DNA from: a bacterium
GTDB taxonomy: Bacteria > Chloroflexota > Chloroflexia > Chloroflexales > Kallotenuaceae
DNA length: 35,836 bases
Assembly (NCBI GenBank): GCA_016781505.1
Contig: JADDQF010000149.1
Coordinates: forward strand, 1-35,836
Direction: 5' to 3'
The translations under genes were made by a program, and so were the position numbers. Positions 1 through 35,836 of the stretch are shown here, piece after piece (the first letter of the stretch is position 1; every line of letters starts with the position of its first letter). The notes below the pieces were generated by a model, which did not search any database, was not told the origin of the DNA, and saw only the letters and a list, made by a program, of their open reading frames with translations.

Positions 1-372
1 GATCAAAAAGGTCATGCGGTTAACTCCCATAAAGGTCTTGCCCATGAACTTTTTCTCACCCCAAACCCCGTACAGCTCGGCAACCTGATGCTCGGGATCA
101 GAGAGCAGTGTCTGCGGTAGGTCGTACTTAGCCTTGAATTGCGCATGGCTCTTCACGCTATCGGTGCTCAGACCGAGCACCAGTGCTCCCGCCCGCTCAA
201 ACTCGCCAAAGGCGTCGCGGAACGAGCACGCTTCCAACGTTCAGCCAGGCGTATCATCTTTCGGATACCAATACAGAATGACCGGCTTGCCGCGCAGCGC
301 GCTGAGCGTAATATCCTCGCCTGCATCATTTTTGAGCGTAAAATCCGGTGCTTGATCGCCAACGTTGAGCAT
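1..372 (-). CDS. bcp: Bcp/PrxQ-type peroxiredoxin, probable selenoprotein (partial)
   Basis: This is the 5' part of a thiol peroxidase of the Bcp/PrxQ group, which reduces hydroperoxides in the cytoplasm. The gene runs off the left edge. The ATG at 372-370 has a GGAGG ribosome site four bases upstream. The translation starts MLNVGDQAPDFTL and continues through YWYPKDDTPG, then a UGA codon at 243-241, then TLEACSFRDAFGEF, STDSVKSHAQFKAKYDL, LLSDPEHQVAELYGVWGEKK and FMGKTFMGV. In this family the residue after TPG is the peroxidatic cysteine, so the UGA sits at codon 44, exactly on the catalytic position; the resolving-type cysteine is Cys49. The reading frame stays open and conserved on both sides. 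Selenocysteine at this position is known in some peroxiredoxins, so a selenoprotein is the favoured reading. The alternative is a Cys-to-stop mutation or a sequencing error. The family call is very sure; selenocysteine is an inference. Confidence 0.85.
212..231 (-). promoter_or_regulatory. candidate bacterial SECIS-like hairpin after the in-frame UGA
   Basis: Nine bases after the UGA of the peroxiredoxin mRNA, GCGUGC (231-226) can pair with GC and ACGC (218-217 and 215-212) around a seven-base loop UCGUUCC and one bulged G. The loop starts about 15 bases after the UGA, close to the spacing of known bacterial SECIS elements. A competing fold pairs CGUUGGAA (239-232) with UUCC and GACG (222-219, 216-213) and has a G-first loop, but that loop is closer to the UGA than usual. 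Seen by eye only; no folding energy was computed. Confidence 0.25.
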
Positions 373-477
373 GTTGCCTCCTTGGATCGGCTAGAACACT
401 ATTGTACGGCAAGTAGCTGCTTGTGCCGCTTGCCGCGCTGTCAGCAAACTATCAGATTAACCCTTCTTTACCGTTAG

Positions 478-507
478 TTGACATAGCGGATGTAGTGGTG
501 CTATCCT
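478..507 (+). promoter_or_regulatory. promoter of the bactofilin gene
   Basis: A perfect -35 hexamer TTGACA (478-483) is followed after 18 bases by TATCCT (502-507). The transcript would start near 514 and carry a leader of about 40 bases to the ATG at 555, which has a clear GGAGG site. Confidence 0.6.
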
Positions 508-554
508 AGGCCAACTGCCACGTTCGCAGCCAGCGGTTAGTTAAGGAGGTTTTT

Positions 555-1145
555 ATGTTTACTCGCCGTGACGCGAGCACTACCGAACGTTCGAGCATGG
601 ACGATTCGCAACGGACCACGACCCCCACTCCGCCAGTCCCGGCGCCCCAGCCACCCGTACCGCAGCCTGCTCCTGTGCAAGCAAATGCGGCGCGGAACGC
701 TGATGAGAGCTTGGTTGCGCGTGAAGATACTTTTGAGGGCCAGCTCAATACGACGCGTGGCGTTCGCATTATGGGCACTGTGCGCGGCGGTATCGAGTCG
801 CAGCAGTATGTGCATATCGAAGAGAACGCGCATGTCGAGGCCGATATTACTGCGGAAGAGGTCGTGATTGCAGGAGAGTATTCGGGCAAGCTGACGTGCC
901 GCCAACGCGTTGAAATTCGCGCGACCGGCCGCGTGAGCGGGCAGATCGACACCCAGAAGCTGCTGCTGCACGAAGGCGGCTACTTCGACGGCGAGCTGCA
1001 TATGCAGAAGCCGCAGGCCGCTCCGGCGGCAACGCCCGCCACCACCAGCAGCGAAGATCGGCCCCGCCGCACGCGGTATGTTGATCTGTCTTCGGACGCA
1101 TCGACGACGCGCGAGGTTGGCGCTACCGACAGCAGCTCGTCCTAG
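555..1145 (+). CDS. bactofilin family cytoskeletal protein
   Basis: Bactofilins polymerise into filaments on the inner face of the membrane and serve as scaffolds for cell shape or wall enzymes. The 196-residue product has the usual three-part layout: a disordered, proline- and glutamine-rich N-terminal arm (about residues 1-55), a central right-handed beta-helix domain of short repeats (about 57-150, with VRIMGTVRGGI, VEADITAEEVVIAGEYSG, VEIRATGRVSGQI and GGYFDGELHM), and a polar, Ser/Thr-rich tail. The glycine spacing of these repeats is the hallmark of the family (DUF583). The ATG at 555 has an excellent AAGGAGG site six bases upstream and a promoter at 478-507. It stands alone, transcribed away from the peroxiredoxin gene, and ends before a hairpin at 1154-1192. 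Confidence 0.9.
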   Translation: MFTRRDASTTERSSMDDSQRTTTPTPPVPAPQPPVPQPAPVQANAARNADESLVAREDTFEGQLNTTRGVRIMGTVRGGIESQQYVHIEENAHVEADITAEEVVIAGEYSGKLTCRQRVEIRATGRVSGQIDTQKLLLHEGGYFDGELHMQKPQAAPAATPATTSSEDRPRRTRYVDLSSDASTTREVGATDSSSS

Positions 1146-1153
1146 GCCCGCGC

Positions 1154-1192
1154 GACAGGAGATCCAGGGACGCTGTTCATGGGTCTCCTGTT
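1154..1192. terminator. hairpin between convergent genes (likely bidirectional terminator)
   Basis: ACAGGAGA (1155-1162) pairs with TCTCCTGT (1184-1191), with possible further CC/GG pairing inside. It lies between the stop codons of the bactofilin gene and the convergent metallophosphoesterase gene. There is no strong T run on either side. Confidence 0.5.
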
Positions 1193-1238
1193 CGTTGTGT
1201 CCGCAACGCCCCCCACGGGCGCTCCATACATGCCGCGC

Positions 1239-2603
1239 CTAGTGCGTGCCCCAGGCTAACGTTTCCACCAATGGACGTTGGTCGTGGTCACTCCATGTAA
1301 TTTTAAGATAGTCCCGCCCCAAGCGATAATGGCCTGGCTGCATGATATATTCAAACGTGGCCTGGGCCGGGTTTACATATTTCAGATCAAGAGTGCGCGT
1401 CCACGCTCCGGCGTTATACAGCCGCGCCGCTGTACCGGGCAGCGGCCAGCCAGGCTGTTGATCAATGGCCAGGGCTGGCGTGATTGCCTGGTGGGTATGG
1501 CCAAAGCACAAGGCCTGAATGTCGGAATGCCGGGTAGCGATGGTTGCAGCACATTGGATCGCGCGCTGATTGTTGAGCGCATGATACTCATTCAGTGCCG
1601 GCGAACGTTCTGCAGCCATGGACTTAGCCGCAAGCGTACCGAGCGGGGCGTGCTGTGCAAGGTGCGCGCCGTCACGAACGGAGGCTCCATAATTATAAGC
1701 TGTTTGGAGTGACGGCACCGTAACCGGTAATACAGGCGTTCCCTTGGCGACATAGTGGCTGCGTCCGCCCACTCCCAACCACCCCGCCACGCTGACCACC
1801 CAGCTCAAGATTTGGCGGCTGATCCCAAGCTGGTCCGCCGCGTGCTTAACATCATCCTCTGTGCGTAGCTGCTCCAGCGTATCAATAATCACCTGCAGGC
1901 CGGCACGCAGTGTGGCGTGCATCTGGCGATCGCCGATCGCGTGCTTGATGATGATCACCGCTGCCTGCATTCTGGGCCGTACGTTGTCCAACATTTCGCA
2001 GCCGTCCAGTACCTCGATCTTGTTGTAAAACTCCTCCACTAACCTGGTGCCCCAGCACCGCTCCAGCCGCAGCACACCGTCTCCATCGGGATGCAGCACA
2101 TCAGGCTCGTTCTGAAAGCTATTGGCGGGATCGGCTTGATGCCCATGCATGACATACACGCCGCGTTCGTGCCACGCACTGCCAAAGGTGATCGCGTGAT
2201 GCAGCGCTTTCGGGGCTAGCCGACTGCGGAGGCGAGCTTGAACCTGCGGCCACACTAGATCGATATCGTGGTTACCGAACTGGAAGCGCAGTGTGTGGCC
2301 CGTGGCGACAAAGCGGCTAAGGGCATCGAAGACTGGCCCGTGCGCTCCAAAGGCAGCCTCCAACTTTTCCACGGAGTCGGCTTCGGTACCGCCCAGAGTT
2401 GGGCTATGCCATATGTGCGGCCTGGGCTGAATTTGCACAAAGTCGACGAAATCGCCGTTGATGATCAACGACGAGGTTGGTGAGCGGCCGACATGGAACA
2501 GGAACGACACCAAAGCGCGCTCATCCGCGGCTTGGAAATCCTCCACCCGACTGCCGTCACACAGGTGCAGGTCACTAATGATGTAAAGCTCAGCAGTTGT
2601 CAC
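1239..2603 (-). CDS. calcineurin-like metallophosphoesterase
   Basis: The 454-residue product has the full set of metallophosphoesterase motifs that bind two metal ions: SDLHL (residues 10-14), NGDFVDF (49-55), FGNHDIDL (109-116), MHGHQAD (152-158) and FGHTHQ (367-372). The arrangement resembles UDP-2,3-diacylglucosamine hydrolase-type and related phosphoesterases, but the protein is much longer because of a helical insert of about 200 residues between the HGH and GHTH motifs, so the substrate cannot be named. No signal peptide or membrane segment is visible, which suggests a cytoplasmic enzyme. The start is a GTG at 2603 without a ribosome site; a TAAGAT hexamer seven bases upstream, with TTGGGC 18 bases before it, suggests a leaderless transcript. 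It stands alone between the convergent bactofilin gene and a small membrane protein gene. Confidence 0.85.
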   Translation of the reverse strand: MTTAELYIISDLHLCDGSRVEDFQAADERALVSFLFHVGRSPTSSLIINGDFVDFVQIQPRPHIWHSPTLGGTEADSVEKLEAAFGAHGPVFDALSRFVATGHTLRFQFGNHDIDLVWPQVQARLRSRLAPKALHHAITFGSAWHERGVYVMHGHQADPANSFQNEPDVLHPDGDGVLRLERCWGTRLVEEFYNKIEVLDGCEMLDNVRPRMQAAVIIIKHAIGDRQMHATLRAGLQVIIDTLEQLRTEDDVKHAADQLGISRQILSWVVSVAGWLGVGGRSHYVAKGTPVLPVTVPSLQTAYNYGASVRDGAHLAQHAPLGTLAAKSMAAERSPALNEYHALNNQRAIQCAATIATRHSDIQALCFGHTHQAITPALAIDQQPGWPLPGTAARLYNAGAWTRTLDLKYVNPAQATFEYIMQPGHYRLGRDYLKITWSDHDQRPLVETLAWGTH

Positions 2604-2798
2604 GATGGGTATCTTACTCGATCAGGGCCATCCAGCCCAAGTGATGGTGTGGGTAGGCACAGAGCATCACCGTTGTTGCAACGTCGGCCTCAGCAGTGGT
2701 TGCAGTGCGCTAACCCAAGCTATGGCATGGTCGCAATTGTACACGCCTTCCTGTGCCACCTAACGATCTCTTCGGGCAGCATCTGTTGCCCAAACGCC

Positions 2799-2835
2799 GC
2801 CCGTTATGCCGAGCACTGTGTCAAGCATAACGGGC
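2799..2835. terminator. 11-bp perfect inverted repeat, probable terminator hairpin
   Basis: GCCCGTTATGC (2799-2809) and GCATAACGGGC (2825-2835) form a perfect 11-bp stem with a 15-base loop. It lies about 30 bases past the stop codon of the small membrane protein gene (minus strand). There is no clear T run. Confidence 0.5.
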
Positions 2836-2865
2836 AACACAAGCGTTGATGTTGGTACGGCGCGC

Positions 2866-2973
2866 TTACGAAAAATAGCCGATAAGTGCCCAGACGACGG
2901 CAAGCACTGCCAGCGCAACCAAGAGGTACGCCCACCACGCCGGACTCCGCCCCGATCTGCCTCCGTTTGCCAT
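2866..2973 (-). CDS. small single-pass membrane protein (35 residues)
   Basis: I do not recognise this protein. The ATG at 2973-2971 is preceded by a very strong purine-rich ribosome site (GGAGGAGGA at 2985-2977), which makes translation likely even though the product has only 35 residues. It begins with a short Gly/Arg/Ser stretch (MANGGRSGRSP) and continues with two tryptophans and one hydrophobic helix (about residues 12-33, rich in Ala, Val and Leu), ending GYFS. The positive N-terminus suggests an N-in orientation, but this is inference. A terminator-like 11-bp hairpin follows the stop. The frame can be extended upstream to about 3186, but that extension has no protein-like character. 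Confidence 0.6.
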   Translation of the reverse strand: MANGGRSGRSPAWWAYLLVALAVLAVVWALIGYFS

Positions 2974-3440
2974 AAATCCTCCTCCCCTCGCTGTTGGTTT
3001 ACCACAAGCCGTGCCATTGTTCTGGCAGCCCTGGCAACTGTTGGTCAAACCTCCGTGGATGTGATTAAGCAGAACCTTTGACGCAGCATTGCACCCGAGT
3101 TTTACCGGAGAGGAGTGTTTCACGACCAGCTTGCGATCCAGCACGACTTCGTTGTAGCCCATGTAGGCTGCCAGTGGCAAGTTCAAGGCTGATGCATCGA
3201 CTGTTACGAGTAAGCACGGGTTACCAACGGAACCATGCTCGTGCTGTTTCTGGTCTTTTGTCCCATGCCAACATGATCATGCCTAAGCTACTGTTGTGTT
3301 GTGCTGCTTACCCACCACGTATGGATCGTATCGACATCAAGGTCACTCCCCAGTCAATTCCTCACGCCAGCTTTGCGCGTGTGAGTGCTCGGGGTAAGCA
3401 GACCGAGGTTGCTTAACACAATAACAGCATGCAGGTAGGT
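2974..3440. other. intergenic region without a recognisable gene
   Basis: About 470 bases separate the start of the small membrane protein gene from the start of the DUF2804 gene. They must hold the divergent promoters. I see open frames on both strands but none with a ribosome site or protein-like composition, and no tRNA-like or obvious structured RNA. A partial inverted match exists between 3288-3310 and 3404-3428, too imperfect to call. Confidence 0.5.
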
Positions 3441-4322
3441 ATGGCTCTCCAACCAAATACAGATTTATCCCCGTCTTCATCCGGCCAGCTCCTGGATAGT
3501 CCCTACCGTGGTGACGGTAGCGATCGTCCTCTGGGCGTGCCACTCCCACCACACAAGATGCCGTGGTTCCGTGCAGGCCGGCTGCTCAAGCGTTGGCGGT
3601 ATGTATCGCTCTGGAGCCGTGATCTGTCGATCTGCGCGGCCAACATTTCAGTTGGCCCTGTGCGTCAAGAATTTTGGGCGGTTTGGGATCGCAAACACCG
3701 GCAGCTATGGGAGCGGACGCGGCTGCGTCCATGCTGCGTTACGCTTGTGCCCAATCGGCTGCTCGTGCGTGATGGTGGGATCACCATTGACGTTACCCTG
3801 GACGAACAGGCCGGCTTTGAGGTCGTCGTACCGGATGGCCAAGCCTATACCTGGACCCGCAAGCAACTGGTGCGTGCTTACGGGACAGTCCACTTGCCGA
3901 ACGGTCCGCGCCAGGTCGAGGCCATGGTCCTGATCGACGATAACGCCGGCTACCATCCCCGTCATACACGCTGGCGTTGGTCGGGCGGCGCGGGGCAGGA
4001 TACGACCGGCCGAGCAGTCGGGTGGAGTGTGATCGATGGCCTTAACGATCCGGCCCATAACAGCGAGCGAACTGTTTGGATCGATGGCGTGCCCCAGGAG
4101 GTAAGCACGGTTAGCTTTGAGGAAAACCTGGCGGGTGTGGTCTTTCACGACGGTGCGCAGCTGCATTTTCAAGCAGAGGCGGCGCGGGAAAGGCGTGACA
4201 ACCTCCTGCTTGTGCGGTCCACCTATCGGCAGCCCTTTGGAACGTTCACCGGCGCGCTGCCCGGCGGCATCCACCTGCGCGAAGCCTATGGGGTAATGGA
4301 ATGGCATGAGGCAGTGTGGTAA
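3441..4322 (+). CDS. DUF2804 family protein
   Basis: The 293-residue product matches the layout of DUF2804 proteins, whose function is unknown. Recognisable family features are the N-terminal PYRGDG segment followed by GVPLPP and LKRWRYVSLWSRDL, and the central GYHPRHTRWRWSGGAG block; the histidine, arginine and tryptophan residues of that block are typical of the family. The C-terminus ends in GGIHLREAYGVMEWHEAVW. The protein is predicted soluble, with no signal peptide. The start chosen is the ATG at 3441 because AGGTAGGT lies just before it; an in-frame ATG at 3429 is possible but has no ribosome site. The gene is single and converges with the leftward yidC-jag-pfkB operon. Confidence 0.75.
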   Translation: MALQPNTDLSPSSSGQLLDSPYRGDGSDRPLGVPLPPHKMPWFRAGRLLKRWRYVSLWSRDLSICAANISVGPVRQEFWAVWDRKHRQLWERTRLRPCCVTLVPNRLLVRDGGITIDVTLDEQAGFEVVVPDGQAYTWTRKQLVRAYGTVHLPNGPRQVEAMVLIDDNAGYHPRHTRWRWSGGAGQDTTGRAVGWSVIDGLNDPAHNSERTVWIDGVPQEVSTVSFEENLAGVVFHDGAQLHFQAEAARERRDNLLLVRSTYRQPFGTFTGALPGGIHLREAYGVMEWHEAVW

Positions 4323-4440
4323 TCCCAGCACGCGCGCGGACGGATGTGGTGGCCAACCTTTGTCGGGCACGACCGAAGTCGCTTAACCACGTGGCAATGG
4401 TCGACGTTGTCCAATGCACGTAGGCAGCGTTTGGGTTGGA

Positions 4441-5289
4441 TTAGCCCTGGCTTAATCGCTGGCGCACCATGGCGGCTGTTGGTAATCCGCTCGGCCCGGG
4501 TGCTTCAATCGCCCAGGCTGCCGTGGCGCAGGCCCAGCGCGTTGCGGCCACCGGCTCCTCACCTTGATACAGCGCGCACGCCAACGCTGCCGCAAATACA
4601 TCGCCGGCTCCCGTGGGATCGACTACTTGCGCTTGAAAAGCAGGCACATCGTGCGCCTGTCCAGCGCGCAGCACGGTAGCACCCCGCTCCGCCCGTGTCA
4701 GCACCACCAGCGGAATCCGCTCGCTCAGCTGCCAAACCAGCTGTTCATCGCCCTGCACATCTTCTTCACTCACAATCACCACCTGTGTGCCGTCAAGCGG
4801 AAGTTCAGGCAGGGTTGCGGGTGTGGTTACGACCAGATGAGAAGGTTGCACATGCCGAAGCCAGCCTTGGGGCGTTGCCGCTACCAGGGCGCTGGCAAAG
4901 CGCAGCGCGCTGTCGGCGACGGGCAGCTCCTGCATAACTGGAGCAAGATGCACAATCGGAGCGTTGCGCCATTCGGCAGGAATACCGTGGAGATCGATTG
5001 GTTCCGCACGGGCATGCAGCAGCTGTGTCCGACCCTCCGGGCCATACCGGTTTTCAAACAGGGTGGTGTGCTGTGAGGGCTGCCGCAGGACCGGCAAGCC
5101 TTGGGGCAGCGCTGTCAGATCAAGGTCTGCCCCGCACGCCGTCACAATCGCCGCCTGCACGCCCAGGTGATGCGCGGTTAATGCAGCAAAAAGCGCCGTG
5201 CCTCCCAGCCGTGTTGATCCATCAGGTTGGAGGTCGGCGCAAATATGACCGATCGCGAGATAGTCAATGTTCAACCAACACCGGCCCAT
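4441..5289 (-). CDS. PfkB-family carbohydrate/nucleoside kinase
   Basis: The 282-residue product is a ribokinase-like sugar or nucleoside kinase. Seen in the sequence are the N-terminal substrate segment (DYLAIGHICADL, then GGTALFAALTAHHLG) and the C-terminal signature DPTGAGDVFAAAL, which holds the anion hole and the catalytic aspartate that activates the substrate hydroxyl. It is on the short side for the family. The substrate cannot be deduced. It is the last gene of the leftward rpmH block, 59 bases after jag, so it is probably co-transcribed. The ATG at 5289 has no good ribosome site; an in-frame TTG eight codons earlier in the conserved domain (before NIDYLAIGH) is a possible alternative start. 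Confidence 0.85.
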   Translation of the reverse strand: MGRCWLNIDYLAIGHICADLQPDGSTRLGGTALFAALTAHHLGVQAAIVTACGADLDLTALPQGLPVLRQPSQHTTLFENRYGPEGRTQLLHARAEPIDLHGIPAEWRNAPIVHLAPVMQELPVADSALRFASALVAATPQGWLRHVQPSHLVVTTPATLPELPLDGTQVVIVSEEDVQGDEQLVWQLSERIPLVVLTRAERGATVLRAGQAHDVPAFQAQVVDPTGAGDVFAAALACALYQGEEPVAATRWACATAAWAIEAPGPSGLPTAAMVRQRLSQG

Positions 5290-5348
5290 TGCGCGCTACA
5301 CCAGCAGCGGTATCCACTCGCGTACGCGGATTTTGCCAAAAGGCTGCG

Positions 5349-6059
5349 TTATTTCTTGGGATAGACCGTGATCTTGCGGGTCTCGCCCTCGCCGGTGCTC
5401 TCGGTGTACACTGTCGGGTCTTCACGCAGCGCCATGTGTACAATGCGCCGATCATAGGCCTGCATCGGATCAAGCGCCTGTGGCCGGCCCGTCGCCCGGA
5501 CTTGCTCAGCCACCCGACGTGCCAGCCCTTCCAACGACTCTTGGCGCCGCTGACGGTAGTTGCCGACATCGATCACGATCTGCGGCCACCGCCCGACGTG
5601 ACGATTGACCAGGGTATTGAGCAAAAACTGGAGCGAGCGTAACGTTTCGCCTCGCCGCCCAATCATGATCCCCACGGTTTCCTCGTCCAGCCCTTCAACG
5701 TACAGCATAATACTATGCTGGGTTTCACCTTCAGGTCCGGTTGAGGTGCTATGCTGGACGGAGACGTAGGCCTCGACATCCATCCGATCCAGAATGCCCT
5801 CCAAAATGCGGCGCCCTTCCGCACCGGCGGCCTGGGGATCAAAGGGAGCACGAGTACGGCGCGGCGCTTCGTCCGGCTCATCGGGAGCAGTGTCTGTTGC
5901 AACCGGGTCCGTGGTACTCACCCGAACCAGTGCTTCATTCTCATCGTCGCCGTTTTGCAGCACTTCGATGAGCACTTCATCTTCGTCAACCCCCATCTGC
6001 TCGAGGGCTAAGCGTGTAGCCTCAGCGATGGTGCGGGCGCTAATTTCAATGCTGGGCAT
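5349..6059 (-). CDS. jag: Jag/KhpB RNA-binding protein (SpoIIIJ-associated)
   Basis: Jag (KhpB) is a cytoplasmic RNA-binding protein encoded next to the YidC insertase in many bacteria and linked to cell envelope control. The 236-residue product shows the three usual parts: an N-terminal Jag-N domain (residues 1-50, with SIEISARTIAEATRLAL), an acidic, proline-containing linker (about 50-80), a KH-type domain with IGRRGETLRSLQFLLN (the GxxG loop being GRRG), and a C-terminal R3H domain in which arginine and histidine are spaced as in RRIVH, followed by MALREDPTVYTES and the ITVYPKK end. The length is normal. The ATG has GAGGG upstream. It lies 79 bases after yidC, with a terminator-like hairpin between, so its expression may be partly uncoupled. 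Confidence 0.95.
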   Translation of the reverse strand: MPSIEISARTIAEATRLALEQMGVDEDEVLIEVLQNGDDENEALVRVSTTDPVATDTAPDEPDEAPRRTRAPFDPQAAGAEGRRILEGILDRMDVEAYVSVQHSTSTGPEGETQHSIMLYVEGLDEETVGIMIGRRGETLRSLQFLLNTLVNRHVGRWPQIVIDVGNYRQRRQESLEGLARRVAEQVRATGRPQALDPMQAYDRRIVHMALREDPTVYTESTGEGETRKITVYPKK

Positions 6060-6073
6060 ATGTCCCTCTGGTA

Positions 6074-6126
6074 ACTAAAACAAAACAGAGAACAAAGCGT
6101 AACACTGGTGTTGCCTGTCCTCTGTT
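6074..6126 (-). terminator. possible attenuator between yidC and jag
   Basis: On the minus strand, AACAGAG (6126-6120 region) can pair with CTCTGTT (6090-6084 region), with a small inner AACA/TGTT hairpin, and the stem is followed by TTTGTTTTAG. The loop is long (29 bases), so this is a weak call; it would partially terminate transcripts after yidC. Confidence 0.3.
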
Positions 6127-6138
6127 CTGCGTTCTACA

Positions 6139-7035
6139 CTAGCGGCGCTTTTTATTGATCTGGCGCTTGACCTCATTGATCGACTGCTCGGTTGAGGTAT
6201 CACCGCCAGCCGTGGCAGGAGTTGCCGTCAGCTTGCCGAGTGGCGTCCAAAAATCGCTTCTGGGTGCCGCGCTCTCGTCTGGCTCGTCACTCGTGCTCGG
6301 ACTCACCGCCACCGGAGCTGGCGTCATAAAGCCTTGGCGCTCCGGCAGGAACGGCAAATAGTTGGTCAACGAGCCGAAGCCGGTCACAAAGAACTGCTGG
6401 ATCACGGCCAGTACCGAGCCGGCAACCCAGTACAGCACCGCGCCCTGGTTAAAGGTAAAGCCGATATAGCCGAAGATCAGCGGCATAAACATAAACGCCT
6501 GGCTCATCGCCTTTTGCTGCGGATCCTGGATTTTTGGCATGGCCATGATCGTGGTCAACATTTGCAGCACCACCGACAAAATCGGCAAGATCAAATATTG
6601 CCAGCCGGTCAGCGTGCCGTTTTGCCACGCAATCGCCCCCAGCCGAATACCCAGAAACGTCAGAACTTGCTCGGGAAATCCACCATTCGTTACCAGGTGA
6701 ATAACCGACTGATACACGCCCAGAAAGATCGGCAGCTGAATCAGGATTGGCAAGCAGCTTCCCGCCGGGTTAACCTTCTGCTCCCGGTACAGCTTGGTCA
6801 TCTCCTGCGTCAGCTTCTGCTGGTCCTTGCCGTACTTACGCCGCAGCTCCGCCATCATGGGCTGCAGCTCCTGCATCTTTTTGCTCGACTTCAGCTGCTT
6901 GATCGTCAGCGGCAGCATGGCCAGCCGCGTCAAGATCGTGAATAAAATGATGGCGATCCCCAAGCTGCCCGTCCAATCGGTCAGGGTTCGCAGGATAAAC
7001 TCAAGAAATTGTACAAACTGTGCCCAACCAGGCAT
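6139..7035 (-). CDS. yidC: YidC/Oxa1 family membrane protein insertase
   Basis: YidC inserts and folds membrane proteins, alone or with the Sec translocon. The 298-residue product is the short form without the large periplasmic domain of proteobacteria. It has an N-terminal membrane segment (about 18-40), the charged cytoplasmic hairpin (KQLKSSKKMQELQPMMAEL to KLYREQKVNP), the conserved NPAGSCLPILIQLPIFLGVYQ segment, and three further membrane segments up to about residue 215 (with FMPLIFGYIGFTFNQGAVLYW). The tail is hydrophilic and ends in a basic KRQINKKRR, typical for ribosome contact. The conserved arginine of the first segment is visible (TRLAMLPLT). AAGGAG lies nine bases before the ATG. 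It sits in the classic rpmH-rnpA-yidD-yidC-jag order. Confidence 0.96.
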   Translation of the reverse strand: MPGWAQFVQFLEFILRTLTDWTGSLGIAIILFTILTRLAMLPLTIKQLKSSKKMQELQPMMAELRRKYGKDQQKLTQEMTKLYREQKVNPAGSCLPILIQLPIFLGVYQSVIHLVTNGGFPEQVLTFLGIRLGAIAWQNGTLTGWQYLILPILSVVLQMLTTIMAMPKIQDPQQKAMSQAFMFMPLIFGYIGFTFNQGAVLYWVAGSVLAVIQQFFVTGFGSLTNYLPFLPERQGFMTPAPVAVSPSTSDEPDESAAPRSDFWTPLGKLTATPATAGGDTSTEQSINEVKRQINKKRR

Positions 7036-7082
7036 GGTTAAAAACTCCTTAACGTGACTCTTCGCTCAAAGCTGTTGTATGT

Positions 7083-7088
7083 ATTATA
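7083..7088 (-). promoter_or_regulatory. possible internal -10 element before yidC
   Basis: The 149-base gap between yidD and yidC contains a perfect TATAAT on the minus strand (7088-7083), about 50 bases before the yidC ATG. TTGACA lies only two bases upstream of it and cannot serve as its -35; no good -35 is found at 16-18 bases. An internal yidC promoter is possible. Confidence 0.35.
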
Positions 7089-7184
7089 TGTGTCAATTGG
7101 CATAGTTGTTGCATTGAGCGTGCCCGCAATTTCGCCTGCCGCACGGCCACCTGTATGGCCATCCCTGCGCTGGCGGTCCGCGCG

Positions 7185-7397
7185 TTAGGGCACGGGATCA
7201 GAGCCGCCCTGTGCCCACGGGTGGCAGCGTGCGATCCGCTTGGCTGTCAGCCAGCCGCCGCGCACAAAGCCATAGCGCTCGATTGCCTCATAGCCAAACT
7301 GAGAACAAGTAGGGGTATAAATGCAGCTAGGAGGAGTGAGTGGTGAAATGCAGCGCTGGTAAAAGCGTATCAGCGTCAGGGCGATCCAGCGGCCCAT
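7185..7397 (-). CDS. yidD: membrane protein insertion efficiency factor YidD
   Basis: YidD is a small membrane-associated protein that helps YidC-dependent insertion. The 70-residue product shows the family hallmarks: [12 protein letters not shown], the three cysteines in [19 protein letters not shown], then [15 protein letters not shown] and a GGSDPVP end. Length and motifs are normal. The ATG at 7397 has AGGAG six bases upstream. The first 71 bases overlap the 3' end of rnpA in another frame, so the two genes are probably translationally linked. Confidence 0.95.
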
Positions 7398-7767
7398 CCG
7401 GGGCTCCTTGATGCTCAGCCGCCGGCGGTGGCATGATCCACAAACCGGCCCGTTTGACCAAATCGGCAACACCGCGCTCAAGTTCAACAAACGGAGCGTG
7501 CTGCGTTGGCGTCCGAACCACAAAGACCAGATCATAGCCTGGGGCGATGTGGTTGTAGTGGTGGCGCACCGCCTCTCGCGCCCGGCGCTTGGCGCGGTTG
7601 CGATCATGGGCCTTGCCAAACTGCTTGCCGACCACAAAGCCGCACCGCGTATGGCCCACGCGATTGCGGGCGACGTTCATGATAAAGAGCGGATGCGACC
7701 AAGACTTACCGTCACGACGCACCCGCTGAAACTGCTCCGGTCGCTGCAGCCGTTGGCCGCGCCGCAT
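7327..7767 (-). CDS. rnpA: ribonuclease P protein component
   Basis: RnpA is the protein subunit of RNase P, which matures the 5' ends of tRNAs together with the RNA subunit. The 146-residue product has the conserved N-terminal part ([57 protein letters not shown]) containing the RNR signature, followed by the YDLVFVVR strand. It is some 25 residues longer than usual: the C-terminal tail (from about residue 115, Pro/Ala/Asp-rich) is read from the sequence that also encodes the start of yidD. The gene follows rpmH by 11 bases. Confidence 0.95.
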
Positions 7768-7778
7768 GTTGCACCTAT

Positions 7779-7952
7779 TTACCGATGACCGCGCGGGACA
7801 CGACGGCGCTCATCGCTGACCGACAGTTTCCAACGGCCTTTGAGCCGACGTGCTTTAAGCACCAGCTGGCCTTTGCTCGTCGCCATGCGCGACAAAAAGC
7901 CGTGCTTACGACGGCGTGGGATGCGCTTCGGCTGCCACGTTCGCTTAGGCAT
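7779..7952 (-). CDS. rpmH: 50S ribosomal protein L34
   Basis: L34 is a small basic protein of the large ribosomal subunit. The 57-residue product starts [20 protein letters not shown] and continues [22 protein letters not shown], matching the whole 44-residue family, and then has a 12-residue basic extension ([11 protein letters not shown]) of the kind seen in Chloroflexi. The start is the ATG at 7952, with GAGGGGG about 11 bases upstream; the frame is open further upstream to about 8072 but that part lies in the leader and is not protein-like. It is the first gene of the block, behind the promoter at 8081-8109. Confidence 0.96.
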
Positions 7953-8009
7953 GAATGTCTCGACCCCCTCACAACAAAAATTGGTCGCTGTAAGTGCTGG
8001 ACACACAAA

Positions 8010-8033
8010 GAGCGTAGAGCTTGCTCCACGCTC
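8010..8033 (-). terminator. hairpin in the rpmH leader
   Basis: GAGCGTGGAG and CTCTACGCTC form a 10-bp stem (one G-U pair) with a CAAG loop, followed on the minus strand by TTTGTGTG. It lies downstream of both the KaiC-like gene's stop codon and the rpmH promoter, so it may end KaiC-like transcripts and/or attenuate the ribosomal-protein operon. Confidence 0.5.
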
Positions 8034-8080
8034 CGTACATCTCAGTCGCCTGAATCGCCTGGTTGGCGACACGCGCAGCT

Positions 8081-8109
8081 ATTATACGCGTTCGCGCCCT
8101 GGCCGTCAA
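8081..8109 (-). promoter_or_regulatory. strong promoter of the rpmH operon
   Basis: On the minus strand TTGACG (8109-8104) and a perfect TATAAT (8086-8081) are separated by exactly 17 bases. The -35 element includes the TGA stop codon of the KaiC-like gene. The leader to rpmH would be about 120 bases and includes the 8010-8033 hairpin. Confidence 0.85.
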
Positions 8110-9533
8110 ATTGAGCGACGCCGCTTCCCTTCCGTGCGGGTGCTTGACGTGGCTGAAATCCGAAACCCGTTGTCCTCGATGGTGTACTCGTGCAGGGTGC
8201 GGTCGTGGGCGCTGAAGCGCATCTTTAAGACGTCGATGGTGCTTAGAAATTGGCTCTTGACTTCGGAGCGCCGCATCAACAGGACGTTTTCGGCCAGGGC
8301 TGAAAAGGTCTTCCCCACAAACGAAAGCTCGCGTCCAATCAGCGGATCGATCTCCAGGGTAATACAGGTGGTAATCTGCTGGCTCCGTAAGAATGTAATC
8401 AACGATGCGAAGAAGCCATGCGCGCGCTCGTTTTTGATGAGCGGCAGCTCGATTTCGTACAGGCCATCGATCACCAACCGCTGAATTTGCGTGGTGGTAA
8501 CCGCATCGCGCAGTTCTTGGGCAACCATATCGGCGTTCAGCTCGGCAACAGGATAGTACTGGATGCGCAATTGCCCCTGGTCGATGGCCGCTTGCAAATC
8601 CAAGCCAAAGCGCGCTCCTTTTGCCACGAGCTGTTGGGCCGTTTCGTTAAAGGTGATAATGATCGCCCGCTCGCCGTTGGCGATGCCTTGCATCACAAAT
8701 TTCAGGCTTAGCAGCGTTTTTCCAACGCCTTCCGCTCCCGCAATAATGGTGTTGGTGCCTTGCGTAAGCCCGCCCCGCAGCATAGCGTCTAGCTCAGCAA
8801 TGCCAAAAGTGGCGCGTTCGTTTCCGGGCGGGACATCCTTGGGTGTTGTGACGGCTTCCTGACGTGGGTAGCAAACTAGCCCGCTGTTATCAAGCTTGAA
8901 CGAGTGGCGGCCGAGCAAGGGATTGGCGCCGCGCTGCTTAACCACCTGCAGCATTCTGACTGCTTGGTCGCCCATCAGCTCCTGCGCGAGCCAAACAATC
9001 CCATCCACGGCGGTTAGCTCTGGCCGCGAACCCTCCAGCGTGGGCGCATAATTATAGGTAATCACCGAGGTTATACCCAGCAGGCTCAGCTTCGCGTTCA
9101 GGTCATACAAAAATTGGTGCGGCGCGAGCGAGGTTTGGCTCGTGACGCTTACCCCCTGAAATCCGTCCAGCACCACGAGCTGTGCGCGGTGAGCGCGCGC
9201 TTCCCGCACGATCGTCTCGCCGGCTTCGGCCACGCTTGCGGAAAGCTGATGCTGGAGGTTGAGCAGCTTAATGCGCTCGCCGATCATGTTGGGCTCGAAG
9301 AACTGAAAATGGTGCAGGTTGCTGATCAGCTTGTCGTGCGGCTCGGAAAAAGCCGTGACGAACAACACACGCTCTTCGCGATGCGCGGCGGCAAATGCGA
9401 TCTGTGCGGCGAGGACGGTCTTGCCACTGCCGGCAAGACCGGCGATCAGCAGCAGCGAACGCTCAACAATACCACCGCCCAGGATCAGATCCAGCTGCGG
9501 CACGCCTGTAGCCAAAAAGGCTGATTGTTCCAT
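8106..9533 (-). CDS. KaiC-like two-domain RecA-type ATPase, partly degenerate
   Basis: The 475-residue product has two tandem KaiC-type ATPase domains, like the circadian-clock protein KaiC and its relatives in signalling. The Walker A motifs are GLAGSGKT (32-39) and GAEGVGKT (266-273); the Walker B regions are LVVLDGFQG (119-127) and RLVIDGLYE (352-360). By eye, the paired catalytic glutamates that follow the FVT strand in KaiC are missing in domain 1 (Phe62-Ser63) and only half present in domain 2 (Asn296-Glu297). At the place of the two phosphosites of KaiC a single Ser411 is seen in KTFSALAENV. ATP binding is likely in both domains, hydrolysis or autophosphorylation probably altered. No kaiA or kaiB is nearby, but a lone receiver protein is encoded divergently. 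The ATG at 9533 (after an in-frame TTG) follows a GGAAGAGAAGG stretch. Clock function is not claimed. Confidence 0.88.
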   Translation of the reverse strand: MEQSAFLATGVPQLDLILGGGIVERSLLLIAGLAGSGKTVLAAQIAFAAAHREERVLFVTAFSEPHDKLISNLHHFQFFEPNMIGERIKLLNLQHQLSASVAEAGETIVREARAHRAQLVVLDGFQGVSVTSQTSLAPHQFLYDLNAKLSLLGITSVITYNYAPTLEGSRPELTAVDGIVWLAQELMGDQAVRMLQVVKQRGANPLLGRHSFKLDNSGLVCYPRQEAVTTPKDVPPGNERATFGIAELDAMLRGGLTQGTNTIIAGAEGVGKTLLSLKFVMQGIANGERAIIITFNETAQQLVAKGARFGLDLQAAIDQGQLRIQYYPVAELNADMVAQELRDAVTTTQIQRLVIDGLYEIELPLIKNERAHGFFASLITFLRSQQITTCITLEIDPLIGRELSFVGKTFSALAENVLLMRRSEVKSQFLSTIDVLKMRFSAHDRTLHEYTIEDNGFRISATSSTRTEGKRRRSI

Positions 9534-9584
9534 CAAGGCCTTCTCTTCCTGTGATGGCGGGTACGTATGATCCGAGGTATTGCT

Positions 9585-9613
9585 ATTGTAGTTCAGCCCT
9601 GCTTTCTTGTCTA
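9585..9613 (-). promoter_or_regulatory. promoter of the KaiC-like gene
   Basis: TAGACA (9613-9608) and TACAAT (9590-9585) on the minus strand are separated by 17 bases, each one mismatch from the sigma-70 consensus. The transcript would start about 45 bases before the ATG at 9533. Confidence 0.75.
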
Positions 9614-9876
9614 GCGTGAGCGATCATGGTTCGGGGTACGAGCGGACCGTGAGGCTCAACCAGGGGCGAAAGCGGCAACACACGGGAATGGTTGAACATA
9701 AGCATCGCACTCAAAAAACAAGCAACTTCGAACTGTTTTGGCTGGTGCGATCATGGCTTTGGACAGCGCTGGCACGGTCTATGCATCAGATAATTGTTCC
9801 GCTTTGTTCCTCGATGTTGGCGCATTTCTTGCAGCAATCTTGGCAGTGTTGCGATCCCTAGCACGTGAGATTGTTT
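9614..9876. other. divergent intergenic region, kaiC-like / receiver gene
   Basis: Apart from the KaiC-like promoter at its left edge, I see no gene or strong structure here. No convincing -35/-10 pair was found for the rightward receiver gene. Confidence 0.45.
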
Positions 9877-10221
9877 ATGCAAGTTCTGGTGGTTGATGAC
9901 GAGATCGCAATCGTAAATCTGTTGGCAGAAGTCCTCACCGACGAGGGGTACCAAGTAGAAAAAGCTCATGATGGTCGCAGTGCGCTCGCTATGTTGCGGG
10001 CTGGGCTGCGACCACGTGTGATTGTCACCGATGTGATGATGCCCAATCTGGATGGCATCGGGCTGTATCACGCCATCCGCAATGAGTTCAAGGATAACAA
10101 TATTGGCATGGTGCTGGTGAGCGCCGGCAAAAAGGTGAATCTGAACGATGGCCATGCATTTTTTGTTTCCAAGCCCTTTGGCGTGATGGATATTATCGAC
10201 GCCGTTGAACGGCTGTTCTAG
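9877..10221 (+). CDS. single-domain response regulator (receiver only)
   Basis: The 114-residue product is one receiver domain with no output domain. It starts MQVLVVDDE (the acidic pair that binds magnesium), has the phospho-accepting aspartate in VIVTDVMMPNLDG, a serine in VLVSAGKK in the switch position, and the conserved lysine in FVSKPFG. Such CheY-like proteins act by protein-protein contact or as phosphotransfer links. It is transcribed away from the KaiC-like ATPase and just ahead of the membrane J-domain protein, which suggests but does not prove a shared pathway. The ATG at 9877 is preferred over the GTG at 9865 because the family starts directly with the VDDE strand and GTGAGA lies upstream of it. 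Confidence 0.93.
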   Translation: MQVLVVDDEIAIVNLLAEVLTDEGYQVEKAHDGRSALAMLRAGLRPRVIVTDVMMPNLDGIGLYHAIRNEFKDNNIGMVLVSAGKKVNLNDGHAFFVSKPFGVMDIIDAVERLF

Positions 10222-10239
10222 CCCGTTCGCGGCAGTGCT

Positions 10240-10270
10240 GGTTGCGGGAACCCGCCGGCAACCGTATAAT
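10240..10270 (+). promoter_or_regulatory. promoter of the J-domain gene, with an overlapping hairpin
   Basis: TTGCGG (10242-10247), 17 bases, then a perfect TATAAT (10265-10270). The same stretch can form a hairpin, GGTTGCGGG (10240-10248) with CCC and GCAACC (10251-10253, 10258-10263), which may also end transcripts from the receiver gene. The promoter implies that the J-domain protein starts downstream of about 10277. Confidence 0.65.
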
Positions 10271-10337
10271 GATAGCCGACCTGGCCACCCCGTCGTCACC
10301 TACCCTGATCGTAGGTACGCCAGGCAAGGAGAACGGC

Positions 10338-11738
10338 TTGGACGAATTCCAGCACCTCGATGACTATGCCTTGCTTGGCGTCTCCTCCGGCGCCACGCCG
10401 GACGACATAAAGCGTGCATACCGACGAGAAATTGCTAAATATCACCCCGATCGTTATCGTGCTGCTGATCCACATACGCAACAATATGTTCGGGAACGTA
10501 GTCAGCGCATAACCGAAGCGTACAGTGCCCTTAGTCGTGGCGCTCGCCAGCGCGCAAGCGCCGCAGTTCGTCGGCAGCCCACCGTTGGCCCTCAAGCAGC
10601 TGGAGCCGCGCAAGTGGATGTGCTGTATCAACAAGCAACAACGCGTTTGCGTGAAGGCCATGTGGATCAGGCCATACACCTGTTGCACCAGCTCCAACGC
10701 ATCGAGCCGTTCTTCCGGGATGTGGCTGAATTGTTAGCCCGGGCTGAGCATATGCGAGCGGCAGCGGGCGTTGCCGGCGGAGCCCAGTCCCGCCGTCCAT
10801 TTGTGTGGCTTGGTGCGGGCATGGTTGGTTTGTTCGCCCTGCTTGTCGGCACCTGGGGAACTGGCGCGTTGTGGGCTGGACGCGTCGCCGACAGTACACC
10901 TGCCGGTGTGCTTGCGCTCGCGTCAGCCGATGCCCCCAGCGTCGCTCCACAGGCGCCCAGCGAGCCACCTCAGCCCTCCGTTGCGCCAACGTCGGCCGAT
11001 CCTCCTGCCAGCGCTGCCGGGCCAGCCGATCATGCATCAACAACAGTGCCGCCCCCGGCAGAGAGTATGCCAACGCCCACCGTCGTTGGGCCAGCCGAAG
11101 TGGCGGTTTCTCCGTCTCCGGCGCAATCGCGGGAAAGCGTAGCACCGCCCGTGTTGGCGCCATCGCCAACCCCGGCCGCGGCTGCAGCCGCGCCGTCCCG
11201 CCGCCCGCTCGCGGTCGAAGGTGGCCGGGTGCTGGTGGCCGACGCTTTCAACGATCCGGGCAGCGGCTGGGCCAATATTCAAGCCGCGACCTATACGCTC
11301 GGCTATCGTGATGGGGCGTATGCGATTACCACGGAGCCGGGAACCGGCTCGATTTTTGCGTTTGGCGCGCCGTTAGCGCAGGGCAACATGGTTATTGGCG
11401 CCGATGTTACTCCTGTCCGGGGCTTGGCTGGCATGATCTTTGGGCCTGACAAAAGTTATCGCTTCTTCATCTCCGGCGATGGACGATTTCGGGTCGAGCA
11501 GCAGGGCAAGGCCCTGGTGCCGCTAACTGCAAGCAAGGCAATTCGCCGTGGCTCAAATCGGCTAGCGATTGCGGCTGCGGACAAGCGCGTTTCCTTGTAT
11601 GCCAATGGTGTACTGCTCACCAACCTGGACTTGCCCGTGTCCTTGGAAGGGACGACCTACGGGTTTGTTGTTCTGGCGGGCCCAGGCGGTGGGGAAGGTA
11701 TTTTTGACTCGCTTTCCGTTCGCACTTTACCGCGCTAG
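10338..11738 (+). CDS. membrane-anchored J-domain protein with a C-terminal sugar-binding-like domain
   Basis: The N-terminus (residues 1-68) is a J domain that stimulates DnaK-type chaperones, with the required HPD at 36-38 (AKYHPDRY). A helical, tetratricopeptide-like stretch follows (about 95-140), then one membrane segment (about 155-180), a Pro/Ser/Ala-rich linker (about 185-300) and a C-terminal beta-rich domain (FNDPGSGWA, YRDGAYAI, RFFISGDGRFRV, VSLYANGVLL, GIFDSLSV) of the laminin-G/DUF1080-like kind seen on the outside of Chloroflexi proteins. The J domain should be cytoplasmic and the beta domain outside. The start chosen is the TTG at 10338, because AAGGAGA lies five bases upstream and the promoter -10 is at 10265-10270; in-frame ATG 10269 and TTG 10242 overlap that promoter. 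The DUF1028 gene follows after nine bases. Confidence 0.85.
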   Translation: MDEFQHLDDYALLGVSSGATPDDIKRAYRREIAKYHPDRYRAADPHTQQYVRERSQRITEAYSALSRGARQRASAAVRRQPTVGPQAAGAAQVDVLYQQATTRLREGHVDQAIHLLHQLQRIEPFFRDVAELLARAEHMRAAAGVAGGAQSRRPFVWLGAGMVGLFALLVGTWGTGALWAGRVADSTPAGVLALASADAPSVAPQAPSEPPQPSVAPTSADPPASAAGPADHASTTVPPPAESMPTPTVVGPAEVAVSPSPAQSRESVAPPVLAPSPTPAAAAAAPSRRPLAVEGGRVLVADAFNDPGSGWANIQAATYTLGYRDGAYAITTEPGTGSIFAFGAPLAQGNMVIGADVTPVRGLAGMIFGPDKSYRFFISGDGRFRVEQQGKALVPLTASKAIRRGSNRLAIAAADKRVSLYANGVLLTNLDLPVSLEGTTYGFVVLAGPGGGEGIFDSLSVRTLPR

Positions 11739-11747
11739 GAGCGCTGC

Positions 11748-12653
11748 ATGGCTCAACACCATATCGCAACGTTTTCAATCGTTGCCCGTGATCCCGCAAA
11801 CGGCGACCTCGGCGTTGCCGTCCAATCTAAATTTTTAGCGGTTGGGTCGGTGGTTCCCTGGGCCCGTGCCGAGGTCGGTGCCATCGCAACGCAGGCGTTG
11901 GCCAACATTGGGTATGGTCCGGATGGGCTAGCGCTGCTGGAACAAGGGATGCCGGCGCCCGATGTTCTTCAGCAACTGCTGGCCAGGGACGAGGAGCGGG
12001 AACATCGGCAAGTGGGCATTGTGGATCGTGAGGGCCGGGTAGCCGCGCATACCGGAACTGCCTGCCACCATTGGGCTGGCCATGTGCTTGGCGAAGGTTT
12101 TTGCTGCCAGGGTAATCTGTTGGCCGGCGAGGCGGTTGTGAATCGGATGGCGGAAACGTTTACCACGTCCGAGGGCGAGCTGGCGGAGCGGCTGATTGCG
12201 GCGCTCGATGCCGGGCAAGCGGCCGGCGGCGACCGACGCGGCCGACAGTCAGCCGCGCTGTATGTGGCCCGCAAGGGAGGCTCCTACGGCGGCATCCTGG
12301 ATCGCTACATCGACCTCCGCGTCGATGATCATCCCGATCCGATCAAGGAGCTGAGCCGCATTTTGCAGCTGCACCGCTTCTATCTTACCCGTCCAAGCGA
12401 GGCCGATCTTGTGCCGGTTGACGCAACCATCGCCGGCGAGCTCCAAGATGCCCTGCGCGACCTTGGCTATTATTCGGGGCCGACGACGGGTACCTACGAT
12501 CGGATGACAACGGAAGCCTTGTTTGCCTACGGCGGCTATGAAAATCTTGAAGAGCGGCTGGTCGAGGAGGCCCGCATCGATAAGCAGGTGCTGGAGTTTA
12601 TTCGCCGTAAGCGTGACGAGGCGCGCCGCGCGCCACGCGAAACGCGGGGCTAG
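11748..12653 (+). CDS. DUF1028 family protein with peptidoglycan-binding-like C-terminus
   Basis: Residues 1-205 match DUF1028, a putative Ntn-hydrolase-like family: HIATFSIVARDPANGDLGVAVQSKFLAVGSVVPWA, then ATQALANIGYGPDGLALLEQG, GRVAAHTGTACHHWAGH and CCQGNLLAGEAVVNRM (described in pieces). The C-terminal part (about 225-290, with LQDALRDLGYYSGPTTGTYDRMTTEAL) resembles the small helical peptidoglycan-binding domain, a fusion seen in this family. The catalytic activity is not established. The gene's AGGAG site overlaps the stop of the J-domain gene (TAG at 11736), so the two are very likely translated from one mRNA. Confidence 0.85.
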   Translation: MAQHHIATFSIVARDPANGDLGVAVQSKFLAVGSVVPWARAEVGAIATQALANIGYGPDGLALLEQGMPAPDVLQQLLARDEEREHRQVGIVDREGRVAAHTGTACHHWAGHVLGEGFCCQGNLLAGEAVVNRMAETFTTSEGELAERLIAALDAGQAAGGDRRGRQSAALYVARKGGSYGGILDRYIDLRVDDHPDPIKELSRILQLHRFYLTRPSEADLVPVDATIAGELQDALRDLGYYSGPTTGTYDRMTTEALFAYGGYENLEERLVEEARIDKQVLEFIRRKRDEARRAPRETRG

Positions 12654-12726
12654 GATCGCAAACAAGCTAGCGCACGAGCCGACAATGGGTTGGCTGGTGC
12701 TGGCTGGAGGTTGAGCGCTCAGCGCT

Positions 12727-13416
12727 ATGGCGGACCAACACCATGTCGAGCCTATTGCGGGCATCATCGTCGCGGGCGGGCAAAGTCGCCGAATGGGCGA
12801 GGATAAGCGTCGCCTGAAGCTTTGGGGTGCAGCTGGCCCGACCTTGTTGGAACATACGGTGGCTGTAGTGGCCCGGCTGTGTGCTCAGGTGATCGTGGTG
12901 CTCAACGATCCAGAAGCCTGGCCGCAGCTGCGTGCCCCGGCCGTGGATCAACTGGTGCGTGATGTGTTTCCCCGCGGCGGTTCGCTGGGCGGTATCTACA
13001 GCGGTCTCAGCGTAGCTCACTATGACCATGCACTGGTTGTGGCCGCGGATATGCCGTTGTTGAGCGAGACTTTGCTGCGCTGGATGGTGGCACAGCCACG
13101 AAATTTTGATGTGCTGGTGCCCCGGGTGAATGAAGGCGGCAAGGCCCGCAACAAACTGGGCGTGGAAAGCTTACATGCCATCTACAGCCAAGCCTGTCTC
13201 GGTCCGATGGAGCGGCAGCTTGTAGCAGGCAATCCGCAGGTGATCGGCTTTTATGACGAGGTGCGCGTTCGGCTGATCGAGCCGGCCACCATTGCCCGCC
13301 TTGATCCACAGGGTCAAGCATTCCGCAATGTTAACACGCCGGAAGAGCTAGAGTTGGTGCGAAATGTGCTACAAGGAGCACAGGAGCGTGATGCGTCTGA
13401 GACGACTGGCGCTTGA
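12727..13416 (+). CDS. mobA: molybdenum cofactor guanylyltransferase
   Basis: MobA attaches GMP to molybdopterin to make the guanine dinucleotide form of the cofactor. The 229-residue product has the nucleotidyltransferase signature IIVAGGQSRRMGEDKRRL near the N-terminus, VIVVLNDPE, the SLGGIYSGL segment, the metal-binding ADMPLL (the aspartate that binds magnesium), and the C-terminal AFRNVNTPEEL that is typical of MobA. No other molybdenum gene is in the window. The ATG at 12727 has only a distant GGAGG, so the start is less sure; an internal start closer to the IIVAGG strand is not excluded. It lies 73 bases after the DUF1028 gene, on the same strand. Confidence 0.9.
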   Translation: MADQHHVEPIAGIIVAGGQSRRMGEDKRRLKLWGAAGPTLLEHTVAVVARLCAQVIVVLNDPEAWPQLRAPAVDQLVRDVFPRGGSLGGIYSGLSVAHYDHALVVAADMPLLSETLLRWMVAQPRNFDVLVPRVNEGGKARNKLGVESLHAIYSQACLGPMERQLVAGNPQVIGFYDEVRVRLIEPATIARLDPQGQAFRNVNTPEELELVRNVLQGAQERDASETTGA

Positions 13417-13473
13417 CCTACGTTCGGCCACCCCAAAATAAATGCACAAAAAGTGGAGCATAAGGATTAAGCC

Positions 13474-14031
13474 ATGACGATGTTTGCCATGCCAATGGGT
13501 CCAGATGGCGGTGTTGACGACGAACTGTTGGCGCTGGCCAAGCTGGAAGCCACCAGCAACGCGATCCGGCTACGGATTGCGGGGATGACGCCCGACCAGC
13601 TTTACCGCGGATCGTTGGATGAGCTGACCATAGCTGAGCTGATTGCCGACGCGGTTGACCGTGAAAAAGTGTATCTGGATGGGTTTCGACGGGTGCGATC
13701 CGAAACAAATCCCCGGTTAAATGAGCCGAGACCAGGCCTGGCCTTTATGGATCGTGGTTTTGCCGAGGACCTGGCGCTGTTTTTTGATCTCCGCCGCGAG
13801 ACGCTGGATTTGCTCCGCTCGTTTAACGACGACGACTGGGAACGCAAAGTGACGTTGCCGAACGGCAGCATTGTGTCGGTCGAAGAGCTGGCGCTCCGGC
13901 TGCAGCGCTACGATGCGCATATGCTCAAGGCTATCAGCGCACAAAAACAAAAGTTCAAGCAAACAACCGGGATCAACCAGCTGCGCGATGCGGGTGTGGC
14001 AGGCAAGCTCGGGGAAAACATCGGGCAGTAG
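13474..14031 (+). CDS. DinB-family four-helix-bundle protein
   Basis: The 185-residue, all-helical product resembles the DinB/YfiT metal-binding bundle family: LEATSNAIRLRIAGMTPDQLYRG near the start, ELTIAELIADAVDRE, LFFDLRRETLDLLRSFNDDDW and LALRLQRYDAHMLKAI. In DinB proteins three histidines often bind a metal; here only His157 or thereabouts (YDAHM) is in the expected place, so metal binding is doubtful. The role is unknown (thiol transfer or stress enzymes are known in the family). The ATG has AAGGA about nine bases upstream. A strong terminator follows at 14060-14085. Confidence 0.75.
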   Translation: MTMFAMPMGPDGGVDDELLALAKLEATSNAIRLRIAGMTPDQLYRGSLDELTIAELIADAVDREKVYLDGFRRVRSETNPRLNEPRPGLAFMDRGFAEDLALFFDLRRETLDLLRSFNDDDWERKVTLPNGSIVSVEELALRLQRYDAHMLKAISAQKQKFKQTTGINQLRDAGVAGKLGENIGQ

Positions 14032-14059
14032 CCGGGCGAGGTGTGCGGCAGGCTGTGGA

Positions 14060-14085
14060 CAGGGGCTGGTCAATACCAGCCCCTG
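14060..14085. terminator. strong terminator between convergent genes
   Basis: CAGGGGCTGGT and ACCAGCCCCTG form a perfect 11-bp stem with a CAAT loop, followed rightward by TTGGTCGTTT. It separates the DinB-family gene from the convergent pseudokinase gene. Confidence 0.8.
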
Positions 14086-14107
14086 TTGGTCGTTTAGTGC
14101 CGGTTTG

Positions 14108-15994
14108 CTAGCCGCGTACGACGCCGAAGTACACAACGGCGACGAGCAGCACGACCAGGAGCAAGGCGAGTGCGATAATCAAGATGCGCTCCGAATCGAA
14201 CAAGCTTAGGTCGCCGCGCACGTTGTCGTCAAAGCCGATGATGGCCAGAGTTCGCGGCTTGTTGCGGAAGGTGTAATCCACCTCGGTGACGGGCGTGCCA
14301 CGAATGGTCAGCTCGGCGGCCACAATCCGCGTTTCTTCGCTGACACTCTTGGTTGCCTCTTCGATCAGCTCGTGCAACGGCTGCACGGCGTGCCACATCG
14401 GGTCGTGCACATCGATCGGCCCACTGCTGACCGGTTCGGAGCGCTCTTCAATCGTCCGCTGGGGCAGGCCCTCGATATCGTCGGTGTTTTGCCACAGTCT
14501 GCCCCGCCGAATGAACTGAAACACGCTGCTTTCCAACAGATTGCCCTGGCCATCGCACCGGTCGCACGGCAGCAGCGCTTGGCCGCCGCAGTCGGGGCAA
14601 TCCACGGTTTGCAGCTCCGAGTGCGTCCCCGTCGGCGTTTTAACCGCGCGCTTAATGTCCAGGGTGCCGCGACCCTGGCAGCGCGCGCAGGTGATGCGCG
14701 TCTCGCCTTTGCAGCGCGGACATACGCTGGATTTTTCGGAGTTTGGCACCGCGACTTCGGTTGGCGGTACGTCCGCAAAAGGCTCTTCCGGCACGGGCAC
14801 ATCGATCTGCCAGCGATCCGGCGCCTGCTTGCGGCTGGACACACGACTGCCGGAAAACGGCCGCTCGCGTGTTTCGGGATATGTGCGCGTCTCGTACAAC
14901 ACCTTGAGGTCGTAAAAATAGATGTTGTAGCTGACAACCTGGTCGATGCGAATCGCCTGTCCTAGCTGGCGGCGGCGGACCGGATTGTTGCCGCTCCAGC
15001 TGTCGAGCAAGCGCCGCACGCCTTCGCCGTTGTGCAGCTGGTTGGCTCGTTGTTGCGTGCGCGACAGAAAATCCGCGGTTAAACGACTACGCAGCACGAT
15101 CTCCAACGGATTTTCGAGCCATTGCCCTTCGGTGCCTGCCTCGCTTAGTGCATCGCCACCGCTGGGCTCCACCACGGAACGCAGCGCGCCGCGCAGGGCG
15201 GCAGCTGCTTGCGCAGCGCTGGGATAGCGCAGATGCGGTTGCGGCGCCATCATGCGCCGCAGCACGCGGTCTGCGGGTGCCAGCTCCGGATTTCGCACAG
15301 CGAGTGATGCCGGCTCAATGCCGGTGCCTGGCGGCACGTCGCCCGTAAGCATATGGTAAAGCACAGCGCCCAGCGCGTAGATATCCAACGACGCTTCTGG
15401 CGTGCGATCTTCAAAGGTTTGCTCGGGCGCGGCGTAGGGCGTGAGATAATCGGCCTCGTCCAGCTGCGACAGGTCCGGGCCGTCGGGTGTCGCTGCCAAG
15501 CTAAAGCCCGTCAGGTACGCCTTGCCATCCGCTTGCACCAAGATTGTTTGGGGCTGGACATCGCGGTGAATAATCTGTTGGCGATGCAGCTCGTCCAGCG
15601 CTTGCCCAATATGTGCGAAAATACGGATCGCCAATGGGGGTGCAAGGGGGCCCTGATCGAGCAATGTTTGCAACGGCTCGGCCTTGATGGGCGGCGTCAC
15701 CAAGTAGTAGCCGTAGCGTTCGTCGTGGCCGGCGTCCAACACAGGCACGATATGCGGGTGCTGCACGCGGGCAGCGAGCTTGGCCGCTAGCTGAAAGCGG
15801 CTGACTGCGATCCACCCTGAACGCCGCAGCACATGGACATGGACCTCGCGATCCAGCGTTTGGTGCCGCGCACTGTACGCCATGGCGAGCTCATCTTGCC
15901 CGATGCGCTCCCCGAGTTGATAATTTTTGATCTCAGCTCCCTCGCCGGCAGCCGATGATGCAGCAGCCTTAGCGGGCTGGCGAGAGCTTGCCAT
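14108..15994 (-). CDS. Ser/Thr protein kinase-like pseudokinase with DnaJ-type zinc finger and C-terminal membrane anchor
   Basis: Residues 24-272 have a eukaryotic-type Ser/Thr kinase fold (YQLGERIG; HPHIVPVLDAG; HRDVQPQT; YAAPEQ; DIYALGAVLYHMLTGDVP). Key residues are lost: the ATP-anchoring lysine of VAIK is His54 (REVHVHVL), the catalytic-loop Asn is Thr150, and the DFG motif reads TGFSLA, with Gly163 in place of the Asp. Only the HRD aspartate (145) remains, so this is probably a pseudokinase. Residues 426-485 hold four CxxCxG-type motifs (CPRCKG, CARCQG, CPDCGG, CDRCDG), the zinc finger arrangement of DnaJ. One membrane helix lies at about 598-625, near the end. ATG 15994 has AAGGG upstream and fits the promoter at 16024-16052; in-frame ATGs at 16021 and 16009 lie at or before the predicted transcript start. 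Confidence 0.85.
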   Translation of the reverse strand: MASSRQPAKAAASSAAGEGAEIKNYQLGERIGQDELAMAYSARHQTLDREVHVHVLRRSGWIAVSRFQLAAKLAARVQHPHIVPVLDAGHDERYGYYLVTPPIKAEPLQTLLDQGPLAPPLAIRIFAHIGQALDELHRQQIIHRDVQPQTILVQADGKAYLTGFSLAATPDGPDLSQLDEADYLTPYAAPEQTFEDRTPEASLDIYALGAVLYHMLTGDVPPGTGIEPASLAVRNPELAPADRVLRRMMAPQPHLRYPSAAQAAAALRGALRSVVEPSGGDALSEAGTEGQWLENPLEIVLRSRLTADFLSRTQQRANQLHNGEGVRRLLDSWSGNNPVRRRQLGQAIRIDQVVSYNIYFYDLKVLYETRTYPETRERPFSGSRVSSRKQAPDRWQIDVPVPEEPFADVPPTEVAVPNSEKSSVCPRCKGETRITCARCQGRGTLDIKRAVKTPTGTHSELQTVDCPDCGGQALLPCDRCDGQGNLLESSVFQFIRRGRLWQNTDDIEGLPQRTIEERSEPVSSGPIDVHDPMWHAVQPLHELIEEATKSVSEETRIVAAELTIRGTPVTEVDYTFRNKPRTLAIIGFDDNVRGDLSLFDSERILIIALALLLVVLLVAVVYFGVVRG

Positions 15995-16023
15995 TGCACT
16001 ACCCTTCATGTTTGGCTCCATTC

Positions 16024-16052
16024 AGTATAGGCCGTCACATGCTGCTGCGCAA
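16024..16052 (-). promoter_or_regulatory. promoter of the pseudokinase gene
   Basis: TTGCGC (16052-16047), a 17-base spacer and TATACT (16029-16024) on the minus strand. The transcript would begin near 16017, which supports the start codon at 15994 over that at 16021. Confidence 0.65.
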
Positions 16053-16111
16053 ATAAAGATATGACGTTGGAGGTCGAGTACACCACCAATTAACCAGGAA
16101 GTTTGAGATAG

Positions 16112-16140
16112 TTGTTATTTTAGCACATATGTACTAGAAT
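16112..16140 (+). promoter_or_regulatory. promoter of mevalonate kinase
   Basis: TTGTTA (16112-16117), 17 bases, TAGAAT (16135-16140). The ATG at 16156 is only 15 bases past the -10, so the leader would be about nine bases, just room for the AGGGAAG ribosome site. Confidence 0.7.
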
Positions 16141-16155
16141 CTCAATAGGGAAGCT

Positions 16156-17121
16156 ATGGCAACGAAAGCGACTGCACCAGGAAAAGTGATCTTATGTGGC
16201 GAACATGCGGTGGTGTATGGCCAGCCGGCCATTGCGCTGCCACTTCAAGATGTGCGCGCCACGGCGACCATCGAGGATCGACCGGCAGGGACCGGCCTGG
16301 CGATTCAAACACCAGATATTGGCGAACAAGGGCATGGGCCGGCGCCCACGCCGCATCCGTTCGCCGCGTTGATCGGCTTGACGTTGGCCCATCTGGGTCG
16401 CAGCACCAGCGTGGACATCGCGGTGACGCTGCGCTCGGCGATCCCGATCGCCAGCGGCATGGGCAGTGGCGCGGCGTTGGGCGCAGCTCTGGTCAAGGCT
16501 CTAGCCCACCATTTTGGCGCTGGCATTGCTCCGGCAGAGGTGTCACGGCTGGTGTATGAGTCGGAGCGGGTGTTTCATGGCACACCCAGCGGCATCGATA
16601 ACACTGTGGTCTCCTATGAGCAGGCGATCTGGTTTATGCGTGGGCGCACGGACGAAGCCGCGCCGACATTTGAGCCGCTGGTGATCAAGGAGCCCTTCAC
16701 GCTGCTGATCGCCGATACCGGCGTGCGCGCGCCCACCCATCTGTCAGTTGGGCGGGTACGCGAACAGTGGCTGCAGGCGCCCGAACACTTCAATCGGTAT
16801 TTTGCCGACATCGGTGCGCTTGCGGCCGAGGTGCGGGCATTGTTGGCGACGGGCAATGCCCAAAGGCTGGGCGCTGCCCTGGATCGTAACCAGGTGTTGC
16901 TCCGTCAATTGGGCGTGTCATCGCCGGAGCTGGAGCGCTTAATCGCTGCCGCGCGGGCGACCGGGGCGTTTGGCGCCAAGCTGTCGGGAGCCGGCGCAGG
17001 CGGCATCATGCTGGCTCTGGTCGACACTGCCAGCTGCGCTGCGGTGGCACGCGCACTGCAAGAAGCAGGTGCACAGCGCATTGTGCAAACCACGGTCGGT
17101 CAGCATAACGTGTTGTTCTGA
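16156..17121 (+). CDS. mvk: mevalonate kinase
   Basis: This GHMP-family enzyme phosphorylates mevalonate to 5-phosphomevalonate in isoprenoid synthesis, a pathway found in some Chloroflexi instead of or beside the MEP route. The 321-residue product shows motif 1, APGKVILCGEHAVVYGQPAIA (in pieces, residues 7-27), the ATP-binding glycine loop PIASGMGSGAALGAALVKAL (about 96-115; usually GLGSSAA), the GTPSGIDNTV substrate segment, and motif 3 KLSGAGAGGIMLAL near 275. The GEHAVV and PSGIDN motifs distinguish mevalonate kinase from other GHMP enzymes. Length is normal. It is monocistronic in this window; the -35 of the next gene's promoter overlaps its last codons. Confidence 0.93.
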   Translation: MATKATAPGKVILCGEHAVVYGQPAIALPLQDVRATATIEDRPAGTGLAIQTPDIGEQGHGPAPTPHPFAALIGLTLAHLGRSTSVDIAVTLRSAIPIASGMGSGAALGAALVKALAHHFGAGIAPAEVSRLVYESERVFHGTPSGIDNTVVSYEQAIWFMRGRTDEAAPTFEPLVIKEPFTLLIADTGVRAPTHLSVGRVREQWLQAPEHFNRYFADIGALAAEVRALLATGNAQRLGAALDRNQVLLRQLGVSSPELERLIAAARATGAFGAKLSGAGAGGIMLALVDTASCAAVARALQEAGAQRIVQTTVGQHNVLF

Positions 17122-17141
17122 TCCTGCCTTTCTGCTACACT
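17113..17141 (+). promoter_or_regulatory. promoter of the histidine-kinase-like gene
   Basis: TTGTTC (17113-17118), 17 bases, TACACT (17136-17141). The -35 lies inside the 3' end of mvk. The leader would be about 85 bases. Confidence 0.55.
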
Positions 17142-17232
17142 GAACCCAGTAGGCGTAGCAACACAACACCTAGCCTACGATGCAGCTGATACCGTTCCGC
17201 AGATGGCTAGCAGCTAGATTTGGTGGTTCGCG

Positions 17233-18378
17233 ATGAAGCGTTTCCTGAAGAATTACATGCTTGCGGTGGTCGCCCGTTGGAGTGCCTGGCTGGTTGTGCT
17301 CCTGTTACTATGGAACAACGGCGCCTTTAATGCTTCCAGCGAACCCCGCCACGCGCTTTCGCTCATGCTTTTGAGCTATACAACCATCTATGCCCTGCTT
17401 TGGACCCGTCAGCTGCCGCGCTTCGCTACCCGCACCAACGATGGCTCGGTTATTATTTTGTATGATCTTGTGTTGAGCGCGCTGCCGATGTGGCCGACGG
17501 GTGGCTGGACCAGCCCGTTCTTGCCGTTTGCCCTGTCTGTGTTGGTTGTGCCGACCGTAAGTCGTGGCTGGCGTGGCGGTTCGCTCGTCGCGGCAATTTT
17601 GCTCGCGCTTGATCAAATTATGCTGTGGACGATGCGGCCTAATCCTTGGGAAATTGCTACAAGCGAGCATAGCGTGCGCGTGTTTGGCCAAACCTTCTTG
17701 ATCGACGGGAGCATCGCCTTGCTTGGGCGGACCCTGTTGCCGTTTGGTTTGGTAGCTGTGATTGCGGGCCTGACCTCTTTATGGCAGCACTATGCCCGGC
17801 AAGTGGAACAACGCGCGCATCGGCCAGCGCCAAGCGTACAATGGGAGCATGCAACCGTCCGCTCAGTGTTGGGTGAGGCTGCGGAAGCCGGTCCGGCCTA
17901 CGCCAGAACCACAGGTGGTGCGCCCGAGCTGTCACGTCCCTGGAGCAAGGAACGGTCAAACCAGCCGACCTTGGAACGCCGCTCGTCCACCAGCGTCAAC
18001 GGCGCGCTGCGGCATCTTCGGCCGGAGCTGCAAGCGGCGGGGATAGCGTTGGCGGTGCAGCTCGAAGGCGACGAGGGGCGTGTGCCCAAACAGGTTCAGG
18101 CGCTGCTATGCAAAGCACTTGAGATTGCCCTGGACAATGTGGTCAGCCATGCCCATGCGCGCACGGTGGTTGTTGAGCTCCAATTTGGTCACGATGCCGC
18201 GGGGATAGTGGTTTGCGACGACGGTATCGGTTTTTACGATGGCACGGCCGAGCCGCCTGGCTTTCACCAGCTTAAGCGTTTGCGCTTTCGGGCCGTGGAG
18301 CTTGGCGGCGAACTCCGTGTGGAGGAACGTGCCGAAGGCGGCGTGAAGTTTGCTCTGCGTGTGCCCTTTGCGAAGTAG
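17233..18378 (+). CDS. NarL-type sensor histidine kinase homologue lacking the phospho-accepting His
   Basis: The 381-residue product has five or six N-terminal membrane segments (about residues 8-30, 40-58, 72-88, 96-110, 115-133, 158-185) and a C-terminal HATPase domain (about 285-381) with the N box (EIALDNVVSHAHA, Asn302), the G1 box DDGIGF (329-334) and a degenerate G2. Where NarL-type kinases have the dimerisation helix with LHDG, the sequence reads EHATVRSVLGEAAEAGPAYA, so the expected His is Gly214. The protein may still bind ATP but should not autophosphorylate at the usual site; it could act as a regulatory subunit or partner of another kinase. No response regulator is next to it. 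The ATG at 17233 has GGTGG upstream. Confidence 0.85.
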   Translation: MKRFLKNYMLAVVARWSAWLVVLLLLWNNGAFNASSEPRHALSLMLLSYTTIYALLWTRQLPRFATRTNDGSVIILYDLVLSALPMWPTGGWTSPFLPFALSVLVVPTVSRGWRGGSLVAAILLALDQIMLWTMRPNPWEIATSEHSVRVFGQTFLIDGSIALLGRTLLPFGLVAVIAGLTSLWQHYARQVEQRAHRPAPSVQWEHATVRSVLGEAAEAGPAYARTTGGAPELSRPWSKERSNQPTLERRSSTSVNGALRHLRPELQAAGIALAVQLEGDEGRVPKQVQALLCKALEIALDNVVSHAHARTVVVELQFGHDAAGIVVCDDGIGFYDGTAEPPGFHQLKRLRFRAVELGGELRVEERAEGGVKFALRVPFAK

Positions 18379-18508
18379 CCCCTTACGCGCATAGACCGTA
18401 CCGCCAAACCGCTTCAGATGCCTTCGTTAGCAGGTGATCACGTGCCGGTGTCCCCGCTTTGCGTTGTGCCAGTCTATGTTTGGGGCTGCCGTGTGCTCAC
18501 TGCTCCTG

Positions 18509-19174
18509 TTATGCACTCCCTGTTTCGCTATGGGGACTGGCGACGGGCTTGGATTCCGGCGAACCCTGCTCGCGTAAAAAGATGGACAGGACGATCATCG
18601 AGAACAAGGCCAAGAATTCACTCTGCCAATTTTGGAAGGACTCGAACCAGAATCGAGAAGTGCCGATGTATTCCATAGCTGATACCGCTTCACCGCCATG
18701 CTGGAGTTGCTCACTGCTGAAGTCCTCGGCGCCACCAATGGCGTGCAGAGTGAATGAGAACGCAAACAGCAGGACAAAGGTGATCAGCAGCGAGTGCTTA
18801 TACAGGCTCAGTCACATGCCACCACGACGGACTGGCCAGGGGGCATTGGGATCGTTTTGCGCTTGCCGGGGATCGGCATCGACGGCCTCCTCCTTGTCGG
18901 GGTCTTTCGACTCGGACGAGCCCCGCTGGATCAAAAACACCGTAAAGATCACATAGACCGCATCCTGCAAAAACTCACTCTCCCAATTCTCGAACACCGC
19001 TTCAATAAAGTGTCCTTCTCCCAAGTACTCACCTAAGCTCACGTGCGGTTGATTGTGATCTTGTTGATCCTGATTATAGCTGCGCCATCCGGTCAAGTAT
19101 TGGCCAACAAGGGTCCCGAGGAACAGGCCAAGCAAGGCTAACGACAAGCCGTTGTTACGCAGGAAGCGGGGCAT
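18509..19174 (-). pseudogene. DUF6766 family membrane protein gene interrupted by an in-frame UGA
   Basis: The full frame of 221 codons matches the two-repeat layout of DUF6766 proteins: each half has a membrane segment, a GWR/GGA-type turn, a FENWESEFLQ or FQNWQSEFLA segment, a second membrane segment and a QRGSSESKDP or EQGSPESKPV motif. The first half starts at ATG 19174 (AAGGAGGA three bases upstream) and ends at a UGA at 18814-18812, directly after the PWPVRRGGM linker. The second half continues in the same frame (LSLYKHSLLITFVLLF, GTSRFWFESFQNW) to a TAA at 18511-18509. A single TGG-to-TGA change, a real nonsense mutation, or a sequencing error explains it; the position is not a cysteine in the family as far as I recall. 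If only the first half is made, it is a 120-residue one- to two-segment protein (18812-19174). Function unknown. Confidence 0.8.
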
Positions 19175-19474
19175 ACGTCCTCCTTATAAAGCTGTACAAG
19201 GAGACTCGCTACTGCAAACCGTGTGCCGCATTCCCTTCCGATCATGAGTAGATGATTTCAATGGCTAGCAATGCTCAATGAAGATCAAAAGGTAGTGTGG
19301 CATGGCCATCCGATTTCTCTTCCTAAAAGGAAATGTCGGGCCCGCCCGTCATGGCGCAAAGGTCGAAGAGGCAACTGCGCTTTTTCAAGTTGCTGCGTGT
19401 CACACCACAAACGCCCGCGCGATGACATGCGGTATAATGGCCGCATCTGCCGTTCCCAGCTTATTGGAGAAGCA
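19175..19474. other. intergenic region upstream of gcvT
   Basis: These 300 bases hold the divergent starts of the DUF6766 gene and gcvT. A short GCGCA/TGCGC stem followed by TTTTTC (about 19354-19386) may be a weak terminator. I looked for the paired-aptamer pattern of a glycine riboswitch, which often precedes gcvT, and do not see one. Confidence 0.45.
19433..19438 (+). promoter_or_regulatory. -10 element of the gcv operon promoter
   Basis: A perfect TATAAT lies 36 bases before the gcvT ATG, giving a leader of about 30 bases with TTGGAGA as ribosome site. No good -35 hexamer is found 16-18 bases upstream, which would fit an activator-dependent promoter. Confidence 0.5.
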
Positions 19475-20572
19475 ATGAAGCGGACTCCACTCTACGATCG
19501 GCATGTCGCGATGGGCGCCAAAACCGTTGAGTTTGGCGGCTGGGACATGCCGGTGCAGTACACCGGAATTATTGAAGAGCACCAGGCGACGCGTAACGCC
19601 GCCGGCTTGTTTGATATCAGCCACATGGGCCAGATCAACGTTTACGGCCCCGATGCCCTGCGGTTTTTGCAGCATATCGCCACCCAAGATGTGGCCACCA
19701 TCGCAGAAGGTCTGGCCAATTATGCCCTGCTCTGCTATCCCGACGGCGGCATTGTGGACGATATTTTCATCTATCACCTGCCCCATTGCTATCTCGTCGT
19801 AGTTAATGCATCGAATGTTGACAAAGATTTTGGCTGGATGCAGGAGCATAGCCAGGGCTTTAACGTGCAGCTTGAAAATATCTCGGCTGCCACGACGATG
19901 CTTGCGCTGCAAGGGCCCAAAGCCGAAGCTATTCTGGACCGCGTCACCGATGTTGATGTGACCAAGCTCTGGTTTCATGGTGTGGTTGAGGGCGTGCTGT
20001 GTGGTGATGTCCCGGCCATTATTGCCCGAACCGGCTATACCGGCGAAGATGGTTTCGAGCTGTTTTTTGAAAACGCCTACGCCGAGCGCGTTTGGAATAG
20101 CTTGCTCCAAGAAGGGCAGGCCGACGGGCTGAAGCCGATCGGCCTTGGCGCTCGAGATAGCCTGCGGTTTGAGCCCAAGCTGGCCTTGTATGGGCATGAA
20201 ATCAGCGACCAGATCAATCCGTATGAGGCGGGCCTGGGCTGGGTCGTCAAGCTGGACAAAGGTGAATTCATCGGGCGGGAAGCGTTGCAGCGGATCAAGG
20301 CCGAAGGACCACGGCGGAAGTTGGTCGGGCTTGAAATGATTGGGCGCGGCATTGCGCGGCAAGGGTATCCCGTGGCAACGCCGGAGGGCGAGACCGTGGG
20401 CGAGGTGACCTCGGGCATGCCGGCGCCGACGTTGGGCAAAAATCTGGCGTTAGCGTTGGTCCGCGCCGATCTGGCCAAGCTCGGTACCGAACTCGACGTG
20501 GTGGTGCGAAACAAGCCCGTACGAGCCGTGGTTGTGAAAACGCCGTTTTATCAATCGCGCTATAAAAAATAA
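19475..20572 (+). CDS. gcvT: glycine cleavage system aminomethyltransferase (T protein)
   Basis: GcvT releases ammonia from the aminomethyl group carried on the H protein and passes the one-carbon unit to tetrahydrofolate. The 365-residue product starts MKRTPLYDRHVAMGAK and shows the family landmarks EFGGWDMPVQY, LFDISHMGQI, GIVDDIFIY (with the folate-site aspartate), TGYTGEDGFE, GARDSLRFE, YEAGLGWVVKLDK and GEVTSGMPAPTLGKN. Length is normal. The ATG at 19475 has TTGGAGA upstream; the frame stays open to 19271, but that part lies before the -10 element and has no family similarity. It leads the gcvT-gcvH-gcvPA-gcvPB cluster. Confidence 0.97.
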   Translation: MKRTPLYDRHVAMGAKTVEFGGWDMPVQYTGIIEEHQATRNAAGLFDISHMGQINVYGPDALRFLQHIATQDVATIAEGLANYALLCYPDGGIVDDIFIYHLPHCYLVVVNASNVDKDFGWMQEHSQGFNVQLENISAATTMLALQGPKAEAILDRVTDVDVTKLWFHGVVEGVLCGDVPAIIARTGYTGEDGFELFFENAYAERVWNSLLQEGQADGLKPIGLGARDSLRFEPKLALYGHEISDQINPYEAGLGWVVKLDKGEFIGREALQRIKAEGPRRKLVGLEMIGRGIARQGYPVATPEGETVGEVTSGMPAPTLGKNLALALVRADLAKLGTELDVVVRNKPVRAVVVKTPFYQSRYKK

Positions 20573-20584
20573 GGAGCGTTCACG

Positions 20585-20989
20585 ATGGCCTACAACACGC
20601 CGGATGATTTGCGGTATGCCAAAACGCATGAGTGGGTCCGCGTCGATGGCGATGAGGTAACGATTGGTATCAGCGATTACGCGCAGCAGGCTCTGGGTGA
20701 TGTCGTCTTTGCCGAGCTGCCGTCCGTCGGCCGCACCCTGAGCGCGGGTGAACCCTTTGGCGTGGTCGAGTCGGTCAAGGCGGCGTCCGATGTGTACGCG
20801 CCGCTCAGCGGCGAGGTGTCGGCGATCAACGAGGCGCTGCTGGATGCTCCCGAAACGCTGAACAGCGATCCGTATGGCGAGGGCTGGATGCTGAAGCTGC
20901 GGCCCAGCAATCTGGAAGGGGAGCAGAACCAGCTGCTGGATGCGGCGGCTTACACCCAGCACACCGAAGATGAGGCCAGCAAGCACTAA
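20585..20989 (+). CDS. gcvH: glycine cleavage system H protein
   Basis: GcvH is the lipoyl carrier that shuttles the aminomethyl group between P, T and L proteins. The 134-residue product has YAKTHEWVRVDGDEVTIGIS at the start, DVVFAELP, and the lipoylation site ESVKAASD with Lys65, followed by DVYAPLSGEV and DPYGEGWMLKL. Length and motifs are normal. It begins 12 bases after the gcvT stop; the AAGGAG ribosome site overlaps the gcvT TAA. A large perfect palindrome follows at 21039-21074. Confidence 0.97.
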   Translation: MAYNTPDDLRYAKTHEWVRVDGDEVTIGISDYAQQALGDVVFAELPSVGRTLSAGEPFGVVESVKAASDVYAPLSGEVSAINEALLDAPETLNSDPYGEGWMLKLRPSNLEGEQNQLLDAAAYTQHTEDEASKH

Positions 20990-21038
20990 CTGCCGGGCGG
21001 CTCCCAGGTTGGCTGTGCCCAGTGGAGGGGACGTGATT

Positions 21039-21074
21039 GCTGGTGGGGGCGTGATTAATCACGCCCCCACCAGC
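21039..21074. terminator. 36-bp perfect palindrome between gcvH and gcvPA
   Basis: Eighteen bases (starting GCTGGTGGGGGCGTG) are followed directly by their reverse complement, giving a stem of up to 16 bp with an ATTAAT centre. There is no T run, so it is not a textbook terminator. It may block or pause transcription between the T/H and P genes, protect the gcvTH mRNA from 3' decay, or be a protein-binding site. Confidence 0.6.
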
Positions 21075-21158
21075 ATCTGGAGCCGGGGATTTCGGTATAG
21101 TTAACATGGAAAGCGATCCAGCCCCACTGAAACCAGTTGTGGATTAGGACCAAGCAGT

Positions 21159-22496
21159 ATGTCACATTATATTTCTAATACCGAGCAGGACCGCAACGCC
21201 ATGTTGCAGGCGATCGGCGTAGCCGACGTCGCGGAACTGTTCGACGTCGTGCCGCAGGATGTGCGGTTCCCCCAAGTTGAGCTGCCCCAACCGCTGTCGG
21301 AGGCGGAGCTGCTGCGCGAATTGCGACGTATGAGTCAGCGCAATGCCAACGCGCAAACACATACCGTCTTTTTGGGCGCCGGGGCTTACAATCATTTCGT
21401 CCCTTCCGCCGTCGATGCATTGCTGCGCCGGGCCGAATATTACACCGCGTACACGCCCTACCAGCCCGAGCTCGCTCAGGGCACGCTGCAGGTCATTTTT
21501 GAATACCAGACGTTGATGTGCGGCCTGACCGGCATGGATGTCGCGAACGCATCGCACTACGACGGCGCGACCGCGATGGCCGAAGCGGCCGGCATGGCGC
21601 TCAATTTGACGCGTAACAAACGGACGATTTTGGTCGCGCCAACCGTTCATCCACAGTATCGTGCTGTGCTCCGTACGTATCTGCAGGGCCTCGGCGTGAC
21701 GATCAAAGGGGATGAAGATCCGGCTGTGTCGTTGGACGATGTGCTGGCGCAGATCGACGATGCGACTGCCGCGGTGATTGTGCAAACCCCGGATTTTCTG
21801 GGCCAGCTGCATGATCTTAAGCCGATTGCCGACAAAATTCATGCGGTAGGAGGCCTGCTGATCGCCACGATTGATCCGATTGCCCTAGGCTTGTTCCAAA
21901 CGCCAGGCGCGGCCGGTGCGGATATCGTGGTCGGCGAAGGACAATCATTGGGTATTCCGCTCAGCTACGGTGGGCCATATTTGGGCATCTTTGCCTGTAA
22001 AGAGCAATATGTGCGGCGGATGCCGGGGCGACTGGCGGGTGCGACGACGGATGTCGATGGGCAGCTGGGCTATGTGCTGACGCTGCAAACACGCGAGCAG
22101 CATATCCGCCGCGAAAAAGCCACCAGCAATATCTGCACGAATCAGGGCTTGATGATGCTGGCCTCGACGGTGTATACCTGTTTGATGGGCAAGCATGGCC
22201 TGCGCCGCGTTGCCGAGCTCTGCTATCACCGGGCGCACTATGCGGCCACTGAAATCGGCAACATTCCCGGCTTTGAGCTCCTTACGCCAGCTCCGTTCTT
22301 CAAGGAGTTTGCGGTGCGTACGCCGAAGTCCGTCCGGGAGCTTAATCAAGCGTTGGCCGAGCGTGGCATTATTGGTGGCTACGACCTCAAGCGCGATTAT
22401 CCGCATCTCGGCGACGCGATGTTGATCGCCGTAACTGAAATGAACTCCAAGGCCGACATCGATGCGCTGGTGGTGGTGTTGAAGGAGCTTGCATAA
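21159..22496 (+). CDS. gcvPA: glycine dehydrogenase (decarboxylating) subunit 1
   Basis: This is the N-terminal-half subunit of the split P protein, which decarboxylates glycine. The 445-residue product starts YISNTEQDRNAMLQAIGV and has FLGAGAYNHFVPSAVD, the YTPYQPELAQGTLQ segment, LTGMDVANASHYDGATA, GGPYLGIFACKEQYVRRMPGR (in pieces) and REKATSNICTNQ, all typical of GcvPA. It lacks the PLP lysine, which is on the partner subunit. A TATAGT at 21096-21101 is a weak promoter candidate between the palindrome and the gene. gcvPB follows after three bases, so the two subunits are co-translated. Confidence 0.97.
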   Translation: MSHYISNTEQDRNAMLQAIGVADVAELFDVVPQDVRFPQVELPQPLSEAELLRELRRMSQRNANAQTHTVFLGAGAYNHFVPSAVDALLRRAEYYTAYTPYQPELAQGTLQVIFEYQTLMCGLTGMDVANASHYDGATAMAEAAGMALNLTRNKRTILVAPTVHPQYRAVLRTYLQGLGVTIKGDEDPAVSLDDVLAQIDDATAAVIVQTPDFLGQLHDLKPIADKIHAVGGLLIATIDPIALGLFQTPGAAGADIVVGEGQSLGIPLSYGGPYLGIFACKEQYVRRMPGRLAGATTDVDGQLGYVLTLQTREQHIRREKATSNICTNQGLMMLASTVYTCLMGKHGLRRVAELCYHRAHYAATEIGNIPGFELLTPAPFFKEFAVRTPKSVRELNQALAERGIIGGYDLKRDYPHLGDAMLIAVTEMNSKADIDALVVVLKELA

Positions 22497-22499
22497 CCC

Positions 22500-24014
22500 A
22501 TGAATAACTACGAGCCGCCGATTTTTGAGCTGAGTGGCACCGGTAAAATCGGCGCTAATCTGCCCGAGGTTGACGTGCCCACGGCGGAGCTTCCGCAAGG
22601 GCTGCTGCGCGACGATGATTTGCCTGGTATTCCCGAGCTTACCGAGACCGAGGTCACTCGCCATTTCACGCGCATCTCGCAGCGCAACTTCTGTATCGAC
22701 ACCGGGATGTACCCGCTGGGCTCGTGCACGATGAAGTACAATCCCAAGGTCCATGAGGAAGCCGCCCGGCTGCCCGGCTTCGCGTTTGCCCACCCGATGC
22801 AGACGGCGGAGCAGTCGCAGGGCGCGCTGCAGCTGATGTACGAGCTCCAGAACTACCTGGCTGAGCTGTCGGGCTTCGATCAGGTTTCGCTCCAGCCCGC
22901 CGCGGGTGCCCAGGGCGAGTTTACCGGCGTCTTGGTTTTCCGGGCTTACCATCTCGACCGGGGTGACACCGAGCGGAATGAAATTTTGGTTCCCGACTCA
23001 GCCCACGGCACCAATCCCGCTACCGCGGCGATGGTTGGGATGAAGGTCGTCGAAGTCAAGTCCGGGCGGCGGGGCAACTGCAGTATCGAGGATCTTAAGG
23101 CAAAGCTGGGCCCGCGCACCGCTGGCTTGATGCTGACCAATCCCAACACGCTGGGCTTGTTCGAGCAGAACATTCGGGAGATCGCGCGGCTGGTGCATGA
23201 GGCCGGAGGTTTGATGTACGGCGACGGCGCGAACTTCAATGCGATCCTGGGCATCGTCAAGCCCCGCGACGTCGGCTTTGACTTCATGCACTACAACTTG
23301 CACAAAACGTTTACCACGCCGCACGGCGGTGGCGGTCCTGGATCGGGCGCGGTGGGCTGTATTGCCGAACTCGCGCCGTTCCTGCCCGGGCCGGTTGCCG
23401 ACAAAGACGGCGCTACCTACGTTTTCCGCCAGCCCGCAAAGTCCATTGGGCGAGTCAAATCGTTCTGGGGCAACTTCGGCATGCTGGTGCGAGCGTGGGC
23501 GTATATTCGGACGTTAGGCGCGGCCGGCCTCAGAGAGGTCAGCGAAAATGCCGTGCTGAATGCCAACTACATTCGCGTTCGGCTGCAGGACGTGTATCCC
23601 GTCGCCTATGACCGCCCGTGCATGCACGAGGTTGTGGTCAAGGGTCAGCTGAAAGAAGCGCCCCAGGCCCGCACACTCGATATCGCTAAGCGGCTGATCG
23701 ATTATGGATTTCACCCGCCCACGGTCTATTTCCCGCTTTCGGTGCCCGAGGCAATCATGATCGAGCCGACCGAGACCGAGTCCAAGCGGAATCTGGATGC
23801 GTTCTGCGACGCGATGCTCACCATCGCTCAGGAGGCGGCTCAGGATATCAATATTTTGAAGAACGCCCCCACCACGGCGCCGGTGCGGCGGCTGGACGAA
23901 GTTGGCGCGGCACGTCGGCCAATCCTGAAGTATGATCGGGCTAAGTTCCGGGAGCTACGCCGTGAGGAAGATCCGGTCACGGCGGACGACCAGCTGTTTG
24001 TTCCTTCGTACTAA
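22500..24014 (+). CDS. gcvPB: glycine dehydrogenase (decarboxylating) subunit 2
   Basis: This is the PLP-binding subunit of the split P protein. The 504-residue product contains FCIDTGMYPLGSCTMKYNPK, LQPAAGAQGEFTGVL, DSAHGTNPATAAM, GDGANFNAILG and the PLP site HYNLHKTFTTPHGGGGPG with Lys269. It ends in a poorly conserved tail of about 30 residues rich in charged residues. The ATG comes three bases after the gcvPA stop, with AAGGAG about 13 bases upstream inside gcvPA. A rho-independent terminator at 24052-24086 ends the operon. The L protein (lipoamide dehydrogenase) is not in this window. Confidence 0.97.
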   Translation: MNNYEPPIFELSGTGKIGANLPEVDVPTAELPQGLLRDDDLPGIPELTETEVTRHFTRISQRNFCIDTGMYPLGSCTMKYNPKVHEEAARLPGFAFAHPMQTAEQSQGALQLMYELQNYLAELSGFDQVSLQPAAGAQGEFTGVLVFRAYHLDRGDTERNEILVPDSAHGTNPATAAMVGMKVVEVKSGRRGNCSIEDLKAKLGPRTAGLMLTNPNTLGLFEQNIREIARLVHEAGGLMYGDGANFNAILGIVKPRDVGFDFMHYNLHKTFTTPHGGGGPGSGAVGCIAELAPFLPGPVADKDGATYVFRQPAKSIGRVKSFWGNFGMLVRAWAYIRTLGAAGLREVSENAVLNANYIRVRLQDVYPVAYDRPCMHEVVVKGQLKEAPQARTLDIAKRLIDYGFHPPTVYFPLSVPEAIMIEPTETESKRNLDAFCDAMLTIAQEAAQDINILKNAPTTAPVRRLDEVGAARRPILKYDRAKFRELRREEDPVTADDQLFVPSY

Positions 24015-24238
24015 TTAGTGACCGTAACATCCAGATCGAGCTCAACCGCAGCTGCCAGGGGAATTAATTCCTCTGGCAGGTCTTTTAACAGAACCACACC
24101 ACTTTCGGCCGGGTCCTGGTATAGCCGTGGCGGTACCTGCCGGGCGGGTGCAGCCCCGGCTACATGGGAGAGCAGGCCGCCGGCGCGGCAAGAGCGATGC
24201 GTGACGGCGCAAATGTCGGCCGGTAACCAAGCGGGCAC
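24011..24238 (-). CDS. possible small protein downstream of the lipoprotein gene
   Basis: A 75-codon frame starts with GTG at 24238, nine bases after the stop of the LVIVD lipoprotein gene, with AGGAG two bases upstream (closer than normal). Its end (RLYQDPAESGVVLLKDLPEE, then LIPLAAAVELDLDVTVTN) looks protein-like and its codon use resembles the neighbours. Against it, its last four bases overlap gcvPB and the terminator palindrome at 24052-24079 lies inside it, encoding part of that conserved-looking stretch. I do not recognise it. Confidence 0.25.
   Translation of the reverse strand: MPAWLPADICAVTHRSCRAGGLLSHVAGAAPARQVPPRLYQDPAESGVVLLKDLPEELIPLAAAVELDLDVTVTN
24052..24086 (+). terminator. 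rho-independent terminator of the gcv operon
   Basis: CTGCCAG, a G-U pair and GGAATT pair with AATTCC and CTGGCAG, a 14-bp stem folded about an ATTAAT centre, followed by GTCTTTT. It lies 38 bases after the gcvPB stop. Confidence 0.8.
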
Positions 24239-24247
24239 AGCTCCTGT

Positions 24248-26098
24248 CTACGGCATGTACTTGAGGATATACAATCCATAGTGCATGTCGCTGGCCAGCA
24301 GGACGCCATTGTGCGGGATGACGCTCCAAATCAGCGGCTCCGGTGCATCCTCCGGCGCGCCCTCGTCGGTCCATGCTGCGACCTCCCGTGGCGCTGTGGG
24401 ATCGGCAATGTCGATCACCCGTACGCCGTCGTTGTACCAGGCCGCGTACATCAGGTTGCCGTCGATCTCGGCGTTATGCACGCTGTAAATAGCGCCTTCC
24501 CGGCTGTTTGGCGCACGGGTGTTGGGCGTTGCAAAGGTGCTGAGAGCGATTGGTCGGGCAGGATTCGTAATGTCGAAAAGGCGGAGATGGCCCCAGCCAC
24601 GCTCCGCCATTGTGACCTCAACGGTTACGCTACCCGGCGCATCGCGCAGCGCTTGGCCGACCTCCGGCTTGACCACCACTGCCGGAACGGCGATCTTGAC
24701 CGTCTGATCGTCAGGTAGCACGACCGTATCACTGCCCTGGCTGAGGATAGTCTCGCTCCGGCCGATCGCCCGGCCATATAAAATCACGCCAACTGCGCCG
24801 GCAGCTTGTGCCCGCGCAATCTTTTGATCAAACCCGCAGGCTCCCCGTTCGATCAGCGCGATCTTGCCACGCGGATCGGCCGCATACGCGTCTGCTTGCG
24901 CGGTGCCTTCGCTCGCGCCTGCTGGACAGCCACGCCCGACGAACACAACCTCGCCGGCCAGGGTTTGGTTATCTAGCGCAACGATTGGCCGCGCAAAACG
25001 CACTTGATTGATGGTGTACGTTTCCCCGAAGGCATTGCTGGTAAGCACTGTTTTGGTCGGGTCAAAATCTTCGTCGGCTTGCACCAGCAGCGTGCCCGTA
25101 CTGTTGGCGGCGACGGAATGCGCGTTGCCTTCATCGCTGGGACCGTACTTGGTGCGGCCAAGATACACCGGCTGCGCCGGGTCGGTAATATCCAGGATCA
25201 GCACACCCGCATCCCAATACGATAGGTACAGTCGTGTGCCGGTTGCATCGGCGCGTACGCTGTGCAGTAACACGAGTGGAAATGCGCCCTGCTGCGCGTT
25301 GGCAAAGAAGTCCGGGCCGAGCTGGGGCTCGTCGAGTACGCCCCACTCGCTCACCCGCTCGGGCTGGGCTGGATCGCTGATGTCCACGATCAGCAGATCA
25401 CCCGTCCCGCCGTGTCCAGCCGGATCGGCGCTGCGCATTTCGCTAAACGGCATCGCCAACAGCGCCAACGTACGCCCATCCGGAGTTACCGTAACATTCA
25501 GCTCATGCACGTCGGCGTCCGTTTCGAACAGACTGAGCCGCTGCGGCTGACGCGGATCGGTGATGTCGACGAGGTCGAGGCCCTGCTTGCCGCCCACCTC
25601 ACACGCTTGTAAACCGATCACCAGCACATCGCGCTCCCCAATGCGGAGCGCCTGCATGTCCTCGGTCGCCGTGTTGGGCGAGAACGGCGCATTGGCCAGC
25701 TTTTCCGGCTGTGTGGGATCGGAAATATCGATAATATCCACGCCAAGCTCAGGGCAAAGCCGGATCTGCTTGCCTACAAAGGCTAAATTCTTGTAGGCTG
25801 CGATGTCGGCGTGTGGCTCGCCGCTGAACGGCTCAAGCTTAAGCGAGCCAATCAAAGTGACGCCAGACGCAGCGGCTGGGATGGCGGTCGTGGTGGCCGC
25901 CGGATCTGCGGTCGCAGCAGTTGGCGCACTGGTCGCGGCCGTGCTCGGTGCTGCCGTGGATGCACTTGTCGTGCTGGCTGGCTCGCTGGCTGCCAGGGGG
26001 CTGGGCGCAGTGGGGCTCAGCGGTGGTGCTGCTGTTGTGCAGCCTACAACAGTTACGACCAGCGCCCCGAGCAGGAGTGGTCGTAGACGGGCAATCAT
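24248..26098 (-). CDS. lipoprotein with LVIVD repeats and an inserted PA domain
   Basis: The 616-residue product starts with a lipoprotein signal (MIARLRPLLLGALVV, then TVVGC with the lipid-carrying Cys20), followed by a Thr/Ala/Pro/Ser-rich linker (about 25-95). The rest is a beta-propeller of LVIVD-type repeats, seen as VDIIDISDPTQPEKL, LDLVDITDPRQPQRL, LLIVDISDPAQPERV, VLILDITDPAQPVYLG, LRLFDITNPARPIAL and VRVIDIADPTAPREV. Between repeats, at about 390-500, lies a protease-associated (PA) domain (VVFVGRGCPAG, GKIALIERGACGFDQKIARA, AGAVGVILY). It is an outside-facing, membrane-anchored protein of unknown role, perhaps ligand binding. The ATG at 26098 follows AAGGGA by six bases; an in-frame ATG two codons earlier is possible, and the longer frame to 26230 is not protein-like. 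Confidence 0.88.
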   Translation of the reverse strand: MIARLRPLLLGALVVTVVGCTTAAPPLSPTAPSPLAASEPASTTSASTAAPSTAATSAPTAATADPAATTTAIPAAASGVTLIGSLKLEPFSGEPHADIAAYKNLAFVGKQIRLCPELGVDIIDISDPTQPEKLANAPFSPNTATEDMQALRIGERDVLVIGLQACEVGGKQGLDLVDITDPRQPQRLSLFETDADVHELNVTVTPDGRTLALLAMPFSEMRSADPAGHGGTGDLLIVDISDPAQPERVSEWGVLDEPQLGPDFFANAQQGAFPLVLLHSVRADATGTRLYLSYWDAGVLILDITDPAQPVYLGRTKYGPSDEGNAHSVAANSTGTLLVQADEDFDPTKTVLTSNAFGETYTINQVRFARPIVALDNQTLAGEVVFVGRGCPAGASEGTAQADAYAADPRGKIALIERGACGFDQKIARAQAAGAVGVILYGRAIGRSETILSQGSDTVVLPDDQTVKIAVPAVVVKPEVGQALRDAPGSVTVEVTMAERGWGHLRLFDITNPARPIALSTFATPNTRAPNSREGAIYSVHNAEIDGNLMYAAWYNDGVRVIDIADPTAPREVAAWTDEGAPEDAPEPLIWSVIPHNGVLLASDMHYGLYILKYMP

Positions 26099-26187
26099 AC
26101 ACATTCCCTTCCGGTTGGTTTCTGGTGCTTCCGGTATTACGGCGCTTGTGGGACCGCGCCATTCCAAAATTTGTGATGCTGAGGAGA

Positions 26188-26196
26188 ACTGTAGCA
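26188..26196 (-). promoter_or_regulatory. possible extended -10 promoter of the lipoprotein gene
   Basis: TGCTACAGT on the minus strand is an extended -10 pattern (TGn before TACAGT), about 90 bases before the ATG at 26098. The -35 match (CTGCCG) is weak. Confidence 0.35.
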
Positions 26197-26295
26197 CACT
26201 TTTGCTGTTCGGCAGGTGCAGATACAGCACAGTCTTAGCGGATTCTCAGGGTGCAGCTCCGAGCGTCGTGCCTGGCGGCACGGCCCAAGCGTTTC

Positions 26296-26304
26296 TGCTA
26301 GAAT
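26296..26304 (+). promoter_or_regulatory. extended -10 promoter of map
   Basis: TGCTAGAAT is an extended -10 pattern (TGn before TAGAAT), 52 bases before the map ATG. No -35 is recognisable, as is common for extended -10 promoters. Confidence 0.5.
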
Positions 26305-26356
26305 GACAGTAGCTCTACGGGAGCATAATCTGTTTTCAGCGTTTGGAAGCGTAAGT

Positions 26357-27145
26357 ATGGCTATCACTCTGAAATCCCGGCAACAGATCGGGCAGCTTCG
26401 CGAAGCTGGGCGGTTGGTTGCCGAAACGTATGAGGTGCTGCGCGAGCATATCTCGGCTGGCGTGACGACCGCCGAGCTTGATCGCATCGCCGAAGAATAT
26501 ATTCGCAGCAAAGGAGCCCTGCCCATCTACAAAGGCTATGGAGCGATGCGTGGACGCGGCGGTGCCATCGTCCGCCCGGCTTTTCCCGCGACCATCTGCG
26601 TTGCCACCAACGACGTCATCTGTCATGGCATTCCGAGCGCCAAGGAGCGGCTGCGTGAAGGCGATATCATCGGTATCGACATAGGCGTGGTGCTGAATGG
26701 CTGGATTGGCGATGCCTGCTACACATTCACGATTGGGCGGCTCGACCCCAAGACGCAGCGTTTGGTGGACACCACCCGGCGCTGCCTTGAGCTAGGCATC
26801 GAGCAGGCGCAGGTCGGCAAGCAGCTTGGCGATATCGGCGCGGCAATTCAGCAGCACGCGGAGGCGCAGGGCTTTTCAGTCGTGCGGGAGTACACCGGCC
26901 ATGGCGTGGGCAAGGCGCTGCACGAGGAGCCGACCGTGTTCCATTACGGCGCGCCCAACACCGGCATCAAGCTTAAGCCGGGCATGGTCTTCACCATCGA
27001 GCCGATGATCAACGCGGGCAAGCCCGATACCCGGCTGATGAACGACGAATGGACGGTACGCACGGCAGACGGCTCGCGCTCGGCCCAATTCGAGCATACG
27101 ATCGCCATTACCGAGCACGGCCCCGAAATCCTGACGGTTTTGTAG
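26357..27145 (+). CDS. map: methionine aminopeptidase, type I
   Basis: MetAP removes the initiator methionine from new proteins. The 262-residue product has all five metal ligands of the pita-bread fold: Asp108 (IGIDIGV), Asp119 (GDACYTF), His182 (TGHGVG), Glu215 (FTIEPMI) and Glu246 (FEHTIAIT), plus the substrate-site His90 (VICHGIP). A slightly unusual Gly/Arg-rich segment (MRGRGGAIVRP, residues 64-74) sits where most enzymes have a short loop. The start is the ATG at 26357, with GGAAG upstream; the frame extends upstream without similarity and past the promoter. The stop TAG is directly followed by the ATG of the next gene. Confidence 0.95.
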   Translation: MAITLKSRQQIGQLREAGRLVAETYEVLREHISAGVTTAELDRIAEEYIRSKGALPIYKGYGAMRGRGGAIVRPAFPATICVATNDVICHGIPSAKERLREGDIIGIDIGVVLNGWIGDACYTFTIGRLDPKTQRLVDTTRRCLELGIEQAQVGKQLGDIGAAIQQHAEAQGFSVVREYTGHGVGKALHEEPTVFHYGAPNTGIKLKPGMVFTIEPMINAGKPDTRLMNDEWTVRTADGSRSAQFEHTIAITEHGPEILTVL

Positions 27146-28162
27146 ATGACAGCGCACACTGCCGCGCAGCCGCTGGATCAGCAGCACGAGCACGAGGCCG
27201 ATTATCGCGTTATCCGGCTGCATGGCTCGAGCGTCGCGATGGGCAGCCAGTTGGCAACGGTTTTGCAGCGCGTGCCGTCACCCTTCAAAAAATGGCCATG
27301 GGAAGAGGATCCGCAATTTCTCCAGGCCTGCGCCGCGTTAGTGAATGACGTAGCTCCCTGGCTATGGGAGGAGCTGGCGGCCTTTGCGGAGCAGATCGGG
27401 TTGCGGCCCGAGCAGGGATTGTTTGTGCGTGCCGGCAGCTTGCCCCACGGCTGCTCAGCGGTAGCCTGGCGGGCGCATGATGGCCGGGTGTTGGCCGGTC
27501 GCACCTACGACTTTTATATGCGGATGCGGACGCGTCACCTGCTGATCACCGAGCCTGAAACCGGCTATGCCCATCTCGGCATGAACGGTGGGCTGGTCGG
27601 CGGGCGCTACGACGGCATGAACGAGCACGGCGTTTTTGTGGCCCTCCACAAGGTTATGACCCACCGCCCAGCCAGGCATGAGCCGGGCGTGCCGTATCAC
27701 CTGTTGCCGCGCCTCGCCTTGCAAGGCTGTCGCACGGCCAACGAGGCGGCCGATCTGCTGATGCGCTTGCCGCATCTGGCCAGCTTCAATTACACTTTGG
27801 CGGACGCGTCTGGCACGCTGGTTGCGCTTGAATGCTACCCTGGCGCGCCGGTGCAGCGGCGTGACGGCGACGACGTGATAGCAGTGACAAACCATTACAC
27901 GTCGCCGCAGCTCGCGCCATTCCAGGGCCAACGCCCTACCGCGGATTCACGGCGTCGTTTAGCAGCGCTGGAAGCCATCGGCGAGCGTTGGGGCGATGGC
28001 TGGAACGCGACGGTCGACGCCGTGAGCGATCATGAAAGTGGCGTGTGCAGCCACCGGGAGTTCGGCGCGACCTTGTGGGCCGGCGTGTTTGATCTTGGCG
28101 CCCGGCGTGTGGCTTACTCGTTTGGCGCGCCCTGCCGTAATCCAATGGAACATTATCGATGA
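27146..28162 (+). CDS. C45-family autoproteolytic acyltransferase/hydrolase
   Basis: The 338-residue product resembles the Ntn-hydrolase family of acyl-CoA:6-aminopenicillanate acyltransferase-like enzymes (peptidase family C45), which cut themselves to expose a catalytic N-terminal cysteine and then act on linear amide bonds. The expected cleavage site is in PHGCSAVAW, Cys103. Further family features are GRTYDFY, LGMNGGLVGGRYDGMNEHGVFVAL (in pieces), LPRLALQGCRTANEA, ASFNYTLADASG and VTNHYTS. The C-terminal HREFGATLWAGVFDL block is also typical. The substrate is unknown. The ATG directly abuts the map stop codon, so translation is probably coupled. Confidence 0.83.
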   Translation: MTAHTAAQPLDQQHEHEADYRVIRLHGSSVAMGSQLATVLQRVPSPFKKWPWEEDPQFLQACAALVNDVAPWLWEELAAFAEQIGLRPEQGLFVRAGSLPHGCSAVAWRAHDGRVLAGRTYDFYMRMRTRHLLITEPETGYAHLGMNGGLVGGRYDGMNEHGVFVALHKVMTHRPARHEPGVPYHLLPRLALQGCRTANEAADLLMRLPHLASFNYTLADASGTLVALECYPGAPVQRRDGDDVIAVTNHYTSPQLAPFQGQRPTADSRRRLAALEAIGERWGDGWNATVDAVSDHESGVCSHREFGATLWAGVFDLGARRVAYSFGAPCRNPMEHYR

Positions 28163-28210
28163 GCAATGGGCGAGAACACCCCAAGCATTGCTTGTTAGGC
28201 AGCATGATTG

Positions 28211-29131
28211 ATGGATAATCCCTACCTGACACCCGGCCGGGTGCGGGCCGCCTTGAACGCGCTTGATCTCCGTCCCAGCCGTGAGCTTGGCCAAAATTTC
28301 CTGGTCGATTCCGGCGCGCTGCTCGAAATCGTTGCCGCCGCTTCGCTCTCGGCGGATGATACCGTGGTTGAGGTCGGGCCGGGGCTGGGCGTGCTGACGC
28401 ATGAGCTGGTTAAGCACGCCGGCCGCGTTGTCGCGATTGAGCTGGATAAGCGGCTGGCAGCGCGGCTCGCCGACGAGTTTCAAGCCAATGCCAATCTTGC
28501 GGTGGTGCAGGGCGACGTGCTGCGGGTCAACCTGGGTGAATTGCTGGGCGACACACCCTACAAAGTGGTCGCCAATCTGCCGTATCAGATTACGTCGGCC
28601 ATCATTCGGCACTTTCTGGAAGTCACGCCCGCGCCCGACATACTTGTGATCATGGTGCAGTGGGAGGTGGCCCAGCGGATTGTCGCCAAGCCACCCAACA
28701 TGAGCGTGCTGGCGCATTCGGTCCAGTTTTATGCCGAGCCGTCAATTGTTACCCGCGTGCCCGCAGCTTCGTTTGTGCCGGCGCCGAAAGTCGATTCGGC
28801 TGTGCTGCGCCTCGTTCGCCGGCCACAGCCTTTGGTTGAGGTCGACGACGTCAACGTGTTCTTCCGCACGATCAAGGCCGGCTTTTTACAGGCGCGCAAA
28901 AAGCTGAGCAATGCCTTGCCCAGCGGCTTGGCCAGCATGGGTGTTAAGCTCGATAAAGACGCAGTGGGACAAGTCCTCCTCGCAGCGGGAGTTGATCCTG
29001 CTCGGCGTGCCGAAACGCTCACCTTGCACGAGTGGGCCCATGTTCACTCGGAGCTGCGACGCCTCGTTCCAGCTGCTGCGGTCGCGCCATCTCAGGCTGA
29101 CGAGATTGAGCCAACTGCCGACGACCTTTAG
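28211..29131 (+). CDS. rsmA: 16S rRNA (adenine(1518)-N(6)/adenine(1519)-N(6))-dimethyltransferase
   Basis: RsmA (KsgA) dimethylates two adjacent adenosines near the 3' end of 16S rRNA, a late quality step in 30S assembly. The 306-residue product has RPSRELGQNFLVD at the start, the SAM-binding VEVGPGLGVLTHEL (53-66), acidic AIELDKRLA, the catalytic NLPYQIT (122-128), QWEVAQRIVAKP and FVPAPKVDSAVLRL. The start is ATG 28211, eight bases after TAGGCAG; the TTG just upstream is in frame but unlikely. The C-terminal tail is acidic and about 15 residues long. It is co-directional with map and the C45 gene. Its stop codon overlaps the stop of the convergent FAD monooxygenase gene. Confidence 0.96.
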   Translation: MDNPYLTPGRVRAALNALDLRPSRELGQNFLVDSGALLEIVAAASLSADDTVVEVGPGLGVLTHELVKHAGRVVAIELDKRLAARLADEFQANANLAVVQGDVLRVNLGELLGDTPYKVVANLPYQITSAIIRHFLEVTPAPDILVIMVQWEVAQRIVAKPPNMSVLAHSVQFYAEPSIVTRVPAASFVPAPKVDSAVLRLVRRPQPLVEVDDVNVFFRTIKAGFLQARKKLSNALPSGLASMGVKLDKDAVGQVLLAAGVDPARRAETLTLHEWAHVHSELRRLVPAAAVAPSQADEIEPTADDL

Positions 29132-30390
29132 GGCTGCAGGTGTACCGGCCACACCCCGTAGGCCAGAAATCGGCCCGGCAGATCCCGTAGGACGGGAACC
29201 CGGCTCAGGATCTGCAGGAGCTCGGGAACCCTGAAGGTTTTGCCGGGATTGAGGGCGTTGGCCACGATCCGGCGCTGCCCCAACGATTGGAGGGCTTGCA
29301 CGATGCGCACCGGCCATTCCCGACGGCGCTGTACCGACCGTAGATGGCGCAGCTGAACGTTGCCAGCCTTGAGCGGCTGCGTCAAGATATTGGCAGCTAC
29401 CACGGCATCCTGGATCGCGTAGTTGATCCCCACCCCACCCACCGGCGACATCACATGCGCTGCGTCGCCGATCAGCAGCAAGCCTGGTTGATACCAGCGC
29501 TGCAAGCGATCCGACTCGACCGACAGCAGCGAGATCTGTTTCCAATCCTGTAAATGTTCCACCCGGTCGGCAAATTCCGGCATAAGCTCCGCAATCGCTT
29601 GCCGCAGCGCGGGTAGTCCGGCTGCATGAAGCTTGCCGTAGCTGGCCTTCAAAATCACAAATGCAGCCTGCCAGGTTTCTTGCCGGTTGAGCATGATCAA
29701 CATATGGCCGTTGCCGAAGCGTCCCATAATGTCTTCGCCTTCTCCAAGTTTGCGCGGCAGCCGAAACCACAGCACATCCATCGGCGGCGATGTCTTGATT
29801 GCCGCCAGGCCTGCTAGCTTCCGCAGCCGGGAAAAGCGACCGTCCGCACCAAACGTGAGCGTAGCTCGGAGCTCGTGCCAGCCATCGGGGCTCTGGTAGC
29901 GTACGCCTCGGACCACGCCATGCTCCATGACGAGCTGCTCGACGCGCGCGCCCATTGCCAGCCGAAAGTTGGGATAACGTCCGGCTTCGTCGGTGACGAA
30001 CCGTAAAAAGTCCGCCTGGGGTAGCATGGTTATGTAGGGAAAGCGCGTTTTGAGCCGCCGAAAGGGCGCCAAAGTTAGGGGACCGCGCGGAGTTGGCAGC
30101 GTAGCGCTCTTGAGCTTGGTGTGGTGTAGCTCCAGCAGGCGTTGCGCGAGCCCTAGCTCGTCCAGCAGCTCCATCACCGCTGGATGAATCGTATCGCCCC
30201 GAAAGTCGCGATCAAAATCCATGTGCGACTCAAGCAGTGTAACGGGTATTCCTTTGCGTGCCAGCAGCAGGGCAAGGACAGCTCCAGCCGGCCCCCCGCC
30301 GACAATCGCGGCCGTCGTGTGCTGTACGTCACGAATGTTCGGCTCCGTGTTAGCTATGCTGCCGGCGTGTGGTTTTACTTGGCTTGCCAT
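29128..30390 (-). CDS. FAD-dependent monooxygenase (PHBH fold), copy 1
   Basis: The 420-residue product belongs to the FAD monooxygenases with the p-hydroxybenzoate-hydroxylase fold. Visible are the FAD-binding GGGPAGAVLALLLARKG (about 31-47), the FRGDTIHPAVMELLDELGL segment, the DG motif GADGRFSRLRKLAG, and the GD motif LLIGDAAHVMSPVGGVGINYAIQDA (in pieces). The substrate is unknown. A paralogue with the same motifs lies at 31815-33023. The start chosen is ATG 30390, eight bases after AGGAGCG; ATG 30396 is possible if the mRNA is leaderless. Its promoter carries a palindrome shared with the tetR promoter, so it is probably repressed by that regulator. Its TAA overlaps the rsmA stop by four bases. 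Confidence 0.88.
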   Translation of the reverse strand: MASQVKPHAGSIANTEPNIRDVQHTTAAIVGGGPAGAVLALLLARKGIPVTLLESHMDFDRDFRGDTIHPAVMELLDELGLAQRLLELHHTKLKSATLPTPRGPLTLAPFRRLKTRFPYITMLPQADFLRFVTDEAGRYPNFRLAMGARVEQLVMEHGVVRGVRYQSPDGWHELRATLTFGADGRFSRLRKLAGLAAIKTSPPMDVLWFRLPRKLGEGEDIMGRFGNGHMLIMLNRQETWQAAFVILKASYGKLHAAGLPALRQAIAELMPEFADRVEHLQDWKQISLLSVESDRLQRWYQPGLLLIGDAAHVMSPVGGVGINYAIQDAVVAANILTQPLKAGNVQLRHLRSVQRRREWPVRIVQALQSLGQRRIVANALNPGKTFRVPELLQILSRVPVLRDLPGRFLAYGVWPVHLQP

Positions 30391-30400
30391 AATCATCGCT

Positions 30401-30429
30401 CCTATAAGTATTACTGATTGATTAGTCAA
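30401..30429 (-). promoter_or_regulatory. promoter of FAD monooxygenase copy 1
   Basis: TTGACT (30429-30424), 17 bases, TATAGG (30406-30401) on the minus strand. The -35 is inside the palindromic operator. If correct, the RNA starts near 30394 and is almost leaderless. Confidence 0.5.
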
Positions 30430-30432
30430 TCA
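30415..30432. promoter_or_regulatory. TetR-family operator, site 1
   Basis: TGATTGATTAGTCAATCA: 7-bp inverted arms TGATTGA/TCAATCA around TTAG. The identical 18 bases occur at 31704-31721 before tetR. The site covers the -35 of the FAD monooxygenase promoter and lies about 80 bases before the divergent -10 of the SRPBCC gene. Confidence 0.85.
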
Positions 30433-30509
30433 ATGATGCAAATAAAAAAATGCCTTGGTCGTTCAAAGCGCAGTTAGATCCGAACACGCTCCCAGTCCCT
30501 AGTGCCATG

Positions 30510-30515
30510 TATAAT
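30510..30515 (+). promoter_or_regulatory. -10 element of the SRPBCC gene
   Basis: A perfect TATAAT ends seven bases before ATG 30523, so the RNA should begin at or next to the start codon (leaderless). No good -35 is seen. Confidence 0.5.
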
Positions 30516-30522
30516 GCTGTAC

Positions 30523-31005
30523 ATGCCAGTGCATCGCCTCGTTACATCGACAACATTACCGCTGCAGCGCGATCAGGTCTTCGCCTTTTTTGCCGACGCG
30601 AGAAATTTGCAACGAATCACTCCGTCTGAGCTGCAATTTGAGATTGTGACGCCGGAGCCGATCCAGATCCGCCAAGGAACCTTGATCGAGTACCGGCTGC
30701 GCTTGTTCGGCGTTCCCTTTCGCTGGCAAACCGAAATCGCCCTGTGGCGCCCGCCGCATGAGTTTGTCGATGTTCAGCTGCATGGGCCATACCGGCTGTG
30801 GGAACATACCCACCATTTTCACGACCACGTTGCAGGAACGACAATTGAGGACGTGGTCCGTTACCAGCTGCCCCTAGCACCGCTTGGCGAGCTAGCCCAT
30901 CCGCTTGTGCGCCTGCGCCTCAACCATATTTTTCAGTTTCGTGAACGCGCCGTCCGTTGCTGGGTATCCACGCAACAAGCGCTGCCTCCAGCTGGGGCTA
31001 GCTGA
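30523..31005 (+). CDS. SRPBCC-family ligand-binding protein
   Basis: The 160-residue product has the START/Bet v 1-like SRPBCC fold, a deep hydrophobic pocket used for lipid or polyketide ligands, or by cyclases. It matches the subgroup with FAFFADARNLQRITPSEL, RQGTLIEYRLRLFGVPFRW, FVDVQLHGPYRLWEHTHHF and VVRYQLPLAPLGELAHPLV. It is soluble, without signal peptide. ATG 30523 is chosen because the family starts close to VHRLVTSTTLPL and TATAAT lies just upstream; in-frame ATG 30514 and GTG 30502 fall in or before the promoter. It diverges from FAD monooxygenase copy 1 over the shared operator, and converges with tetR. Confidence 0.83.
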   Translation: MPVHRLVTSTTLPLQRDQVFAFFADARNLQRITPSELQFEIVTPEPIQIRQGTLIEYRLRLFGVPFRWQTEIALWRPPHEFVDVQLHGPYRLWEHTHHFHDHVAGTTIEDVVRYQLPLAPLGELAHPLVRLRLNHIFQFRERAVRCWVSTQQALPPAGAS

Positions 31006-31032
31006 ACCAAGCGTTGGCTGAGGTATCCTGAA

Positions 31033-31689
31033 TCAGTCGCCTGTGTCGTCAATTGTGCCAGCAGTGCTTGAGTGCTCCACCAGCATGCCACCCAAAAAGA
31101 CGTCGACGGCCGTGGCAACCATTGTTTCCGCGCTCAGAGTCGCAGAGTCGGGCTGCGGAAACACTTCGCGAGCCATCACAAACCCTACGAGTGAACCAAT
31201 AAAACAGCGTGCTGCTGCCCCGGCATCCATTGGCCGCAACACCCCCAGCTCCATCTGATGCTCCAGGTAGCGCGTGAGAAGCGCAAATCCGCGCGCCGGC
31301 CCAATCGTATTCAGCATCTGCGCCACTGCCGGACGACGTAACGATTCGCCTAACATCAATTTGATCATCGCAACAGTTCGGCGGTTGTCGACAGTCTTGA
31401 TAAACGCATTGCCGATAAGCATCAACAGCTGCCGCGGTGGCAACTCCAGCAACGCGTCACCCTGGTTCAGGAGCGCAACCGTAGGCGCGTGCTGTTCGAT
31501 CACCTGGCGAAACAAGTCGGCCTTGTCCTTGAAGTAGTGATAGATCAGGCCCGGCGACTTGACTCCCGCCGCGTCCGCAATGTCCTTGTTGGTTGCTTGC
31601 TCAAACCCTTTGCTGGCAAACACGTCGAGCGCTCCGTCGATGATCCGCTGCCGACGTCGCTCAAAATCCTGGTCGTCGCGTGCTGGCAT
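31033..31689 (-). CDS. TetR/AcrR family transcriptional regulator
   Basis: The 218-residue product has the N-terminal helix-turn-helix domain of TetR repressors: [20 protein letters not shown], then [28 protein letters not shown] (in pieces, residues 12-65), with the recognition helix around SPGLIYHYF. The C-terminal helical domain (about 70-218) would bind a small ligand and dimerise. It is very likely autoregulated: the palindrome at 31704-31721 lies just past the -10 of its own promoter, and the same palindrome controls the divergent FAD monooxygenase/SRPBCC pair. The ligand cannot be deduced. Confidence 0.93.
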
Positions 31690-31703
31690 GGGCCGTGCTT
31701 TCT

Positions 31704-31721
31704 TGATTGATTAGTCAATCA
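31704..31721. promoter_or_regulatory. TetR-family operator, site 2 (autoregulation)
   Basis: TGATTGATTAGTCAATCA, identical to the site at 30415-30432 and extended here by one more matching base pair on each side. It covers the expected transcript start of tetR, directly after its -10. Confidence 0.88.
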
Positions 31722-31723
31722 AA

Positions 31724-31752
31724 AATATACATCTGCCTGTCTGGAATTGCAA
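31724..31752 (-). promoter_or_regulatory. promoter of tetR
   Basis: TTGCAA (31752-31747), 17 bases, TATATT (31729-31724) on the minus strand, followed at once by the operator. Confidence 0.8.
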
Positions 31753-31757
31753 TAGGC

Positions 31758-31795
31758 AAAAAGACCGAACCGGCGAGCAGCAAGCGGCTTCGGTC
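31758..31795 (-). terminator. rho-independent terminator of FAD monooxygenase copy 2
   Basis: On the minus strand GACCGAA (31795-31789) pairs with TTCGGTC (31769-31763), with CCG/CGG inside, followed by TTTTT (31762-31758). It is 19 bases past the stop of copy 2 and isolates that gene from tetR. Confidence 0.85.
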
Positions 31796-31814
31796 CCAGG
31801 CAACACGGGAAACG

Positions 31815-33023
31815 TTACTGCTTCACATGAACCGGCCAGGCGCCAAACGCAATCAACCAGGCCGGTATCGCGCGTACGACTGGCAAGCGCAGGCCCAGTC
31901 GTAGAAATGCGGGTAGCCGAAATGGCTTGTTTGACTGCAGGACCCCATCTACACCCCAGCGTTGCATGCAGCGTTGAAAGAATTGAATAACGCGGGTCGG
32001 CTCACGACGGCGGCGCTGGACCGCCGCCAGGTCGCGCAGTCGAACGTTGCCCGACTTCAATGGTGCTGCCAGGACATTCGCCGCCACCACGGCATCCTGA
32101 ATAGCGTGATTGATGCCCACGCCGCCGATTGGCGACATCACATGTGCCGCATCGCCGATCAGCAACAATCCCGGGCGGTACCATTGCTCCAAACAGCTGG
32201 ATTCGACCGACAGCAGCGCGCCTTGCTGCCAATCTTGAATCACGTCGATCCGGTCATGGAGCTCGGGCAGTAGCTCCGCCAGCTGTTGTCGCAGCTGCTC
32301 CAGGCCGGCCGCCCGGACATGGGGGTAGCTGCCTTTGGCGATGATATACCCGATTTGCCAATACTCGCCGTGGTCCATCATCACCACCAGGTTACGCCGC
32401 CCAAAGCGAAATACGGCACCGCCCTCCTGCGGATCGTCTGCTTTGCGCGGCAGGTTGAACCACAGCACATCCATCGGCGTCGCGGTAGCTACTGGCGTCA
32501 GCGCAGCCAGGCGACGCACTCGCGAAAAACGCCCATCCGCGCCAATTGTGAGCAGGGCACGTAGCTCATGCGACTGGCCGTCAACCCTATAGCGCACGCC
32601 GCGTGTTACGCCCGCCTCCTGAATCAGTCTCTCGACGCGCGCGCCCATGCGCAGCTGAAAGTTGGGGTAGCGCTGTGCCTCCCGGACGATGAATTCAAGG
32701 AAGCGGGCCTGCGGCAGCATCATGATGAATGGGTAGCGCGTTTTGAGCCGACTGAAGTCGGCAAAGGTGAGTGGCCCGCTGTTGGTTTGCACGGTAAAGT
32801 TGCGAATCTTGGCGTGCGGCAGTGCCAGCAGCTGAGCCGCCAGCCCGAGCTCGGCCATGATTTGCACCACGGCCGGGTTAATCGTATTGCCCCGGAACTC
32901 CCGCGCCCAGTCTTTGTGAGCTTCCAGCAGCGTTACCGCAATGCCCTTACGGGCCAGAAGCAGCGCAAGCACAGCGCCGGCCGGACCTCCGCCAACAACG
33001 CAGCACGTCGTCTGTTCCACCAT
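31815..33023 (-). CDS. FAD-dependent monooxygenase (PHBH fold), copy 2
   Basis: The 402-residue product is a paralogue of the protein at 29128-30390: GGGPAGAVLALLLARKG (about 10-26), FRGNTINPAVVQIMAELGL, RLKTRYPFIMMLPQARFLEF (in pieces), GADGRFSRVRRLA and LLIGDAAHVMSPIGGVGINHA appear at the same places, and both end in WPVH. The substrate is unknown. The start at ATG 33023 fits the family, where the Rossmann strand begins within 10 residues, but no ribosome site is visible; GTG 33086, with AAAGG upstream, is an alternative. No copy of the TetR operator is seen upstream, so unlike copy 1 it may not be in the regulon. A strong terminator separates it from tetR. Confidence 0.88.
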   Translation of the reverse strand: MVEQTTCCVVGGGPAGAVLALLLARKGIAVTLLEAHKDWAREFRGNTINPAVVQIMAELGLAAQLLALPHAKIRNFTVQTNSGPLTFADFSRLKTRYPFIMMLPQARFLEFIVREAQRYPNFQLRMGARVERLIQEAGVTRGVRYRVDGQSHELRALLTIGADGRFSRVRRLAALTPVATATPMDVLWFNLPRKADDPQEGGAVFRFGRRNLVVMMDHGEYWQIGYIIAKGSYPHVRAAGLEQLRQQLAELLPELHDRIDVIQDWQQGALLSVESSCLEQWYRPGLLLIGDAAHVMSPIGGVGINHAIQDAVVAANVLAAPLKSGNVRLRDLAAVQRRRREPTRVIQFFQRCMQRWGVDGVLQSNKPFRLPAFLRLGLRLPVVRAIPAWLIAFGAWPVHVKQ

Positions 33024-33282
33024 GTGCGCATCGTTCGCCTGTGCTGCATGCCCATGCGTGAGCAGCGGAGCAACATGGACAGCCACAACTGCGATCCTTT
33101 CGTTTGTGTGGCAACCGCTAGAAACGGCATGCGGGGTGTTGCACGTGCCTATTGCGTGGTCGCTGCTCTTCTCCGCATGAAACACAAGCAAACAGGATGC
33201 CGTCGCTCACGAGTTTGGCCGCACAAACAGCCGCACGCCTCGTTTTCCAGTCGTGCCGCGTACGTTGCCGTTTTGGGTGTGG

Positions 33283-35742
33283 TTAGGGCTGTCGATAAAT
33301 CGTGTAGTCGCCTGCTTGGAAAGCAAGCTCCATCCAGTCGTCGAATTTGGTTAAGGCGGAGTCGGGGGCGTTAGCAGCGGCCACCAACGCCTGCTCATTC
33401 GGTCCCACCACCACAAAATCGACATTGTAGCGCGCCAGCAGCGATTGCGCCTGCGCAGGATCAGTCGTCGTGTAGAGCGTCGTAACATCTTCCGCACGGG
33501 TTCGTACCTGATCGCGCAGCTCGGGCTGTCCACCCCGCCACAGTTCCTCATGCTGCGTCCAGCCGATCACGGTTGGTCGTCCGGTAACGCTCGCTATGCG
33601 GGCAGTGTCGGCCCGATAAGGCTTGCCCGGCGCTTGCAGCACAACCGCATTCGGCGCCGTATGGGTCCGAATCCAGTCCACCGCCGCTTGCTCAGCCGGA
33701 CGCTCCCGCTCTAAAAAGGCCAGTCCGTCGAGTGTCCGTTGCGCAGCCTGATCGGCAGGTGCTCGCAGAGGATACACAAACGATCCGACCAGCAACAGCA
33801 GCACCGGTGCCAGCCAGAGCAGCGTTCGCCAGCTTAAGTTGCGGCTCAGCAGCCACATTGCGTACGCCGCCAGCGTGCCCCACAGGAGCCAGACCTGATA
33901 ATAGAATTTGAAGATGGTGTTCATGCGCGTCCCGTAAATATCACGCAAAAACACCACGTCAACGCCCCACACCACCAGCGCGCCGAGGGCGAACACCCAG
34001 AGGGCAAACGCTGCGGACGGCTGCTCACGGTACCCGTAGGCCGCGTAGATCGCCGCGAGCGCCAACGGCAATAAACCCAGGAGCGGCCAGCTAATCATGC
34101 TGCCAAGCAGCAGAAGTGCCCCGCACGCTCCCAGTAGTAATGCCTGCGCCACGAGTGAACGTGTTTGCGGCAGCAGGTCACGTGCTACACGCGCTACCAC
34201 AAAGCCCAGCAGCGGCACAAAAAACAGCCCAAAGATGATCAGGAATTCAACCAAGCCCGTGCGTGCCGGTGAGATGCCGAGCGGAAAGCCGACAGTTGGG
34301 GCGACAAATGTCAGATGAAACGGGATATACACCAGATAGCTGACCAAAATCGTCGCGCCGGCCTGTTGGATGAAATGGGCCCAAAAAAAGCGGCGTGCCG
34401 TGCCGGCGAGGCGGAAATACAACAACGCGAGCGCGCCGAGGTACAGCAGCAGGTAGGTCGGCAGATCCCAGCTGTTGATGGCGTACAGCCCACCCAGCAC
34501 AATGCCCGTCACGATCAGCCGGACCACGCCAGCCCAGGAATGGAAATCGGGCGCGCGCTTTCCGGTCAACACGTTGAGCGCGAGTGCGACCGCCAGCAGC
34601 GTCCAAGGCAGGGACTGCACATGCGGGTGCAGATCGCCGAGCAGGAACGAGAAGAATGGAAACTCGGTGATGTTGTACACCCGGTCGACCCTGCCGTCCC
34701 CGCGGCGTAGATCGTCCCATACGGCACGGGATGACCACCAGGCCAGGCTTTGGCTGCTTACCGGAAAAGCTGGATCAAGCTGCGCGGTGCCATCAAACTC
34801 ACCGGCTGGAAAGGGTGGCGGCAAATCGATGGTGTCACGCGGCCCCAGTCCATTCGCGACCGCCCGTGCCAGTTGGGTCGGCTCCAGCGCCACGACCTTT
34901 TCACTCCCCGCCAGCACCGCCAGCGCTCCCGCCTGGTTGGCGCAGATCAGCACCAGCACCACGCCAAGCAGCGGAAAGATCCAACGGCCAAATCTCGGCC
35001 ACCAAGCCTGGCTCGGTTCACCGGTTGCGGTTGAAGGCAGGGCAGCCGGCTCTCCGGCCACTACGCCCACGGCGGGTTTGCTCGGGCCGCTTGCGCCATG
35101 GTCAGTGAGGTCGATCAGATTACGGATCACGCCGGCTACGCCGATCGCCGTAAGCGCAAAGATCGTGGCTAGGCCCAGGGTGTAGCCAACACCAACCGAT
35201 ACCCCCGCCAGCCGTACCAGGGCTGCAATCAGCAGGTAGCCGAGATAGTAGTAGTTGATCGGGTAGGGCGCAAACCACGGGTCCTGAGGCGGAAACTGTG
35301 GACTGTTTAAAATACCGCTGAGCAGCGTCAGATCCATGGGCTGCTCGGTCACCTGAATGCCCGCGCCAAAGCCCCAGAACTGGTGCCAGCGCAGCCAAAT
35401 GCCGCCGTACAAGGCGGCTGCAAAGAGCGCTTCTTGAAAAATAATCCACGGCACCTGCTGGCGCAGCGCTGCGGCACCAAACCGTTGCCACTCTCGCCGC
35501 AACAGAAGTGCGCCGCTCAGCCCGATCACGACTGCGATGCTGCTCAGCTGGACAGCCCCGAACGACCCCAGGCCGAGCATCGAGAGTAGCCATGCGCCGT
35601 AGCCCGTCAACAGGAGCCCAAGGGCCTTGGCGAAACTGTAGCCCCGCTCCGGCAAACCACGAAAAAGCCACACGCTAAGTGGCAGCGCCAGCAGCCCCAG
35701 CATTGCAACAACGAGCCACCAGCGGAAAAAATCAATCAGCAA
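33283..35742 (-). CDS. DUF2298 ('YYY') polytopic membrane protein
   Basis: The 819-residue product is a predicted membrane protein of the Chloroflexi/archaeal YYY family, related in layout to GT-C glycosyltransferases; its activity is not established. Seen are the signature PINYYYLGYLL (about 165-175), the NITEFPFFSFLLGDLHPHV segment (about 360-378), GRVDRVYN, about 13-16 hydrophobic segments, a Pro/Thr/Ser-rich extracytoplasmic loop (about 220-250), and DIYGTRMNTIFKFYYQVWLLWG (in pieces). The last 150 residues are soluble (AVDWIRTHTAPNAVVLQAPG, NVDFVVVGPNEQ, YTIYRQP). The start is a TTG at 35742 with GAGGA seven bases upstream. It follows an upstream gene on the same strand after 39 bases. 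Confidence 0.9.
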   Translation of the reverse strand: MLIDFFRWWLVVAMLGLLALPLSVWLFRGLPERGYSFAKALGLLLTGYGAWLLSMLGLGSFGAVQLSSIAVVIGLSGALLLRREWQRFGAAALRQQVPWIIFQEALFAAALYGGIWLRWHQFWGFGAGIQVTEQPMDLTLLSGILNSPQFPPQDPWFAPYPINYYYLGYLLIAALVRLAGVSVGVGYTLGLATIFALTAIGVAGVIRNLIDLTDHGASGPSKPAVGVVAGEPAALPSTATGEPSQAWWPRFGRWIFPLLGVVLVLICANQAGALAVLAGSEKVVALEPTQLARAVANGLGPRDTIDLPPPFPAGEFDGTAQLDPAFPVSSQSLAWWSSRAVWDDLRRGDGRVDRVYNITEFPFFSFLLGDLHPHVQSLPWTLLAVALALNVLTGKRAPDFHSWAGVVRLIVTGIVLGGLYAINSWDLPTYLLLYLGALALLYFRLAGTARRFFWAHFIQQAGATILVSYLVYIPFHLTFVAPTVGFPLGISPARTGLVEFLIIFGLFFVPLLGFVVARVARDLLPQTRSLVAQALLLGACGALLLLGSMISWPLLGLLPLALAAIYAAYGYREQPSAAFALWVFALGALVVWGVDVVFLRDIYGTRMNTIFKFYYQVWLLWGTLAAYAMWLLSRNLSWRTLLWLAPVLLLLVGSFVYPLRAPADQAAQRTLDGLAFLERERPAEQAAVDWIRTHTAPNAVVLQAPGKPYRADTARIASVTGRPTVIGWTQHEELWRGGQPELRDQVRTRAEDVTTLYTTTDPAQAQSLLARYNVDFVVVGPNEQALVAAANAPDSALTKFDDWMELAFQAGDYTIYRQP

Positions 35743-35781
35743 AGCAACATCCTCATGGCGAATCAGGCAGGTCTGCGGGGA

Positions 35782-35836
35782 TTACTGGCCGAGCTGGCTG
35801 ATGTTGGTTTCCGCTAAGCTGCGCCACGGCGCATCC
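35782..35836 (-). CDS. C-terminal end of an upstream gene (partial)
   Basis: A frame enters from the right edge and ends at TAA (35784-35782), with 17 codons visible: DAPWRSLAETNISQLGQ. It looks like the end of a protein and lies just upstream of the DUF2298 gene on the same strand, so it is probably in the same operon. Too short to name. Confidence 0.4.
   Translation of the reverse strand, partial: DAPWRSLAETNISQLGQ

Follow-up and report, generated by a model that had tools for sequence, protein, structure and literature searches.

The window, a stretch of 35,836 nucleotides from a bacterium of the order Chloroflexales, carries on its reverse strand a gene whose product, designated P1, joins a pseudokinase domain to a zinc-finger module and a C-terminal membrane anchor. 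The order comprises photosynthetic and gliding bacteria, with Herpetosiphon, Roseiflexus and Oscillochloris among the named relatives. Two start codons come into question for P1, an ATG at 16021 (637 residues) and the third ATG of the open reading frame at 15994 (628 residues). The latter is probably the start, as judged from the sequence, because AAGGG lies just 5' of it and many P1 relatives begin at the equivalent position. His54, Thr150 and Gly163 of the 628-residue protein are His63, Thr159 and Gly172 of the 637-residue protein. The features of the locus are listed below.

14108 to 16021, reverse strand: P1 gene (pseudokinase, zinc-finger module, tail anchor), 637 residues from the ATG at 16021 or 628 residues from the preferred ATG at 15994
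15182 to 15925, reverse strand: pseudokinase domain, residues 33-280 (Pfam PF00069; structural model and Foldseek match to PknB)
15833 to 15835, reverse strand: position of the VAIK Lys, His63 in the window's protein; no Lys among 34 family members
15785 to 15787, reverse strand: position of the alpha-C Glu, Ala79 in the window's protein; Ala or Ser in 34/34, Glu in the paralogue P2
15560 to 15568, reverse strand: HRD motif, invariant in 34/34
15500 to 15508, reverse strand: DFG position, Gly-Phe-Ser in the window's protein; Asp absent in 34/34
15419 to 15478, reverse strand: P1-specific fixed activation segment (PDLS...DYLTPYAAPEQ); its fixed residues are D183, S185, D191, Y192, T194, Y196 and Q201, at all of which P2 differs
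14216 to 15124, reverse strand: beta-rich module with inserted zinc finger, residues 300-602, common to P1, P2 and kinase-less proteins
14543 to 14722, reverse strand: four-CxxC zinc finger with BSD2-like spacing 7/26/7, residues 434-493 (alignment, fold match)
14114 to 14194, reverse strand: predicted C-terminal transmembrane helix (tail anchor), residues 610-636 (model, hydropathy)
10242 to 11738, forward strand: J-domain protein with one predicted transmembrane helix near residue 190; a neighbour of P1 only within the window's family, its link to the P1 system being hypothetical

From the N- to the C-terminus, P1 consists of a short disordered stretch, the kinase domain (33-280), a linker, the beta-rich module (300-602) and the transmembrane helix (610-636). 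Mean pLDDT of the AlphaFold model is 86 for the whole protein and 92 for the module alone. The kinase fold, described as intact in an earlier note on this DNA, is indeed recognizable: the Pfam Pkinase profile matches P1 with E = 2.3e-22 and 80.1 bits (cut-off 31.7), and Foldseek aligns the model with PknB at E 1.6e-16 and a TM-score of 0.80 (normalised by PknB). We aligned the window's protein with 33 Chloroflexales relatives picked without regard to active-site residues, which gives 34 family members. The VAIK Lys and the DFG Asp, which together characterize an active Ser/Thr kinase, are each absent from all 34; the Lys position holds His in 22, Ser in 4, Ala in 4, Arg in 3 and Tyr in 1, and the Asp position holds Asn in 27, Gly in 5 and one Ser and one Met. 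The alpha-C Glu is likewise replaced, by Ala in 32 and Ser in 2, and the Gly-rich loop is degraded across the alignment. The earlier note had also counted the catalytic Asn among the lost residues, whereas this loss is not general, the position being Asn in 21 of the 34 members, Thr in 8, Ser in 3 and His in 2. HRD is kept throughout. No orthologue with a restored Lys and DFG Asp, the observation that would have spoken against a pseudokinase, occurs among the aligned members.

The invariant HRD Asp and the frequent catalytic Asn would fit an unusual nucleotide-dependent activity of P1, such as metal-independent ATP binding or non-canonical transfer, and DLHK pseudokinases, which keep HRD with a degraded Lys and DFG, have been modelled with ATP (PMC12599244). 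We nevertheless regard such an activity as very unlikely, given that P1 has either lost or degraded its Lys, its alpha-C Glu, its Gly-rich loop and its DFG Asp, with no fixed substitute at the Lys position. Still less credible, indeed hardly so, is a decaying duplicate without function. The missing catalytic motifs would be expected of such a gene, but 78 of 82 Chloroflexales genomes, and 56/56 of the good-quality ones, carry the module (genomes with P2 only are counted too), the P1 pseudokinase was found in 54 of 60 relatives by whole-protein search, and the dN/dS of the kinase domain is 0.05-0.21 (six pairs; dS is high in one). Low dN/dS and breadth of conservation refute the pseudogene reading in practice. 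P1 thus combines a conserved loss of motifs with a maintained fold and purifying selection, the marks of a pseudokinase. Because Lys and DFG Asp are absent from all 34 members, HRD and the eight zinc-finger Cys are invariant and dN/dS is low, P1 is, on sequence grounds, a maintained pseudokinase and not a decaying gene, and absence of phosphotransfer is predicted.

A whole-protein search revealed a second full-length family with the architecture of P1, which we call P2, in nearly every Chloroflexales genome. This active paralogue had escaped the earlier note, whose pseudokinase, zinc finger and tail anchor otherwise stand. The P2 of the window's genome (L109, G000:C115:16633-18957) comprises 775 residues and is 34% identical to P1; in its zinc finger, the second and third CxxC motifs are separated by a longer insert. 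Lys, HRD, Asn and the Asp and Gly of DFG are intact in 36/36 P2 copies, with the DFG Phe replaced by Tyr in one, and the Lys of HRDxK is Ser in most copies. In kinase-domain trees, P1 and P2 form two separate, fully supported groups; this tree takes in other kinases of the same genome, and its long branches limit statements on the root. Module trees likewise separate the two groups. Such trees would be expected if one kinase-module fusion had been duplicated and P1 had later lost catalysis.

P1 and P2 differ also in the distribution of conserved positions. Across 23 genomes that have both genes, 42% of the N-lobe columns and 27% of the C-lobe columns of P1 reach at least 95% identity, as against 23% and 24% in P2; within P1, conservation is highest in the N-lobe. 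Residues R39, Q42, E44, L45, T55, R67, W70, A79, L82, A84, P93, V94, A97, D100 and G104 of the N-lobe are fixed specifically in P1. Together with the fixed activation-segment residues listed above, this cluster would look like a putative binding surface.

P2 co-occurs in 51 of the 54 relatives with the P1 pseudokinase. It was not detected in genus g19 (G050, G438) or in G039, all of which have the P1 pseudokinase domain; the assemblies are incomplete, but both g19 genomes agree. These genomes rule out a strict dependence of P1 on P2. A different situation is found in four congeneric genomes (G007, G033, G042, G054), which encode only kinase-less relatives (L117-L120) of about 340 residues made up of module and anchor. 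The four branch inside P1 in the module tree, on a long branch. No kinase remnants were found upstream of these genes, and a search with a close P2 query found no P2 in the four genomes. A kinase-less clade without P2 is consistent with a pseudokinase domain that depends on P2, although it represents about one evolutionary event. The genomes of this genus are small, about 3 Mb, and an FtsK/SpoIIIE-like gene is found close to three or more of the four loci. Elsewhere in the phylum, beyond the Chloroflexales, a related module with a longer finger is present in soluble proteins of about 500-620 residues (L110-L116), which lack both kinase and transmembrane helix. The module had no match on plasmids. 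Chloroflexales-type P1 genes also occur on two public contigs labelled Gracilibacteria and Singulisphaera (L046, L064), which are probably misbinned or mislabelled; in L046, with a contig coverage of 2.4, kinase and module lie in different frames.

The zinc finger is a constant part of the family. Its eight Cys are invariant in 34/34 P1 members and in P2 as well, which bears out the four-CxxC finger of the earlier note; the Pfam DnaJ_CXXCXGXG profile (PF00684), however, stays below its cut-off (20.4 against 32.7 bits), and the finger is only a part of a beta-rich module that spans about 300 residues. Nor is its spacing, as had been claimed, exactly that of DnaJ: 32 of the 34 members have 7/26-27/7, while DnaJ has 13/18/10 as read from the alignment. 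The nearest finger is that of BSD2 (VIA-align, Z 6.2 over 59 residues), with a gapless match of CxxC-x7-CxxC, so that both the pairing of the motifs and the fold of the finger are of the BSD2 type. The BSD2_CRD profile (PF25436) gives P1 19.3 bits, below the cut-off of 27, which the kinase-less L117 passes with 32.1 bits. A structure search for a solved relative of the whole module matched the finger alone; the rest had no convincing match, which in itself does not make it a new fold. At the extreme C-terminus, hydropathy reaches its maximum of 3.4 at residues 613-631, and a strongly hydrophobic window starts 18-24 residues before the end in 34/34 members. The single membrane helix that had been proposed is thus predicted for all 34 members, as a tail anchor.

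The J-domain gene, which encodes a protein with one predicted transmembrane helix, does lie 2.4 kb from P1 in the window, as the earlier note had pointed out, and it is also near P1 in close relatives (L031, G005). Directly downstream of it, at 11748-12653, the window encodes a DUF1028 protein fused to a peptidoglycan-binding domain. In other families (G021, G010, G026), the J-domain gene is far from P1. A chaperone scaffold, in which a DnaJ-type finger binds unfolded client in cooperation with DnaK and with the J-domain protein encoded nearby, could draw on this proximity and on a finger of the DnaJ/BSD2 kind. We consider it decidedly improbable, in view of the BSD2-like spacing and of a BSD2-like finger protein that held clients without DnaK synergy (PMC5818400). 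P1 itself has no J domain by profile search and is not a J-domain co-chaperone. A DnaK pathway shared through the neighbour is unsupported because the J-domain gene adjoins P1 solely in the window's family, and we have dropped the link for the same reason.

Neither P1 nor P2 belongs to an operon conserved across families; no neighbour is common to the families, and the P1 and P2 genes are not adjacent. One clade has an S41/PDZ protease upstream of P1 on the same strand at seven loci (L047, L052, L053, L057, L058, L066, L072; one profiled), and another has an M50 site-2 protease beside P1 at four loci (L039, L040, L054, L074; one profiled). Both proteases are of the envelope type. A function in defence was discarded, PADLOC having matched the generic kinase domain alone.

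P1 may be read in two main ways. It could be an independent membrane scaffold, comparable to EssB/YukC or MviN, whose pseudokinase recruits other machinery and for which P2 is a mere evolutionary cousin. Its retention without P2 in genus g19 and G039 and the membrane or processing proteases near it in two clades point in this direction, and the known bacterial scaffold pseudokinases are membrane proteins (PMC12599244). We hold this to be somewhat unlikely, considering the near-perfect co-occurrence of P1 and P2 elsewhere, their identical architecture and a clade without P2 in which P1 is reduced to the module. The reading we tentatively favour, at a little less than even chances, is that P1 has been maintained as the non-catalytic half of a pair of kinases, one active and one inactive, and acts as a membrane scaffold or allosteric partner for P2 with a module that binds client. 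We favour it because the active site is intact in 36/36 P2 copies and lacks Lys and DFG Asp in every aligned P1, in two separate tree groups; because the two nearly always occur together, with a conserved N-lobe and low dN/dS in P1; and because the kinase-less P1 clade is found in four genomes without P2 and the finger is nearest to BSD2. The pair is weakened by the separate locations of the two genes, by the lineages that keep P1 without P2, by the single event behind the kinase-less clade and by an N-lobe conservation that could serve folding or another partner.

If P1 and P2 do form a pair, the C-terminal helix would hold both of them to the inner side of the cytoplasmic membrane. The pseudokinase N-lobe and the fixed activation segment of P1 might then offer P2, or a substrate common to both, a surface for protein binding or allosteric control, and P1 would set the output of P2. 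The zinc-finger module may serve as a holding-type unit that binds client or partner, as in BSD2, and not as a J-protein feeding DnaK. A wider proposal, distinctly unlikely in our estimate, is a two-part signalling system in the membrane of the Chloroflexales, in which an active kinase and its dedicated pseudokinase, derived from one ancestral fusion and having the client-binding finger module and tail anchor in common, would form a receptor-like pair and read the state of protein folding or assembly there.

Bacterial pseudokinases have hardly been studied, and a natural active/inactive pair would permit testing how a pseudokinase controls a kinase. The order that conserves the pair includes the culturable Herpetosiphon, and the kinase-less and P2-less lineages are ready-made natural comparisons. 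Through the module, kinase signalling is linked to a chaperone finger of the J-domain-less kind, a connection for which we found no earlier description.

P1 shares the kinase fold with PknB-like Ser/Thr kinases, of which PknE is the nearest solved structure by sequence and PknB by structure. Unlike them, it lacks the catalytic Lys, Glu and DFG Asp, has no PASTA domains and carries its transmembrane helix at the very C-terminus. The layout of the module, with an ETR/PY.G/WD block before and vTeV.Y after the CxxCxGxG repeats, suggests a putative likeness to eukaryotic SSUH2 (fls485). At least four CxxCxGxG repeats are described for fls485, and SSUH2 is described as soluble (PMC2838759), unlike the predicted tail-anchored P1. 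BSD2 and ZnJ2, DnaJ-type zinc-finger chaperones without a J domain, have four CxxC motifs with seven-residue gaps inside each pair, as P1 does, and the BSD2-like ZnJ2, which has no J domain, holds clients and shows no synergy with DnaK (PMC5818400); in P1, by contrast, the finger is embedded in a beta-rich module and joined to a pseudokinase and a membrane anchor. A literature search found no published description of this architecture, and a text search of a review of pseudokinases (PMC12599244) found no mention of Chloroflexi/Chloroflexota, zinc or DnaJ. The P1 family is real and conserved, and it is an apparently undescribed family of bacterial pseudokinases that has a chaperone-like finger and an active twin. 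The bacterial Ser/Thr pseudokinase families of that review (ActPs1-3, GLW, CP1, DYD and DLHK, together with EssB/YukC and MviN) resemble P1 in that their kinase fold is devoid of the motifs for ATP and metal and is often followed by a transmembrane helix; DLHK shares the retained HRD Asp as well. What sets P1 apart from them is the zinc-finger beta module, the tail anchor and a paralogue that matches it in architecture and whose active site is intact.
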